Source: Lactococcus cremoris subsp. cremoris NBRC 100676
GTDB lineage: Bacteria; Bacillota; Bacilli; Lactobacillales; Streptococcaceae
Length of the DNA: 64,000 nt
Reading direction: 5' to 3'
Assembly (NCBI RefSeq): GCF_001591705.1
Contig: NZ_BCVK01000001.1
Location: 1-64,000, forward strand
In this document: in pieces, positions 1-64,000 of the stretch
How positions within the stretch are numbered: the stretch's first letter is position 1
Layout of the letters: every line of letters starts with the position of its first letter
Notes under the pieces: model-generated
What the model was told of the DNA's origin: nothing
What the model saw: the letters and a program-made list of their open reading frames with translations, nothing else
The model's database searches: none
Made by a program: the position numbers and the translations under genes

Positions 1-191
1 GTAAAGATTTCACTGACTACTCTGTCAGTAAGTTCTGAAAGAACCGACATATCTGTCAGTTCGACTTTTTTAGCCGCTTTAGTCAAAGCATCAAAAATTT
101 TCTCACTGTTAAATTTCACTGAGCGTCCGTCACGCTTTATCACATTAATTTCTTCTAGTGTTACATCTTGATATTTTATTTCACTTTTCAT
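1..191 (-). CDS. nrdD: Anaerobic ribonucleoside-triphosphate reductase, N-terminal part (ATP-cone)
   Basis: Partial gene running off the left edge; only the first 63 codons are present. The reading begins MKSEIKYQDVTLEEINVIKR and contains the ATP-cone pattern (VIKRDGR, then SEKIFDAL..A), the allosteric nucleotide-binding domain at the N terminus of class III (NrdD) reductases. Class Ib NrdE normally lacks this cone, so NrdD is the better call. The ATG at 191 is preferred over the ATG at 200 because GAAGAGG at about 202-208 is then correctly spaced. NrdD makes dNTPs under anoxia using a glycyl radical; the catalytic part is outside the window. Paired NrdR boxes lie directly upstream. Confidence 0.85.
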   Translation of the reverse strand, partial: MKSEIKYQDVTLEEINVIKRDGRSVKFNSEKIFDALTKAAKKVELTDMSVLSELTDRVVSEIF

Positions 192-243
192 ATTAACCAT
201 CCTCTTCAATTACATCATCTATTTTATCAAATTCTCGGAAATG

Positions 244-290
244 ACACAATATATAGAATAAATTATGTAATGACACACAATATCTTGTGT
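244..290. promoter_or_regulatory. Tandem NrdR boxes upstream of nrdD
   Basis: Two 16-bp sites match the NrdR consensus (ACACwATATnTwGTGT-like): acacaatatatagaat at 244-259 and acacaatatcttgtgt at 275-290. The second is a near-perfect dyad, the first is degenerate in its right half. They start 31 bp apart, three helical turns, the arrangement known for NrdR, the ATP/dATP-sensing repressor of ribonucleotide reductase operons. They sit 53-100 bp upstream of the nrdD start codon. The site match is seen directly; repression is inferred from the family. Confidence 0.8.
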
Positions 291-535
291 TGCTTGCTTT
301 CATTCAGCTTTTTCTTATTATTTGACAAAATATAAGTTTTTTGTATCACAATTGTAATGTTTTTGTTTTAAATCAGATTTTTTAGATTAAAGGCAAAAAG
401 TTTTTACAAATATAAATCCTTAACGAAAAAACGTTTACAAACCGCCACCAAATTGACATCTTTTTTTAGCTTGAGGCGTGGTAGAATAAAGATAGTACTT
501 ATTATATTTTGTAATCTTTAGAAAGGTAATTATTT

Positions 536-1849
536 ATGCCAGTATCACGTGTTAAAGTTAAAAATAGACATTTAAAAAAGAAAACTAAAAAACCACTCGC
601 TTTTTATAAACCAACCACAAAATTTGTTGGCGCTGTTCTTATTGCCGGAACATTGACAACCACACATGAACTTCTTCTGCAACAGACAAGTCCAATGGTT
701 CAAGCAGCAACTAACTCATCAGAGGCTTTTATTGAAAGTATTGCCGCATCAGCAAAACCTGTGGCAGATGCTAATGGCTTATATCCTTCGGTCATGATTG
801 CCCAAGCTATTTTGGAAAGCAACTGGGGCTCAAGTCAGCTTTCACGAGCACCTTATTATAATTTATTTGGTATTCAAGGCACTTATCAAGGAAAGAGTGT
901 CGTATTTAAAACTCAAGAGTATCTCAATGGTAAATGGGTGACTAAAGATATGCCCTTTAGGGTCTATCCTTCCTTTAATCAAAGTTTTCAAGACAATGCT
1001 TATGTCCTAAAAACAACAAACTTTGGGAATGGTCCCTATTACGCTAAGGCTTGGCGGGCTAATGCTGCCACCTATCAAGACGCTACTGCTGCTTTGACGG
1101 GCAAATATGCTACCGACCCAAGTTATGGCGCTTCACTAAATCGCATTATTTCTCAATATAATTTGACTCGTTTTGACGGAGCTTCTTCAGCTGGAAATAC
1201 TAATTCTGGTGGCTCGACAACCACAAATACGAATAATAATTCTGGAACCAATAGCAGTTCAACTACTTATACCGTCAAATCTGGTGATACTCTTTGGGAA
1301 ATTTCACAAAGATATGGAATTAGTGTCGCTCAAATTCAAAGTGCGAATAATCTTAAAAGTACCATTATCTACATTGGTCAAAAACTTTTACTGACAGGTT
1401 CAGCTTCTTCTACAAATTCAGGTGGTTCAAACAATTCCGCAAGCACTACTCCAACCACTTCTGTGACACCTGCAAAGCCAGCTTCACAAACATCTGTTAA
1501 GGTTAAGTCCGGAGATACCCTTTGGGCGCTATCAGTAAAATATAAAACTAGTATTGCTCAATTGAAAAGTTGGAATCATTTAAGTTCTGATACCATTTAT
1601 ATTGGTCAAAATCTTATTGTTTCACAATCTGCTGCTACTTCAAATCCTTCGACAGGTTCAGGCTCAACTGCTACCAATAACTCAAACTCGACTTCTTCTA
1701 ACTCAAATGCCTCAATTCATAAGGTCGTTAAAGGAGATACTCTCTGGGGACTTTCGCAAAAATCTGGCAGCCCAATTGCTTCAATCAAGGCTTGGAATCA
1801 TTTATCTAGCGATACTATTTTAATTGGTCAGTATCTGCGAATAAAATAA
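536..1849 (+). CDS. acmA: Major autolysin AcmA, glucosaminidase with three LysM domains
   Basis: 437 aa secreted peptidoglycan hydrolase of lactococci, needed for cell separation and lysis. Residues 1-57 form a long basic signal peptide with a hydrophobic stretch (VGAVLIAGTL) and an Ala-rich cleavage region (VQAA). Residues about 60-215 are the GH73 domain (MIAQAILESNWGSSQLS carries the presumed catalytic Glu). Three LysM repeats follow at about 245-287, 320-363 and 395-437, each with (K)SGDTLW or KGDTLW, separated by Ser/Thr/Asn-rich linkers; these bind peptidoglycan. GAAAGG at 521-526 is the ribosome site. A TTGACA at 453-458 and a TAGAAT at 482-487 lie upstream but 23 bp apart, so the promoter is not settled. 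Confidence 0.97.
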   Translation: MPVSRVKVKNRHLKKKTKKPLAFYKPTTKFVGAVLIAGTLTTTHELLLQQTSPMVQAATNSSEAFIESIAASAKPVADANGLYPSVMIAQAILESNWGSSQLSRAPYYNLFGIQGTYQGKSVVFKTQEYLNGKWVTKDMPFRVYPSFNQSFQDNAYVLKTTNFGNGPYYAKAWRANAATYQDATAALTGKYATDPSYGASLNRIISQYNLTRFDGASSAGNTNSGGSTTTNTNNNSGTNSSSTTYTVKSGDTLWEISQRYGISVAQIQSANNLKSTIIYIGQKLLLTGSASSTNSGGSNNSASTTPTTSVTPAKPASQTSVKVKSGDTLWALSVKYKTSIAQLKSWNHLSSDTIYIGQNLIVSQSAATSNPSTGSGSTATNNSNSTSSNSNASIHKVVKGDTLWGLSQKSGSPIASIKAWNHLSSDTILIGQYLRIK

Positions 1850-1876
1850 ATTATTATTAATGAACTTTTAGCTAAT

Positions 1877-1912
1877 AAAAAAAAGAATGAAATTCAATTC
1901 ATTCTTTTTTTA
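1877..1912. terminator. Bidirectional terminator between acmA and the convergent gene
   Basis: GAATGAA (1885-1891) pairs with TTCATTC (1898-1904), extended by a run of A on the left and of T on the right, so it can end transcription from both sides. The stop codon of the convergent 94-aa gene lies inside the hairpin. Confidence 0.8.
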
Positions 1913-2183
1913 ATTCTTGTAAAACCGCTTGAAGATGGATAGAACGGGTCGGTTCTGACATTCCAACAGTCATTTCCCAAGGAGTTGTTTCTTTTTCAAG
2001 AGCCAATTCAAGAAAAACACGTTGAAATGAAGTTAATTCTTCACAGTTCGTTAAATAGTCAATCTCTTTTTTAGAGAGCAAAATTTTGTCACGTTGAATC
2101 ACTTTGTTTAGGTAGCGAACCCAAAGTTCTAAATTCCATTTGGACTTTTGGGCAGCCTGCAAGAGATATTCAATCCACGTCAT
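1899..2183 (-). CDS. Hypothetical protein, 94 aa, partner of a nucleotidyltransferase-fold gene
   Basis: I do not recognise the family. The protein is small, rich in Leu, Lys and Glu, with no membrane segment or signal peptide and predicted mostly helical (MTWIEYLLQAAQKSKWNLEL). Its start codon overlaps the stop codon of the upstream gene by 4 nt (ATGA at 2180-2183), so the two are translationally coupled. A small helical protein coupled to a nucleotidyltransferase-fold protein recalls toxin-antitoxin pairs of the MNT/HEPN or AbiE type, but this one has no visible HEPN R-x4-6-H motif, so that remains a guess. Confidence 0.7.
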   Translation of the reverse strand: MTWIEYLLQAAQKSKWNLELWVRYLNKVIQRDKILLSKKEIDYLTNCEELTSFQRVFLELALEKETTPWEMTVGMSEPTRSIHLQAVLQELKKE

Positions 2184-2746
2184 TGTAATAACCTCAGTAT
2201 TTTTGGATTTTTTCGTAAATAATTTTTTAAAGCTTCTTCACCATAAGCCAAACTATAAGCTTCTAAAATAACCGCTGGGTCTGCCGATCCATCAGTATAC
2301 TTAAAACGTTCTAAAAGGATATCCGGACTTTCAATTTTCAATTTCTTCATCAATTTTGCAATGTCTGGCACATCTTTGGTACGTCCGACTTGAATTTTAT
2401 CAATCAAAATCGCTTCCAGTGGTGAGAGCCCAACAGTCAAATGACTTCCTTCAAAAATAATTGTTTCATCTGTTTTTGAATGAGACATAACTTCCCCAAC
2501 TGCTTGACTCAGCCAAGGTTCATTAGCAGTTCCCACATGATATTCTTCACCAATTTCTTCAATGATTTTATCTATTTTTTCAGTAGTCTCATAAAAAGCA
2601 TCAATATCCTCTGTCGCCTTCATTCCATAGTATTCAAGCACAAAACCGCCAACACAGTGTAAATGAAGTTGCAAATTCTCTTCTGAAAGTTTTTCATTCA
2701 AGCGGGAAAATAATTGATGATAATTCAAATTTTTAACCTCTCTCAC
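2180..2746 (-). CDS. Nucleotidyltransferase-fold protein (DUF6036-like)
   Basis: Up to 188 aa. Residues about 31-50 carry the nucleotidyltransferase signature CVGGFVLEYYG then ATEDIDAFYE, i.e. GG followed by a D-x-D pair, as in DUF6036/AbiEii-type proteins. LSPLEAILIDKIQVGRTKDVPDIAKL in the second half is also typical of such proteins, which often bear an 'xxKDxxDIxxL' helix. The GTG at 2746 is possible, but a TTG at 2728 lies 8 nt after GAGAGG and may be the true start (182 aa). It is followed by a 94-aa gene overlapping by 4 nt. Substrate unknown; many relatives are toxins or antitoxins that modify tRNA or partner proteins. Confidence 0.65.
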   Translation of the reverse strand: MREVKNLNYHQLFSRLNEKLSEENLQLHLHCVGGFVLEYYGMKATEDIDAFYETTEKIDKIIEEIGEEYHVGTANEPWLSQAVGEVMSHSKTDETIIFEGSHLTVGLSPLEAILIDKIQVGRTKDVPDIAKLMKKLKIESPDILLERFKYTDGSADPAVILEAYSLAYGEEALKNYLRKNPKILRLLQ

Positions 2747-2842
2747 ACTTCCAAATTTTTGTCATTTCTCTTTCCATTATCAATGATAGATAAGAATTTG
2801 TCAAGTTGAAATTGCTGACAGAATCAGTAATTTTGTTGCAAC

Positions 2843-3355
2843 TTATGCATTTATAATTTCTATTTGACAAGAAGACATTGTTTCAAGAGCAGCCAAGTGT
2901 TTTTCTGGTGAAACGCCCGCACAACAAGAAGCATCGACTGTCAACTTCACTTCGGGAGCATAGGCTTTGATTAACAAGGCATTAGAAACCACACAAATAT
3001 CCGTACAAATTCCGATGAGTTCAACCTCATCAAAGTTTTCATCACGGATAAATTCCGCTAAACTTCTTGAACCAAAAGTTGTTTTTTCAAAAATTTTAGC
3101 AAAGCCAACTTGTGCTTCTTTGCGAATTTCCCAACCATAAGTCCCATTTTGACAGTGAAGAACCGGCAAATTCTTTCCTTCTTGTGTTGATAAATAATCT
3201 TCAAAATGCGTGTCTTGCGTGGCAAACCGATTTTCTTTAGGATAGTGAGAAAGTTTTTCAATGACATTAGGAAGAATAGCTTGCGCCTCTTTTGTTCCCA
3301 AACTTCCATCAATAAAATCATTTTGAAAATCAACTAAAACAAGTGCTTTTTTCAT
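2843..3355 (-). CDS. pncA: Cysteine hydrolase of the isochorismatase/nicotinamidase family
   Basis: 170 aa cytosolic hydrolase. The triad expected for nicotinamidases is visible: Asp near the start (ALVLVDFQNDF), a Lys in the FEKTTFGS segment, and the nucleophile Cys in GICTDICVVSNAL. QDTHFEDY supplies likely metal ligands (D, H). The best role is deamidation of nicotinamide to nicotinate in NAD salvage, which would link to nadD at 54153-54752. An extended -10 (TGCTATAAT, minus strand, around 3461-3470) lies about 105 nt upstream, leaving a long leader. Another amide hydrolase of the same fold cannot be excluded, so the symbol is tentative. Confidence 0.75.
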   Translation of the reverse strand: MKKALVLVDFQNDFIDGSLGTKEAQAILPNVIEKLSHYPKENRFATQDTHFEDYLSTQEGKNLPVLHCQNGTYGWEIRKEAQVGFAKIFEKTTFGSRSLAEFIRDENFDEVELIGICTDICVVSNALLIKAYAPEVKLTVDASCCAGVSPEKHLAALETMSSCQIEIINA

Positions 3356-3594
3356 CTTTTCTCCTTGGTATTTGATAATTTTTTCTTATTATGACCGAGC
3401 ATTATTCTTCGCAAGGTGAGCGTGGATCGACTAGGCAGTCTAGCGTTTTATAGTTAGAGATAATTATAGCAAAAATCTAAAAAATCTGTCAGCAAAATTC
3501 TACTGACAGACCTTTTTTAATTTACTGACCAAATTCTCTGCTGTCTTGTAAGAAAGGTAAACAATCTGTCAGTAAAATATTTCATTATTATTCT

Positions 3595-4439
<845 letters not shown>

Positions 4440-4505
4440 ATTTTTTCTCCTTAGTAATTTTAAAAATACATGAGTTCGTCACCAATCAAAACTCTTTTTT
4501 ACTTC

Positions 4506-4970
4506 TTAAATTCTTTCAATGGGAAACCAAAGTTCTAACTCCTCTGGATTTTCAGCTGAAATCGAATGATGCTCCTGTACGGCTCCAACTAGTTCCAAAT
4601 CCTGTTGAGCCATGAAGTTTTCTATCTCTGAATATACTTTGTGCATTTCATAAGTTGCTGTTTCAACAACTAAATACCGAAAGCTTGGAAAGGTCCATTT
4701 TGTCCAATTTTCAGGAGTTTTCGTAGTATTTTCAACTTCAGCACCTGCCAGATAAAGTCCACCATCGGACCAAGCGCTAAAAGTTCGTGCCTCATCAGAC
4801 ATGGCTCCCCACACGGCAAGAGGTTGTTTAACTAAATGAGCAATTTCGTCAAAAGCATTTGTAGCTTGCTGCCAGAGCGGCGGAATCCAAATGTCAGCTT
4901 CTTGCGATTTACCTAAGCCTTCTTTTCCGATAACCGAGAAAGATGACTTTTCAACTTCTCTGATGTTCAC
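4506..4970 (-). CDS. GyrI-like (AraC effector-binding domain) protein
   Basis: 154 aa, a free-standing GyrI-like/SOUL-type ligand-binding domain with no DNA-binding part. The pattern PPLWQQATNAFDEI ... VWGAMSD ... LYLAGAEVENT ... FRYLVVE ... ELELWFPI is that of AraC_E_bind/Cass2-like domains, which bind small, often cationic, drugs. Start is a GTG at 4970-4968, 6-7 nt after AGGAGG. A second GyrI-like gene of a different subfamily lies at 48933-49574. Its divergent upstream region holds a cre-like site and the left end of the mobile element. Confidence 0.8.
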   Translation of the reverse strand: MNIREVEKSSFSVIGKEGLGKSQEADIWIPPLWQQATNAFDEIAHLVKQPLAVWGAMSDEARTFSAWSDGGLYLAGAEVENTTKTPENWTKWTFPSFRYLVVETATYEMHKVYSEIENFMAQQDLELVGAVQEHHSISAENPEELELWFPIERI

Positions 4971-5036
4971 TTCCCCTCCTCACTCTTTTGAAAGTATCGT
5001 ATAATACTTCCTTAACTAGGACTACAAACGCTTTAC

Positions 5037-5050
5037 TGAAAACGCTATAA
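5037..5050. promoter_or_regulatory. cre-like CcpA operator
   Basis: The 14-mer tgaaaacgctataa matches the catabolite-responsive element consensus WGWAARCGYTWWMA at every position. A partial second copy (aaacgct) lies 15 bp to the left at 5025-5031. The site is about 70 bp upstream of the GyrI-like gene (minus strand) and about 150 bp upstream of the original luxS position (plus strand), so either could be under carbon catabolite control. Confidence 0.6.
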
Positions 5051-5130
5051 AGTCATTTTACCACTTTATAATAAAAATAAAAAAATATTTCGCTTAAAAA
5101 ATGATAGAATAGAATTAGAATTTAAAATAA

Positions 5131-5186
5131 AGGAGGAGATACGACAAGGCTGACTTTTATCGGCTGAGTTTTGTATCATATATTTT
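5131..5186 (+). other. Stranded leader left of the element, possible former luxS leader
   Basis: A strong Shine-Dalgarno AGGAGGAG (5131-5138) follows a TAGAAT -10 candidate (5105-5110), yet no start codon follows at a normal distance: the next ATG is the att copy at 5187, 48 nt further on, with no ribosome site close to it. This could be the native luxS leader separated from its ATG by about 45 nt of foreign sequence (which includes a degenerate AAGGCTGA at about 5146-5153). Inference only. Confidence 0.4.
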
Positions 5187-5205
5187 ATGGCTGAAGTAGA
5201 ATCTT
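5187..5205 (+). repeat. Left attachment site (attL core)
   Basis: The 19-mer atggctgaagtagaatctt is identical to 19049-19067, the start of luxS. Here it is followed by AATG, so it encodes only MAEVES and then TAA: a six-codon stub of luxS left by integration. Confidence 0.9.
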
Positions 5206-5253
5206 AATGTCTTCAAAGCTTAGATATCAATGCTTCCCTAAATTACCAGTTAA

Positions 5254-5275
5254 AAAAGCACAATAAAAAGCACAA
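5254..5275 (+). repeat. Integrase arm-type sites, left end
   Basis: Two direct copies of AAAAGCACAA at 5254-5263 and 5266-5275, 12 bp apart, about 50 bp inside the left att core. The same decamer recurs at 18921-18930 near the right end. Paired short repeats just inside both cores are the usual arm-binding sites of tyrosine integrases. Confidence 0.7.
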
Positions 5276-5496
5276 ATCAAGAGCGAAATAGGTAACAAAA
5301 ATCAGTCCAAACTACAGATGGACTGATTTTTTTCTTTTTAACTTATATTCTTCAATCTAAATTTTTTATAATCATCTTTATCACTTAGATACTTTAAATA
5401 ATCAATCTCAACTGAAAATAAAAATTAATTTTTATTGATAAAATATTTACTTATAGATAGAAAATTTGGGAAAAGTTTTATTGTTATATTAATTAA

Positions 5497-6519
5497 TTAT
5501 TTAGTTCCTTTTAATTGATTAAAAATTATTGCTCTTAGTAAATCATCTAATAAACAACAGGTAACTAAAAATATCCAATTCAATCTGCTATATTCAGAAT
5601 AATCAAAAGTATAGTTTGTCATGTATTTTTGTGCAAATTTTTCTGCCTTATCATTAACTGCTTTAAAATCACCATGCGCAATTTTATTTCGTATTTGTCT
5701 TAAAATCATTGCGACATCTGTGGAATCATCACCATAATTTTTTTCTAGATAGGGAATTAATAAGTGATCAATATTAGTTTTTTGATTAGAAGCTACTAGT
5801 AATAATTCTAATAATGAGAAAACTTTCAAAAAGTGATTTTTATTATAACTATTATCTTGGTATATACTATTTATAATATAATCTAATTTATAATAATCAT
5901 TTTCTGAATTTAAGATACCATCTATACGCTTTCCCATTTTTTGCAGTTCAATTATATAATCATCTTTGGATTTCCAATTATTAAATTTAGAATCAATTCG
6001 AAAATTTAAATTTCTAAGTATTCTGGTATGTTCTAATGGATTCATATTACTTGTGTAAATACAATTCATATGAATACCATTTTGGACTCCCTGATTTACA
6101 AAATTACTAAAATACATTACTTTTTCTGCATAATCTTCTTCGCAAAAGCGTCCTTCAAAACAATTTGTTGTCCAATCAAAGAATGGCATATCTTCATCAT
6201 CATAATCAAAAAATAAACATACCATATTATCGGCTAAATAATCTAAGCATTTTTCGATTGTTTCCAAGCCATGATCTGGACATTGTTTTATATTTGTTTC
6301 AATAATTCTCTTTAGCGAAGCTACTGTATATTCACTTTGAAAACTGTCCCCATACCTTCGCAAATTATCTTCAATATCAACTTTTTGTTGCCGAATTTCC
6401 TGCATCATATCTTCAACGATTCCCTCTTTCCAATCACTGGGGACATTAGATATATATAATTTTAACTTATCCGATATTTTTGTTTTTGCTATTTTTCCAT
6501 AAACATCAATAACTAGCAA
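5497..6519 (-). CDS. HEPN-domain protein, putative defence RNase effector
   Basis: 340 aa, no close family recognised. The C-terminal third has the HEPN/ApeA-like signature IRQIRNKIAHGDF (R-N-K-I-A-H, an RX4H motif at about residues 270-276) preceded by a helical region (KVFSLLELLLVASNQK). HEPN domains with this motif are metal-independent RNases common in abortive-infection and toxin systems. The N-terminal two thirds are acidic and unassigned. TTG start at 6519 with GAGGAG 9 nt upstream. It lies 113 nt downstream of the DUF4062 gene on the same strand, with no clear terminator between them, so they probably form one unit. HEPN assignment rests on motif and context only. Confidence 0.65.
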   Translation of the reverse strand: MLVIDVYGKIAKTKISDKLKLYISNVPSDWKEGIVEDMMQEIRQQKVDIEDNLRRYGDSFQSEYTVASLKRIIETNIKQCPDHGLETIEKCLDYLADNMVCLFFDYDDEDMPFFDWTTNCFEGRFCEEDYAEKVMYFSNFVNQGVQNGIHMNCIYTSNMNPLEHTRILRNLNFRIDSKFNNWKSKDDYIIELQKMGKRIDGILNSENDYYKLDYIINSIYQDNSYNKNHFLKVFSLLELLLVASNQKTNIDHLLIPYLEKNYGDDSTDVAMILRQIRNKIAHGDFKAVNDKAEKFAQKYMTNYTFDYSEYSRLNWIFLVTCCLLDDLLRAIIFNQLKGTK

Positions 6520-6632
6520 TTAAATTTTCTCCTCTTAACTATAGGTTGGAGGAAGGCGCATCACGCACGATTCTCACTTAGATTAATACTGGGTCATACT
6601 ATTTATATAAATTCTTTTCTTCTTTGTAAACA

Positions 6633-7659
6633 TTAATTTCTTCTAATAGCAGACTTTTTTACCATATATTCCCTCCCCTTAGATGTCAGATTAATAAATT
6701 CTGCTGTTCCCCCTTGAGTAGTTCTAGCCTCATAATATTTTATGAGGCCTAACGCTGAGTATTGAATTTTAATCGTATGAAACTGATTATCATTCAATTT
6801 TATATATCTGCCCATATAATCTTTGAGTGCGTACTCCAGTTCACTTTTTGATTTTCTACAATTTAATGTTACAGTTAATCTAGGAGCCCATAATAAAAAC
6901 ATTTTATCCCATGTGATACTTTTTTCTATGTTTCTATCATGATAAATAGGAGACATACTCTTGGATTTTTCAGAATATGTCGCCTGAATAATCACTTCTT
7001 CCCCTTCAAATGCTAGGTCTGACTCAAATGTATCTTGCATAGAATTTATTTTTTGGCTAAGCATATTACTCTTTTTTATCAATTGTTTATTTTCGATAGA
7101 TAGTTCATTAACCTGTGTAAGTAATGCTGTATTAACTTCTGAATCATTCGCCCTAACCCAGCCAACCATATCATATTCATCCAAAAAATCCACTAAAGTT
7201 GAATGAACAGCTAGCATAATATCTTTTGGATCACTCACCATGCGAACAATTCTAGACAGGACAAGTTCTTTAAATTCCTTGTACTTGTCTATGTTATCTT
7301 GTTCATAAATTTTATCTACACCAAGTGTAGATTTTTTTTCTTTTAAAAAGTCATCGGTTAAAACTACAGAGAAAATAGGAATTCCTTTGCTAATTGCGTA
7401 TTCATATTCAAGACGTGTGTAACTTTTTTGAGATTTTTCCTCTACACTGCCATACCTACCACCAAGAATCAACATATATACATCAGAGTTATCTATCCAT
7501 TTATATATAGTATCTAATTGAGTCTCATTTCCAGCTCTAAAAAGTTCCATTCCTGCAGGTATATGTCCAGAATCTAAAACCGCTTGAACAGATGACTGAC
7601 GTTCATCAATTAAATCAATATATGTTGATGAAATGAAAATTTGAAGTTTTTTTTACCAA
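6633..7659 (-). pseudogene. DUF4062 (TIR-like) protein with 5' frameshift at an A8 tract
   Basis: The open frame starts at the internal Met (MELFRAGNETQ, 7550) and gives 305 aa, but the true N terminus lies upstream in the same frame: KLQIFISSTYIDLIDERQ, the hallmark start of DUF4062, a TIR/STING-related sensor or effector domain. A TTG at 7659 is well spaced after AGGAGAG, but the following run of eight A (7647-7654) puts it out of frame; seven A would give MVKKLQIFISST. No ATG/GTG/TTG lies in the correct frame before 7550. Residues after about 150 of the open part form a short coiled coil and a winged-helix-like tail. The break may be real, a slippage switch, or a sequencing error. Confidence 0.75.
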
Positions 7660-8301
7660 GATACCATCTCTCCTTTATTTATGCTAATTTTATCATAGCG
7701 TTAAGCAACAAACAATATATTATTTTTTATGTTGATTATGCTTTTGTTTTAATCGCTGATTAATCAGTGGATTTCTCTGTGTTAATATATCAATCGATCT
7801 CAGAACTACCATATAGGTTCACGGTAGTTACTGCATCTGAAATAGGATTCTCCAATTCTTCTTCTGATTCATAATAAAAATTTTTTATTTTGACTTCATC
7901 AAGCAAAACAGCAAATACCATCTGCTCACTATATAATAGAGTTTAAGTTATAACAACATAAAAAAAGTTGATTTGCCATTGACAAGACATTACTCAACTT
8001 TTCTCTCACCTACATATTCCAATGTTCCAAAAGCCATTAACGCATTAGGAATACTTTATTTTAATTCCTTAATCTCTATAACGCAAAAAAATTATATATA
8101 TAAAATTATGTGTAGCCTTTTTCATTACTATCAATCAATCAATCAATCAATTAATTAATTTACCTTCTCAATAAGAGAAACAAGCTGTAAAATAGGATTC
8201 TTCTGCTCATGATCTTATATTTTGTAACTTCATTTGCTATCACCCCAATAATCTTGAAAATATATTTCATCCTCTTTTTTACAAAACAATCATAGATAAT
8301 A
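7660..8301. other. Gene-poor stretch in the element cargo
   Basis: About 640 nt with no convincing gene. It holds a weak 43-codon minus-strand frame (7790-7921, acidic, poor ribosome site), a TCAA tetranucleotide run at about 8129-8152, and at 8160-8210 a minus-strand reading (EQKNPILQLVSLIEKVN, stop) that looks like the C terminus of a lost regulator. It appears to be decayed sequence. Confidence 0.4.
8129..8152. repeat. Short TCAA tetranucleotide tract
   Basis: Five consecutive copies of TCAA/ATCA followed by TTAA repeats. It lies outside any supported gene; only a 61-codon plus-strand frame of no recognisable kind crosses it. Confidence 0.6.
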
Positions 8302-8616
8302 TCATTTTTTCGCTTCATTATGATTATTGAATTGCTCTACGATAGCGATGAGTTGAAAAAACAACTGCATTTGTTCATCTGTTAATCCCCCCATCTCTAA
8401 TGGCATCTTATCAGATATCCCCAAAAGATAATCTGCAGATATATTCAGAGTATCACATAGCTTTCCAAATATTTCTAAAGATGGATAGGCACTCCCCTGT
8501 TCATATGATGCAACTGTTCTTGTCTTCACTCCCACCTTTTCGGCAAGCCCCTTTTGAGTTAAATTTTTACTTTTCCTAGCTGCTTTTAACTTATCGCCTA
8601 AATACTCAATATTCAT
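8302..8616 (-). CDS. Cro/CI-type (XRE) transcriptional repressor
   Basis: 104 aa. Residues 5-65 form a complete XRE helix-turn-helix (LKAARKSKNLTQKGLAEKVGVKTR, with SYEQGSAYPSLE and SADYLLGIS). The short tail (about 35 aa) is probably for dimerisation. It is divergent from the lipoprotein gene at 8757, and the 140-nt gap between them carries two related palindromes that are good operator candidates. It probably represses itself and the lipoprotein gene. There is no peptidase domain for SOS-type self-cleavage. Confidence 0.85.
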   Translation of the reverse strand: MNIEYLGDKLKAARKSKNLTQKGLAEKVGVKTRTVASYEQGSAYPSLEIFGKLCDTLNISADYLLGISDKMPLEMGGLTDEQMQLFFQLIAIVEQFNNHNEAKK

Positions 8617-8673
8617 TTTTTTCGTCCTTTTTTAAAGATTATCAAATATAGGTATTTTGTAAATGACAATACG

Positions 8674-8740
8674 CTCATTTAAAATGTTGTTTTTTGGTTT
8701 TTTTGGTATAATAAATAGCACAAAGAACATTTTTAATGTT
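8674..8740. promoter_or_regulatory. Paired palindromic operators between XRE and lipoprotein genes
   Basis: AACATTTTTAATGTT at 8726-8740 is a perfect 15-bp dyad (arms AACATT/AATGTT). A related site (minus strand AACATTTTAAATGAG, 8674-8688) matches at 12 of 15 positions. Centres are 52 bp apart, about five helical turns. A TATAAT at 8707-8712 lies between them, so a repressor bound at both would cover the lipoprotein promoter. Confidence 0.6.
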
Positions 8741-8756
8741 AATTTAGGAGGATAAT

Positions 8757-9755
8757 TTGAAAAAACTAAGTCTTGCTCTAACCTTTGGGATGAGTTTAAT
8801 ATTGCTAATTGGATGTACTTCAGAAAAAAATCCCACTTCTAAGAATCATGAAACCATACAAACGTCTTCTTCCACGACATCAAGTCCGACTATTGATGAA
8901 ATAAAAGGAGGTAAAGAAAACAGCTATGATTTTGTAGATTTTTGGGGGATTGACTACAAAGCGCCTCAGAATATCAATGGTATTGTTGGGTATTACGAGT
9001 TACCCGACTCTCCTGAAACTCCCATTAAAATTTACTCTGACGGTCGATATACTCGTATTTTACGTGCATCTCAAGCACCTATAGATGAAGCAGCTCACTC
9101 ATCAAAAATAGAGTTTTATTTTGATGAAAATAATAAAGTTCAAACAAACCCCTTCTATACCAACAATGGCGAATATAACACCCTTTCTCAAGGAAGAATT
9201 GTGGAAAAAAATGGAATCTATTTCTTAGTCCCATTATCCTACTCAAGTGAGTTATACCTTAACGATAAAGCTGAAGCAACTTATGTCTTTACCGACGCTC
9301 AACAAAATAAAGATGAAATGAGTAGTATTCTCAAAGACACCTCTAAATTCAGTGAATACAGTTTCATTAAAAATGGATTATTCTTCAACTCTGCTAATGG
9401 AGAAACAGATGAAGCTGGCATAAAAAAAACAGGCAATCCTGATTTAGAAAATCTTCTTGACAGTAAGCCTCTATTACTTCATAACAAGCCATTTCCCATA
9501 GCTACTATAAATCAACTTTACTCAAGGAGGAACAATATCAATGTGAGTGATTTAGTTGCTCTAACACCAAAGGAACTTGATTCTATTGACTTTGATAAAA
9601 TATCTAGAGACACAAAAGAAAAATTAAAATTTGGTTTTAAATATTCTACTTCTGTCGTTGATAAAATTTTTGTAACTGATGGCGATTATATTTATGATGT
9701 TTCACAAGATCAGCTAGGAATGCATGCTGAGCGTCAAACAGTTATTCCAAAATAA
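8757..9755 (+). CDS. Secreted lipoprotein, unknown function (element cargo)
   Basis: 332 aa with a lipoprotein signal peptide: basic start, hydrophobic core (LALTFGMSLILLIG) and lipobox LIGC with the acylated Cys at residue 20. A Ser/Thr-rich linker follows (TIQTSSSTTSSPT), then a soluble extracellular domain of about 280 aa that I do not recognise. TTG start with AGGAGG 7-8 nt upstream. It stands alone, divergent from the XRE repressor and closed by a strong terminator. A surface lipoprotein on an integrated element may act in superinfection or mating exclusion, but nothing in the sequence proves that. Confidence 0.8.
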   Translation: MKKLSLALTFGMSLILLIGCTSEKNPTSKNHETIQTSSSTTSSPTIDEIKGGKENSYDFVDFWGIDYKAPQNINGIVGYYELPDSPETPIKIYSDGRYTRILRASQAPIDEAAHSSKIEFYFDENNKVQTNPFYTNNGEYNTLSQGRIVEKNGIYFLVPLSYSSELYLNDKAEATYVFTDAQQNKDEMSSILKDTSKFSEYSFIKNGLFFNSANGETDEAGIKKTGNPDLENLLDSKPLLLHNKPFPIATINQLYSRRNNINVSDLVALTPKELDSIDFDKISRDTKEKLKFGFKYSTSVVDKIFVTDGDYIYDVSQDQLGMHAERQTVIPK

Positions 9756-9770
9756 GTATTACTTACATAA

Positions 9771-9803
9771 AAAAACAGATAGAATTAAATTCTATCTGTT
9801 TTT
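9771..9803. terminator. Terminator after the lipoprotein gene
   Basis: Perfect dyad centred on 9787: AAAAACAGATAGAATT with AATTCTATCTGTTTTT, ending in a T run. Confidence 0.85.
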
Positions 9804-10006
9804 CAATTTTTATTACCCCTTAAAGATGACTTTTACTCATGTAAATACCATTTCCCAACGCACTGATAACCTAACATTCTAAATTCAGCCTCTCTCCTAT
9901 TAGCTAAGCTGATAGCCAGAGAGACGAGGGAATATCCTGTGTCATTCTTTCTCAAATTTAGCAGATAAATATCCTACCAATCAAAGTATCCAGTGGCACA
10001 TCCAGT

Positions 10007-10588
10007 TTATTTATTATTTAAAAATTCTTTTTTAATAGGAATTCTAAGGTGTTTAGGGAGAATTTGATTAAGTTCTTCATCTGTAAAAAATTGTTCTTCT
10101 TCAGTTTTTAAAGCTTTTTGAGCCATAGCATAACTATCTGCATCTGTTTTAGGCGAAGTTTTATAAACATTGTGAGTGTCATCTTGTAACATATCTCTTG
10201 TGGCTATTATTTGATCAATTGTCATATCATCCATATCTGTCAAAAGAGAAATATACTTTTCCCTAATTAACCAAAGATCATTAGCAGCAATTTGATGCTC
10301 TTTTGACAAAGTATCCAACTCAAAATTCTTCAAATAGATATTCAATCCTAATGATAATACAGAAGCTAGACCAGTCACAAATTTTAGAAATCCTTCATTG
10401 AAAATAAATGTAGATAAAAATCCACCAGTAGTAATCGCTGAAAGAGCAATTTGACAACTTTTCATTCTATTATTTTTCAAAATTAGTTTATCAACAGCCT
10501 TTAAATGAGTAGTATTGGAATAAACTATTCGTCCATAAGCTTCTCTTAGTTGTGCTCTAAGTTTTTCTTTTTGTTCTGGGCAGCTCAT
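10007..10588 (-). CDS. SLATT-domain two-TM effector of a CBASS operon
   Basis: 193 aa. Two closely spaced membrane helices (about residues 44-63, CQIALSAITTGGFLSTFIF, and 68-88, FLKFVTGLASVLSLGLNIYL) flanked by helices, the layout of SLATT domains (SMODS- and SLOG-associating two-TM effectors). The gene begins 18 nt after the CD-NTase stop, in the same operon. In such systems the second messenger made by the CD-NTase is thought to open a membrane pore and kill the infected cell. RBS AGGAGG precedes the ATG at 10588. No separate nucleotide-binding domain is evident; the sensing part may lie in the 100-residue C-terminal region. Confidence 0.82.
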   Translation of the reverse strand: MSCPEQKEKLRAQLREAYGRIVYSNTTHLKAVDKLILKNNRMKSCQIALSAITTGGFLSTFIFNEGFLKFVTGLASVLSLGLNIYLKNFELDTLSKEHQIAANDLWLIREKYISLLTDMDDMTIDQIIATRDMLQDDTHNVYKTSPKTDADSYAMAQKALKTEEEQFFTDEELNQILPKHLRIPIKKEFLNNK

Positions 10589-10606
10589 GAAAATCCTCCT
10601 TATTAT

Positions 10607-11431
10607 TTAAGAGTTTATTTTATTTAATACCTTACCGAGACATTCGAAACTGTCTGTCGTATCAACAAGTTGACCACTACCAGGAGCGTGTAATGTTAAG
10701 AAGTTTACCCCATACATAACCTTATTATTATAATAGTTTAATAGAATTTGTTCATAACTCTCAGAGTTTGAAATACTGGTTCCTTTTTCTACATACCTCC
10801 AATTATTCATAGCGGCGTATACAAAACTATCTATTACTATTCCTGATAATTTATAACTTTTATAATAAGTGTCTCTGATATATCGGAGGTGTCTACATGT
10901 AGCAATGAGTAATCCATTACTTTGAGATTGACTATTTTTTGACTTCATAGCCTCTTGTTCTGCTTTAGGATTTGTAGATTGCCAAGATCCTCCCATATTT
11001 GAATTAGGATATATATAACTTGTTTCTTTTGTCCAATAATTTTCCTCTTTAAACGCAGGTAGTAACTCGAATTGAATACCATCATGAAAATTGATTTTTA
11101 TAATTTGACCATCTGCTCTTACATCACTCATTGGGTAGGATTTTTTAATAGCAGTTCTGACCGCTTGTAGTAACCTAGAGGGTCCATTACCAGATATAGT
11201 TTGAAATCTATTATACTCACTTATAGGGAGTTCAACTAATATATCAATATCACTTGTATTGATGGCAGTTCGTCTTCCATATGAGCCAACATAAAAACTG
11301 TGTAAAGTGTCACTTTCTGATTGCCAAAACTCGCGGTTAATAGCTCTAGTAACGATACGGTACCTTTTTGAAATTGTTTGTCTTGTATCTAAGGTAATGG
11401 CACCAGAGTGACGAGCGACTGAATAATTCAT
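10607..11431 (-). CDS. CD-NTase (SMODS) cyclic-oligonucleotide synthase of CBASS
   Basis: 274 aa. The nucleotidyltransferase core is clear: GSYGRRTAINTSDIDILVEL (about residues 49-68) gives the GS motif and the D-x-D metal ligands; the third acidic residue lies in IQFELLPAF (about residue 123-131). The second half is helical, as in bacterial cGAS/DncV-like enzymes. It should make a cyclic di- or trinucleotide on phage infection. Only a SLATT effector follows; no Cap2/Cap3 or HORMA/TRIP13 genes are near, so this is a minimal (type I) CBASS. Product and clade cannot be told from sequence by eye. Confidence 0.88.
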   Translation of the reverse strand: MNYSVARHSGAITLDTRQTISKRYRIVTRAINREFWQSESDTLHSFYVGSYGRRTAINTSDIDILVELPISEYNRFQTISGNGPSRLLQAVRTAIKKSYPMSDVRADGQIIKINFHDGIQFELLPAFKEENYWTKETSYIYPNSNMGGSWQSTNPKAEQEAMKSKNSQSQSNGLLIATCRHLRYIRDTYYKSYKLSGIVIDSFVYAAMNNWRYVEKGTSISNSESYEQILLNYYNNKVMYGVNFLTLHAPGSGQLVDTTDSFECLGKVLNKINS

Positions 11432-11804
11432 ACTTTTTCCCCCAAAATAGTTTTACTTTTATATTAATTATACCATATCAAAAAAAATGGAATGTTTTTA
11501 ATAAATTGAGAGTCTTTTGAGCTTTTACAAATCTAGTAAATTGTCATTTTAAATTCCTAGATGTTTTAACTAAAACACCTCTATCGAAAAATAAACCTAT
11601 GGATGAAATTAAGGTAAGTCACTTCATTTTTGCTAACTCGCTATTAAATAGCGGCAGAATTTCTATAAAAAGGAATATCATAAATAACACTAGTTAGATA
11701 AAATATTTTTCTGCAGATTTTTAATTTGTAAGATAGACTGGGGTGCCTAGGAGTAACTATGAGGCAATAATTATAGATGTAGTAGCTACTCAACAAACAG
11801 CAAA

Positions 11805-11842
11805 CTGTCCCATACTTTTAGCGCAAAAAGTCCCTGGGACAG
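11805..11842 (-). terminator. Hairpin, likely terminator of the 539-aa HTH gene
   Basis: CTGTCCC (11805-11811) pairs with GGGACAG (11836-11842), with an inner ACTTTT/AAAAGT stem. On the minus strand it is followed by TTTGCTGTTT, a weak U-rich tail, so it may end the gene that stops at 11979. Confidence 0.5.
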
Positions 11843-11873
11843 AAAAGAAACAAAAAAAGCCAAGCGCTAGATA

Positions 11874-11930
11874 GCCGGCGCCCGGGTTCAAACTGGCACG
11901 ATCGTGAGATCACTGGATTTTGAGTCCAGT
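11874..11930 (-). pseudogene. 3' half of a tRNA-Leu(CAA), relic
   Basis: Read on the minus strand, CTGGA-CTCAAAA-TCCAG is an anticodon arm with anticodon CAA, followed by a long variable arm (TGATCTCACGATCGT), a degenerate T arm (GTTTGAACCC) and an acceptor 3' strand CGCCGGC. The 5' half (acceptor and D arms) is missing and the T stem has mismatches, so it is not a working tRNA. Such 3' fragments are typical att remnants of elements that integrate into tRNA genes. Confidence 0.7.
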
Positions 11931-11978
11931 TGTGTCCTAACATTCTATATTTCTCGAAAAGAAAAGTAGCATAAATTA

Positions 11979-13598
11979 CTATTTTTTACCGAATATCTTT
12001 TCTACTATTGAGGGCACTAATAAATCATCAAAGAACGCTAATAAATCGCAATAGGGCAAATCAATATTACTTCTAAGTTTTTCAACCGCATACCTTTTTA
12101 CTTTTTCTTTTAATTCTTGGTTATTATTCAGAAGAGCTAAATTGGCAAAATCTATAACCTCACTGGACTCTTTATCTGACAAATTTTCAAAAGAATAGTC
12201 TGAATGAAACCACTTGAATACACTTGGAACCGTTAAAAATAAAGCCAGCCCTTTCGCTATTTCTTCAACATCCTCTACACTATGATTATCTGGGGAATAC
12301 AAAAATTTAAATTTAAAATAAGGAAACTTTATGCCTTTCCCATTTTCAAGAAGAGAAACAAGCTCATCTAGCTGTTCTTTCTGCTCTTCAACGAAGCATC
12401 TATTTTCACTTACTTCTTTTAACAGATCCACATGCTCTTTTTTAAATATCCGACTTAACAATGTTTCATCTTTTCTAATTATGTAATCAACCTGTTGATC
12501 ACTCATATCAAGATAAGAAGCTAAATTTGGCAAATTTTTATAAGCCTCCTCATTTGGAATAATTTCACGTACTACTTTCAGATTATGGAATTCTCTAAAA
12601 AATTCAGTTACTACATTTTCTTGTACTTCCTCGGTCAAGCTATTTTCCATATCATCTTTTAATTGCTTGATAACCAAAGACTTACCACAGTAGAAAAACA
12701 GAACCTGAGTAAAAAATTCTAGGGTTTCGTAATAGAGAAAATCTTCATCTTTTTTTCTTAATTTTTCATCTATGTCTGGTAAAAACATACCTTCAAGTTG
12801 CCATTTTGGAAATTCATAGCCTAAAAATGCCATCTTACCATTCAAATGTAATAGCTTCTTCAATTTAGATAAGTTTTCTTCTGTTGGAAAGTCTTTTCCA
12901 ATTTTCCAGTTTCTGATTTGAGTTTTGCTTACTTTTAATTCCTGTGCAAGCCAAAATTCCGCAATAGATGAAATGAAAGAAATCCCCTCAAGTTCTTCAT
13001 AGTCTTCTTCATGTGGAAGATTGTTATAAAATTGCTCAGCGCGTTCTCTCGTCCAGTTTTCACAAAGTAAAGCTTTAACATTTTTCTCTGAGTTATTATC
13101 AATAAAATCAATCAATAAATTAAAGTTTAAAACAAACATGGATTGATACTGTTTTTTTATTTTTCGCTCAATCTGTCTTTTATGATCAAGATTAAAGCCA
13201 CTCCTGCTATTAAAGTTTATGTATGAATCAAACAGTCCAAAATCCAATGATGGTTTTAAAAATCGGAGCGCTTCTTGATTATCTGCATGATCTGACAGAA
13301 TAGTTGCTTCCTTATTATTATTTCTTGGCATTTCTTGTAAAACTTCTTCCGTATATCTATAAAAATTTTCAAGTGGCTCCCTATATTCTTTTTTTAGGGG
13401 GAAATTAAAGTCATTTTCTGTAAGGACTTCCAAAGTAAAATTCCTCAATTTTAACAAGTTGTCTTGATTGGGCTTACTCTCTCCATTTCTCCACTTCGAT
13501 AGATTAAGCTTCGCTATTCCTGTTCTTTCATGAATCTTATTGTAGGTAAATCCCATTTTACTCAAAATATTCAAAAGTTCATTTATAAAATTATCCAT
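11979..13598 (-). CDS. Large protein with several helix-turn-helix units, unknown function
   Basis: 539 aa, family not recognised. An XRE-like HTH lies at residues 8-50 (YNKIHERTGIAKLNLSKWRN then GESKPNQDNLLKL). A second one lies near residue 215 (WLAQELKVSKTQIRNWKIGK, DFPTEENLSKLKKLL) and a third, weaker, near residue 375 (LASYLDMSDQQVDYIIRKDE). The spacers are acidic and helical; no membrane segment or enzyme motif is visible. It is divergent from the sigma-like gene at 13868, and the gap between them contains an inverted repeat (TATCAAGA/TCTTGATA, 13682-13706). It could be the element's main regulator, or a defence sensor beside the CBASS operon. Confidence 0.75.
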   Translation of the reverse strand: MDNFINELLNILSKMGFTYNKIHERTGIAKLNLSKWRNGESKPNQDNLLKLRNFTLEVLTENDFNFPLKKEYREPLENFYRYTEEVLQEMPRNNNKEATILSDHADNQEALRFLKPSLDFGLFDSYINFNSRSGFNLDHKRQIERKIKKQYQSMFVLNFNLLIDFIDNNSEKNVKALLCENWTRERAEQFYNNLPHEEDYEELEGISFISSIAEFWLAQELKVSKTQIRNWKIGKDFPTEENLSKLKKLLHLNGKMAFLGYEFPKWQLEGMFLPDIDEKLRKKDEDFLYYETLEFFTQVLFFYCGKSLVIKQLKDDMENSLTEEVQENVVTEFFREFHNLKVVREIIPNEEAYKNLPNLASYLDMSDQQVDYIIRKDETLLSRIFKKEHVDLLKEVSENRCFVEEQKEQLDELVSLLENGKGIKFPYFKFKFLYSPDNHSVEDVEEIAKGLALFLTVPSVFKWFHSDYSFENLSDKESSEVIDFANLALLNNNQELKEKVKRYAVEKLRSNIDLPYCDLLAFFDDLLVPSIVEKIFGKK

Positions 13599-13681
13599 CT
13601 ACTTTTTGCTCCTTTTTTCACAAAGATATTGTTTCTTCCATTTTGCCTTTTTGTTGATTTTATATTTTGAGATGATAAGTA

Positions 13682-13706
13682 TATCAAGAAATAGTAAGTC
13701 TTGATA
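13682..13706. promoter_or_regulatory. Inverted repeat in the divergent control region
   Basis: TATCAAGA (13682-13689) and TCTTGATA (13699-13706), 8-bp perfect arms separated by 9 nt, in the intergenic region between the multi-HTH gene and the sigma-like gene. It is a candidate operator for either product. Confidence 0.4.
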
Positions 13707-13867
13707 AATTCTAAAAGTCCAAAAATGGTGGCGCCATCAAAACGGACGGATTGAAACACAGAAGAAGCGAATAAATGTTTGCCAATTCTGATTTTCTCCA
13801 AAGTTTTGACACCTTTTATCAAAATTAGAGATTGTTTCTTTCCTTCCTTTTGGCGGAAAGAAGCCCA

Positions 13868-14440
13868 ATGAGTAAAATTGAAGAACGTCATGATAAAGAA
13901 CTCATCGAAGCGATCAATCGCGGAAATTTGAAAGCTTTAGAAAATAAATATCATGATTTACTAAAAAACGCAACAGTTGACGATGCCAAAGCTTTAGAAA
14001 AGCTTTACGAAGAAATTGTTGAAGCCGCACAAAATATTAATACCAAAGCTTCAGAAGCATTAGATAAAAAAATTGAAGCTAATCATCAGCGTAAGCTTCG
14101 CTATCATCATATCCTCAGTACCAATTACAAAGTCGGAGCAACAAAATCGAACGAGCTAGAAGAGTTTCTAACCAGTAGTGATTTAAACCCAGAAGAAGCT
14201 CTGATGGCTAAGGAAAAGCAGATTGAGCGTAAATATAAATTAGAAACCGCTTTGCAAACTCTGAACCCCATAGATTCAATTATCTTTACAACCTATCAAG
14301 AGTCTGGATTTTATCCCTCTCACCAAAATTGGAAAGAATTATCTGAGACCCTCCTTACCAAAGGGATTCAAATGAGTGATAAAACGGTTAAAAAACACTT
14401 TACAAAAACATTTATACAGCTTCAATCACTTATGAAATAG
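13868..14440 (+). CDS. Sigma-factor-like regulator of the element
   Basis: 190 aa from the ATG at 13868 (an open frame extends upstream to 13832 but GGAAAGAAG fits the later start). The N-terminal 85 residues are charged and helical. The C-terminal 65 (ALQTLNPIDSIIFTTYQESG ... MSDKTVKKHFTKTFIQLQSL) resemble region 4 of a small sigma factor or an ArpU-type regulator. It has its own terminator, so it is a separate unit ahead of the transfer genes, and probably controls them. Similarity is structural and weak; a plain DNA-binding protein is the alternative. Confidence 0.6.
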   Translation: MSKIEERHDKELIEAINRGNLKALENKYHDLLKNATVDDAKALEKLYEEIVEAAQNINTKASEALDKKIEANHQRKLRYHHILSTNYKVGATKSNELEEFLTSSDLNPEEALMAKEKQIERKYKLETALQTLNPIDSIIFTTYQESGFYPSHQNWKELSETLLTKGIQMSDKTVKKHFTKTFIQLQSLMK

Positions 14441-14444
14441 AGCT

Positions 14445-14482
14445 AAAGCCAATTAAGAATCTCTTCTTAATTGGCTTTTTAT
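14445..14482 (+). terminator. Terminator after the sigma-like gene
   Basis: AAAGCCAATTAAGAA pairs with TTCTTAATTGGCTTT around a TCTC loop and ends in TTTTT. Confidence 0.85.
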
Positions 14483-14563
14483 ATTATCGGTCACATTTTC
14501 CTTTTATTTTAATTTTACCACAAAGAGTTTAGTAAAAATATTTTGTAGTAAGCTCTTTTATAA

Positions 14564-14614
14564 AAAACTCCGAAATTTCGATTTATTTCTCCTGATAGAT
14601 AGAAAGGTAATAAA
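14564..14614 (+). repeat. Repeated 51-nt leader, copy 1
   Basis: Aligns without gaps to 16801-16851: 43 of 51 positions agree and the last 28 are identical, including GAAAGG. Copy 2 directly precedes the rep ATG; copy 1 lies 66 nt before the next gene and ends where a start codon would be expected, so a small gene may have been lost here or the repeat may be a binding site. Confidence 0.7.
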
Positions 14615-14680
14615 TCCAGCTCAGGATATAAATCGAGCAGTCATACACTACTATTTAGATTCTAGAAAGGAATCCTACAC

Positions 14681-14998
14681 ATGAAATTTAATACACGTCG
14701 TCAAACTGGTTACTCATCATCACTCGCTCATTCCATCATAGATAAGAGCAAGCCTGTTCATTCTATATCTGATTCACTTACTCCCCAACAAAAATTTGAA
14801 GATAAGAAGCCGACGGGAGAAATTATCGCTTATAAAGCATGGTTTACACAGGTTGGTTTACCTCCTTTTGAGATCAAATTTTCTAATGAAGTTCAACTTC
14901 CACCATATTTGTCAGTAGTGGAGTTTATTAACCTTCAAGCTGTGGAAGTATCTTATAATGTCTATTTCAAGGCAGATGGAATAAAAGAGGTCAAATAA
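14681..14998 (+). CDS. Small conserved transfer-module protein (DUF961-like)
   Basis: 105 aa, no signal or membrane segment. The C-terminal half (EVQLPPYLSVVEFINLQAVE, then NVYFKADGIKEV) resembles the end of DUF961/YdcP proteins that precede the FtsK-like gene in Tn916- and ICEBs1-type elements. Its stop codon overlaps the ATG of the next gene (14998), which also mirrors that gene order. GAAAGG precedes the ATG. The similarity is weak, so the family call is tentative; role in the transfer or replication module is inferred from position. Confidence 0.55.
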   Translation: MKFNTRRQTGYSSSLAHSIIDKSKPVHSISDSLTPQQKFEDKKPTGEIIAYKAWFTQVGLPPFEIKFSNEVQLPPYLSVVEFINLQAVEVSYNVYFKADGIKEVK

Positions 14999-16074
14999 TG
15001 ACAGACTCACAACTCAATCTCTACATTCTCCAAAGCTTAAACATGGCCCTCGGATCACAAATGCAAGGGGAAACAAGCTATACTAATTCTTTCGATGTCA
15101 AGATAAAGAAAGAGGGATTTTATTTTATCCCTCGCCTGCCAGCAGGCTACATCATTGATGACGAATTATATCAGAAGATTTTTCTAATCGCCAGTGCATC
15201 TCTTTATCCACGCTACACTTTGTTAAAGCAAACCTCTGCTTATTTTGTCCCACTTAATACAGATGATATTCACATTCAACGTGCCTTGTTCTTTCCTTGG
15301 AAAATAGGAATTTCAAAACGGCTCATTATTTCAAATTTAGAACAATTCACATCTTCACAAAGTGGAACAAGAATCCCTCTCATGGAAAATCTCACCATTG
15401 ATTTTGATAAGGTAACCAGTATTGCCATCGCGGGGAACTCTGGAAGTGGAAAATCTTATGCTTTAACATACTTCCTAACGATGCTCAAACCTATCTCAGA
15501 TTTGATTTTAATTGACCCAAAATTCGATACTCCCTCTCGCTGGGCAAAGCTCAATGATGTGAAAGTAATACATCCTGCAATGAACCGCAGTAAATCCGAC
15601 TTTGTTTCTGAAATCAATGAAGCACTTGCCAAAAGTTTGAATCTCATCAATCAACGTCAAGCAATTCTTTACGAGAATCCCGAACATCAGTTCACTCATT
15701 TAACAATTGTTATCGATGAAGTTCTCGCTATTTCTGAGGGTGTGAATAAAGCAATTAAGGAGTCCTTCTTCTCACTACTTTCTCAAATTGCCTTGCTTGG
15801 TAGAGCTACAAAAGTTCATATGTTACTTGTCAGTCAGCGCTTTGACTATCACTCAATACCTATAAGTGTACGTGAGCAGTTAAACGTACTTATGCAAATC
15901 GGTAACATCAATAGTAAGACCGTTCAATTCTTATTTCCTGATTTGAATCCCGAAGGTATTGTTATCCCCAATGGGAAAGGTACAGGCCTCATTCAAGTCA
16001 TTGATAATGAGCACCCCTACCAGGTATTGCCTCTTTTGATTCCCACCTATTATACTAGAAAAGGTATCTTATGA
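14998..16074 (+). CDS. FtsK/SpoIIIE-type DNA translocase (TcpA-like coupling ATPase)
   Basis: 358 aa. Walker A is AGNSGSGKS (about residues 142-150), Walker B is HLTIVIDEVLA (about 234-244), and LLSQIALLGRATKVHMLLVS with QRF is the conserved FtsK-family end of the motor domain. No membrane helices are in this protein; the next gene, overlapping by 4 nt, encodes a 2-TM protein that may anchor it. In integrative elements such ATPases deliver the relaxase-DNA complex to the transfer machinery or help Rep unwind DNA. Length fits the short TcpA class rather than chromosomal FtsK. Confidence 0.88.
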   Translation: MTDSQLNLYILQSLNMALGSQMQGETSYTNSFDVKIKKEGFYFIPRLPAGYIIDDELYQKIFLIASASLYPRYTLLKQTSAYFVPLNTDDIHIQRALFFPWKIGISKRLIISNLEQFTSSQSGTRIPLMENLTIDFDKVTSIAIAGNSGSGKSYALTYFLTMLKPISDLILIDPKFDTPSRWAKLNDVKVIHPAMNRSKSDFVSEINEALAKSLNLINQRQAILYENPEHQFTHLTIVIDEVLAISEGVNKAIKESFFSLLSQIALLGRATKVHMLLVSQRFDYHSIPISVREQLNVLMQIGNINSKTVQFLFPDLNPEGIVIPNGKGTGLIQVIDNEHPYQVLPLLIPTYYTRKGIL

Positions 16075-16673
16075 AAAAATCGTACTTCATCAAAACATTC
16101 AATTTTAACTTAAATCTGTTTATGTACTCAATTTTGGGATTATTCCTTGTTTTATTATCTGGAGTATTCGCTTCAAAAATGGGAACTTTACGAAATTTTT
16201 CTCCATTGAGCAAGATTCCTGATTATTTTGACAAACTTCATAATTCAATTGTCATGGCAACCGTCCCCTTGGTTCTTTTACTTATGTTTTCTATAGTATT
16301 TGAAATCATCTCACGTTTGAAAAAAGATGCATTATCAAATTATCTCAAATCTATCATCGAAACCTTCAGCTTAAGACGGTTTGCCTTACAAAGCGAACAC
16401 ATTGACAAAACACTTCCTGAACCACAGTCAAAAATAACTGTTAATCCAATTTATCATGATTTTAACCGAGCAGTAAAAAAATCAGTGGTAGATATTACAG
16501 AAAATCAAGTGCTTGTGTTTTTCAAAATTCCACACTCACAGCAAGCTCAAAAAATCCTAAAAGAAATGGAAGAGTTATTGAGAGAAGAAATTTCAAGTCG
16601 TAATCCTGATTACATCTTCTCAACACCCGAACGTATTAAAAACCAGCTTTGGTTTACCGGTACTAAAAGATAA
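16071..16673 (+). CDS. Two-TM membrane protein of the transfer module
   Basis: 200 aa. Two hydrophobic helices, at about residues 18-36 (YSILGLFLVLLSGVFA) and 61-84 (IVMATVPLVLLLMFSIVFEI), then a cytosolic 110-residue tail. No family recognised. ATG overlaps the stop of the FtsK-like gene (ATGA at 16071-16074), so they are coupled, and a partnership as membrane anchor is likely. Followed by a hairpin and the replication origin. Confidence 0.75.
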   Translation: MKKSYFIKTFNFNLNLFMYSILGLFLVLLSGVFASKMGTLRNFSPLSKIPDYFDKLHNSIVMATVPLVLLLMFSIVFEIISRLKKDALSNYLKSIIETFSLRRFALQSEHIDKTLPEPQSKITVNPIYHDFNRAVKKSVVDITENQVLVFFKIPHSQQAQKILKEMEELLREEISSRNPDYIFSTPERIKNQLWFTGTKR

Positions 16674-16676
16674 TCT

Positions 16677-16718
16677 AAGTGGTGCTCGCCTTGCAACGCA
16701 AGAGGTGAAGCACCACTT
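16677..16718 (+). terminator. Two-tier hairpin after the transfer genes
   Basis: AAGTGGTGCT (16677-16686) pairs with AGCACCACTT (16709-16718); an inner CTTGC/GCAAG stem lies at 16690-16702. TTTATATTAT follows. It may be a terminator or a second origin structure beside the nick-site hairpin. Confidence 0.65.
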
Positions 16719-16732
16719 TTATATTATCCTAT

Positions 16733-16778
16733 ATTATTGAACTAATGGGGTGACTACGACCCCCATTAGTTCAATAAT
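16733..16778 (+). other. Rolling-circle replication origin (dso) hairpin with nick site
   Basis: An 18-bp perfect inverted repeat (16733-16750 with 16761-16778) exposes a 10-nt loop TGACTACGAC. The loop contains ACTACGAC, matching 8 of 9 positions of the pMV158/pLS1 nick sequence TACTACGAC, which RepB cuts between G and A; here that would be between 16758 and 16759. The rep gene of the matching family starts 75 bp downstream, as in pMV158-type plasmids. Hairpin and match are seen directly; function is inferred. Confidence 0.85.
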
Positions 16779-16800
16779 CAATAATCACATCAATGAGATA

Positions 16801-16851
16801 AAAACTCCGAAAATCTCGATAAATTCTCCTGATAGATAGAAAGGTAATAAA
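16801..16851 (+). repeat. Repeated 51-nt leader, copy 2 (rep leader)
   Basis: Second copy of the 14564-14614 sequence. It ends in GAAAGG and leads straight into the rep ATG at 16854. Confidence 0.7.
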
Positions 16852-16853
16852 AT

Positions 16854-17480
16854 ATGACTAAAAAAATCAAAAAAGAACAGCGTACCAATAAATGGGCGTT
16901 TCTCATCTATCAGGAATCTGCGCCTAAAGATTATCTCAACATACTTGAAGAGCTACATGTTCCTTTCATTCTCAGTCCATGGCATGACAAAGACGTCAAT
17001 CGCTCAACTGGTGAGTTCAAAAAGTCTCACAAACACGGTGCACTGTTCTTTGAAACCTTGAAAAGTTATAGTCAAGTCTCAGAACTTTTACAAGATAGAT
17101 TAAACAGCCCATCACATGTAGAGGTAGTCATGAGCCCAAAAGGTATGTTTGATTACTTCACACACGCAGAGAATCCAGATAAAACACCCTACAACATCGA
17201 GGATATTGAATCTGGGGCAGGATTTGAATTAGACAAATTTCTTTGCGAGCAAGCTTCTGGCGAGTTCCTAAATGAAGTCATTGACCTTATTGAGAAAAAT
17301 AACATTACAGAGTTTGAAGAGTTGATTTATTTTGCAAGAGTAAACAACTACTTACTATTAAGTTTAGTAATAGATAAAACCTATTTCTTTGCAAAATTTC
17401 TTGACTCTCGTCGTTATAATCCAAGACGAAAAGCTCCAAAAGATATCACAGATAAAGAGGATGAGGAGAATAATAATTGA
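16854..17480 (+). CDS. Rolling-circle replication initiator, RepB/Rep_2 family
   Basis: 208 aa, close in length to pMV158 RepB (about 210). It shows the HUH-type metal site (SHKHGALFFE, about residues 61-70), an upstream SPWHDKD motif, and the nucleophile region MFDYFTHAENPDKTPY, where the Tyr of DYFTH is the likely nicking residue. It should nick the origin at 16758/16759 and prime leading-strand replication, keeping the excised circle. Since no other relaxase is present, it might also start transfer. Its stop overlaps the Xis start. Confidence 0.9.
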   Translation: MTKKIKKEQRTNKWAFLIYQESAPKDYLNILEELHVPFILSPWHDKDVNRSTGEFKKSHKHGALFFETLKSYSQVSELLQDRLNSPSHVEVVMSPKGMFDYFTHAENPDKTPYNIEDIESGAGFELDKFLCEQASGEFLNEVIDLIEKNNITEFEELIYFARVNNYLLLSLVIDKTYFFAKFLDSRRYNPRRKAPKDITDKEDEENNN

Positions 17481-17674
17481 TAAAAAAATTTATGACTAAA
17501 GATGAGATTTCTGAATACTTTTCTGTTAATAAAGGAACGCTTGGGAATGATTTAACTGCTATGCGACGTTTGTCTAAGTTTTCTAACTATATTATCAACC
17601 CAACAGTAAAACGTGTTCTAATTGACCCAGTAGGCTACGAGAAATATCTCCGTTGGAAACAAGAACAACGTTAA
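17477..17674 (+). CDS. xis: Excisionase-like winged-helix protein
   Basis: 65 aa, basic. FMTKDEISEYFSVNKGTLGN and the following helix (DLTAMRRLSKF) form a MerR/Xis-type winged helix; VKRVLIDPVGYEKYLRWK is the usual short tail. TTG start at 17477, overlapping the rep stop, with GAGGAG 9 nt upstream; an ATG six codons in is the alternative. Position directly before the integrase is that of directionality factors, which bend DNA at the att sites to favour excision. Confidence 0.78.
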   Translation: MIKKFMTKDEISEYFSVNKGTLGNDLTAMRRLSKFSNYIINPTVKRVLIDPVGYEKYLRWKQEQR

Positions 17675-17693
17675 AATCGACCAAGGCGGAATA

Positions 17694-17702
17694 TGGTATA
17701 AT
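17694..17702 (+). promoter_or_regulatory. Extended -10 promoter of the integrase gene
   Basis: TGGTATAAT (TG at 17694-17695, TATAAT at 17697-17702) lies 44 nt before the integrase ATG and has no good -35, as allowed for extended -10 promoters. It would let the integrase be made independently of rep and xis. Confidence 0.6.
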
Positions 17703-17745
17703 AAGAATACCTATTTCGCCTTTTACTTATGAAAGGTTAGACAAA

Positions 17746-18900
17746 ATGTATAATAAAAAATTACCAAACGGAAAGGTTAAATTTTTCGATACTTATAAAT
17801 CTTTAAATGGAGAACGCAAGCAAGTAACTATAACATTAGAAACCGCTAGCGCACAAAGTCAAAGACAAGCTAAAAGTTTAATTGCTCAAAGGATTGAGAA
17901 AAAACTTACCGCTGAACGTGAAGCACTTGATATTCTTCATAATGCCACTGTATCCCAAGTTTTTGAGGTTTACTGGAATATAAGAAAACAAGAAATCGCT
18001 GAGAGTTATGCTTTATGTGAAAAACAAAAGTTTGATACATTTTTAAATGATTTTGATTTTGGAAACAAAAGGATCAAATCAGTCACCAGTATTGAACTTC
18101 AAAAATTTGTGAATTTCTTTGATAAGCCACATACTAGAAGAGAGTTCAAACGTCACTTAATACAATTCTTTGACTTTGCTTTTGCTATGCGATATATTGA
18201 TGTAAATGAAGCACAACGTATTAGAATACCAAAAGTTAAACAAACTATTGAGCAAAAAGAAAAACATGATTTGAAATTCTTTACAGTTAAAGAATTTAAT
18301 GAATTTGTAAAGTCAGCAAAATGTTATATACAGAATTTACGCTCTTCTTATCATCGAGAAATGGGGATTAGGCGTCTACTCTTATTACAATTTATCTTTT
18401 TAACTGGTTGTAGATATGGGGAAGCGGCAGCACTTGAATGGAAAAACGTAGACATTCTAATGCGTGATGTTTATATTCGCCAAAGTTGGCAAATTAATCT
18501 TGGAAAAGTTGGTCCAACCAAAAACATTCAATCTGTTCGTCATATTGCAATAGATGAACGGACTGCGGAAATCTTGGAAGAGATGAGAACGAAATCAGAT
18601 TGTAGTTTCGTATTTCCAACTATCCATAAGCAACCTTTTCCAAATAGCGCACTAAATAAGTTCATGAAAAAAGTCGGAGATTACGGTGGAATGGCAAAGA
18701 ATCCCAAGTACTTCTCAACCCATATGTTGCGACATTCTCACATCACCCTTCTTGTTCTTGCAGGCGTTCCACAAAAAGTAATTATGGATAGAGTTGGACA
18801 TTCTAGCCCACGAACTACAAGTGAGATTTATACACACTTAATTTCATCTCAAAAACAACAAGCTGTAAAGGTTTTAAATGATTTACCCCGAATTGCCTAA
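17746..18900 (+). CDS. int: Tyrosine recombinase (integrase) of the element
   Basis: 384 aa from the ATG at 17746, chosen because GAAAGG (17731-17736) precedes it; an open frame extends back to 17653 but would overlap xis and the promoter. N-terminal arm-binding domain (KVKFFDTYKSLNGERKQVTI), SAM-like core-binding domain, then catalytic domain with Arg in LTGCRYGEAAALEW, H-x-x-R in HMLRHSH, a later His in VGHSS and the nucleophile Tyr in SEIYTHL. It catalyses integration into the 19-bp luxS site and excision. It sits 150 bp from attR. Confidence 0.95.
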   Translation: MYNKKLPNGKVKFFDTYKSLNGERKQVTITLETASAQSQRQAKSLIAQRIEKKLTAEREALDILHNATVSQVFEVYWNIRKQEIAESYALCEKQKFDTFLNDFDFGNKRIKSVTSIELQKFVNFFDKPHTRREFKRHLIQFFDFAFAMRYIDVNEAQRIRIPKVKQTIEQKEKHDLKFFTVKEFNEFVKSAKCYIQNLRSSYHREMGIRRLLLLQFIFLTGCRYGEAAALEWKNVDILMRDVYIRQSWQINLGKVGPTKNIQSVRHIAIDERTAEILEEMRTKSDCSFVFPTIHKQPFPNSALNKFMKKVGDYGGMAKNPKYFSTHMLRHSHITLLVLAGVPQKVIMDRVGHSSPRTTSEIYTHLISSQKQQAVKVLNDLPRIA

Positions 18901-18911
18901 AGTATATTTTA

Positions 18912-18930
18912 GGCACAACAAAAAGCACAA
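18912..18930 (+). repeat. Integrase arm-type sites, right end
   Basis: GGCACAAC at 18912-18919 and AAAAGCACAA at 18921-18930, the same motif and spacing as at 5254-5275. They lie just after the integrase stop codon and about 120 bp from the right att core. Confidence 0.65.
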
Positions 18931-18992
18931 CTTTTCAGTTAAAAATGATGATTTTTAATGAAATAGAAAAACAACAAAAATGCTTATGAAGC

Positions 18993-19021
18993 TTGATATT
19001 ATAAGCTTTATGAAGTATAAT
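18993..19021 (+). promoter_or_regulatory. Element-borne promoter now driving luxS
   Basis: TTGATA (18993-18998), 17-bp spacer, TATAAT (19016-19021): a near-consensus housekeeping promoter. GGAG at 19037-19040 is correctly spaced before the luxS ATG at 19049. All of it lies left of the att core, so it belongs to the element, not to the original luxS locus. Confidence 0.8.
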
Positions 19022-19048
19022 GAAAGATAAAGAAATGGAGAATTTTAA

Positions 19049-19067
19049 ATGGCTGAAGTAGAATCTT
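19049..19067 (+). repeat. Right attachment site (attR core), start of luxS
   Basis: The 19-mer atggctgaagtagaatctt, identical to 5187-5205. It begins exactly at the luxS ATG, so recombination keeps the luxS protein unchanged while replacing all upstream DNA. Confidence 0.9.
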
Positions 19068-19525
19068 TTCAATTAGATCACACAAAAGTACTTGCCCCTT
19101 ACGTACGCTTAATTGGTAGCGAAACTGGACCGAAAGGTGATGTTATTACTAACTTTGACGTTCGTTTTGTACAACCTAATGCCAATGCCATTGGTATGGC
19201 TGCTTTACATACTATCGAGCATAGTATGGCAAGTTTGATTCGCGATAGAATCGATGGTATGATTGACTTTTCACCATTTGGTTGTCAAACTGGTTTCCAC
19301 ATGATTATGTGGGGTGAACATAGTTCCGAAGAAATTGCGAAAGTGATTAAATCTTCTCTAGAAGAGCTTTCAAGTGATGAATTTGGTTGGGACAATGTTC
19401 CTGGTGTTGCGGAAAAAGAATGCGGAAACTACCGTAATCACTCACTTTTCGGTGCTAAAGAATGGTCTAAGAAAATCCTCGCTGAAGGAATTTCAACTGA
19501 CCCTTACGAACGTAAAGTCATTTAA
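19049..19525 (+). CDS. luxS: S-ribosylhomocysteine lyase LuxS
   Basis: 158 aa, full length. Zinc ligands are visible: HTIEH (H-x-x-E-H, about residues 54-58) and the Cys in [11 protein letters not shown]; the Cys in [10 protein letters not shown] is the catalytic one. The enzyme splits S-ribosylhomocysteine into homocysteine and the AI-2 precursor DPD in the activated methyl cycle. The coding frame is intact although the element has inserted at its first codon; promoter and ribosome site now come from the element end. Confidence 0.97.
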
Positions 19526-19723
19526 AATTCGCTCACTTACCGCACGAAGTAATTTTAAACTATCAACGTTTTTAGATTACAACACTTAATCATTTCCTTT
19601 TGTAAGGAATTTAATAGGTTAATTTTTACTGACAGTTCTGTCAGTAAATTTTCGTACGTCAAATCTACTTAGAAAGGAACTGAATTCAGTGAGTAATTTA
19701 CTTGCTGAATCGTATTTAATCTT

Positions 19724-19891
19724 ATGGGAAAATATCAACTTGATAATAAGGGACAGAAATCTGTCGGTAAATTTCATGAAAAAAACTCAACGGTAGGCGG
19801 AAAAGGCATCAATACCAAAAATGCTACTCAGGCTAAAATCGAAGCCCTCCGTGCCAAAATGGAGAATAAAAAATATGACAAAAAAGCTTAA
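19724..19891 (+). CDS. Small conserved basic protein, 55 aa
   Basis: Too short for ordinary ORF cut-offs. The reading MGKYQLDNKGQKSVGKFHEK ... continues Lys-rich to a stop at 19889-19891. Proteins starting MGKYQLD.KG with a following KFHEKHS-like motif are widespread small proteins of streptococci and lactococci with no known role; the likeness is from memory. No good Shine-Dalgarno precedes the ATG, but AGAAAGGA lies upstream at about 19671-19678 with a GTG in another frame, so a frameshift near the start cannot be excluded. It overlaps the next gene by 17 nt. Confidence 0.6.
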   Translation: MGKYQLDNKGQKSVGKFHEKNSTVGGKGINTKNATQAKIEALRAKMENKKYDKKA

Positions 19892-20894
19892 TATTGCTTA
19901 TGTTGGTTTTGGTAAATCAACTAATCGCTATCATATCCCTTACGTGAAAGAACGTGAGAATATTGTGATTAAACGAATTGTCAATCGGACTTTAGGAAAA
20001 CGTCCGGAACAAGCTGAATTAGAAGCGACTGGAACTTTATTTTCAACTGATGTCGCTGATATTATCAATGATGACCTGATTGATTTAGTCGTTATCGTTA
20101 CACCAGCTTTTGCTCATTATGACTACGCTAAGCAATTGCTATTAGCAGGGAAAAACGTGCTCTGTGATAAGCCTCTTGTGGAAACTTTAGAACAAGCCAA
20201 AGAGTTGGTAGATATCGCTAAAGAAAAAAATCTTTTCTTCATGCCTTTCCAAAATCGCCGCTTTGATAGTGATTTCTTGACTGTCAAAAAAGTGATTGAG
20301 CAAGGTTATTTAGGTGATTTAGTGGACATTACCGTCAATATGGATCATTTCAGACCTAATGATGCTAGTCAAGGTGGAAATTTTGATGGCGCTTGGTATG
20401 GTCACGGCGTTCATTTAGTAGACCAAATGGTATCGCTTTTTGGAACTCCCGAAGAAGTTCAATACGACATTCGTGCGACCAGAGATTATGACAGTGTTGA
20501 TGATTACTTTTCTGTCAATCTCATGTATCCAAACTTAAGAGCAACCGTCGCTGCTACCGAAGTTGCTGCGATGCCCCACCCCAAATGGATTGTTTATGGA
20601 ACAAAAGGAACTTTCATCAAAATGGATGTTGACCAACAAGAAAATGATTTAAAAGTTGGCATGTTCCCAGGTGATGAAGGTTTTGGCCAAGATAGTCCTA
20701 CTGATTTTGGTAAGCTTACTTATTTCAATCAAAATGGTGACCGGATTGTGAAACATATCCCAACTGTTGCCGGTGATTATGGAAGAGTTTATGATTCTGC
20801 TTATGAAGCAATCATCAATGGCGCTGACAAGTTAGTTTCTGATGAGCAAATGCTAGCTGTTATCAAAACTTTGGAAAATGGTTTTTCTAAATAA
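19875..20894 (+). CDS. Gfo/Idh/MocA family NAD(P)-dependent oxidoreductase
   Basis: 339 aa from the ATG at 19875, preceded by GGAG. An N-terminal Rossmann fold (LNIAYVGFGKSTNRYHIPY) and the family's catalytic-loop motif NVLCDKPLVET (Lys of the DKP, compare EKP) are clear, followed by the alpha/beta C-terminal domain with HGVHLVDQM. Such enzymes oxidise or reduce sugars, inositol or related compounds; the substrate cannot be inferred. The open frame extends 18 codons upstream but that start has no ribosome site. It overlaps the small gene before it, so they may be co-translated. Confidence 0.88.
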   Translation: MTKKLNIAYVGFGKSTNRYHIPYVKERENIVIKRIVNRTLGKRPEQAELEATGTLFSTDVADIINDDLIDLVVIVTPAFAHYDYAKQLLLAGKNVLCDKPLVETLEQAKELVDIAKEKNLFFMPFQNRRFDSDFLTVKKVIEQGYLGDLVDITVNMDHFRPNDASQGGNFDGAWYGHGVHLVDQMVSLFGTPEEVQYDIRATRDYDSVDDYFSVNLMYPNLRATVAATEVAAMPHPKWIVYGTKGTFIKMDVDQQENDLKVGMFPGDEGFGQDSPTDFGKLTYFNQNGDRIVKHIPTVAGDYGRVYDSAYEAIINGADKLVSDEQMLAVIKTLENGFSK

Positions 20895-20895
20895 T

Positions 20896-20930
20896 AAAAA
20901 AAAGACTGATCAACTGATGAGTCTTTTTTT
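20896..20930. terminator. Convergent terminator
   Basis: A-rich AAAAAAGACT pairs with AGTCTTTTTTT; serves the oxidoreductase gene and the convergent DUF697 gene. Confidence 0.8.
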
Positions 20931-20939
20931 GCTGACAAC

Positions 20940-21605
20940 TTATTTTTTCTTCGTGGTTTTTTGTAATTTACTGACCAAACCTTTAAATTGCCCTTCAAAA
21001 GTAAGAACATTATTGAAAATATCCTCACCATCATTGAGCATTTTGACGGTCACCCAACCCAAGGCTTCAGTAATTGTTGTGGCTACTGTCGCATTAATTG
21101 CTCCACCTGCAATTGTTCCTACTGCTGGTACAAATTTCAAGACATTTCCTACGAGGCTGCGTCCCAGACCAACGACTACTAATTCCTTTGTGACTCCCTT
21201 CGCCAAAGCTTCTGACCAAGAAGCCCCAAATATTTTATAAAGTCGCATCATCATGGTCAGTTGAATCGGAACAAGCAAGACGGCATCCGAAAAAGGAATG
21301 GGTGAAAAGCCAACAATCGCTGCTGTCAAAGTTGCAAAATGAATCGTTTCATGACATTTTCTTCGTGTTTGACTGTCCACTCCGACTAAAAACTCATCAA
21401 AAAGCTGATCAAATTTTTGAGAATTATTAGCCAAAAACTGTTCGGCCTTGGCCTTTGAAACCACAAATGAAGATTTTATTATTTTAGCAGAACGAGCTGG
21501 CATATTTTTGAGAACTTGATTGAAAAATTCATCAAAGCCTTCATTTTTTGCTATTTTATCTTCCTTTGTTCTATCCTTTAATTTCTTATCTGATTTTCTA
21601 ATCAT
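20940..21605 (-). CDS. DUF697 family membrane protein
   Basis: 221 aa. A charged N-terminal region (about 85 residues) precedes a glycine-rich hydrophobic part with the DUF697 pattern VGFSPIPFSDAVLLVPIQLT (about residues 97-116) and GRSLVGNVLKFVPAVGTIAG. DUF697 domains are often fused to GTPases (EngA/YcjX-like); here the domain stands alone. Function unknown. Single-gene unit on the minus strand. Confidence 0.75.
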   Translation of the reverse strand: MIRKSDKKLKDRTKEDKIAKNEGFDEFFNQVLKNMPARSAKIIKSSFVVSKAKAEQFLANNSQKFDQLFDEFLVGVDSQTRRKCHETIHFATLTAAIVGFSPIPFSDAVLLVPIQLTMMMRLYKIFGASWSEALAKGVTKELVVVGLGRSLVGNVLKFVPAVGTIAGGAINATVATTITEALGWVTVKMLNDGEDIFNNVLTFEGQFKGLVSKLQKTTKKK

Positions 21606-21695
21606 CTACGCTCCTTTCAGCCTATTTTTAACTCATTATAACAAAATAGTCTCTTAATACACGAAAAAATCAATCAAAAATTTGATTGATTTCTT

Positions 21696-23583
21696 TTATT
21701 TTGCAAATTGTGAATTGTACAAACTTGCATAAAGTCCTTCTTGTTTTAGTAGACTTTCATGATTGCCTGTTTCTACAATATTTCCCTTGTCCATGACCAA
21801 AATCTGATTAGCATCACGAATGGTCGATAAACGGTGCGCCACAACAAAACTTGTCCGCCCGATTCATTGCCGATTGAATCAAGCGCTCAGTCCTTGTATC
21901 TACGCTAGAGGTTGCCTCGTCCAGAATTAATATCTCGGGATTTGCCACAAAAGCACGCGCAATGGTTAACAGCTGTCTTTGTCCCTGAGAAATATTTGTA
22001 GCCGTTTCATTTAAGACGGTTTGATAACCTTGAGGTAAAGTCGTGATAAACTCATCAGCATGGGCCATTTTAGCGGCCTGAATCACTTCATCATCTGTTG
22101 ATTCAAGACGTCCATAACGCAAATTATCCATGATTGTTCCTGAAAATAGCCATGTTTCTTGCAAGACCATTGCCATTCGACTTCGCAATTGTTCTCGTTT
22201 TGTTTCCCGAATGTCTTTACCTTCAAGTAAAATCTTCCCTGAGCTCACATCGTAAAAACGTTCTAGCAAATTAATCATAGTTGTTTTCCCAGCACCGGTT
22301 GGTCCGACAATGGCAACCATCTGACCGACTTCAACTGAAAAATTAACATCTGTCATGAGTGTTTGATTTTCATTGTAAGAAAATGCCACTTGTTCAAAAT
22401 GAATAAAATCAGTCCTTTCAGCAGTTTCAAAGTTACTGACAGAATTTTTGGGTCTTTCGTCAGTCCTTTTTTTCTTGCTGTCAGTAACTTTTTCAATGTC
22501 CGTTATCCGCTCAGTCATTTCTTTTTCATCTAATACTTCAAAAATACGCTCAGCCGATGCGACTGTTGCTTGAATGGTATTAAGCATGTTAGAAATATTC
22601 GTAATGGGTTGCGCAAATTGATTGGTATATTGCAACATGGCTTGAACATCTCCGAGATTGACTGACCCTGAAATCACTTTAAGCCCACCAATCACTGCCA
22701 TGGCTAAATAATCCAAATTATTGATAAAACGCATGGTTGGGTAAATCAAAGTAGACACAAATTGTGCTTTCCATGCGGATTTATAAAAATCATCATTTCT
22801 TCTAGCAAATTCTTTTTCAGCTGCTGCTTCATGATTAAAAGTTTTAATGACCGTGTGCCCTGAGTAATTTTCCTCAATTTGATCATTTAATAAGCCCAAA
22901 TTCTTTTGTTGTTCAGAAAAGAATTTTTGCGATAAAGGAGCGACAATTCTGACAGTAATCATTACTAAAGGAACTGTGATAAAGGCAACTAATGCCAACT
23001 GCCAAGAAATCGTCAGCATGAAGTAGATGGTTCCTACAAATTGCAGGATACTTGTAATCAGTTGAATCAATGTTTGGTTTAAAGTCCCCGAAATATTGTC
23101 CATATCATTAATCATTCGACTCATGATATCGCCATTATTATGACTATCATAATAAGAAATGGGCAACTTTTTCATTTTATTTTTAAATTCGCGGCGCAAA
23201 GTATAAACCGTTCGCTGTGAAATTCGAGTCATGATGCTTTGTTGCAAGACTCCAGAAACAAATGAAATTAGATAAATGACCAAGACATAAAGCAAAATAG
23301 ATTCAACTTTTGCCATGTCAATTCGAATAGCTTGATGATTTTTTAGACTTTTTGTCACTCCATCAAAAATCACCGTTGTCGCCGTCCCTAAGATTTTAGG
23401 GGCTTGAACTGATAAGATGACTGACAGACCAGCAATTACCCTTGAAAATATCAACCCCCACAAATCGCGACGCATATATTTAAAAAGACGAATAATGGTC
23501 GGAAAGAAATTTTCAGCTCGCCGTCCTTTTTGGAAACGGTCAGCTCCCTTCCCCCCACGATTAAGATAATTTCCTCTCATCAT
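21696..23583 (-). pseudogene. ABC exporter subunit (second half of heterodimer), frameshifted near the end
   Basis: An ABC exporter half-transporter: six-TM domain to about residue 330, Walker A GPTGAGKT, signature NISQGQRQ, Walker B ILILDEATSSVD with the catalytic Glu. Right after the D-loop (IQSAMNRA) the frame shifts and ends early at 21814. The expected remainder, including the H-loop ([13 protein letters not shown]), is present in another frame down to a stop at 21696-21698. Comparison with the family suggests an 11-nt deletion near 21865. Loss of the H-loop His should abolish ATP hydrolysis at the consensus site. It overlaps the partner gene by 4 nt. Confidence 0.88.
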
Positions 23584-25361
23584 TGGACTGGGCCTCCTTT
23601 GTCAGTTGAATTTGTAATCGAAAGACCCATTTTCACCAAATCCTCATCTGAGAGTTGTGATTGCATGGTTTCTTGATATTGCGGACATGATTTGGCCAGA
23701 CTTTCATGTGTTCCAAGACCCACGGCAAGTCCATTCTCCAAAACTAAAATTTTGTCAGCTGACATGACTGTGGCAATCCTTTGGGCGACAATCACTTTGA
23801 TTTTATCATGATGTTTTTCTGACTTGTTAATCGCCTCGCGAAGTTTCCGGTCTGTAGCGAAATCTAAAGCAGAAAATGAGTCATCAAAGAGATAAATTTC
23901 AGCCTCCTTAATCAATGTTCGAGCAATGGCAATTCTTTGTTTTTGGCCACCAGAAAAGTTGGCACCATTTTGTTCCACTGCCATCTCAAGACCACCTTGT
24001 TCTCGAATAAAATCTGCAGCTTGAGCAATTTCTAAAGCTTGCCACATTTCTTCATCAGTGGCATCACTTTTCCCAAATTGTAGATTAGAACGCAGGCTTC
24101 CAGAAAAAAGAACTGCTTTTTGTTGAGTTAAGGCGACCTTCTCATGCAAATCATGTTTAGACATTTGCCGAATATCAATCCCATTTATATTGACACTTCC
24201 ACTTGTTGGGTCAATCAATCTAGCAATCAAATTCAAAATCGTTGATTTCCCAGAACCTGTCCCACCAATAATCGCTAAAGTTTGACCAGCTTTCACATTT
24301 ACTGACAAATCTGACAGTGCTTGTCTTTTAGCCTCATCAAATTTGAATGAAACCTGATGAAGTGCTAAAGAATTACTGACAGACTCATTTAGCTCCTTAT
24401 TAACTTGCTCATCCGTGATTTTGTCTTGTCTTTCTAAAATTTCTCGAACGCGGACAGCCGAAACTTGAGCTCGGGGCACCATAACAGCGACTGCCGACAA
24501 TTGCATAAAGGACATCAAAATCTGTGATGCATAAGTCAAAAAGGCAACCAATGAGCCCATTTCCATCATATCTTTACCGATGAGTTGTGCACCAAACCAG
24601 ACAATTCCGATATTTGTAAAACTCAAAATAACGGTCATGATTGGCATTAACATGGCAATGGTGGTTAATACTACTCGGCTAGTATGCGTCAAATCTCGAT
24701 TTGCTTCATCGAATTTATCAATTTCATATTGGTCTCGCCTAAAAGCACGAATCACCCGTACTCCAGTTAGTCCTTGTTGAAAGATGAGATTAATCTTATC
24801 AACTTTTGTTTGCATTGAACGAAAGCGGGGCATGGCAATTGCGATATTTATCACCACAGCCAAAGTCAAAATAGGCAAAGAAATTAAAAAAACAAGCATC
24901 AAATCATGTGATAATTTCCAAGCCATAAAGATTGAACCAATCAACATCATCGGTGCCATAAGCATCATCCGAAGCATCGTCTGAAAAACATTTTGCAGTT
25001 GAGTCACGTCATTTGTTGTTCGGGTGATTAAAGTTGCATCACCAAAATCTTGAAAATTACGCTCATCCATAAATAATACTTTATTAAATAAGTCACGACG
25101 TAATTTCATCCCCAAACCTTGCGATTGTTTGGAAGCAAAATAAACATTCCCAATCGCTGAAATCCAGCTAGCAAGGGCAACGATTAGCATTATTAAACCC
25201 ATAAACCAGATATATTTCATATCTGATTGACCGATTCCTTTATTAATAATGTCCGCTGTAATTGTTGGCAACCAAAGATTAGTCACCACTTGAATGACAA
25301 GCAAAAAAAGTGCCCAAAAAACAGGCCAAAAATTCAAATAGCGTCGGCCGATTGTTAGCAT
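23580..25361 (-). CDS. ABC exporter subunit (first half of heterodimer, degenerate NBD)
   Basis: 593 aa, intact. Six membrane helices in the first 320 residues, then Walker A GGTGSGKS, signature NFSGGQKQR and Walker B IYLFDDSFSALD. The residue after the Walker B Asp is Asp, not Glu: the degenerate site typical of heterodimeric multidrug exporters such as LmrCD or TM287/288, where the partner holds the active site. The partner gene, overlapping by 4 nt, is frameshifted, so the pair is probably dead unless another half-transporter substitutes. Substrate unknown. Confidence 0.88.
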   Translation of the reverse strand: MLTIGRRYLNFWPVFWALFLLVIQVVTNLWLPTITADIINKGIGQSDMKYIWFMGLIMLIVALASWISAIGNVYFASKQSQGLGMKLRRDLFNKVLFMDERNFQDFGDATLITRTTNDVTQLQNVFQTMLRMMLMAPMMLIGSIFMAWKLSHDLMLVFLISLPILTLAVVINIAIAMPRFRSMQTKVDKINLIFQQGLTGVRVIRAFRRDQYEIDKFDEANRDLTHTSRVVLTTIAMLMPIMTVILSFTNIGIVWFGAQLIGKDMMEMGSLVAFLTYASQILMSFMQLSAVAVMVPRAQVSAVRVREILERQDKITDEQVNKELNESVSNSLALHQVSFKFDEAKRQALSDLSVNVKAGQTLAIIGGTGSGKSTILNLIARLIDPTSGSVNINGIDIRQMSKHDLHEKVALTQQKAVLFSGSLRSNLQFGKSDATDEEMWQALEIAQAADFIREQGGLEMAVEQNGANFSGGQKQRIAIARTLIKEAEIYLFDDSFSALDFATDRKLREAINKSEKHHDKIKVIVAQRIATVMSADKILVLENGLAVGLGTHESLAKSCPQYQETMQSQLSDEDLVKMGLSITNSTDKGGPVQ

Positions 25362-25566
25362 GCTTTCTCCTTTTTTAGCGAAACTACATTTAGTAGTTTT
25401 TCTTTATTTTTATTAGTTCTCATCGTCAATATTATATTATTTTTATTTCAAAAATTACGAAAGAAAAAATCACTGACAGAAATTATCCAATCTCTTGCTG
25501 ATATTTTTTAGAAATTATCATTTGTCTACTAAGGCTTGTGATTAATCCTATATTCGTCTCTAAAAT

Positions 25567-25599
25567 AAAAAAGCACTCTATCATCATGAGTGCTTTTTT
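25567..25599. terminator. Terminator between DUF1398 gene and ABC exporter operon
   Basis: AAAAAAGCACTC (25567-25578) pairs with GAGTGCTTTTTT (25588-25599); symmetric, works in both directions. The region 25400-25566 beside it holds the exporter promoter region and nothing else recognised. Confidence 0.85.
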
Positions 25600-25612
25600 A
25601 TAACGAACTTTC

Positions 25613-26026
25613 CTAAGCAATGGTTACCGCAGGGTAGGCTTCAACATATTCCTCGCCCTGAGCTCCACGATAAGTAACAATCCTTTTCTCAAAATTAGCT
25701 TCATAGTCAATCACACCAGCCTCCCAAGTTGCACTTAAAAACTCAGGAAAAGTCGTTTTACCCGCTTGGTCAGCTCGTAAAGCTTTAATCAAGGCTTCCC
25801 TATCAAAAGTTGCAACTTCCTGAAAGCCGGTAAGCATTGGCGCATTAGTCAGGCTAATTACTCCAGCAACCGTCCAAAAAGTGCTCTGTCCCGCTGGTAA
25901 GGTCCAGACGTTTTTCAAAACACCAGCTTCTCTCAAACATTCGGCAAGATATGGAAAACCGCCCACTTTTGGACGAATGGTCTCAGCTTTTTTCATGGCT
26001 CCTTCTACAAGTTCTATTGCATTCAT
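25613..26026 (-). CDS. DUF1398 family protein
   Basis: 137 aa, cytosolic. The pattern VGGFPYLAECLREAGV ... GVIDYEANFEKRIVTYRG ... EEYVEAYPAV is that of DUF1398 (YbcV-like) proteins, whose function is unknown. It forms its own unit, closed by the terminator at 25567-25599. Confidence 0.8.
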   Translation of the reverse strand: MNAIELVEGAMKKAETIRPKVGGFPYLAECLREAGVLKNVWTLPAGQSTFWTVAGVISLTNAPMLTGFQEVATFDREALIKALRADQAGKTTFPEFLSATWEAGVIDYEANFEKRIVTYRGAQGEEYVEAYPAVTIA

Positions 26027-26099
26027 TTTTTCACCTCATTTCGCTTATTTGATGATTAATTATAACAAAGTTCAAAGAAAAAAATGCTGACAGAATTTA

Positions 26100-26927
26100 T
26101 CAGCATTCATATTTTTTCATAAATAATGGGATTTCTTCAATCAATCGACTGGGTAAGACCACATAAGCTTTTTTAGCTAAATGACTTGCTATTAAACTGT
26201 GTAAATAGGTTGCAGCAGCTACTGTTTCTCTTGTTTCTCCATGAAATTGGGCCAAAAATCCGCCAATCATTCCAGCCAACGTATCACCCATTCCTCCCGT
26301 TGCTTGAGCTGGGAGACCTATTTTTAAAATAAAGTTCTCTTGATTTGGACTGAAAATTCGCGTTTCTGAGGATTTTGAAACGATAATTGCTCCTTCTTGA
26401 TTAACAAAATCTTGAAGAGCTTCTTTAGTTTGCTGACCAATTTTCAAACTAGAAAGTCGTTCTAACTCCATTTCATGCGGTGTGAAAATCGTATTTTGCG
26501 GATAAGGCAAGCTTAACTGTTCTTTAGCAAAAAGAGTCAGTGCTGAACCATCAATGACCAACTTTTGTTTTTCTGTCAGTAAATTCAAAAATTCTGTCAG
26601 TAAATCAAGTCTCTCTAAACCCAGTCCTGGACCAATGACAATGACGTCAGCAGATTTTGCTACTTCTCTTAGAGCTGACAAATCATCAAAATCAATTGTC
26701 ATTGCTTCTGGGAGTCTTGCATGTAAAGCGCCATGGTTCTCTTTAGCCAATGCTACAGAAACTAAACCAGCTCCAGAATAAACTGCACTTGTCGTTGCCA
26801 AAATAGCCGCGCCGCCATATTGAGCATTTCCACCAATCACTAATAAACGTCCATAAGTTCCTTTATAAGAATCTTTTTTACGTTTTTTAATCAATTTTCT
26901 TAAAATCTCATCAGTCAATTCAATCAT
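26100..26927 (-). CDS. nnrD: ADP-dependent NAD(P)H-hydrate dehydratase
   Basis: 275 aa ribokinase-fold enzyme that repairs hydrated NAD(P)H using ADP. YGRLLVIGGNAQYGGAAIL near the N terminus, the VIGPGLGL segment and the C-terminal ATGGMGDTLAGMIGG anion-hole motif are diagnostic of the YjeF C-terminal (NnrD/CARKD) family. The NnrE epimerase is not fused and not in this window. It is divergent from the flavoprotein gene at 26965 with only 37 nt between start codons, so their promoters must overlap the ends of both genes. Confidence 0.9.
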   Translation of the reverse strand: MIELTDEILRKLIKKRKKDSYKGTYGRLLVIGGNAQYGGAAILATTSAVYSGAGLVSVALAKENHGALHARLPEAMTIDFDDLSALREVAKSADVIVIGPGLGLERLDLLTEFLNLLTEKQKLVIDGSALTLFAKEQLSLPYPQNTIFTPHEMELERLSSLKIGQQTKEALQDFVNQEGAIIVSKSSETRIFSPNQENFILKIGLPAQATGGMGDTLAGMIGGFLAQFHGETRETVAAATYLHSLIASHLAKKAYVVLPSRLIEEIPLFMKKYEC

Positions 26928-26964
26928 ACTGCTATTTTACCGCATTTCGTGTTAAAATTAAACC

Positions 26965-28239
26965 ATGACAAAATCAGCAAAAACATTTGACGTTATCGTT
27001 GTTGGTGCAGGCCCGTCAGGAATGATGGCCGCCATTTCAGCAGCAGAAAATGGAGCAAAAGTTGCTCTTATTGATAAAAATAAAAAAGTCGGAAAAAAAT
27101 TATTAATGACCGGTGGCGGGCGCTGTAATGTGACCAATAGTCGCTCTGTTGATGAAATATTAGCAAATGTTCCTGGTAATGGACGCTTTCTTCATTCGGC
27201 CTTTTCTCAGTTTTCTAATCTTGATATTATTAACTTTTTTGAAAGTAATGGTGTTAAATTAAAAGAAGAAGACCATGGACGCATGTTCCCTCTAACTGAC
27301 AAATCTAAAACAATCGTTGATGCGCTCTTCAACAAAATTTTAAGCCTTCATGTTTCTTATTTTCCAAGTCAAGCTGTCAGCCAACTTATCATTGAGAATG
27401 GGGCCATCGTTGGACTAGAAACTGATAGTGAAAGCTATTTAAGTCCAACAATCGTTCTCTCTACGGGTGGTCGTGCCTATCCTTCCACAGGTTCAACCGG
27501 CGATGGTTATCGCTTAGCCCGCTCAGCGGGACATACGATTTCGCAACTTTATGCTACCGAAGCTGCGCTACTCTCTGATGAATCTTTCATTTTAGATAAA
27601 AGCCTTCAAGGAATTTCTTTACGTGAAATCAAGCTGTCAGTCGTTAATGCTAAAGGAAAAACAGTGATTTCTCATCAACATGACTTGCTCTTCACTCATT
27701 TTGGTTTGTCTGGTCCGGCTGCTTTACGCTGTTCAAGTTTCATTAACCAACTTCTTGAAAAAGGTGAAACTCCTGTCATGGTCAGCTTAGACCAATTCCC
27801 AGATAAATCGGCTGGGTTTTTAAAAAATGAACTGACCAAGCTAGCTTCAAGTGATAAATCAATTAAAAATGCCTTCTCTGGGCTAACCCAAGAACGCATG
27901 CTTCTCTTTATTCTTGAAAAAGCTGGCATTAATCCTGCCTTACCAGCCAAATCTTTATCTGAACAACAAATCGAAAAACTCGTTCAACTGTTTAAAAACT
28001 GGCAAATCATAATAAATAAAACTCTCCCAATTGAGAAGTCATTTGTCACTGGTGGCGGTGTTTCTTTGAAAGAAGTGAATCCTAAAAGTATGGAAAGCAA
28101 AAAAACACAAGGCTTATTTATGACTGGGGAACTGCTAGACATTAATGGATATACTGGTGGTTATAATATTACTTGTGCCTTTGTCACAGGTTTTGTCGCT
28201 GGAAAACATGCCGCCGAAATTGCTTCTTATTTCCAATAA
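26965..28239 (+). CDS. HI0933/BaiN-like NAD(P)/FAD-dependent oxidoreductase
   Basis: 424 aa flavoprotein. The FAD-binding GxGxxG is VVGAGPSGMMAAISAAENG, followed by LMTGGGRCNVTNS, a signature of the HI0933/YhiN family; STGGRAYPSTGSTGDGY and the C-terminal GGVSLKEVNPKSMESKKTQG and GYNITCAFVTG complete it. Relatives include BaiN, but the physiological substrate of most members is unknown. Full length and intact. Confidence 0.88.
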   Translation: MTKSAKTFDVIVVGAGPSGMMAAISAAENGAKVALIDKNKKVGKKLLMTGGGRCNVTNSRSVDEILANVPGNGRFLHSAFSQFSNLDIINFFESNGVKLKEEDHGRMFPLTDKSKTIVDALFNKILSLHVSYFPSQAVSQLIIENGAIVGLETDSESYLSPTIVLSTGGRAYPSTGSTGDGYRLARSAGHTISQLYATEAALLSDESFILDKSLQGISLREIKLSVVNAKGKTVISHQHDLLFTHFGLSGPAALRCSSFINQLLEKGETPVMVSLDQFPDKSAGFLKNELTKLASSDKSIKNAFSGLTQERMLLFILEKAGINPALPAKSLSEQQIEKLVQLFKNWQIIINKTLPIEKSFVTGGGVSLKEVNPKSMESKKTQGLFMTGELLDINGYTGGYNITCAFVTGFVAGKHAAEIASYFQ

Positions 28240-28305
28240 AAAATCAGCCCTAGTTCATACTTGCACAATTAATCTAGAAATGGTACTATATTAAAGTACT
28301 GTTTT

Positions 28306-28391
28306 GCGGTGGTGGCGGAATTGGCAGACGCGCAGGATTAAGGATCCTGTCGGGAATTTTCTTGGTGCGGGTTCAAGTCCCGCCCACCGCA
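28306..28391 (+). tRNA. tRNA-Leu (anticodon AAG)
   Basis: Acceptor arms GCGGTGG (28306-28312) and CCACCGC (28384-28390) pair fully. Anticodon stem CAGGA/TCCTG encloses TTAAGGA, giving anticodon AAG. The long variable arm (class II) and the T arm GCGGG-TTCAAGT-CCCGC are standard. CCA is not encoded. Confidence 0.95.
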
Positions 28392-28399
28392 CTAATATT

Positions 28400-28424
28400 A
28401 ACTCAGCTAAGGCTGAGTTTTTTT
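28400..28424 (+). terminator. Terminator after tRNA-Leu
   Basis: AACTCAGC (28400-28407) pairs with GCTGAGTT (28412-28419), followed by TTTTTT. Confidence 0.9.
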
Positions 28425-28444
28425 ATTGCCTTTTTATAGAAAAT

Positions 28445-28470
28445 AAGGAGTACCAAGAAAGGTACTCCTT
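28445..28470 (-). terminator. Terminator of the fbp locus
   Basis: AAGGAGTACC (28445-28454) pairs with GGTACTCCTT (28461-28470), directly after the fbp stop codon on the minus strand. Confidence 0.75.
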
Positions 28471-30393
28471 TTAATAATCTTCATAATGCTCAAAAAGCAC
28501 CTCTAAATCTGCTATTTCACTTAGCAAAGTTTGCCCAACATTAGTATCTTTGACCCGCTTTCGTTCGTCAACTTCCGCCACTAAACGTTTCAAGCTAATA
28601 ATATCTGTTCCTTTTTCGACCGCTGCTTTGACTGTCGAAAAAGGTTGGTGAGCAACCAATTGAATGCCAAAACTATTGTAAAGAAGAGTATACCCAGCGA
28701 TACCTGTTTCTTTTTGATAGGCTTTAGCAAAACCTCCATCAATCACAATCAACTTTCCATCTGCCTTGATTGGATTCTCGCCATTTTTTTCCTTAATTGG
28801 AGTGTGACCATTAACCAAATGTCCATTTTCATCTAAACCAAAGTTTTCTAAGATTTTTGTAATGATTTTAGGTTGTTCACGTAATTGATAATATGGATTT
28901 TTCTTTTCTACATGAGTGGATTTATCCTTGATATAATAACGTTCAAAGGTTGTCATTGCTGTTTTGCCAAACAAGGAAGAACATTCTCCCACCCATAAGT
29001 ACCACATCAAATCTGTTGCTAAATCCTCTGATTCTTCAGGATGAGCAAGACATTTTCTAACCTCACTGTCAAAAAAATCAAGTAAATCTCGTCCAGCATA
29101 AGCCTTCTTATCAATCGTAAATGATTTAAAATCTCCATTTTCATGTAAGGGAAGGCAACCATGAATCAATAGATTGCCATTGTAAGAAAGATACATGGCC
29201 CCTTTTTCTTGCAAGAATCCAACATGGCGCTTGAGCTTATCTGAAGTTTTAAAATTATTTAACAAGTGAGCAATTATTTTTTCTTCTTCCTCAGTTAGAC
29301 TTGCGGGCTGTTCAGGATTAATTATAGGCGCCTGAAAATCAATTAAATCCTAAGTTTCACCTGCTAATTCTATTTTATTTTGTGAGAAATCAATAAAATG
29401 GAGGAGGTCCCGATGTTCAAGTTGGAAATCTGGCCGTCTTTCAATTAGTTGACTTTCTAACTTAAATTGTAAAATAGCCGTGGCTTGCTGTAATTTATTA
29501 AGGAGTACTTTTTCATCAGCTGACAAGCGAACCCCATCAACTAATCGTGGACGAAATGCCTCACTTGGTTCATAATAACGTTCAGCATATTCTAAAATAG
29601 CACGCAAATTAATCCCATAAGATTCTTCAAGAATATCTAAATTCCCGTAACGGGCACAAATTCTTATCACATTCATCATGGCCAAAGGTGAGCCACTAAA
29701 AGCCGCCATCCACACAATATCATGATTGCCCCACTGAACATCAACTGAGGGCATGTTTATCAAACGATCAATAATTTTGTCTGGATATGGTCCGCGATCA
29801 TAAATATCCCCAACAACATGTAGATGGTCGACCGTCAATCTGCGAATTGTATCTGCAAGTGCAACAATTAAGCGAGTAAGTTCTCCCAGATTTTGTAGTT
29901 GCGAAAGAATTGAATCAAAATAGTCCTGTTTGTCAGTCGTCGAATCCACTTCATTGATTAACTCTTCTAAGATGTAGCGAAATTTTTCTGGAAAAGCTTT
30001 ACGAACTTTTGAACGCGTATATTTTTGTCCAACAAATTTAACTGTTTTCAATAGATAGACTAGGTTTAGACGGCAATAGTGCTCAAAAAGCTTTTTATCT
30101 TGAAGTTGACATTCAGAGTCTAGTTTTTCTTGTGGATAATAAATCAAGGTTGCCACTGATGAAATTTCTGCTGACGAAAATTGTGGAAAACAATCCCGTA
30201 ATTTTTCTTTGATACTGCCGGAACCATTTCTTAGGACATGATTAAAAGCATCATATTCACCATGCACATCACTCATAAAATGCTCTGTTGCTTTTGGTAA
30301 TTCACAAATTGCACTCAAATTAATAATTTCTGTAAGTACAGCCTCCTTTGAAGAAAGCTGCTTTTTTAATAACTGATAATATTTTTTATCCAT
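28471..30393 (-). pseudogene. fbp: Class III fructose-1,6-bisphosphatase, interrupted by an amber codon
   Basis: The locus spans 641 codons, the right size for class III FBPase of Firmicutes. Metal-binding phosphatase motifs are intact in the first part: HFMSDVHGEYDAF, VVGDIYDRGPYPD, VQWGNHDIVWMAA. After LAGET an in-frame TAG (29350-29352) replaces what should be a Tyr codon; the same frame continues with [14 protein letters not shown] and runs unbroken to 28471. The downstream piece contains [13 protein letters not shown] and [13 protein letters not shown], needed for activity. FBPase is the gluconeogenic step from fructose-1,6-bisphosphate; its loss would not hurt growth on sugar. A cre-like site lies upstream. 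Confidence 0.9.
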
Positions 30394-30501
30394 AATAAAA
30401 ATAAAATAGGTTTCTATCCCTATCTCACCAATCTGCTTTCTATTTAAAAAAATGAGAATAATTAAGCTTATGCTTGCATTTTATCATATAGAAAGCAGAT
30501 A

Positions 30502-30515
30502 GTAAAGCGCTCACA
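30502..30515. promoter_or_regulatory. cre-like site upstream of fbp
   Basis: On the minus strand TGTGAGCGCTTTAC matches 12 of 14 positions of the cre consensus WGWAARCGYTWWMA. It lies about 110 nt before the fbp ATG. CcpA repression of a gluconeogenic gene on sugar would make sense; this is inference. Confidence 0.45.
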
Positions 30516-30557
30516 TTTTTAAATTACTGACAAAAAATCCTGTCAGTAACTGACAGA

Positions 30558-31727
30558 CTATTTTTTGATTTTAATAAATAAAACTTTAAGATAATTTCCT
30601 TCTGGAAAGCTGTCAGCAATCTGAAAATCAGCTGGTAGTTTTTCTTCTTGAAAAATGGTAAATTTCACTCCCTTATTTTTGAGAGATTCTTCAACCATTT
30701 GACGGAATTTCTTATCAGAAACATTTGCTGCATTCGTTGAAGCAATCAACGTTCCATTATCTTCGAGGATATCCACAGCTTCTTCCACAAGTTCCCCATA
30801 ATTTTTGGCCACCGAAAATGTCTTTTTACCATTGCGAGCAAATGACGGTGGGTCAAGCACAACAATATCATAAGTCAAATTCTTTTTCTTGGCATAATTA
30901 AAATAGCCAAAAACATCCATCACATAAATTTTTTGACTGTCTGGTTCAATTCCATTGACCAAAAACTGTTCTCTTGTTTTATCAAGTGATCGTTTTGCCA
31001 AGTCGACCGAAGTGGTTTGACTTGCTCCACCAACGGCTGCAGCTACTGAGAAAGCCCCTGTATAACTAAACATATTCAACAAAGTTTTACCAGCCACAAG
31101 GCCATTTACAAGCGCTCCACGGACATTTTTTTGGTCAAGAAAAATCCCTGTCATTAAGCCTTCATTCAAGTATGTCGCATAAGTCACCCCATTTTCCATG
31201 ACTAATAAAGGTTCTTGCGCTTCTTCACCGAACAGATATTGGCTTTCCAATTGACTGTCAGCAAAACGCAGCTTTTCATAAGCCCCTTTAATGTCAGGAA
31301 AAACCACTTGGAAAGCTTTGACAATTGCTTTTTTTTGACTATAAATAAATGGATTATACCAAGAAAAAACAACAAAACCATTATAAAAATCAATGGTTAA
31401 GCCTCCTAAACCATCACCTTCGCCGTTAAACAGACGGAAGGCTGTCGTCAACTCATCTTGGAAAAAAGGAGCACGTAAGCTTCGTGCTTGAACAAATTTT
31501 TCCACATAAAAATGATGGTCAATTTTTGCTGATGAGGTACTCAACAACCAGCCAATTCCTTTATTTTGCTTTGAAAGATAGCCTGTTCCAAGAGCTTGAG
31601 CTTTTTCATCAAAAAACTGTGCAAAATCATCCTCTGAAATAGGTGAACTTAAATCTTCTGCCACCAAAAGTGGGTAACCCGCTCGCAGTTTTTTTGCTGC
31701 TTTTGTCCGTACTGTAATTTTTTTCAT
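30558..31727 (-). CDS. RlmI-like 23S rRNA cytosine methyltransferase
   Basis: 389 aa, SAM-dependent class I methyltransferase with an N-terminal PUA-like domain (VRTKAAKKLRAGYPLLVAED). Motif I is LNMFSYTGAFSVAAAVGGA (about residues 218-236), followed by SVDLAKRSLD; the catalytic-loop motif is VVLDPPSFARNGKKTFS. This is the RlmI/YwbD family that makes m5C in 23S rRNA; a tRNA target cannot be ruled out. Intact, single-gene unit closed by a hairpin of its neighbour's side at 31803. Confidence 0.82.
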   Translation of the reverse strand: MKKITVRTKAAKKLRAGYPLLVAEDLSSPISEDDFAQFFDEKAQALGTGYLSKQNKGIGWLLSTSSAKIDHHFYVEKFVQARSLRAPFFQDELTTAFRLFNGEGDGLGGLTIDFYNGFVVFSWYNPFIYSQKKAIVKAFQVVFPDIKGAYEKLRFADSQLESQYLFGEEAQEPLLVMENGVTYATYLNEGLMTGIFLDQKNVRGALVNGLVAGKTLLNMFSYTGAFSVAAAVGGASQTTSVDLAKRSLDKTREQFLVNGIEPDSQKIYVMDVFGYFNYAKKKNLTYDIVVLDPPSFARNGKKTFSVAKNYGELVEEAVDILEDNGTLIASTNAANVSDKKFRQMVEESLKNKGVKFTIFQEEKLPADFQIADSFPEGNYLKVLFIKIKK

Positions 31728-31802
31728 CTTTTAATTATAGCATAGCCAGTTACACGAAACAATGGTTCACCTTACTGGTCCTCCCCATCGGACAATACAA
31801 AA

Positions 31803-31827
31803 ACTGACAGCTCTGAAAGCTGTCAGT
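31803..31827. terminator. CTGACAG-type hairpin
   Basis: ACTGACAGCT (31803-31812) pairs perfectly with AGCTGTCAGT (31818-31827) around a 5-nt loop; likely the terminator of the ABC-2 operon on the minus strand, built from the heptamer that recurs through the backbone. Confidence 0.65.
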
Positions 31828-31849
31828 CAATAGGATAAAAATTATTTAC

Positions 31850-32992
31850 TTAGGTTCTGCGAACATTTTTCAAAGCTAGAACATTTGCAAGATAAAGCAC
31901 GACAGCAAAAACGAACATAATCAACAAATCGAACCAAATTCCTGAAAAACCCATTCCCCTTTTAACCACTTCTTGCATGGCACTAATCCCATAATAAACT
32001 GGAATGCAGTGGGCAATTCCTTGCAGAATTGTTGGCATCGTATCGACAGGAATCAATCCCGAAAATAAAAATTGTGGAATAATGGCCAAAGGAATCATCT
32101 GCACAAATTGAAATTCTGTTTTTGCTAATGTGGATAAGAGCAAGCCGAACAACAAAGCAATGATTGCAATAAAGAAATTAATGACAAAAACCCAACCAAT
32201 ATTTCCATTATTATGAACCCCTAAAATCCAATAGGTAAAAATAACCATGAGTGCCGTTTGAATCATCGCAAGAATTCCATAACTCAAAGTATAGCCAGTG
32301 ACAATCTCACTTCGTTTAACAGGAGTCACTAGCATCCTTCCCAATGTTCCTGATGTTCGCTCATTCACTAAGGAAATTCCTGAAATTAGAAGAACTAAAA
32401 AGAAAGCAAAGGCGCCAACTAAAATCGGTGCTAAATCATCAAAAGTAGCATTTGTACTCGTCGGATTTCCATACAAATACTTGCTTCTTATCTGAAACTG
32501 CTCTGTATTAACGCTCAGTTTGGTTGGAGCACTTTGTCCTGATACTTGAGACAATTTATCCATCAAATTTTGCAAAGCCTGCTGAGTCTCTTCTTTAGTC
32601 GCTTTGGCTTGGTTTTCTTGAATTACTTGCGTTAAAAGCATTTTTACCGCAGAACTTGTTCCATTTGACTGATTGGCATAGCTAATCTCAATATTTTTCC
32701 CTGAAATGCTGACAATTGCACTCAAATCTTTCTCATTCATTGTCAAGCGATTATTTTTAGAAACATTTACCACTTCCAAATGAGCTTTATCATCTGGCAT
32801 ATTTTTTAAAGCCTTCGTTAATTCTGTATTATCCGACTTTAAGCCCACTCGATAGGCAGTATTTGATGGCACTTGAAAGAGAAAGTACATGAGTGTCAAA
32901 ATAAATATTGGCGCTAAAAACATCATTGCAAGTGTCCTTGGGTCTCCGCGCCTTTGAAGCATAATTCGCTTGAAAATGGCAATAATTCTCAT
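31850..32992 (-). CDS. ABC-2 type exporter permease
   Basis: 380 aa. One N-terminal membrane helix (TLAMMFLAPIFILTLMYFLF), a large extracytoplasmic domain of about 150 residues, then five helices with the ABC-2 motif LVNERTSGTLGRMLVTPVKR and PQFLFSGLIPVDTMP. Belongs to the YhgE/NatB-like ABC-2 family. Its start overlaps the stop of the ATPase gene by 4 nt, so they form an operon. The ATPase is frameshifted, which should silence the transporter. Substrate unknown (drugs or surface polymers in relatives). Confidence 0.87.
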   Translation of the reverse strand: MRIIAIFKRIMLQRRGDPRTLAMMFLAPIFILTLMYFLFQVPSNTAYRVGLKSDNTELTKALKNMPDDKAHLEVVNVSKNNRLTMNEKDLSAIVSISGKNIEISYANQSNGTSSAVKMLLTQVIQENQAKATKEETQQALQNLMDKLSQVSGQSAPTKLSVNTEQFQIRSKYLYGNPTSTNATFDDLAPILVGAFAFFLVLLISGISLVNERTSGTLGRMLVTPVKRSEIVTGYTLSYGILAMIQTALMVIFTYWILGVHNNGNIGWVFVINFFIAIIALLFGLLLSTLAKTEFQFVQMIPLAIIPQFLFSGLIPVDTMPTILQGIAHCIPVYYGISAMQEVVKRGMGFSGIWFDLLIMFVFAVVLYLANVLALKNVRRT

Positions 32993-33749
32993 CTCACCAC
33001 CTCCTTAGCTTTCATTTCTAAAGTTTTTCCTGCCACAATAAAAGCCTCTTCCACCGAGTCTACTTGATATTTTTCTTTAATTTCCTTAGGAGAACCTTCG
33101 TCAATAAACTTGCCATTTCTAAGCATCAATACAATATCACACCGTTCTGCTTCGTCCATGACATGAGTTGTAATCAATATCGTTTTCCCCTGGTCCGCTT
33201 GATTTCTTAATTCTTCCCAGATTTCTTGACGTAATTCTGGGTCAATCCCGACCGTTGGCTCATCTAAAAGTAAGATTGGAGCATCCGTTTGTAAAGCGAT
33301 GGCGAGTGATAAACGACGTTGCATTCCTCCTGAATAATTAGCAACCGATTGCTTAAGATGACTTGTAAGATTCACTGTCAGTGCCGCTTTTTCAAGTTTT
33401 TCTGTCAATTCATTTTTTTGATTCCTTGGAGCGAACCAAAAAACTCTAAATTTTGTTTTCCAGTCAACTCCTTAAATAAGGCGTCTTCTTGCGCCATATA
33501 ACCTAATTGTCCTAAAATTTTTCTATCTGGTATTTTGACTTCAAGAATTTCAACACTTCCACTATCTAATTTTTGCATTCCCACAATTGACTTAATAAAA
33601 GTAGATTTACCAGAGCCCGAAGGCCCAATCAAACAAATTATTTTTCCACTTTCAAAATCATAAGATAATCGGTCTAATATTATTTTATCGCCAAATTTCA
33701 CGCTCATACCTTTAACAGTTATTGGTGAGGTCATATTCTTCTCCTTCAA
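32989..33749 (-). pseudogene. ABC-2 exporter ATP-binding protein, frameshifted at an A7 tract
   Basis: A normal-size ABC ATPase split into two frames. The first part (33749 to 33405) holds Walker A IGPSGSGKST and the Q-loop (YMAQEDALF); the second (33408 to 32989) holds the signature NYSGGMQRRLS, Walker B ILLLDEPTVGID and the H-loop (ITTHVMDEAE). The junction is a run of seven A on the minus strand (33413-33419); eight would restore ...GIKKNELTEKLEK. Either a true 1-nt deletion or a sequencing miscount. The two parts overlap by 4 nt. Confidence 0.85.
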
Positions 33750-33868
33750 ATAAATCTTCTCTAGCTTTAATCTTACCCTAATTCTAACACTTCCCTTTTG
33801 AACATCAAATCAATTTGCCCTCTAGAAAAACTGTATTATTCTGCATTCAAAAACAACTTTCTTTATAG

Positions 33869-33874
33869 TATAAT
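33869..33874 (+). promoter_or_regulatory. pepDA promoter -10
   Basis: TATAAT at 33869-33874 with TTCAAA 17 bp upstream (33846-33851), about 100 nt before the ATG. The leader contains a hairpin (CCTGT...ACAGG) of unknown meaning. Confidence 0.55.
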
Positions 33875-33977
33875 AATAGTTAACTTTAAGTTTTAAATAA
33901 ATTCAAAAATCTAACCTGTAATTATGCTTAGTATTTATTAATAACAGGCTATTTATCACATTTATAAAGGAGTTCTT

Positions 33978-35357
33978 ATGGCCTGTACAACATTTCTCGT
34001 AGGTAAAAAAGCCTCATTAGATGGTAGCACTCTAATTGCACGAAACGAAGATGGGGGAGATAAACCTAATCCCCAACGTTTCGTTGTCATCAATCCTGAA
34101 AATCAACCTAAGCGCTATCGCTCTATCGCCACAGCTTGTGAATTTGACTTACCAGATAATCCCCTATCATATACTTCTACACCTGACGCGGATTCAAGCT
34201 ATGGTATTTGGGCTGCAGCTGGAATTAATAGTGAGAATGTTGCCATGACCGCGACAGAAACCTCCACAACAAATAGTCGAATTTTAGGATTGGACCCCTA
34301 CGCGGAAAAAGGACTAGGAGAAGAAGATTTCACAACAATTACTCTTCCTTATATCCAGAGTGCGCGTGAAGGTGTTGAACGAGTAGGACAACTTTTAGAA
34401 AAATATGGAACCTATGAATCAAACGGCATGGCATTTTCCGATAAAGATGAGATTTGGTGGTTAGAAACACTGGGCGGACATCAGTGGGCCGCTATTCGTA
34501 TCCCCGATGATGCCTATGTTATTGCACCTAATCGTCTTAATATTGATTGGTATGATTTTGAAAGCTCTGACACGATTTATTCAACTGGTTTGAAAGAATT
34601 TATTGATGACAACAATCTTAATCCAGACTTTGACGGATATAATCTTCGGCATATTTTTGGTTCAAGCACGATTAAAGACACGCGCTACAACAATCCACGT
34701 GCTTGGTATGTTCAAAACTATTTTTCTCCAGAAACCACAGGAAATGATGACCCTTTTAATCAAGATTTACCTTTCATTTGCCAAGCCAATCGTAAAATTT
34801 CCATTGAAGAAATTAAGTTTGTCCTGTCAAGTCATTATGAAAATACAGCTTATGACCCTTATAGTACAACTTCAAGCGCCGCAGAACAAAAATTGATTCG
34901 ACCAATTGGACTCAACCGTAATCTGGAACTTCATGTTTTGCAAATTCGAGATAAGGTTGCTGAAAATATTGCTGGGATTCACTGGCTTGCCTTTGGTGCC
35001 AACACCTTTAATTGTCTGGTTCCTTTTTATGCCAGAGTAAGCGACACACCTGCTTCTTATCGTGATACAAAGCTGGATTTTGACCCAACAAAAATATATT
35101 GGTTGACCACAATGACTGCTGTCCTTGGAGACAGTAATTTCCAAGGCTATGTCGATAAAAGAGATGATTTTGACTTAAAAACAATGGCCAAATTAAGAGC
35201 ATTGCAAAATGAAACTGACAAAGGAAGTGACCAATCACTTGAAGCAGTGAACGAAAAACTTGCACAGATTGCTCTGACTGCTCAAACTGAACTTCTTGGT
35301 AAAATGGTTATTTCTGGTTCCAATCATATGAAACTTCGCTTTGATTTTAATGATTAA
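33978..35357 (+). CDS. pepDA: Dipeptidase A, family C69
   Basis: 459 aa Ntn-hydrolase of the C69 family; the second or third residue region MACTTF supplies the nucleophile Cys after processing. [26 protein letters not shown] and the repeated [20 protein letters not shown] motif are typical. It cleaves a broad range of dipeptides and is part of the lactococcal peptide-use system. AAGGAG precedes the ATG. The choice between the A and B paralogues of this family is from memory of the lactococcal sequence. Own terminator. Confidence 0.85.
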
Positions 35358-35386
35358 AAAAATACGGATGGTTATCCGTATTTTTT
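35355..35386. terminator. Convergent terminator pepDA / glpF
   Basis: AAAAAATACGGAT pairs with ATCCGTATTTTTT around GGTT. Confidence 0.9.
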
Positions 35387-35394
35387 AGATACTA

Positions 35395-36111
35395 TCAATG
35401 AAGCGTCAGCATCCATTGATAGAGTAGTCCAGCAATTACAGCACCAACAATCGAACCAGTTGCTGGAATCCAAGCATAGCCCCAGTCAGAAGTTCCTTTA
35501 TTTTTGATTGGTAAAAGTGCGTGCATTATTCTCGGACCTAAGTCACGTGCTGGATTCATCGCGTAACCAGTAGTTGGTCCTAAAGAAAAACCAACTGCCA
35601 TAATGAGAAAACCGATAATAATTGTACCAAAACCACCTTCAAGACGATAATGTCCCATTGCCATAATCAATAGCATGAGCAGCGCCCCGTCAAAAGCTTC
35701 TCCTAAAAAATTGGACCAAGAATGACGAATAGCAGGTGCTGTGGCAAAACTTGCCAAGATTAGAGAAGAATCTTTTGTTTCTTCCCAATGAGGATAATAA
35801 TGTAACCAAACGGCGACAGCACCTAACATAGCACCTAAAAATTCAGCTACAATAAAAGCAAGTGCTAAGCCAATCTTTATTTTCCCTAAGACAAGAAAAC
35901 CAATGACCAGGGCTGGATTGAGATAAGCGGGCGAAAAGAAGCCAACTACCCAGACGGCGACAGCAACGGCTAAGCCCCAGCCAATTGCGATAGTCACCCA
36001 ACCTGCATTTTCCGATTTTGTTTTACCTAAAACATTTGCTGCGACAACCCCATTTCCTAATAATACAAGGATGAAAGTGCCCAGAAATTTTCCCAATATT
36101 TGTAATGTCAT
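35395..36111 (-). CDS. glpF: Aquaglyceroporin / glycerol facilitator
   Basis: 238 aa, six membrane helices with two half-helices carrying NPA motifs (PAYLNPALVIG and YAMNPARDLGPR; the Asp after the second NPAR is the mark of glycerol-conducting members). It lies 10 nt after dhaM as the last gene of dhaK-dhaL-dhaM, which fits uptake of glycerol or dihydroxyacetone for the kinase. Symbol by function; paralogues are known in lactococci. Confidence 0.85.
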   Translation of the reverse strand: MTLQILGKFLGTFILVLLGNGVVAANVLGKTKSENAGWVTIAIGWGLAVAVAVWVVGFFSPAYLNPALVIGFLVLGKIKIGLALAFIVAEFLGAMLGAVAVWLHYYPHWEETKDSSLILASFATAPAIRHSWSNFLGEAFDGALLMLLIMAMGHYRLEGGFGTIIIGFLIMAVGFSLGPTTGYAMNPARDLGPRIMHALLPIKNKGTSDWGYAWIPATGSIVGAVIAGLLYQWMLTLH

Positions 36112-36120
36112 TGCTCTACC

Positions 36121-36492
36121 TTATTTTTCTATCAGCATTTTTTCTAACTGCTCTTTTATTGCTTCAAAAGTTGCTCCTGCTTCTAAGAGAGCACTCGCTG
36201 TGTAAGCTCCCTCAATGACCGGGACATTAAAAATGGTTAATTCTTTGTCTGTCATTTCAGAAACCAAATCTAGATTCATTCGAGCGCTTCCTAAATCAAA
36301 AAATGTTAAGAGATTGTCTGCCTCATTTTCTTCAATAGCATTCATAACTCGGTCAAAAGAGGTACCTATTTCTCCATTTTCTAAACCACCTATAGCAGTT
36401 AGTGAAATATCTTTAGCAACTTCACGAATTAATTTTTTTAATCCTGAGGCAATCTCAGAAGAATGAGAAACGATTACAATTCCATAAGTCAT
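36121..36492 (-). CDS. dhaM: PTS-dependent dihydroxyacetone kinase, phosphotransferase subunit
   Basis: 123 aa, a single EIIA-mannose-like domain as in Gram-positive DhaM (the E. coli form is much longer). The phosphorylated His is in IVIVSHSSEIASG (about residue 10). It takes phosphate from HPr and passes it to the ADP bound in DhaL. Its start overlaps the end of dhaL by 4 nt. Confidence 0.92.
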   Translation of the reverse strand: MTYGIVIVSHSSEIASGLKKLIREVAKDISLTAIGGLENGEIGTSFDRVMNAIEENEADNLLTFFDLGSARMNLDLVSEMTDKELTIFNVPVIEGAYTASALLEAGATFEAIKEQLEKMLIEK

Positions 36493-37067
36493 GCTACTAC
36501 CTCCAAAAGTGTTTCAAATAAATAAGCACTTGATTGTGTTCCGGGGTCAATGTGCCCAATTGAGCGTTCACCAAGATAAGAAGCTCGTCCTTTAGTCGCT
36601 AAAAGTCCTGCACTTGCTTTAACAACTTTTTCTAAATTTTCTTTGGAAGCTGAATCTGTTTGCAGGTCTTTTAAAAATGCTGACCAGATATCAACCATCG
36701 TTTTTTCACCGACTTGAGCTTTTCCTCTTTTTTGAATAGCTTCTAATCCAGCATAAATTAATTCACTTGTATCCAAAGTTTCTGTGGCAGCCTTACTCAT
36801 GGCTAGAAAGGCTGAACCATACAAAGGACCAGAAGCTCCTCCTACTTTTGACATTAAGGTCATGGCCACTTTTTTTAAGATTTCTGAGACACTTTCAAAG
36901 TTTGAACCTTCCAATGCTTTCATTGTTTCAGACATCCCACGAGCCATATTTGCACCATGGTCCCCGTCACCAATCGGTCCGTCTAGTTCGCTTAGATAAG
37001 CTTTATTTTCTTGTATTTTTTCGTTAAATTTCCCTAACCATTCAATGGTTGTATCTATTGTTAACAT
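36489..37067 (-). CDS. dhaL: Dihydroxyacetone kinase ADP-binding subunit
   Basis: 192 aa helical-barrel subunit. GPIGDGDHGANMARGM carries the Asp cluster that holds Mg-ADP; GGASGPLYGSAF and the IGHIDPGTQSS end are conserved. ADP stays bound as a cofactor and is rephosphorylated by DhaM before transfer to DHA held by DhaK. Second gene of the dha operon, 9 nt after dhaK. Confidence 0.95.
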   Translation of the reverse strand: MLTIDTTIEWLGKFNEKIQENKAYLSELDGPIGDGDHGANMARGMSETMKALEGSNFESVSEILKKVAMTLMSKVGGASGPLYGSAFLAMSKAATETLDTSELIYAGLEAIQKRGKAQVGEKTMVDIWSAFLKDLQTDSASKENLEKVVKASAGLLATKGRASYLGERSIGHIDPGTQSSAYLFETLLEVVA

Positions 37068-37076
37068 TCTATCTCC

Positions 37077-38069
37077 TTATCCCCAAGAAATAGTTTTCAC
37101 GTCTTCATTAAGATTTTTGAGCCATTGGTCATCTTCCAACTTAATCATTGTAAGTGACAAGCCTGCCATATCAATTGAAGTCATATAATTACCAACTTTT
37201 TTAAAAAGAACTTCTATTTTTTCTTCTGTCAGTAATTTTGCAACATCATTCATAAAAATGAATTGCTCCATCAGTGGCGTCGCTCCCATACCATTCACAA
37301 GAATTCCATATTTTTGACCAGCTGCAAATTTGAATTCTTCTTTCAATTTACCAACCAGCTCTGTTGCCAACTCATAAGAAGTTTTCATTTTTTCCCGACG
37401 GTATCCTGGCTCACTATGAATTCCTACGCCATATTCAATTTCATCTTCGTCAAGAACAAAACCAGGTTTTCCAAATTCTGGAACTGTTGCGGCCGACAAA
37501 GCTAAGCCAATGGTCTTAATATTCTTGACGACCTTATCAGCCAAATCTTTGATTTCATCTAAAGAAGCCCCTTGATGGGCAGCTGCGCCTAATATTTTAT
37601 GAACAAGGACTGTTCCAGCAACTCCTCGTCTTCCTTGAGTATAGAGCGAATTTTCAACAGCGATATCATCGTCAACAATAATTTGTTCAACTTTAATTTC
37701 TTCCATCTCAGCCATTTCTCTTGCCATTTCAAAGTTCATGACATCGCCTGAATAATTTTTGATAATCAAGAGCACACCAGCTCCTTCATCAGCTGCTTTG
37801 ATTGCTTCAAAAATCTGGTCAGGAGTTGGAGAAGTAAAAACAGCTCCACAAACAGCTGCTGACAGCATTCCTTCCCCAACAAAGCCAGCATGAGCCGGTT
37901 CGTGTCCAGAACCTCCACCTGAGACTAAGGCAACTTTCCCACTTTTAGGACTTTTACGTTGAATAATTTCAAAATCTGGAACTTTTTCAATCAAATCCCC
38001 GTAAGCATAGGCCAATCCGGCTAACATTTCTGAGATCACATCTTGTGGTTGATTAATAATTTTTTTCAT
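37077..38069 (-). CDS. dhaK: Dihydroxyacetone kinase substrate-binding subunit
   Basis: 330 aa. Binds DHA covalently through a His (GVGIHSEPGYRRE region); SGGGSGHEPAHAGFVGEGML is the conserved phosphate-loop-like motif. First gene of the dhaKLM-glpF operon, which converts dihydroxyacetone to DHA phosphate using PEP via the PTS. Strong GGAGGATGAG ribosome site upstream. The DhaS operator at 38133-38154 lies just upstream of its promoter. Confidence 0.95.
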   Translation of the reverse strand: MKKIINQPQDVISEMLAGLAYAYGDLIEKVPDFEIIQRKSPKSGKVALVSGGGSGHEPAHAGFVGEGMLSAAVCGAVFTSPTPDQIFEAIKAADEGAGVLLIIKNYSGDVMNFEMAREMAEMEEIKVEQIIVDDDIAVENSLYTQGRRGVAGTVLVHKILGAAAHQGASLDEIKDLADKVVKNIKTIGLALSAATVPEFGKPGFVLDEDEIEYGVGIHSEPGYRREKMKTSYELATELVGKLKEEFKFAAGQKYGILVNGMGATPLMEQFIFMNDVAKLLTEEKIEVLFKKVGNYMTSIDMAGLSLTMIKLEDDQWLKNLNEDVKTISWG

Positions 38070-38132
38070 CGCTCATCCTCCTGAGTTTCTTATGTTATAC
38101 TTAGTATAAAATAAAAATTTGATAAAAATAAG

Positions 38133-38154
38133 GGACAAATCGCAAAATGTGTCC
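38133..38154. promoter_or_regulatory. DhaS operator
   Basis: GGACAAAT-N6-ATGTGTCC at 38133-38154, which on the minus strand is GGACACAT-N6-ATTTGTCC, the inverted repeat described for DhaS of L. lactis. A TATACT (minus, 38103-38108) lies downstream toward dhaK with its -35 region next to the operator, as expected for an activator. Confidence 0.85.
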
Positions 38155-38169
38155 GCTTTCTTTTAAAAT

Positions 38170-38712
38170 ATGAAAAAATCAATCATTACACAAAAAATTA
38201 TTGCTAAGTCCTTTAAAGACTTAATGCAAAGTAATGCCTATCACCAGATTTCGGTCAGTGATATCATGCAAGTCGCAAAAATTAGACGACAAACTTTTTA
38301 TAATTACTTTCAAAACCAAGAAGAACTTTTATCTTGGATTTTTGAGAATGACTTTGCCGAATTAATTAATGATAATCTGGATTATTATGGCTGGCAAAAA
38401 GAACTCTTGCTTTTATTACGTTACTTAGATGAAAATCAAATTTTTTATCAAAAAATTTTTGTTATTGATAAAAATTTTGAACACTTTTTCCTTATTCAAT
38501 GGGAAAATTTGCTTGATAAAGTGCTTTTTGACCAAGAAAATAAGTCTGACTATCATTGGTCAGACTTAGAAAAATCATTTATATGTCGTTATAATGCTGC
38601 AGCAATTTGTGCAATAACTAAAAAATCAATCATTAGAGGAAATTCTTTAGAGGACCTTTATCCTCAAATAGTTAAACTCTTACTTACTCAACTGAATCTT
38701 TTTAAAGATTGA
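38170..38712 (+). CDS. dhaS: TetR-like transcription activator of the dha operon
   Basis: 180 aa. N-terminal TetR-type HTH (FKDLMQSNAYHQISVSDIMQ then RRQTFYNYFQN), C-terminal ligand/partner domain. In L. lactis DhaS with DhaQ and DHA activates dhaKLM. It is divergent from dhaK, and the operator lies in the gap. Its stop codon directly abuts the 3' end of dhaQ on the other strand. Confidence 0.9.
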   Translation: MKKSIITQKIIAKSFKDLMQSNAYHQISVSDIMQVAKIRRQTFYNYFQNQEELLSWIFENDFAELINDNLDYYGWQKELLLLLRYLDENQIFYQKIFVIDKNFEHFFLIQWENLLDKVLFDQENKSDYHWSDLEKSFICRYNAAAICAITKKSIIRGNSLEDLYPQIVKLLLTQLNLFKD

Positions 38713-39699
38713 TTACCAGGCGAAAGCTCCAGTTGGAGCATTCAGATAGTCCAACCATTTAAAATCTTTGACAGAACAAAGTGTTAATGAAATTCCTGAC
38801 ATATCACAACTTGTCATTAAGTTCCCGACTTTACAAAACTTAATGGATAATCCTTCAAGTTCTAAAAGGCGCATGACATCGTATTGAAAATGATAGAGTT
38901 CCATTAAAGTCGTTGAACCAAGACCATTTACAAGCAAAATATAATTTTTATTGGCTTTTTTTTGCCAATTAATTTCTGCTTTTAACTTATTTACTAATTC
39001 TACGGCAATACGCTCAGAGCCTTCAAATTTTTCAACACGATAACCGGGTTCTCCGTGTATTCCAATTCCAAAAGAAACTTCATCTTCAGCTAGAACAAAT
39101 GAAGTCTTTTGATGAGGAAAATGAACAGGTGCTAAGGCGACACCCAAAGTATAAATTTCTGGGGAAAGTGACAGAGCTAATTGTTCAATTTCATCAATAC
39201 TTGCCCCTTCTTTGGCAAAAGCACCGAGAATTTTATGAAGCAAAACCGTTCCAGCAACTCCGCGATGTCTCTTATGAAAATTATAAGTATTTACCGAAAT
39301 ATCATCATGGCTGACAATGTATCTGACGTCAATTCCTTCAGTTCTTGCCTCTTCAATCGCTTTTTTAAACTCTTTTAAATCAGCTTCGAAATTTTTGATA
39401 ATCACAAAAACACCTTTGCCTGAATTAACTTGACGAATGGCTTTTAAAATATTTTTAGCTCTTGGCGGTACAAATAGAGGGCCATCCACAGCTGCAGCAA
39501 GCATCCCATCCCCAACATAACCAATGTGAGCGGGTTCATGACCACTTCCACCTCCTGAAATAATTGGAACTGCCTTATTATCGAATGTATTATCATAGAG
39601 AATTCCAGTTTCTGAAAGATAGGACAAATGAGTGTGAGTTAACTCCACTCCTTTTAACATTTCTTCTGGAATTTCTGTCGTTGAAGTATAGAATTTCAT
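38713..39699 (-). CDS. dhaQ: DhaQ, DhaK paralogue acting as co-activator
   Basis: 328 aa, clearly a DhaK paralogue (SGGGSGHEPAHIGYVGDGML) that keeps the DHA-binding His (IGIHGEPGYRVEK). In L. lactis it is not a kinase subunit but binds DHA and joins DhaS to activate transcription. Location next to dhaS and away from dhaL/dhaM supports this role. Convergent with dhaS with no gap. Confidence 0.88.
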   Translation of the reverse strand: MKFYTSTTEIPEEMLKGVELTHTHLSYLSETGILYDNTFDNKAVPIISGGGSGHEPAHIGYVGDGMLAAAVDGPLFVPPRAKNILKAIRQVNSGKGVFVIIKNFEADLKEFKKAIEEARTEGIDVRYIVSHDDISVNTYNFHKRHRGVAGTVLLHKILGAFAKEGASIDEIEQLALSLSPEIYTLGVALAPVHFPHQKTSFVLAEDEVSFGIGIHGEPGYRVEKFEGSERIAVELVNKLKAEINWQKKANKNYILLVNGLGSTTLMELYHFQYDVMRLLELEGLSIKFCKVGNLMTSCDMSGISLTLCSVKDFKWLDYLNAPTGAFAW

Positions 39700-39818
39700 A
39701 TAATCAAATTATAGCACAGATACAAAAAGAGCTTGATTTTAAAAAACAAACTCTTTTTATTTATCTCAACAGAAAATTTTGATCTTGTGAAGCTGCTAAA
39801 AAGTTAAGAGAACTTTGT

Positions 39819-40492
39819 TTAATATTTTTTTATTAGCAATTTTGATAATTCTTGTAAATCATCAGCTACAAAATTATCTTGAAATAGATTGGGCAAAGTC
39901 GCATTGCCTTGTCGTTTGATAAAAGCGGTATCAAAGTTTTCACTTTGAGCGCCTAATAAATCCCAAATATGACAAGCAATCATGCAATATTTTTCCTCAA
40001 ATCCAATTAACTCACGAACTCGTCTATAAGTGGCTGGGGCTGGTTTATACTGCTGAACTTCTTCCACAGAGATGACATTTTCAAAATACTTACGTAGGCC
40101 AGAGCGTTCAAGCGAAACCTGACTGCTAAGCGTAGGTGAATTAGTCAAAGCAATCATACGAAAACCTGATTGTTTCAACATTTCAAGTCCTTTTTCTACC
40201 TCTGGATAAGGCAGGAGCTGTCCAAGCAACTGTTTGAACTCTAACAAAACTCTATCATTTAAAGAATGATTATGGAGTTCAGCAACCATTTGCAAAACTG
40301 ATGTCGCAAGTTCTCCAAAATCATAATAGTTCCTACTCAAGGTTAGAGCCTGACTGTATAAAATTTGTTCAGAAAACCACTGACGTAGACTTTTTTATCA
40401 TCAAAATATTTAGCGAAAAAACTTTCTAAGCTTTCGAAACTTAGCAAGGTTTCATTGATATCAAAAACAAGAATAGGGTATTTTCCTGTCAT
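39819..40492 (-). pseudogene. HAD-family hydrolase (haloacid dehalogenase type), frameshifted
   Basis: The ATG at 40492 starts a HAD protein (YPILVFDINETLL, the DxD-like motif I). The frame is lost near 40380-40390, where a 1-nt deletion separates FFAKYFDDKKVY from the continuation RQWFSEQILYSQALTLSRNY. The downstream 173-aa piece holds motifs II (IALTNSP) and III (KPAPATYRRV). The total would be about 224 aa, normal for the type II dehalogenase subgroup. Without motif I the surviving piece cannot be active. Confidence 0.88.
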
Positions 40493-40515
40493 CTTAATCT
40501 CTTTTCATTGTAAAG

Positions 40516-40545
40516 AAAAAGCTTGTCAGAGACAAGCTTTTTTTA
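40516..40545. terminator. pgk terminator
   Basis: AAAAAGCTTGTC (40516-40527) pairs with GACAAGCTTTTT (40531-40542), just after the pgk stop on the minus strand. Confidence 0.9.
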
Positions 40546-40549
40546 ATTC

Positions 40550-41746
40550 TTATTTTTCAGTCAAAGCTGCAAGTCCTGGAAGTACTTTACCTTCAAGGAG
40601 TTCCATTGAAGCTCCACCACCAGTTGAAATCCATGAGAATTTTTCTGCATAACCGAGGTTGATAGCTGCTGCTGCTGAGTCACCACCACCGATGATTGAT
40701 TTAACACCTGGTTGTTTAACGATAGCTTCCATCAATCCAACAGTACCTGCTTGGAAGTCTGGGTTTTCGAATACACCAACTGGGCCATTCCAAACAACTG
40801 TTTTAGCGCCTTCAAGTTGTGTGTTGTAGTCAGCAATTGTTTTGCTTGCTACGTCAAGTCCCATGAAGCCTGCAGGAATGTTTTGGTCAGCAGTTTCTTT
40901 TACTTCTGTGTAACCAGCAAATGCGTTAGCAACTTTGTGGTCAAGTGGCAAAATCAATTTTCCTGCTGCTTTTTCAAGCAATTCTTTAGCAAGGTCAAGT
41001 TTGTCATCTTCAACGAGTGAAGTTCCGATTTCGTAACCTTGTGCTTTCAAGAATGTGTAAGCCATCCCACCACCGATGATAACTTTATCAGCTTTTGAAA
41101 GGAGGTTTTCGATAACACCGATTTTATCTGAAACTTTAGAACCACCAAGGATTGCTACGAATGGACGTTCTGGAGCTTCAACTGCTTCTTGGATATAAGC
41201 AATTTCGTTTTCAAGAAGGAAACCAGCAACGGCTTTTTCAACATTTGCTGAGATACCAACGTTTGATGCGTGAGCACGGTGAGCTGTACCAAATGCATCG
41301 TTAACGAAGATTCCGTCACCGAGTGAAGCCCAGTATTTACCAAGTTCTGGATCGTTTTTAGATTCTTTTTTACCGTCGATATCTTCAAAACGAGTGTTTT
41401 CAACGAGAAGGATTTCTCCATCTTTAAGTTCGTTGATTGCTGCTTCAAGTTCTGCTCCACGAGTAGTTCCTGGGAAAACAACGTCTTGACCAAGTTTTTC
41501 AGAGAGAGCTTTAGCTACTGGTGCAAGTGATTTACCAGCTTTATCAGCTTCTTCTTTAACACGTCCCAAGTGAGAGAAGAGGACTGCACGTCCACCTTGT
41601 TCAAGGATGTATTTGATTGTTGGAAGCGCAGCAGTGATACGGTTATCATTTGTGATTACGCCATCTTTAATTGGAACATTAAAGTCAACACGTACGAGGA
41701 CTTTTTTGCCTTTAAGTTCAACGTCTTTTACAGTCAATTTTGCCAT
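40550..41746 (-). CDS. pgk: Phosphoglycerate kinase
   Basis: 398 aa, intact glycolytic enzyme making ATP from 1,3-bisphosphoglycerate. [12 protein letters not shown] and [12 protein letters not shown] near the N terminus, [16 protein letters not shown], and the C-terminal [16 protein letters not shown] are canonical. Codon use is strongly biased, as for highly expressed genes. An extended -10 (minus TGATATAAT, 41826-41834) is the likely promoter. Long antisense open frames over this gene are by-products of its codon bias. Confidence 0.98.
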
Positions 41747-41947
41747 TTGGAAAAATTCTCCTTATAAGATAATTTTGTTGAGATTGAAAAAGCACCATGC
41801 TGATTCAATTCAAATCGATAGGTTAATTATATCACAAATTCGGATATTTTGGCTTTGAGAATTTTACTTTTAGCTTGTAAAGGGTTACTTTTACAAGATT
41901 CTTGATTTTATTTTTACTGACAGATTTTTTGAGCTTTGCTAAGCAAC

Positions 41948-42760
41948 TTAGAGTGAGCTATCAGTAATATATTTTTGAATTCCATAAGCTACACCATCTT
42001 CTGTATTACTTTTTGTAATCACTTTTCCTATTTTTTTCAAATCATCAGAAGCATTTGCCATGACAATTGGTAGACCGACTGCTTTTAACATTGACAAATC
42101 ATTTTCATTATCACCAAAAGCTGCAAGTTCTCTTTGTTCTAATCGTTCTCTTTGAGCGATAAATTGAACTGCTTTAGCTTTTTGAGCTTCAAGATGTGTA
42201 ATTTCCAGATATGTTTCCCAAGTTTTTTGGATTATTATATCTGGAAAATTCAACTTTTCTAAATGTCTTTTGATTTCTTCTAGCTTTATTTCGTTTGGTG
42301 TAATCAAAAGAATTTTAAATATTTCTAGTCTTGGCCGCTCAGTTACCAATGCTTCCAAATTTACTAACTTGGGAACTTGTGGAGTAAATTGCATTTCTTG
42401 TTTGATGTCTGCATCAATCTTTTCAACGTACCAATCGCTTAAACTGTACAGGGATAGATTTATTTCAGGATAATCTTTTTTGATTGTCTTAATCAATTTT
42501 TGAGTGCTAGCATGAACCAATGGATTTGTTTTAATGACTTCATTTTTAGCAAAAATAAGCCCACCATTAAATGCAACTTGTGCGCTTTTTAAATTCAACT
42601 GATTAATCAGTTCTTCCATCGCTTGGGGCGCTCTTGCTGAAACCAGAGAAAATGGAAGATTAGAGTTTTCAATCACCTCTTGAGTCTTTTGGGAAATTTT
42701 ACCTTGGTCATCAAGCAAAGTGCCATCTAAATCAGAAAAAATATGTTTAATCTTAGTCAT
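41948..42760 (-). CDS. Cof-type HAD hydrolase (sugar phosphatase-like)
   Basis: 270 aa from the ATG at 42760, chosen because AAAGGGGG sits 4-6 nt upstream; an open frame extends ten codons further. Motif I is IFSDLDGTLLDDQGK, motif II LVSARAP, motif IV FGDNENDLSMLKAVG with NASDDLKK. The cap domain (type C2B) lies between. Members dephosphorylate sugar phosphates, FMN or similar; substrate not predictable. Confidence 0.87.
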   Translation of the reverse strand: MTKIKHIFSDLDGTLLDDQGKISQKTQEVIENSNLPFSLVSARAPQAMEELINQLNLKSAQVAFNGGLIFAKNEVIKTNPLVHASTQKLIKTIKKDYPEINLSLYSLSDWYVEKIDADIKQEMQFTPQVPKLVNLEALVTERPRLEIFKILLITPNEIKLEEIKRHLEKLNFPDIIIQKTWETYLEITHLEAQKAKAVQFIAQRERLEQRELAAFGDNENDLSMLKAVGLPIVMANASDDLKKIGKVITKSNTEDGVAYGIQKYITDSSL

Positions 42761-42832
42761 TTTATCCCCCTTTAATCTCCATTTTAACAAAATTTACTGA
42801 CAGCTTTCTTAGTAAAAGCTAATAAATAAAAA

Positions 42833-42856
42833 AATCACTGACAGAAGTCAGTGATT
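42833..42856. terminator. rpsU terminator
   Basis: AATCACTGAC (42833-42842) pairs with GTCAGTGATT (42847-42856); on the minus strand a T run follows. Confidence 0.8.
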
Positions 42857-42867
42857 AAAAATTCTAA

Positions 42868-43044
42868 TTAGTATTTTTTACGTTTACGAGCTGCTTCTGA
42901 TTTACGTTTACGTTTTACAGAAGGTTTTTCGTAGTGTTCACGTTTGCGGAGCTCTTGAAGAGTTCCAGCTTTTGTTACTGAACGTTTGAAGCGACGGAGT
43001 GCGTCGTCAAGTGATTCATTTTTGCGTACAAGTGTTTTTGACAT
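42868..43044 (-). CDS. rpsU: 30S ribosomal protein S21
   Basis: 58 aa, below usual ORF cut-offs. The translation starts [20 protein letters not shown] and ends in a very basic tail ([15 protein letters not shown]), the standard bS21. GGGGTG lies upstream of the ATG. It helps in mRNA binding at the 3' end of 16S rRNA. Own terminator. Confidence 0.98.
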
Positions 43045-43124
43045 AGATTTTCACCCCATTTCCAGCTCGAGAGTTCGTGGTCTTTCACACGACCTTTCTA
43101 TTATATCAAATGGATATAGCCTTG

Positions 43125-43496
43125 TCAAACTAGACTAGCTTTAGCTGCAGCTTCTTCATTCATGCGTTCTTGATGAATATTTATTTTTTTATCCAAATAA
43201 GCCATTGATTTTTCCAGTTCGGCTAATTCTTTTTCCATTTCCTTTTTACGAACTTTTAAAACCTCGATAATCATCTCATGTTTGTCTGTATTGGCAAAAA
43301 CTTCTTTAATCTGTGCTAAACTCAAACCGGCACAGCGATAATGGCGAATGGCATTAATTCTTGATTCTGCTGCTTCATCAAAGTCTCGAATTCCAGCTTT
43401 GGTGCGTGGAACCGAAATCAAACCTTCTTTTTCATAAAATCTTAAATTGTAGGCTGAAATCCCTGTTCTTCCTGCGACTGTCGCAATAGTGACCAT
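43125..43496 (-). CDS. MerR-family regulator of the adjacent efflux gene
   Basis: 123 aa. N-terminal winged HTH of MerR type (IATVAGRTGISAYNLRFYEK with EGLISVPRTKAGIRDFDEA), then the dimerisation coiled coil (KVRKKEMEKELAELEKSMAY). No Cys pair for metals, so it more likely senses an organic compound or stress. Divergent from the MFS gene; the operator with 19-bp spacer lies between them. Confidence 0.9.
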   Translation of the reverse strand: MVTIATVAGRTGISAYNLRFYEKEGLISVPRTKAGIRDFDEAAESRINAIRHYRCAGLSLAQIKEVFANTDKHEMIIEVLKVRKKEMEKELAELEKSMAYLDKKINIHQERMNEEAAAKASLV

Positions 43497-43582
43497 TTGT
43501 TCTCCTTTGAACTTATAAAACCCATCTTTTGGGTCATTTTACATTTTTTATTCATTAATTAATAAAAAGTCAATTTTTTCTC

Positions 43583-43613
43583 TTGACTTAGAGTAACTCT
43601 AACTTGCTATAAT
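43583..43613 (+). promoter_or_regulatory. MerR-type promoter/operator with 19-bp spacer
   Basis: TTGACT (43583-43588), 19-bp spacer, TATAAT (43608-43613). The spacer contains a perfect dyad TTAGAGT-A-ACTCTAA (43588-43602). An over-long spacer with a central dyad is the hallmark of promoters untwisted by MerR activators. Confidence 0.88.
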
Positions 43614-43683
43614 ATAGCATGTTGATTTCAAAGTGTCAACCACCGCATTTTGAATCTTTATTTTAATATAGAAAAGAGAAAAA

Positions 43684-45144
43684 TTGAATAAAATACAAGA
43701 AAAACGCTCGATACGAGCCTTTATGCTTTCCAATGTCATGGCAGGTTTGGAAGGCTCAATTGTGGCTACTGCTCTGCCAGCAATGATGGCAGAATTACAC
43801 GGCATCAAGTTGATGAGTTGGGTTGTAACTATTTATATGCTCCTCATGGCTGTTTCTTCTCCCATTTGGACAAAACTGGCCGAACGTTTTGGTTATAAAC
43901 AAATGTTTGTGCTCGGCACGCTTTTATTTACCATCGGCTCTCTCGGCGAGGGATTGGCCGTCAATATGTTGATGGTCATTGTCGCCCGCGCCCTCATCGG
44001 GCTTGGTGCTGGTGTGATGATTCAACTTCCTTTTGTCATCTATGGAATGATGTATCAGGCTGATGAGCGGAGACGCGTGATTGGAAATACTGTCGCTGCT
44101 TATTCATTTTCAACTATTGCAGGACCAATTGTCGGAGGTTTGATTGTAACCTTACTTGACTGGCGCTGGGTCTTTTTCATCAATATTCCGATTGGGATTT
44201 ACATGGCTTTTATTGTTTGGAAAAATTTCGATCTTAAAACTGACCATACTAAAAAATCAATTGATTTTGCTGGTTCTGCTTCTCTATCCATTGCCGTCAT
44301 TGCCATTATGCTTCTTTTTCAAATGATGGGGAATGCGGTCATTAATCTTCCTTTGTTGATTGCTTTATTAGTCATCAGTTTGCTCTTTTTCACTGGATTT
44401 TATTTTGCTGAAAAAAGAGCGGTTGACCCCATTGTTCCGCTTGAACTTTTCAAAAACCCTTCATTTATCGCTAAAAATGTCATGTTTTTCATGCAATATG
44501 GTTTCTTTGGTTTTTATACAAACTATCTGCCCACTTGGGGGCAAGGCGTCATGGGCGCAACGGCATTAGTCGGTGGAATGGTTTTGATTCCATCAGCAAT
44601 CATGCTAGTTATCGGAACGAGAAATGTCAATCATCTCATTCAAAAAGTCGGCGAAAAAAGAACGATTTATATCGGTTTTGCTATCATGGTTTTAGGTGCA
44701 CTTTTCTTATTTAGTTTGCCTGAACATGCCTCAATTCTTATGCTCTTTGTGGCAACAGCAATTCTTGGCACCGCCTTTGGGATTGTCAACATTACCTTGC
44801 AGGTTGCAGTTCAAGAAAGTGTCGCTAAGCATTTGATTGGTGCAGCGACTGCCGTTAATGCTTTACTAAGAACAATGGGAACAACACTTGTCTTATCTGG
44901 CTTATCAATCGCTCTCAACCGTACATTTACTGACTCAACTGCACATAATCCAAAACTTACGACGACACTTCTTAATCAAATTTCTGATGCTCAAGCTTTA
45001 AAAAATATTCCAACTGCACTCGTTGCCCCTTTGCGTCACACCTTATTTAATGGTATGCACTTGCTTGCGCTTATCTCCGGCTTACTTCTTTTCATTGCGC
45101 TTTTTGTCAATTGGCTCGACCCTTGGAAAAAAGGACTAGAATAA
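43684..45144 (+). CDS. MFS multidrug transporter, DHA2 (14-TM) family
   Basis: 486 aa. Motif C-like AAYSFSTIAGPIVGGLIVT and motif A-like WTKLAERFGYKQ are clear; hydrophobicity suggests 14 helices, the EmrB/QacA group. The start is a TTG at 43684 after AAAAGAG. Driven by the MerR-type promoter at 43583-43613, so efflux is probably induced by its substrate. Confidence 0.88.
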   Translation: MNKIQEKRSIRAFMLSNVMAGLEGSIVATALPAMMAELHGIKLMSWVVTIYMLLMAVSSPIWTKLAERFGYKQMFVLGTLLFTIGSLGEGLAVNMLMVIVARALIGLGAGVMIQLPFVIYGMMYQADERRRVIGNTVAAYSFSTIAGPIVGGLIVTLLDWRWVFFINIPIGIYMAFIVWKNFDLKTDHTKKSIDFAGSASLSIAVIAIMLLFQMMGNAVINLPLLIALLVISLLFFTGFYFAEKRAVDPIVPLELFKNPSFIAKNVMFFMQYGFFGFYTNYLPTWGQGVMGATALVGGMVLIPSAIMLVIGTRNVNHLIQKVGEKRTIYIGFAIMVLGALFLFSLPEHASILMLFVATAILGTAFGIVNITLQVAVQESVAKHLIGAATAVNALLRTMGTTLVLSGLSIALNRTFTDSTAHNPKLTTTLLNQISDAQALKNIPTALVAPLRHTLFNGMHLLALISGLLLFIALFVNWLDPWKKGLE

Positions 45145-45150
45145 AACAAA

Positions 45151-45180
45151 AAAACTGCTGACAACTCTGTCAGTAGTTTT
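45151..45180. terminator. Terminator after the MFS gene
   Basis: AAAACTGCTGACA pairs with TGTCAGTAGTTTT (one wobble), around ACTC. Confidence 0.8.
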
Positions 45181-45256
45181 TATTTTACTGACAAGACTTC
45201 TGTCATAGGATAGCCGTTTGCGCTTTAGCGCATTTACGGATATGCTAGTATTTCCG

Positions 45257-45802
45257 TCAGTAATTTTTCAAATCATTATAAGAGCCAATAGCCTTTTCTA
45301 ATAGTTGACGTAAACTTTCCGTCTCATTTTCTAACCATTCTTCCCATGCTACACTGTATATTGCACGAGCCAAACGAACCGCAAGTCTTGCTGTTCTTTC
45401 CTCATAATCTGTCAGTAAGTATTCGACCAAGAGTCCCTCAATTTTACTTTGTTTAAGGAGTTCACGCTCTTCCAAATCAGGGTGGCTGGCAATTATTTTT
45501 TGTCTTTTGACTGTTCTTTCTCGATGTTCATCAAAGAAGTCTGCAGCATAGAAATAACCATCAAGTACGATAAATAAAGGATTTGTTTCTTTTGATTCTC
45601 GCATTTTATTCAGTAACATTTCGCTGTATTGCTCGCCTCCGGCAAAGAAAATATCCGCTTTATTTTTAAATTTGCGAAAGAAAGTTCGCTCAGTTAGGCC
45701 GGCTTTAGTTGCGATTTGTAAAACGGTGGTATTGTCATAGCCTTGTGCTGTAATCAGCTCAAGCGCTGCTTCATATAATTTTTCTTGACTTGATTTTTTC
45801 AT
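45257..45802 (-). CDS. TetR-family repressor
   Basis: 181 aa. N-terminal TetR HTH (LYEAALELITAQGYDNTTVLQ then LTERTFFRKFKNKADIF); C-terminal ligand domain. Two palindromic operators in the upstream gap frame a strong divergent promoter, so it should repress the oxidoreductase genes to the right and itself. Confidence 0.9.
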   Translation of the reverse strand: MKKSSQEKLYEAALELITAQGYDNTTVLQIATKAGLTERTFFRKFKNKADIFFAGGEQYSEMLLNKMRESKETNPLFIVLDGYFYAADFFDEHRERTVKRQKIIASHPDLEERELLKQSKIEGLLVEYLLTDYEERTARLAVRLARAIYSVAWEEWLENETESLRQLLEKAIGSYNDLKNY

Positions 45803-45835
45803 TTTTTCTTCCTAAACATATCCAAAAACCCCAAA

Positions 45836-45911
45836 ATGTCAGTTTATGACATTTTTCTTGACAATTACTTTCCAAAGGATTATACTATTCTCAAATGTCA
45901 GTTACTGACAT
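45836..45911. promoter_or_regulatory. Two TetR operators framing a strong promoter
   Basis: ATGTCAGTTTATGACAT (45836-45852) and ATGTCAGTTACTGACAT (45895-45911) are related 17-bp dyads; the second is perfect. Between them lie TTGACA (45858-45863) and TATACT (45881-45886) with a 17-bp spacer on the plus strand. A repressor on both sites would block this promoter. Confidence 0.85.
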
Positions 45912-45949
45912 TATATAAAATTAAGACTGAAACTGTCAAGAGAAAGCTA

Positions 45950-46525
45950 TAAAATACGATTTCATCAGTCAAGTCAGCACTTGAAGCCAAAGTCCAACGT
46001 TTTATTTTTGCAAGTACAACTAATGTTTATCTCGGAAATACGCTTAATCGCCCGGCCACAGAAAACGATGAACCGACTGGAAAAGCGACTTATCCAGCAA
46101 GTAAAATTGCTGCCGAAAAAGGACTTCACAGCTTATTAGCTGGGACAGCTACCGAACTTGTCATTACTCGCTTTGGCTTAGTCTATGGGGATAAGGACCC
46201 TCATCTGAACGAACTTGCCCCTTATCTGACAGAACGTCATCCTGATAAGCTAAATTCGCTGGTTCATCATACAGATATTGACCGCGCGCTCCTCCAAATC
46301 GTTCACACTAAAGACTTGAAACATGACCTTTACAACATCGTTGATGATTCTGAAACTTCTATCGCTGACATTTTATCCATTGAAAATATTGCTCAAGAAC
46401 GTCCAACTGACAATGACCACAACAAATGGGAGTCGGTTTCTTCAAATCATCGTTTGAAAAAAGATTTTGACTTCAACTTCCTCTATCCGTCTATCACTGA
46501 CGCAAAAGACGCCAATGCCCTTTAA
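45950..46525 (+). pseudogene. NAD-dependent epimerase/dehydratase, N-terminally deleted
   Basis: One frame is open from about 45962 to the TAA at 46523-46525, beginning SVKSALEAKVQRFIFASTTN and continuing with the catalytic YPASK of extended SDR enzymes, TRFGLVYGD and the substrate domain. The first 90 or so residues, with the NAD-binding glycine motif, are missing; upstream DNA runs into the TetR promoter. A deletion between the promoter and mid-gene explains this. The only start codons left give a 69-aa tail. Confidence 0.85.
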
Positions 46526-46546
46526 AAAATAGAAAAGAGAACAAGT

Positions 46547-47329
46547 ATGAAAATTACACTTTTAGGTTCATTAGGAAACATCAATCGACATTTTATCCCC
46601 AGATTAATCGCTGACGGACATGAAGTCACTGTCATTACTTCACGTCCAGAAGGAGCTGCGGCTATTGAAAAGCTCGGTGCGAAAGCTGCGGTTGGATTAA
46701 ATACTGACCTCGACTTTCTCAGCCGAACTTTCACTGGTTCTGATTTGGTTTATCTCATGATTACGGGTATCGCTTTTTCGTCAGCAACATCAATGTCTGA
46801 TTTGGCAAAAATTTACAGTCAGGCCATCAAAAAGGCTGATGTCAAAAAAGTCATTAACCTTAGCTCAGTCGGTGCCCAAAGCCCAGAAGCTGGGATTCTC
46901 TACGAATATCATGCCATGGAAGATGGGCTTGATGAACTCACTGGTGTTACCGTTAAACACATTCGTCCCGTTGGTTTTTATACCAATTTACTGACAGAAA
47001 TTGCGCTACTTAAGGCTCAAGGAAAAATTTTTGAAGCCATCAGTCCTGAAACAATGCGAGCTTGGGTTCATCCAAGTGATATTGCTGATGCTGTTTACAA
47101 TCGTATCAATGATTTACTGACGGACAAAGCTGTCAGTAAAATAAAATATGTCGTTTCTGATTGGGCAACAGGTACTGATTGGGTCAATGCCTTGGGAACT
47201 AATAACATTTCTGCCCAATATGTCACTATTTCTGTGGAAGATTTGATAGAAAACTTTGTCAAAGCAGGTCTTCCAAAAGTTGTGGCAGATGGATTTGGTC
47301 AAATGAATCAATTTCAAAGGAGAAAATAA
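46547..47329 (+). CDS. NmrA-like NAD(P)-binding protein (atypical SDR)
   Basis: 260 aa. Rossmann fold at the start (KITLLGSLGNINRHFIPRLI), then VINLSSVGAQSPEAG and HIRPVGFYTNLL of the NmrA/QOR2-type group. The glycine motif is loose (G-S-L-G-N), so it may sense rather than reduce. AAAAGAGAA upstream. Second gene behind the TetR-controlled promoter and directly followed by the alcohol dehydrogenase-like gene (stop and next ATG abut). Confidence 0.82.
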   Translation: MKITLLGSLGNINRHFIPRLIADGHEVTVITSRPEGAAAIEKLGAKAAVGLNTDLDFLSRTFTGSDLVYLMITGIAFSSATSMSDLAKIYSQAIKKADVKKVINLSSVGAQSPEAGILYEYHAMEDGLDELTGVTVKHIRPVGFYTNLLTEIALLKAQGKIFEAISPETMRAWVHPSDIADAVYNRINDLLTDKAVSKIKYVVSDWATGTDWVNALGTNNISAQYVTISVEDLIENFVKAGLPKVVADGFGQMNQFQRRK

Positions 47330-48240
47330 ATGGTTAAAGCACTACAATACAAAAGATTTGGGCAACCAGAAGTTCTTGAACTCGTTGACCTCCCAAGCTT
47401 AGAACCTAAAGCCAATGAAGTTTCTATTATAGTCAGTCATGTCGGACTTAATCCAATGGATTGGGCAATTATGGGACATCCAGAAGTCGCACCAAATTTT
47501 GGAGTCAAACTTCCACAAACTTTTGCTTATGATTTTGCTGGGCAAATTGACCAAATCGGTGCAGAAGTGACCGACTTCAAAGTTGGCGACCGTGTTTTTG
47601 GAACGACGATGAAAGGGGCGGCCACCGAGCAACTCATTGCTTCAACCAAAGAACCTGGGCTCTATCACACCCCTGATTTTATAGAAAATGATGTTGCCTC
47701 TACCCTCGCTGTCGCCGGTCTTACAGCTGCCGTCGCCTTACGAAAAGCACATGTTAAAAATGGAGATACTCTCTTAATCGGTGGAGCAGCAGGAGGAGTC
47801 GGCATTTTCGCTGTTCAACTTGCTCAATTATGGGGAGCAAAAGTTATCGGGACAGCTTCTGACTCAACTGCCGACTTTTTAAAGGAGCTTGGAGCTGAAC
47901 AAGTCGCTTATGGCGAAGGTTTGACTGACCGTCTAAAGGGCAAAGGAATCACTGCCGCCATTGACTTACATAGTTTTGAAAGTTTAAATACCGCTCTTGA
48001 ATTAGGAGTCAAAGCTGACAAAATGTCCACTGTCATCATGTACCCAGAGCCTCCGGCTGGTGTTCCAACGGCTACAGGTGGCGAAGCGATTCCTTCTGAT
48101 ATGGAGATGGTTTTGACTGCCATTGGTAGCCATAATTAACTGTCCCAATCGCTGCTAAATTCCCCATCAATGACTATTTAGAAGCAGTCAATTTACAAAT
48201 GAGCCGTCACACTCACGGAAAAATCGTTCTTTACTTTTAG
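47330..48240 (+). pseudogene. Quinone oxidoreductase/zinc-type alcohol dehydrogenase, frameshifted near the C terminus
   Basis: MDR-superfamily enzyme: YDFAGQIDQIGAEVTDFKVG (GroES-like part) and LLIGGAAGGVGIFAVQLA (cofactor-binding). The open frame ends at 48139 after 269 aa. The last 34 residues of the family (LTVPIAAKFPINDYLEAVNL ... GKIVLYF, TAG at 48238-48240) follow in another frame; one lost T near 48136 explains it. Since only the C-terminal strand is lost, partial function is conceivable. Last gene of the TetR-controlled unit. Confidence 0.85.
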
Positions 48241-48246
48241 ATAAAT

Positions 48247-48279
48247 AAAAAAAGCTGTCAGATTACTGACCGCTTTTTA
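48247..48279. terminator. Convergent terminator before ung
   Basis: AAAAAGC.GTCAG pairs with CTGAC.GCTTTTT around ATTA. Confidence 0.75.
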
Positions 48280-48936
48280 TTTGCTCCAATCAATCGGACT
48301 TTGACCTGTTTGAACCAGAAAATCATTGGTTTTTGAAAAAGGATGCGAGCCAAAAAAACCACGACTTGCTGATAAAGGTGACGGATGAGCCGCTTCTAGT
48401 ATGAGATGCTTACTTCCATCAATTAGTTTGGCTTTCTTTCTAGCAAAACCTCCCCAAAGAATGAAAACTTTTGGTCGCTCATCATCTGAGGCAATTTTGA
48501 TAATTTCGTCTGTCAATGGTTCCCAAATTTTCCCAGCATGGGCATTTGAAGCAAACTCGGGTACGGTCAAGACCGCATTTAAAAGCAATACGCCTTGCTC
48601 GGCCCAAGCCGTCAAATCACTATCTTCTTTAGAAAAACCTTCCTCACGCAATTTTTTTTGGATATTAACAATCGAATCTGGGCGATTCACTTTGAAAGTC
48701 GCTGGATAAGAGAAAGCCAAACCTTGAGCTTTCCCCGGCTGAGGATAAGGGTCTTGTCCAACAATAATAACCTTTGTTTGTGCCAAAGGAGTCAGTTCAA
48801 TTGCCCGAAAAATTTGATTTTCTGGTGGATAAATTTTCCCCTCTTGATAAGTCTGATTGATAAATTCAATCATTTTAGGGAAATAATCTTCCGCTAATCG
48901 GTTGCGTAATGGCTGTGACCAATCTGTTTTTTTCAT
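48277..48936 (-). CDS. ung: Uracil-DNA glycosylase
   Basis: 219 aa, family 1 UDG. Water-activating motif [18 protein letters not shown] and the Leu-loop motif [20 protein letters not shown] are present. Removes uracil from DNA to start base-excision repair. Its start overlaps the end of the GyrI-like gene by 4 nt. Confidence 0.97.
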
Positions 48937-49574
48937 TTTTCTTGTCCCTTCTCCACAAAAATTCGGACTGTTGTTTTCAATTTTTCTGCTGCTGTCTTTC
49001 TAAAATCACTGATATAAATTTCTCGATGATGAAACTCTTTGTGGATAGCTTTTAAATCATGTTTTTCAGCATAAGCAAAAAGCTTCTCAAAAGTTTCTCC
49101 CTCTTGGTCAAAGGATCCGACATGAAGTGCTTGTAAACATAAGCCATCTTCAACTTTTCCAAATTCAAGTCCTGATAAATCCAAGCCTTTTTTAACTTCA
49201 ACCAATTTTTTCGCTTTGTCAATCACTTGGTCATTGACAAAATCAGGCATTCTAAGCATCAAGCGCCAAATAAAGTCCTTTTTATCTATTTTTCCATCAA
49301 TAGGTTCATTTTTACTTGTCCACAATCCTTCAAGTGGAGGAACCACAAAAGGCTGAAAATTTTTAATTGTAAAATTTGAATTTCGATAAGACATTGAAAA
49401 CATATAAGCTGTCGCATATAAAAGGGCAATGGCTTCTTGAAAAGCTGGACTTGTTGGTGCTCCTTTACCATCTATCATCAGATAATTCAGAGCAGGCAGC
49501 TCAATTAAAGAAATTCCTTTTGGTAAATAATAGTTTTTATCACTTTTTTTATAATCAATTTTTGGGCTAGACAT
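48933..49574 (-). CDS. GyrI-like small-molecule-binding protein
   Basis: 213 aa, a stand-alone GyrI-like domain of the longer subgroup ([63 protein letters not shown], and [12 protein letters not shown] at the end). Proteins of this type bind or hydrolyse small cyclic or cationic compounds; the role here is unknown. Coupled to ung by a 4-nt overlap, which may only reflect compact packing. Confidence 0.82.
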
Positions 49575-49637
49575 GCTTTTATTATATCAAATTTATAAAT
49601 AAAAAAAACTGCCTTTATAACAGATTTTTTCTCATAA

Positions 49638-50354
49638 TTAGAGATTTGCCACGTTGTGATAAACTTTTTGAACATCATCGTCGTCTTCGAGAGCATCGAT
49701 AAGTCCTTCAAAAATTTCCAAATCTTCTGGTGAAAGTTCTACTTCTGATTGAGCAATCATTTCTAGTTCTGTTGTTGAGAATTCAGTAATTCCAGCTGCT
49801 TTAAGGGCTGCAATTCCTTTGTGAAGGTCAGTTGGTTCAGTGTAAACAACGATATTTCCTTCTTCTTCTGTCACATCACGAACGTCAACCTCAGCATCAA
49901 GCAAGATTTCAAAAATATGGTCAGGGTCTGTTCCTTCAAAAACAATGACTCCAGTATTGTCAAACATGTAGCTGACCGCACCGGCTGCTCCAATATTTCC
50001 ACCATTTTTATGGAAAGTAGTACGAACATTAGCAATCGTGCGGTTAACATTTGAAGTCAAAGTTTCGGCAATCACCATTGAACCGTTTGGTCCAAATCCT
50101 TCATAACGTCCTTGAACAAATGTTTCATCTCCGCCACCTTTAGCTTTATCAATCGCTTTATCAATGACGTGTTTTGGAACTTGTGCTTGTTTAGCGCGTT
50201 CAATAACGAATTTTAATGATGAATTTGATTCTGGATCTGGTTCACCTTGTTTGGCAGCAGCATAGATTTCGACACCGAATTTTGCATATACTTTAGAAGT
50301 TGCCCCATCTTTAGCGGTTTTTTTAGCAACAATATTGGCCCATTTACGTCCCAT
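49638..50354 (-). CDS. YebC/PmpR family DNA-binding/translation regulator
   Basis: 238 aa, full length: [20 protein letters not shown] at the start, [29 protein letters not shown] and a C-terminal acidic tail. Family members regulate transcription or relieve ribosome stalling. AAGGAGACT-like ribosome site upstream. Highly conserved and expressed alone. Confidence 0.93.
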
Positions 50355-50506
50355 TGGAATAGTCTCCTTGAAATTTTATTTAAATTATTGGCAGATTAGT
50401 GATCTACATGATTTTTTCTATCATATTATATCACAATTTGTAAAGGCTCGTCTATGAGAAATCGAAAAAATCCCGTTTTTACGCTTTCAATTTAAGCAAG
50501 TCTTTT

Positions 50507-51676
50507 TTATTTTTCTCTTTTAATAATTGGTTTTCGCCCAAAATTTTGTTCTTTAAAATTAACATTTCCTAATTGATAGATTTCATCAGCTTTCTGCGTC
50601 AGCTCATCCCAAGGTTTTTGACCAATTTTACTGATGATTTTTCCTCTATTTTGAGCTAAAATTTCTTGTCCAGCTTTTGAAAAACCAAGAATATGAATCT
50701 CTTTTGGTAAATTAAACTCTTTTGGAATATTTAACAAAATATATGTTAAGAGCCTACGAACACGCGCTTTGGTATAACGTTTAGTATATACAAGTTCTAC
50801 TAATTCATCAAAATTTTTAGCAGATTTGACCGCATTTTTTAAGCGAACAGAAAGTTCTTGATTTACTTGGAAAATATTTTCCAAGTGGTCATCAAGCCTG
50901 ATTTTATATTGCAAAAGTGGAAAATAAGCTGCCCAATTGGTTTTTGGACTTGCATAAGTTTCTAAAATCACTGATGGGACATGATTTTTTATTGCTGACA
51001 AGTCTAAGATCGCAGGTTTTTGACTGACCGATTGATGAGTTTGCTCTGTCAGTAAATTTTTCCTTTCTGTCAGTGAAAACAATGACTGACGGAGTGCCGT
51101 CGCGCTGGCAAATCCCTCTGTCAGTTTGGTCGAATGGAATTTTCCAACACGTTTAATCGCTTGCAAATTAATATTTTCCCCCGCAGCAGCTTTTGCATAA
51201 GCGAGAGCAAGAACATGATTAGGCGTGTTCCCATCAAATTTAATTCCTGTAAAATGTTGCCACATCATTTGTGTTTTTTCGGGATAAGAGAGTTGCTCAG
51301 GCAATGCTTTGATAAAACTTTCCATTTCCGTCTCTTTTGTTTCATAAATATCAGCAATCTCATTATAATCAATTGCTGATTCTGAACCAAAAGCAAGGTC
51401 AGTAATGCCAAGATTTTTTAAGATATCCACAGCCCCACTTGCAAAAAAATCGGCAGCTTGCACAGAAACAGTTACTGGCAATTCAACGACTAAATCTGCG
51501 CCACAAGACAAGGCCATCTCTGCTCTTGTCCATTTATCAAAAATAGCTGGCTCGCCTCGCTGCATCCAATTTCCGGACATAGCGACAATTTTTGGACCAT
51601 CAATTTGATTCAAAAGATACTCATGTCCCTTATGAAAAGGATTAAATTCAGCAATAATACCTGTAATTTTCGTCAT
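50507..51676 (-). CDS. tmcAL: tRNA(Met) cytidine acetate ligase
   Basis: 389 aa nucleotidyltransferase: [20 protein letters not shown] carries the HxGH motif, and [20 protein letters not shown] with [21 protein letters not shown] are family marks (YlbM/TmcAL). Makes ac4C at the wobble base of elongator tRNA-Met from acetate and ATP. Next to the methyltransferase and rsfS, a conserved Firmicutes order, although a hairpin at 51694-51714 separates it from the gene upstream. Confidence 0.93.
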
Positions 51677-51693
51677 TTTATACCTCTAAAAAA

Positions 51694-51714
51694 ATCTGTC
51701 AGTAGCTGACAGAT
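51694..51714 (-). terminator. Hairpin between methyltransferase gene and tmcAL
   Basis: ATCTGTCAG (51694-51702) pairs with CTGACAGAT (51706-51714); on the minus strand it is followed by seven T, so it may partly end transcription before tmcAL. Confidence 0.7.
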
Positions 51715-51725
51715 ATGGATTTACT

Positions 51726-52460
51726 TTACTTTTTACAAACAAAAAACCAACGTGCGCTCTCTTTGCTAGGTGCTTCATCAGTAAAATCTGCACAGACTAT
51801 TGCTTCTTTAAAGCCTGCCGTTGCTAGATGCGCGAGATAATCATCTATCGGATAAGTCCGTTCTTCATGAACTTCGTCTTTTCTTGTAAAGCGTCCATCC
51901 TCTCCTTGAATGAAAAAGCTCAACTCATGGACGATTGAATGAGGCACTTCCCCTTCAAAAGAATCCCACAAGAAAGCGAAATCTTCCGCATTTTCATGGT
52001 AAGAGTAGTTAGGAAAAACTTCGTCTACTTGATGAGTTGAATGAACATCAAAAATAAAAGTCCCACCCTCATTGAGTATTTCAAAAACACCATCAAAAGT
52101 AGCTTGTACTTCATTCAAATTTTCCAAATAACAAAGTGAATCAGAATAACAAGTCACTGCATCAAATTTTCCAAGACCAGAAAGGTCACGCATATTACCA
52201 GCAGTAAACTCAAGTTTATGACCTGCCTGACGCGCTTTTTTACTGGCTAAAGTTAACATTTCTTCAGAAATATCAAGACCAGTCACTTCATAGCCTTCTT
52301 GAGCCAAGCGCACTGATAAAGCCCCAGAGCCGCAAGCTAACTCAAAAACTGATTTTGTTTCTTTTGGTAGATGTCTTTTTGTAAAATCAAGCCATTGCTC
52401 ATAAAGTTCTTGGTCCATGACCTGATCATAGACTCTTGAAAAATCTTCGTAAAATGCCAT
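51726..52460 (-). CDS. Class I SAM-dependent methyltransferase
   Basis: 244 aa from the ATG at 52460 (AAAGGG upstream); the open frame continues to 52556 but that part overlaps nothing conserved. MAFYEDFSRVYDQVMDQELY, motif I VFELACGSGALSVRLAQEGY and DAVTCYSDSLCYL are those of the YqeM-like methyltransferases found between rsfS and tmcAL in lactic acid bacteria. Target unknown. Confidence 0.9.
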   Translation of the reverse strand: MAFYEDFSRVYDQVMDQELYEQWLDFTKRHLPKETKSVFELACGSGALSVRLAQEGYEVTGLDISEEMLTLASKKARQAGHKLEFTAGNMRDLSGLGKFDAVTCYSDSLCYLENLNEVQATFDGVFEILNEGGTFIFDVHSTHQVDEVFPNYSYHENAEDFAFLWDSFEGEVPHSIVHELSFFIQGEDGRFTRKDEVHEERTYPIDDYLAHLATAGFKEAIVCADFTDEAPSKESARWFFVCKK

Positions 52461-52559
52461 TTCAGCCCTTTCTTGAATTAGAGACAGTCCTTTTTGCCTG
52501 ACTGTCAGTGGATAAAAAATAAATAAGAGCTCTGTCAGTAAAACCGACAAAGCCATTAA

Positions 52560-52919
52560 TTATTCAGCTATAAATCCAGAAATATCAACCATTGGTGCAT
52601 CTGACCAGAGTTTTTCTAAATTAAAGTGTCCACGTTCATCATGTCCAAAGACACTGACCACGATGTCCCCAAGGTCAATCAAAACCCAGCCTGTTTTTGC
52701 GTCGCCTTCAATATGACCTGATGCTTTTGCTCCAGCAAGTTCAGCCGCTTCAGCAATATTATCAGCAATGGCATCTAACTGACGACTATTCATTGCTTCC
52801 ATAATCACAAAATAATCTGCGACAAATGTCACATCAGACATATCCAAGGCTACAATATCAAGTGCTTTTTTATCATCGGCTGCTTTTACAACCACTTCAA
52901 GTAATTTTTTTGAATCCAA
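52560..52919 (-). CDS. rsfS: Ribosomal silencing factor RsfS
   Basis: 119 aa. KKALDIVALDMSDVTFVADY and TGWVLIDLGDIVVSVFGHDE with the final YNLEKLW-like motif (HFNLEKLW) identify the RsfS/Iojap family, which binds L14 and blocks subunit joining under starvation. Part of the nadD-yqeK-rsfS cluster, here with a GNAT gene placed between yqeK and rsfS. Confidence 0.95.
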   Translation of the reverse strand: MDSKKLLEVVVKAADDKKALDIVALDMSDVTFVADYFVIMEAMNSRQLDAIADNIAEAAELAGAKASGHIEGDAKTGWVLIDLGDIVVSVFGHDERGHFNLEKLWSDAPMVDISGFIAE

Positions 52920-53085
52920 TTCTTTCCTCCGAGACTATTTGTCTCTCTTTATTATTAAAATCTTTTTTAAGATTTTTATTCATTTTTCTGAGTCATTTAC
53001 AATCAAATCTTATCAGCTGTAAAAACTAGACCCACTTATTTTAACATAAAATGTCACAGCAACCAAAAGTTGCTTGTTATATCCC

Positions 53086-53523
53086 TTATTTTTCCAGAAC
53101 TTTTAAAAAACGCTTCTGAGAATGATTACTCGTATATCCTTGGTGTTCATAAAATTGATGAGCCTCATGCCTTTGCACTCCTGAGTTAAGTCGGATAACA
53201 TTAATCCCTCTAGCTTTGGCATTTTCTTCTAAAGCACTAAGCAATTGTGCACCAATCCCTTGCCCTTGCCCTTGCTCTTGATCATCAACGACCAGTCCTA
53301 GAACATTGAACATGATTTCCTTGCTATAAACCGTATCATAAGTTTCAGCTTCAATAAAGCCCACCACTTGATTTCCATTATCAAAAACAAGAAATTCCTG
53401 TTTTTCATCGTTCAAAATACGACTCATATTATTCTTTACAATTGATTCAGAAATTGGATAACCAAGTACGCCAGCAAGTCTTGTGATGTCTGAAACATCT
53501 CTCATCTCAACTTTTCTAATCAT
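53086..53523 (-). CDS. GNAT-family N-acetyltransferase
   Basis: 145 aa from the ATG at 53523 (GAGGAAAAG upstream); an open frame reaches 53550. The acetyl-CoA-binding motif is QGQGQGIGAQLLSALEENAK (Q-x-x-G-x-G/A), preceded by the beta strand FNVLGLVVDD; ends HQFYEHQGYTSNHSQKRF. Substrate unknown. It interrupts the usual yqeK-rsfS order. Confidence 0.88.
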   Translation of the reverse strand: MIRKVEMRDVSDITRLAGVLGYPISESIVKNNMSRILNDEKQEFLVFDNGNQVVGFIEAETYDTVYSKEIMFNVLGLVVDDQEQGQGQGIGAQLLSALEENAKARGINVIRLNSGVQRHEAHQFYEHQGYTSNHSQKRFLKVLEK

Positions 53524-53569
53524 GAACTTTTCCTCTATTTTTACTGACAAGCCTATCAGTAACTATTTA

Positions 53570-54160
53570 TCAAGACAAATAAGCAATAAAAGCATTATAA
53601 GCTTCAAAAGTTTGGGGATAAATGGTCAAACGACGTTCTGCCAAATACTCAACCAAACGCATCGTTTCAAAAGCAACCGCCTGATTTAAATCTTGAACAG
53701 CGACTGCCCGGGCTTCAATGACTCCAGGAAATTTCCGTCCCTCTTCAATGTAATCTGCCACATACAATACCTTAGCAAGACCAGACATTTCTTTATCTCC
53801 GACCGTGTGAATCTCAATAGCACGCAGAATTTCTTCGTCTTCAAGCCCAAAATCTTCACGTATTTTATAAATACCGACTTTCCCATGCCAAATATTATTA
53901 TCCCAATTTTTCAAATCAGCATCCAAATGATATTTGTCAATTAAAGCCAGAAAAATCTCATCGTCTACCTCTTTACAATAATCATGCAAAAGTCCAGCCA
54001 AGCTTGCTTTATGTGGGTCAACCTCATATTTTTCGGCTAAAGCAATCGCTGCTTTTTCCACACCAAGCATATGTTTAAAACGTGATTCTTTGACTGCACC
54101 AGCAATTTTCGCTAGCAAATCTTCTCTTGATAAATTCACTTCTGGATAAAAATCAAACAT
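53570..54160 (-). CDS. yqeK: YqeK, HD-domain diadenosine tetraphosphatase (symmetrical)
   Basis: 196 aa HD phosphohydrolase. Metal ligands: H in RFKHMLGVEKAA, HD in GLLHDYCKE, H in NIWHGKVG and the final D in VLYVADYIEEGRKFPG. Cleaves Ap4A to ADP. Overlaps nadD by 8 nt, a conserved pairing. Confidence 0.93.
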   Translation of the reverse strand: MFDFYPEVNLSREDLLAKIAGAVKESRFKHMLGVEKAAIALAEKYEVDPHKASLAGLLHDYCKEVDDEIFLALIDKYHLDADLKNWDNNIWHGKVGIYKIREDFGLEDEEILRAIEIHTVGDKEMSGLAKVLYVADYIEEGRKFPGVIEARAVAVQDLNQAVAFETMRLVEYLAERRLTIYPQTFEAYNAFIAYLS

Positions 54161-54752
54161 ATAAGCCTTCTTTCAAGATATAATCTAAAACCTTCGGTGC
54201 CAAAAGAAAATGTGGTTTAATTCCACGATGCAATTGTTCCCGAATCAAATTTCCGGAAATATCCATCATTGGAACGTCCACCCACATAATCGGATAAGAA
54301 GTCCCTGCCCGATAGCGGGGTCTGCGAATCCCAACGAATTGAACTAATTCTAATAGCTCATCAATATGCGCCCAATGAGCTAAACCAGAAATCATGTCTC
54401 CACCGATAATAAAATAAAAATCACAATCTGGATTTTCTTCATGAAGCTCAAGCACCGTTTGATAGATATCAGCGCCATCTTTAGCTTTCAGACGACAAGC
54501 ATCTACTTCTAAACCAGGACAATCTTCAATAGCTGCGGTCAGCATGGCCGCAACGTGCCCATCAGTATTGTGTTCTGGCAAAAAGACAACTTTTTCCAAA
54601 TTAAGTTCTTGGCGCACTTGGTCAGAAATTGTCAAATGGCCAACATGAACAGGATTAAAATTCCCCCAAAAAAGCCCGATTGCACGTCGTTTCTCGTCTT
54701 CTTTAGTTTTTAATTCTACCTTTGTAAAAGGAGTCAATAAATCTATTGCCAT
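54153..54752 (-). CDS. nadD: Nicotinate-nucleotide adenylyltransferase
   Basis: 199 aa. GLFWGNFNPVHVGHLTISDQ carries the HxGH motif and the C-terminal PMMDISGNLIREQL is the ISSTxIR-like motif. Makes deamido-NAD from nicotinate mononucleotide and ATP. Works in the same route as the nicotinamidase-like gene at 2843-3355. Confidence 0.95.
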   Translation of the reverse strand: MAIDLLTPFTKVELKTKEDEKRRAIGLFWGNFNPVHVGHLTISDQVRQELNLEKVVFLPEHNTDGHVAAMLTAAIEDCPGLEVDACRLKAKDGADIYQTVLELHEENPDCDFYFIIGGDMISGLAHWAHIDELLELVQFVGIRRPRYRAGTSYPIMWVDVPMMDISGNLIREQLHRGIKPHFLLAPKVLDYILKEGLYV

Positions 54753-54826
54753 TCGTTCACCTATTATTTTTTACTCTTTGATTATTTTTTGAATGAAACC
54801 ATTAATAGTTTTTTATTTTTTAAAAT

Positions 54827-55141
54827 TTATTTCACAATATTTTTTACTTCAACCGAAATCTTGCGATTTTCTTTACGGTCAGAAACTTTGAAAACAATAA
54901 GATTTCGACCAATGATTTGGACCACATCAAGTCCCATTTCTTCTATTGCTTCTGCTACATCAGTTGCGACTTCATCTGAGTTTTGCAAAATACTGACTTT
55001 AATCAACTCACGTGCATCACAAGCCGTACGAATGCTGGTCAAAATTTCATTAGACAAGCCACTTTTCCCAATTTGAACAATTGGTTTAATATTAACTGCC
55101 AAAGCACGCAAGTATCGTTTTTGTTTTCCGTTTAATTCCAT
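54827..55141 (-). CDS. yhbY: Ribosome assembly RNA-binding protein YhbY
   Basis: 104 aa CRS1/YhbY (CRM) domain: LNGKQKRYLRALAVNIKPIV, QIGKSGLSNEILTSIRTACD with the GxxG motif, VQIIGRNLIVFK. Associates with pre-50S particles. First gene of the yhbY-nadD-yqeK set. Confidence 0.95.
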   Translation of the reverse strand: MELNGKQKRYLRALAVNIKPIVQIGKSGLSNEILTSIRTACDARELIKVSILQNSDEVATDVAEAIEEMGLDVVQIIGRNLIVFKVSDRKENRKISVEVKNIVK

Positions 55142-55312
55142 TATTTATTTTTTTCCGTTTCTATTTTTTTAACTAATTTTGCTATTTTTAATCACTTTAA
55201 GCGCAAGATGTGTTTTACTTCATTTCTCATTAAGAGAAACAAAGTAAAATGATATCATCATCAAACGAAGACGTTCCTTTGATGAAATAAGATTGAGAAT
55301 GAGGTAACGATT

Positions 55313-55640
55313 ATGTCTATTACAGCAACTATCGCAGCTGGCGCTACAGCACTAACACTTTTAGGAGCTGGAGGCGCAGCAGCAGTAAATGCCGCAACCC
55401 CTAGCACAAACACTAGTCCAACAACAACGGCAACTACTGCCACAGGCTACTATTGCAAAAACAAAGACAGCAGCAGGTGACTACGGCGGACCAAAAACTG
55501 GCAATGGTGTCGGCAAAGGTCCCACAGTTGATCGATCTGACATGAGTTCCGCTCAACTTGCCCAAGTCCAAAAAGACGAAGCTAATGGCGCACCTCAACA
55601 AACAGGTGGCCCCTCAACAAATACTTTGGTTGCCAAATAA
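55313..55640 (+). pseudogene. Small Ala/Thr/Gly-rich exported-type protein, frameshifted
   Basis: The ATG at 55313 (GAGGTAA upstream) opens MSITATIAAGATALTLLGAG, a hydrophobic N terminus followed by a Thr/Ser/Asn-rich stretch, and stops after 55 codons. A second frame continues with ATIAKTKTAAGDYGGPKTGN and ends ...TGGPSTNTLVAK at 55640. An extra G near 55445 (CAGGCT for CAGCT) would explain the break; the joined protein would be about 109 aa. Family not recognised. It is the only plus-strand gene in a long minus-strand region and has its own terminator. It might be intact if the short frame is the real product. Confidence 0.6.
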
Positions 55641-55652
55641 AGAAAACCATAG

Positions 55653-55692
55653 CAGAGAATTCAAGCGTCATGCCTTAGATTCTCTGTTTTAT
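55653..55692 (+). terminator. Terminator after the small exported-type gene
   Basis: CAGAGAAT (55653-55660) pairs with ATTCTCTG (55679-55686), followed by TTTTATTTTT. Confidence 0.75.
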
Positions 55693-55768
55693 TTTTGATT
55701 TTGAAAAATTAATAAATATTTTAAGTCTGACAACCAAATCTTTAGCAAATTATTCATATTGGTCATTT

Positions 55769-57013
55769 CTAAAACTCATTCAATTTCCAACTCAATTCAG
55801 GCGCAATCAATCCCTTAATCTGATAAGCATTTTCGCCCTCAACCACCGATTGAACCAAGGCACTCTTTCTTAATTCAGGCAACTGATAAGCTTTTTCATA
55901 AGGGAGTTCTAACTCAAAAGCTTCAAAAAGCTCATGCAATTTTTCTAAAATTGCTGTTTTCAGCCATTGAACACCATTCTCAGATTTAATTGAGAGTTGT
56001 AAACTTGGCGACAAAGTTGGCAAGAAGTCACTTGGGGCAATATCCATTTTATTATAAACATTCAGCACAGGAATATTTGTCAGCTTCAAATCTTCCATGA
56101 TTTTCAAGACCGTTTGTTCATGAATTTCATGATGAGGATTGCTAGCATCAATGACATGAATCAGTAAATCAACATTTGCAGATTCTTCTAAGGTTGATTT
56201 AAAAGCTTTAATCAGCTCTGTTGGCAGATTTTGGATAAAACCGACAGTATCTGTCAGTGACACCGTAAAATCTTCAACCAATTGAACGGCTTTTGTTGTG
56301 GCGTCCAATGTCGCAAAAAGTTCATTTTGCTCATATTGTTCTTTATCAAGACCAACTAAAGCATTCATAATGCTGGATTTTCCGGCATTGGTGTAACCAA
56401 TTAAGCCAATCCGAAAAATTCCTGATTTTGAGCGTTTTTGGCGGATATTTTCCCTTGTTTTTTCAACTTTTTTGAGGGCTTTATCAATGTTTTCAATTCG
56501 AGTGCGAATATAACGTCGATCTGATTCAAGCTTGGTTTCACCTGGTCCTTTAGAACCAATTCCCCCACCTTGACGGCTGAGCATAATTCCTTGCCCGACC
56601 AAACGCGGCAAAAGATAATTGAGCTGGGCTTCTTCCACTTGAAGCATTCCTTCATGTGAGCGAGCCCGCATGGCAAAAATATCCAAAATCAATTGCATTC
56701 TATCAATGACTTTGACGCCCAAAGCTTCTTCCAAATTGACATTTTGTCTTGGGGATAGACGGTCATTAAAAATAACCGTATCAATTTCGCCCACTTCAAT
56801 CGCCCAACGCATTTGTTCCAATTTTCCAGAACCAATCATTGTCCGACTATCTGGACGTTCTCTTTTTTGAGTAAATTGGTCAATGACCAATCCGCCAGCC
56901 GTTTTTGTCAATTCAGCCAGTTCAACCATTGATGACTCAAAAGCCTGAAAGTTTTGGGCTGTTTCTACTCCCGCAAGGAGTACTCTTTCTTGTTTTTCTT
57001 CTAGATCTATCAA
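55769..57013 (-). CDS. hflX: GTPase HflX
   Basis: 414 aa. N-terminal HflX domain (DSRTMIGSGKLEQMRWAIEV, VIFNDRLSPRQNVNLEEALG), the Gly-rich linker RQGGGIGSKGPGETKLE, and a G domain with G1 GYTNAGKSS, G3 DTVGFI and G4 NKMD. Splits stalled or hibernating ribosomes. Intact. Confidence 0.95.
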   Translation of the reverse strand: MIDLEEKQERVLLAGVETAQNFQAFESSMVELAELTKTAGGLVIDQFTQKRERPDSRTMIGSGKLEQMRWAIEVGEIDTVIFNDRLSPRQNVNLEEALGVKVIDRMQLILDIFAMRARSHEGMLQVEEAQLNYLLPRLVGQGIMLSRQGGGIGSKGPGETKLESDRRYIRTRIENIDKALKKVEKTRENIRQKRSKSGIFRIGLIGYTNAGKSSIMNALVGLDKEQYEQNELFATLDATTKAVQLVEDFTVSLTDTVGFIQNLPTELIKAFKSTLEESANVDLLIHVIDASNPHHEIHEQTVLKIMEDLKLTNIPVLNVYNKMDIAPSDFLPTLSPSLQLSIKSENGVQWLKTAILEKLHELFEAFELELPYEKAYQLPELRKSALVQSVVEGENAYQIKGLIAPELSWKLNEF

Positions 57014-57095
57014 ATTTTTAGTAAAATTTTCCTTTTTATTTTTGTCAGCTGAGTTTAGACTAAAAGTATTATAAAACTAAACTCTATTTTTGTAT

Positions 57096-57599
57096 TTATT
57101 CATTTGTCACAATTCTTTTGACTTGAGAATTCACTGACAGATTTGCAAGTTCGTCAGCAAAGAAGCTTGGAAAAGCCTTGTAATTTCTGTAATCAGCAAT
57201 CGGAATCCATTTCAAAAATTCTTTGCTACCGTCTGTCCCAAAACTCTCCGATGTTACTGCCAGATTTTCTGTCAGTGGTTTCATCAGAAAATAAAAACTC
57301 AATTCATGACAATTTACCTCATTCAAAAAATCATTTTCCTGACCTGTAAAAAAATTTTCATGGATAAAAGCTAAATGTTCAATTTCGAGATTTAATCCCG
57401 TTTCTTCACGAATTTCACGCAGACAAGCCTCCTCGGCCGTTTCACCCAGTTGCACGGCACCACCAACCGAATAATAATAGTCATTGTGGTTATTGCCAAC
57501 CATTAAAACAGCATCATCTTTAATAATAATTCCAGCTGCCCGATAGCGAAACCACTGATTACCACGCGTAAAACCAATATCCTGACTCATATCTTCCAT
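57096..57599 (-). CDS. NUDIX hydrolase
   Basis: 167 aa. The Nudix box is complete: GGAVQLGETAEEACLREIRE followed by ETGL (GX5EX7REUXEEXGU). Surrounding HELSFYFLMKP and FLKWIPIADYR are common in small nucleotide pyrophosphatases. Substrate unknown. Confidence 0.88.
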   Translation of the reverse strand: MEDMSQDIGFTRGNQWFRYRAAGIIIKDDAVLMVGNNHNDYYYSVGGAVQLGETAEEACLREIREETGLNLEIEHLAFIHENFFTGQENDFLNEVNCHELSFYFLMKPLTENLAVTSESFGTDGSKEFLKWIPIADYRNYKAFPSFFADELANLSVNSQVKRIVTNE

Positions 57600-57693
57600 T
57601 TTAATTCTCCAAAATTTTAATGATAAGGCTGTCGGTAGTTTTTTTAAATATTATTCATTAAAAAGTTTCTTTACAAGTCAAACAAAAATGATT

Positions 57694-58791
57694 TTACCCA
57701 ATCAAAGCCTTACGCACAACTACATCCACACCCTCTGGCACCCAAGCGGCAACGACTGCTTTTTGTGGCACGCGGACCCAACCAAGACCAGAAAAGACAA
57801 TATCTGACTTGTCAGTAATTTTAAACTCGCGACGAACCAATTTGGCACCAACCAAAGCAGGAGCCAAAAGCTCACCTTTATGCTTTTCATAAAATTCAGT
57901 CGCACCTTCAAGTTTCGTCCGATGAACATTGATTTCATTGTCAAAATAAGCAGTCATTCCTTGGCGCTCACCACTTATAAAGTCAAAACGTGCCAAACCA
58001 CCAAAGAACAAAGTTTGTTCAGGATTGAGTTGATAGGTTTTCGGCTTAATTTCTTTACGTGGTGATACATATTTCAAATCCTCTGGTTCCAAGTAATGAG
58101 CCATTTGCCCTCGATGAATAATCCCCGGTGTGTCAATCAGTGCCGAGTCTTCATCAAGCGGAATTTCAATCTTATCAAGAGTCGTTCCTGGAAAACGTGA
58201 AGTTGTAATCACATCCTCAGAACCTGAAGCTGACTTAATAATCGCATTAATCAAAGTTGATTTACCAACATTGGTCACCCCAACCACATAGACATCACGC
58301 CCACGACGATAATGCTCGATAGCTTCCATCAATTCAGCCACATCATCTTTGTTTTGTGCTGAAGTGATGAGGATATCCTTAGGTTTCAAACCACGAGAAG
58401 CCGCTTGTTCTCTCAACCAAGCCGTCATTTTCCCAACTTTTAAAGATTTTGGCAAAACATCACGTTTGTTTGCGACCATTAATAAATCATTTCCACCAGT
58501 CAATTTATGAAGGTTAGGAATCAAAGACCCATTAAAATCAAAAATATCAACCACATTAACAATCAAAGCATTATGTTGACCAATTTCTTTAAGCAAACGC
58601 AAAAAATCTGCATCAGTCAAACTTGTCGGTGCAATCTCATTATAATGACGCAAGCGGAAACAACGCTGACAGTATAAATCCTCATCGTTCTTTATTTTTT
58701 TCTTCAAAGCACCCGCAGGCAAAAAGCCAAGTGCATTTTTATCCTCAGTTTGAATTTTTGCACCACAACCAATACAGTACAAATCTTCCAT
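57694..58791 (-). CDS. yqeH: Ribosome biogenesis GTPase YqeH
   Basis: 365 aa from the ATG at 58791 (MEDLYCIGCGAKIQTEDKNA), the usual family start with a CxxC...CxxC zinc finger. Circularly permuted G domain: G4 (NKRDVLP) precedes G1 (GVTNVGKSTLIN) and G3 (DTPGII). Needed for 30S maturation. The open frame reaches 58842 but its start overlaps the promoter: an extended -10 TGTGGTATAAT (minus, TATAAT at 58820-58825). The predicted transcript starts near 58812, giving a very short leader. Confidence 0.93.
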   Translation of the reverse strand: MEDLYCIGCGAKIQTEDKNALGFLPAGALKKKIKNDEDLYCQRCFRLRHYNEIAPTSLTDADFLRLLKEIGQHNALIVNVVDIFDFNGSLIPNLHKLTGGNDLLMVANKRDVLPKSLKVGKMTAWLREQAASRGLKPKDILITSAQNKDDVAELMEAIEHYRRGRDVYVVGVTNVGKSTLINAIIKSASGSEDVITTSRFPGTTLDKIEIPLDEDSALIDTPGIIHRGQMAHYLEPEDLKYVSPRKEIKPKTYQLNPEQTLFFGGLARFDFISGERQGMTAYFDNEINVHRTKLEGATEFYEKHKGELLAPALVGAKLVRREFKITDKSDIVFSGLGWVRVPQKAVVAAWVPEGVDVVVRKALIG

Positions 58792-58924
58792 TGTATTTTC
58801 ATTTTCAATCATATTGCCTATTATACCACATTTCATCAGCATTTTTAGCCTTTTTTCCTAATAATAAAGAGCTATTTTTGTCAGCTTTTTACTGACAGAT
58901 TTATCAGTAAGTTAATTTTAAAAT

Positions 58925-58960
58925 AAAAAAGAGAAGGACAACTTGTCCATCCCCTTTTTC
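58925..58960 (-). terminator. guaB terminator
   Basis: On the minus strand GGGGATGGACAA pairs with TTGTCCTTCTC and a T run follows, 45 nt after the guaB stop. Confidence 0.7.
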
Positions 58961-59006
58961 TACTGACAGAATTATCAAAATAAGATAATTTTCTTGTCAG
59001 CAATTT

Positions 59007-60867
<1,861 letters not shown>

Positions 60868-62165
60868 ATGAAACTGAAAAAATCCCACATTATTTCCCTA
60901 ATTCTATTTTCCGGATTACTACTTGTCGAACCCGTACTAGCCGAAGATAATGTCACCTCTGACAATCATCCGATGGGCTATTTTATCAAGCAAGAACAGG
61001 AGCAAAGTCAACAAGCTTCTGATGAAACTAGCATTCTACCACAGATGAAACTCCAAATATTAGAGCGCGCTCATTTGCAGCAGTTCCGGCAGCAAGCGCC
61101 CCTTCCAATCTCTCTTCCACTGATAACTCACTCCCTAGACAAGATGCTGTAGATATTTCAGACTACCAAAACTGGATGGTTCAATCTGATTTTAACGCTT
61201 TGAAATCAGAAGGGGTTAAAACAGCTATTATCAAGTTAACTGAAGGAACAAGTTATCTTAATCCAAGTGCTGCAAAACAAATTCTGATGGCAAAAAATGC
61301 TGGACTGACTGTAGCTACTTACCACTTTGTATATGATCCAACAAAGATTCAAAACGAAGCCGCCTTTTATGCTCAAAGCGCTAAAGCACTCGGTTTATCT
61401 ACCAATACCGTGATGATTGAAGATGCGGAAGCCCCTTCACAATATTACAATTGGACAGCCGTATCACAAGTTTTCAAAAGCACTATGAACAAAGCAGGCT
61501 TCAACAATATTCGCTATTATACTTCACAAGGTTGGGTGAGTTCAGGTGTTATGAATGCTTCAACTCTTGGAGCCAAAAATTTATGGGTTGCTCAATATCT
61601 CTATGGAAAACCAAGTAATCAAAATCTTAAAAATACAGACTACGGTTCTTGGCAATATACGAGCCAAATGTATTACCAAAGCACTCCAAACTTAAGAAGT
61701 CACAATCTAGATACTTCAATTGATTATAATAATATTTTCAATGCTTCACAAGGACTTCAAGACGTTTACCGCTTGTATAACGCAAATACAGGAGAACACT
61801 TCTACACTCTCAATTTTGCTGAGAAAACAAACCTGCAGAACGTTGGTTGGAGTTATGAAGGAATCGGTTGGCTATCTTCTTCTTCTGGGTCCCCTGTTTA
61901 CCGCGTCTACAACCCCAATGCTAAAGGTGGCGACCATTATTATACAATGAGTAAATGGGAAGCACAGCAGCTGGTCAACAAGGGATGGAGATGGGATAAT
62001 AATGGAGCCCCTGCCTTTTACTCTAATGGCTCAAAAAATCTCTATGTATCTTATAATCCAAATGCTTATTCTGGCTCACACAACTACACCACAAGTTCAT
62101 ATGAGCAAAACAGCCTCCTTAGAAGTGGCTGGAAATATGGTGCAGTTGCATGGAAAGTTAATTAA
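60868..62165 (+). pseudogene. Secreted GH25 lysozyme with DUF5648-type repeats, frameshifted
   Basis: The first frame gives a signal peptide (KSHIISLILFSGLLLVEPVLA) and about 35 more codons. Near 61031-61040 a 1-nt deletion moves the rest to another frame: ...SSTDNSLPRQDAVDISDYQN, the GH25 start with its catalytic Asp region, then VKTAIIKLTEGTSYLNP, VATYHFVYDP and VMIEDAE. The C-terminal 130 residues hold three repeats of the type YRLYNANTGEHFYT, a likely wall-binding part. As read, the catalytic part has no signal peptide and starts at an internal Met (61176). Total would be about 432 aa. Confidence 0.88.
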
Positions 62166-62177
62166 ATTAAATTAAAT

Positions 62178-62208
62178 AAAACTAAGAAAAGCTTTTCTTA
62201 GTTTTTTT
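62178..62208 (+). terminator. Terminator after the lysozyme gene
   Basis: ACTAAGAAAAGCTTTTCTTAGT at 62181-62202 is a perfect dyad followed by TTTTTT. Confidence 0.85.
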
Positions 62209-62298
62209 ATATTCAGAATTTGATTGATTACTTTAGGCTAAGACTTTAGAATTAAGTAAAAATTCCAAAGTTTTCATTTGGAATATCTTTTACTTATT

Positions 62299-63726
62299 TT
62301 AAAATTTCAATATCGTAAATAATGTATCAAAAATCAAAAGACTGTTTGAGATTATTATAATTACCGCCGAAGACAAAGCAACTGTCTTATAAGAAATGAC
62401 TTTCAGCTCAAAATGCTCATTTCCCGCAAATAATGGAAGTAGAAAAAGCATCGGTGTAACATAACGTCCCTGAACTCCGCCAATTGCCCCATTGATGGCA
62501 TTCGTCCCTGAAGAATATCCTGTAAAGAAATTTATATAAAGAGCAACTATGTTCAAAACAAAAAGCCCCAAAGCACCATAACTAATTAATGGATCTTTAA
62601 CAAATTTTGTTTCCACAAAAGCAGCGGCTAAAATTAATATAAACCATACACTCGTAAGCCAAAAAGGCATCATATTGTGCGTAGCTAATGGCTGAACAAG
62701 AACGGTGTTGATATCCTGAACATTAATATTAGGATTAAAGTTATATGAAAAATTCATAAATAATTTATAAATAACTAAGCCAAAACCACCATATCTACGA
62801 GCATATAAAATTCCACCAATTAAAACAATAATTAGAACAACAATACTTGTCGTAAACCTAGCCCGTTTAGAAAGTCTTCTAATAATATTTTTTGTTTTCC
62901 ATCTCATAAATATAGATAAAATAATTATCGGGAAAATAAGAATTAAAAGTTTAATATTAGTTTTTGCTGCAAAGTACACGGCAATCGAACTAATAATCAT
63001 TGGGAGTAAATTAAAAGGTGTTATCTTCCCTTTATCCACCATATTAATCCCCACAGCTACAAGAAAAGCCGCAAGAATTAATGTTAAACCATCGTAAGAA
63101 AGACTAGAGAAAGTATTCATTACAACAGGACTAAGCCCTATTATTGTAAATACTAATTTCCCCCTTCTAACATACTTGATGATAAAAAACAATATTAAAG
63201 TATAGACAAACATCGACAAAAGTCGAGCGCACACAATCATCATCCCCATTGAAGGATAGATATGATAACCCAACCAAACCCCTGCGGCAGGCACTATGTG
63301 ACCTAAAAAATTGTAGGATAATACTTTAGGATATTCAGTAGAGCGAGGAAGTTTATTCATTGGCATTCTTTGAACTTCAGTTTCAAAGTATTTTTTAAAA
63401 TAATCTCCATTCTGATAGGCTGGTTTTTGATTAACAAATTGATTACCAAACCATTTTGAATTCTCGCCGTAGACTGTTATATCTGTGGTCAAGTGCACAA
63501 TATTACTAGAATTTACAAAATGATAAACACCATCTGGTTCGTTAAAGAACGGCATTCCAATGGATAGGATAATTCCAAAGAAAAGAGCAATTGACAAATA
63601 AAATTTGTGAACTTTCTTTTCTATTACTTCTGCATTAAATGATATTTTAGATTTTTCACTATGTCTTTTTTCATTATGTCTTTTGTTTAAGTGATAATCA
63701 TTTCTTCTATATCTAACTGTATCCAT
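62299..63726 (-). CDS. DUF2142 family membrane protein
   Basis: 475 aa with about 11-12 membrane helices. Near the N terminus the first extracytoplasmic loop has NEPDGVYHFVNSSNI, matching the acidic D(E)xxHxxR-like motif of GT-C-fold glycosyltransferase relatives; GLSPVVMNTFSSLSYDGLTL is the DUF2142 signature. Such proteins belong to cell-wall or exopolysaccharide glycosylation. One nucleotide separates it from the gene upstream, so both are one operon. Confidence 0.82.
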   Translation of the reverse strand: MDTVRYRRNDYHLNKRHNEKRHSEKSKISFNAEVIEKKVHKFYLSIALFFGIILSIGMPFFNEPDGVYHFVNSSNIVHLTTDITVYGENSKWFGNQFVNQKPAYQNGDYFKKYFETEVQRMPMNKLPRSTEYPKVLSYNFLGHIVPAAGVWLGYHIYPSMGMMIVCARLLSMFVYTLILFFIIKYVRRGKLVFTIIGLSPVVMNTFSSLSYDGLTLILAAFLVAVGINMVDKGKITPFNLLPMIISSIAVYFAAKTNIKLLILIFPIIILSIFMRWKTKNIIRRLSKRARFTTSIVVLIIVLIGGILYARRYGGFGLVIYKLFMNFSYNFNPNINVQDINTVLVQPLATHNMMPFWLTSVWFILILAAAFVETKFVKDPLISYGALGLFVLNIVALYINFFTGYSSGTNAINGAIGGVQGRYVTPMLFLLPLFAGNEHFELKVISYKTVALSSAVIIIISNSLLIFDTLFTILKF

Positions 63727-63727
63727 A

Positions 63728-64000
63728 TTACACTAACCTCACTAAAATACCACCAATAACCACAATTCCTAAAATAAACAATAATAATGGGAAAATTATT
63801 GATTTCAGAGCACTAAAATGAACCTCTTTTTGAGGAGTGACAGCTAAAATATTGTACTCATTTGTCCCTGCACCATAGTCTGGAATAAGACCATTTAGTT
63901 TAAATGATTGGTTGCTTGCTGTCTTCATACTAGTTTTAGTAAGTTGGCTACCATTAGGCGAAACTACATTTTCTGAAAAAATAGAAAAATCAATGGGTGT
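63728..64000 (-). CDS. C-terminal end of a membrane-anchored protein, partial
   Basis: The frame is open from the right edge of the window (TPIDFSIFSENVVSPNGSQL ...) to the stop at 63728, giving the last 90 codons. An extracytoplasmic part is followed by one C-terminal helix (SIIFPLLLFILGIVVIGGIL) and a short tail. The ATG at 63928 is internal. Too little is present to name the family; it is in an operon with the DUF2142 gene. Confidence 0.75.
   Translation of the reverse strand, partial: TPIDFSIFSENVVSPNGSQLTKTSMKTASNQSFKLNGLIPDYGAGTNEYNILAVTPQKEVHFSALKSIIFPLLLFILGIVVIGGILVRLV

Follow-up and report, generated by a model that had tools for sequence, protein, structure and literature searches.

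Integration of a mobile element into the 5' end of a conserved gene, with replacement of that gene's promoter, is already known from streptococci. ICEs of streptococci target rbgA, ftsK or ebfC at their 5' ends, and for two rbgA ICEs and the ebfC ICE the upstream sequence, including the promoter, is completely different, for which the authors suggested altered expression (Ambroset et al. 2016, PMC4701971). With SpyCI, mutL is normally silent; in SpyCIM5, the gene is rescued by a cryptic promoter within the decayed int (Scott et al. 2012, PMC3430984). Streptococcal IMEs with a Rel_PF01719 relaxase and TcpA use other sites (Coluzzi et al. 2017, PMC5357655). The luxS gene is absent from the text of PMC4701971 and from the main text of PMC5357655, outward promoters are likewise absent from the latter, and a literature search, with subscription journals outside its reach, returned nothing relevant on luxS as a lactococcal integration site. 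Here, we describe an element integrated at luxS that carries its own promoter and ribosome site towards this gene; luxS as the site, the conserved cassette and the fixation of this cassette appear to be new.

The window analyzed comprises the first 64,000 nucleotides of contig NZ_BCVK01000001.1 of Lactococcus cremoris subsp. cremoris NBRC 100676. Within it, two 19-bp direct repeats, both beginning at the luxS ATG sequence, flank an element that extends over ~5187-19048 (13.9 kb) and has a GC content of 32.1%, compared with 35.9% for the window. The core ATGGCTGAAGTAGAATCTT is identical to luxS nucleotides 1-19, its second copy is found only at the far end of the element, and its initial 17 bases have no further occurrence genome-wide. 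Upstream of the ATG, identity between the two ends does not exceed background. An initial reading of the sequence by itself (the sequence-only reading) had placed the start of the core at the ATG and ascribed all DNA 5' of luxS to the element, which the repeats and the lack of upstream identity confirm. The core hence lies inside the 5' end of luxS and leaves the LuxS N-terminus unaltered. The span 18993-19067, to which that reading referred, combines promoter, Shine-Dalgarno (SD) motif and core.

Table 1. Features of the luxS-integrated element and its junctions (window coordinates)
Feature	Position	Strand	Basis
Displaced native luxS leader: extended -10 TGATAGAAT, SD AAGGAGGA, hairpin GATAC...GTATC, 9 nt to start codon	5067..5186	+	G007 leader match; helix and spacing
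attL, other 19-bp core copy, then in-frame TAA giving MAEVES*	5187..5205	+	direct repeat
Candidate integrase arm site GCACAATAAAAAGCACAA, left end	5258..5275	+	direct repeat D14
Intrinsic terminator inside left end	5297..5339	.	fold -15.3 kcal/mol, z -4.4, T-rich tail
Cargo: CD-NTase cyclase and SLATT_4 2TM effector, CBASS-like defence pair	10007..11431	-	profile matches
FtsK/TcpA-like ATPase, candidate coupling protein	14998..16074	+	weak PF01580, E 1.5e-4, under cutoff; syntenic in G001, G052
Rep-type initiator/relaxase	16854..17480	+	PF01719, E 2.2e-44
Small ORF overlapping int, candidate excisionase	17477..17674	+	position and size; conserved in G001, G052, G017
Tyrosine integrase (int), outward-facing at luxS end	17653..18900	+	PF00589, E 9e-24
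Candidate integrase arm site GCACAACAAAAAGCACAA, right end	18913..18930	+	direct repeat; kept in G001, G044, variant in G050, G052
-35 hexamer TTGATA, outward promoter of element	18993..18998	+	sequence; invariant in six element/scar types
-10 hexamer TATAAT, 17-nt spacer	19016..19021	+	sequence; invariant in six element/scar types
SD GGAG, 8 nt 5' of luxS ATG	19037..19040	+	sequence; invariant in six element/scar types
attR, 19-bp core at luxS junction	19049..19067	+	direct repeat
luxS, S-ribosylhomocysteine lyase, 158 aa	19049..19525	+	NCBIfam NF002609, 353.9 bits vs cutoff 275

The arrangement TTGATA-17-TATAAT with a well-spaced GGAG, pointed out in the sequence-only reading, is indeed present at the element end (Table 1), its hexamers scoring 11/12 as a predicted promoter. 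This score was equalled in 19 of 2000 dinucleotide shuffles of 18901-19048, and a promoter of this quality together with an SD-like motif arose in a single one of 2000. Across six element/scar types, all 16 positions of promoter and SD are invariant, compared with 43/99 positions overall (hypergeometric P 2.3e-7), and the 17-nt spacer is better conserved than its flanks (10/17 vs 17/66, P 0.012). An operator within this spacer (a CTTYATGAAG dyad) was considered and dropped, the dyad being imperfect in the window and not element-specific. A search allowing up to two mismatches located the promoter motif in 8 of the 295 family genomes, in each at luxS; G052 has one more copy, at the end of its older element. 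Controls with reversed patterns all gave 0. In the excised circle, the promoter would be followed by a short ORF of 6 codons and then a terminator, which leaves luxS as its one evident target as far as the sequence goes; no + strand gene lies ahead of that terminator, which rules out a promoter driving element genes in the circle. Like the luxS element, the rbgA, ftsK and ebfC ICEs have a tyrosine integrase, leave the N-terminus unaltered and have their direct repeat placed within the 5' end of the target gene, which is conserved; what sets the luxS element apart is its outward promoter and SD, both conserved in diverged elements as well as in scars. SpyCI resembles it in that its target is a housekeeping gene, entered at the 5' end, and in that element DNA can supply a promoter, with the state of the element controlling mutL; unlike the SpyCIM5 rescue promoter, the luxS element promoter sits between int and core, in intact elements.

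An uninterrupted version of the locus is available in G007, the nearest relative, which has the same neighbours without insert and a LuxS protein 98.7% identical. Its luxS leader matches window positions 5067-5186 in 112 of 121 alignment columns and shows no resemblance to the element end (394/500 shuffles equally good). Because the uninterrupted leader matches this segment, the native promoter and leader have been moved 13.9 kb by the insertion. Comparison with G007 thereby supports both that integration replaces the promoter and ribosome site of luxS and that excision would restore a different leader, as had been proposed from the sequence. The stranded leader now reads into the core, an in-frame TAA and then the left-end terminator, where transcripts from the native promoter are predicted to end.

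The native promoter itself scores 9/12, a value reached by 1221/2000 shuffles, and has an extended -10. In five leaders (displaced in the window, G007, G012, G011 and attL of G001), the SD AAGGAGG ends 50-78 nt 5' of the ATG. A predicted stem GATAC...GTATC lies between the two, and bypassing it leaves 9-11 nt in all five; loops vary in length and sequence, with the stem ends kept. Individual shuffle p values for the hairpin range from 0.002 to 0.30, in single-sequence folding the stem is not the best structure in the G011 leader, and an Rfam scan of the native leader gave no match above the gathering score. A split SD brought close to the start codon by the hairpin is therefore suggested by the modelled structures, not proven. 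T4 genes 25 and 38 have split translation initiation regions with a hairpin between SD and AUG (PMC3014915). The predicted layout of the luxS leaders is the same, in that the hairpin would shorten an over-long spacing to a functional one, but the T4 spacings are 22-27 nt, whereas the 50-78 nt of the luxS leaders are predicted to be cut to 9-11. Native luxS leaders with an SD 50-78 nt out and an intervening hairpin were seen in the L. lactis group (L142, L007, L008, L139; window 5100-5186), and those of L. hodotermopsidis and L. insecticola have a comparable layout in other sequence. In L. taiwanensis (L020, upstream of luxS at 10001), the native leader breaks off after TTTCGCTTAAAAATG and gives way to unrelated sequence with another promoter-like stretch and an SD, possibly the scar of a different insertion at luxS.

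With an integrase of its own, flanking direct repeats and a PF01719 relaxase/Rep, the element resembles Rel_PF01719-type IMEs, further similarities being a candidate FtsK-like ATPase, the outward orientation of the tyrosine integrase at one end and tandem accretion with decayed elements. It fits an integrative, putatively mobilizable type; the putative transfer module is assigned from a strong family match for Rep and a weak one for the FtsK-like ATPase, and no oriT was identified. The candidate excisionase had no family match in the profile search. Besides the CBASS-like pair, cargo at 5497-7550 encodes a DUF4062 protein and an unassigned 340-aa protein; none of these four proteins was found in the G001 element. 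A 52-nt repeat (85% identical) is located at 14563-14614 and 16800-16851, one copy immediately preceding the first ORF of the transfer module (14681) and the other Rep (16854); with its SD-like AGAAAGG it is a possible shared regulatory site. A search of viral contigs and plasmids gave no relatives of the integrase, the promoter end or the element. More distant integrase relatives (30-56% identity) stop ~100-270 nt short of the start codon of galE, tdk, yqeH, miaA, tig and other genes. In L. termiticola G017 (L141, reverse complement 9879-11201), a 56% identical integrase lies ~150 nt before a galE-like ATG, with a similar arm site and SD. Targeting of start codons throughout this integrase clade stays a lead, the distant relatives yielding no convincing core repeats in the stretches examined.

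The same end is found 5' of luxS in G001, G052, G044 (L. piscium), G050, the L. plantarum genomes G033 and G060, and G005 (L. hircilactis). G001 harbors an intact element at the same position (int 94% identical) with the same backbone and other cargo, its own native leader being displaced at attL. The intact element of G052, also at this position (int 77% identical), is inserted next to the right end of an earlier, decayed element; of the latter, a 3' fragment of int was all that could be found. Two int fragments remain upstream of luxS in G044; G050 keeps arm site and promoter, with int not found, and in G033, G060 and G005 neither an integrase fragment nor an arm site was found. The 70 nt upstream of the promoter in G033 and G005 resemble the G052 and G044 ends (0/1000 shuffles) and, more weakly, that of the window. 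We read the promoter-bearing leaders in the piscium/plantarum group and L. hircilactis as apparent remnants left by the right end of the element, and in several Lactococcus species the element appears to have been reduced or lost with the donated leader remaining at luxS. The sequence-only reading expected empty-site strains to be free of this promoter. This holds for G007, G012, G011, G016, G002 and G013; the piscium/plantarum-group and L. hircilactis genomes do carry the promoter without an intact element, but in these apparent remnants.

Taken together, it is probable that the element carries a replacement promoter and ribosome site that keeps luxS on. Upon integration, a dedicated consensus sigma-A-type promoter and an SD at the integrase-side end would become the start of luxS transcription and translation, while sequence and comparison place the native promoter and leader 13.9 kb off, facing a terminator inside the far end. 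The gene would thus have two leaders, the native one (extended -10, split SD and hairpin) without the element and a consensus promoter with a plain SD in its presence. Since it would keep luxS expressed and the insertion thereby tolerated, the cassette is probably maintained by selection; after decay of the element, the remnants suggest that the donated leader would stay as the luxS leader. With the element active, luxS could in addition receive transcripts reading through from the mob/int operon, because no terminator-like site was detected between int and luxS.

Weaker promoter matches are abundant in AT-rich DNA, at ~3.4 per kb for 9/12, and the element end might merely be promoter-like by chance, with luxS transcribed otherwise; the rarity of an 11/12 match with SD in shuffles and the invariance of both motifs across diverged element ends make this very improbable. 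The promoter could also have been ancestral to luxS of the piscium/plantarum group, taken by the element via imprecise excision or recombination and carried to the L. lactis group. Its presence in 5/5 piscium/plantarum-group genomes examined, two of them without detectable arm site or int, is what such a capture would leave, but we regard it as rather doubtful, given that the region upstream of the promoter in G033 and G005 is also element-end-like, that an arm site survives in G050 and int fragments do so in G044 and G052, and that other Lactococcus_A species share a different luxS promoter.

A regulatory role would add to the replacement-promoter reading, and the two do not exclude each other. 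If the leaders respond differently, integration and excision would set luxS output and, as the sequence-only reading suggested and much as for SpyCI and mutL, tie AI-2 and flux through the methyl cycle to the activity of the element. The two states do differ in promoter class and leader structure, the mob/int operon points at luxS with no terminator detected, and the conserved 17-nt spacer leaves room for an operator. Such a switch nevertheless seems unlikely, as luxS is predicted to be expressed in both states, unlike mutL under SpyCI, and as the donated leader persists in element-free species, a persistence for which no switching is required. A cassette that keeps luxS on, and so makes the insertion tolerable, accounts for the conservation and fixation of the promoter no less well than regulation does.

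As a replacement of the luxS control region, the element offers a clean, testable case of a mobile element that brings a conserved promoter and ribosome site for its target gene, beyond tolerating or breaking the target. More tentatively, and with somewhat less than even confidence, the element lineage may act as a vehicle for a regulatory cassette, exchanging the split-SD hairpin leader of luxS for its own promoter and plain ribosome site across Lactococcus; the leader would become permanent after decay, repeatedly rewiring methyl-cycle and AI-2 control. The donated control DNA seems to be the resident luxS control region in several species. For luxS, which acts in the activated methyl cycle and in AI-2 synthesis, this means that regulation may vary among strains for reasons unrelated to luxS itself.
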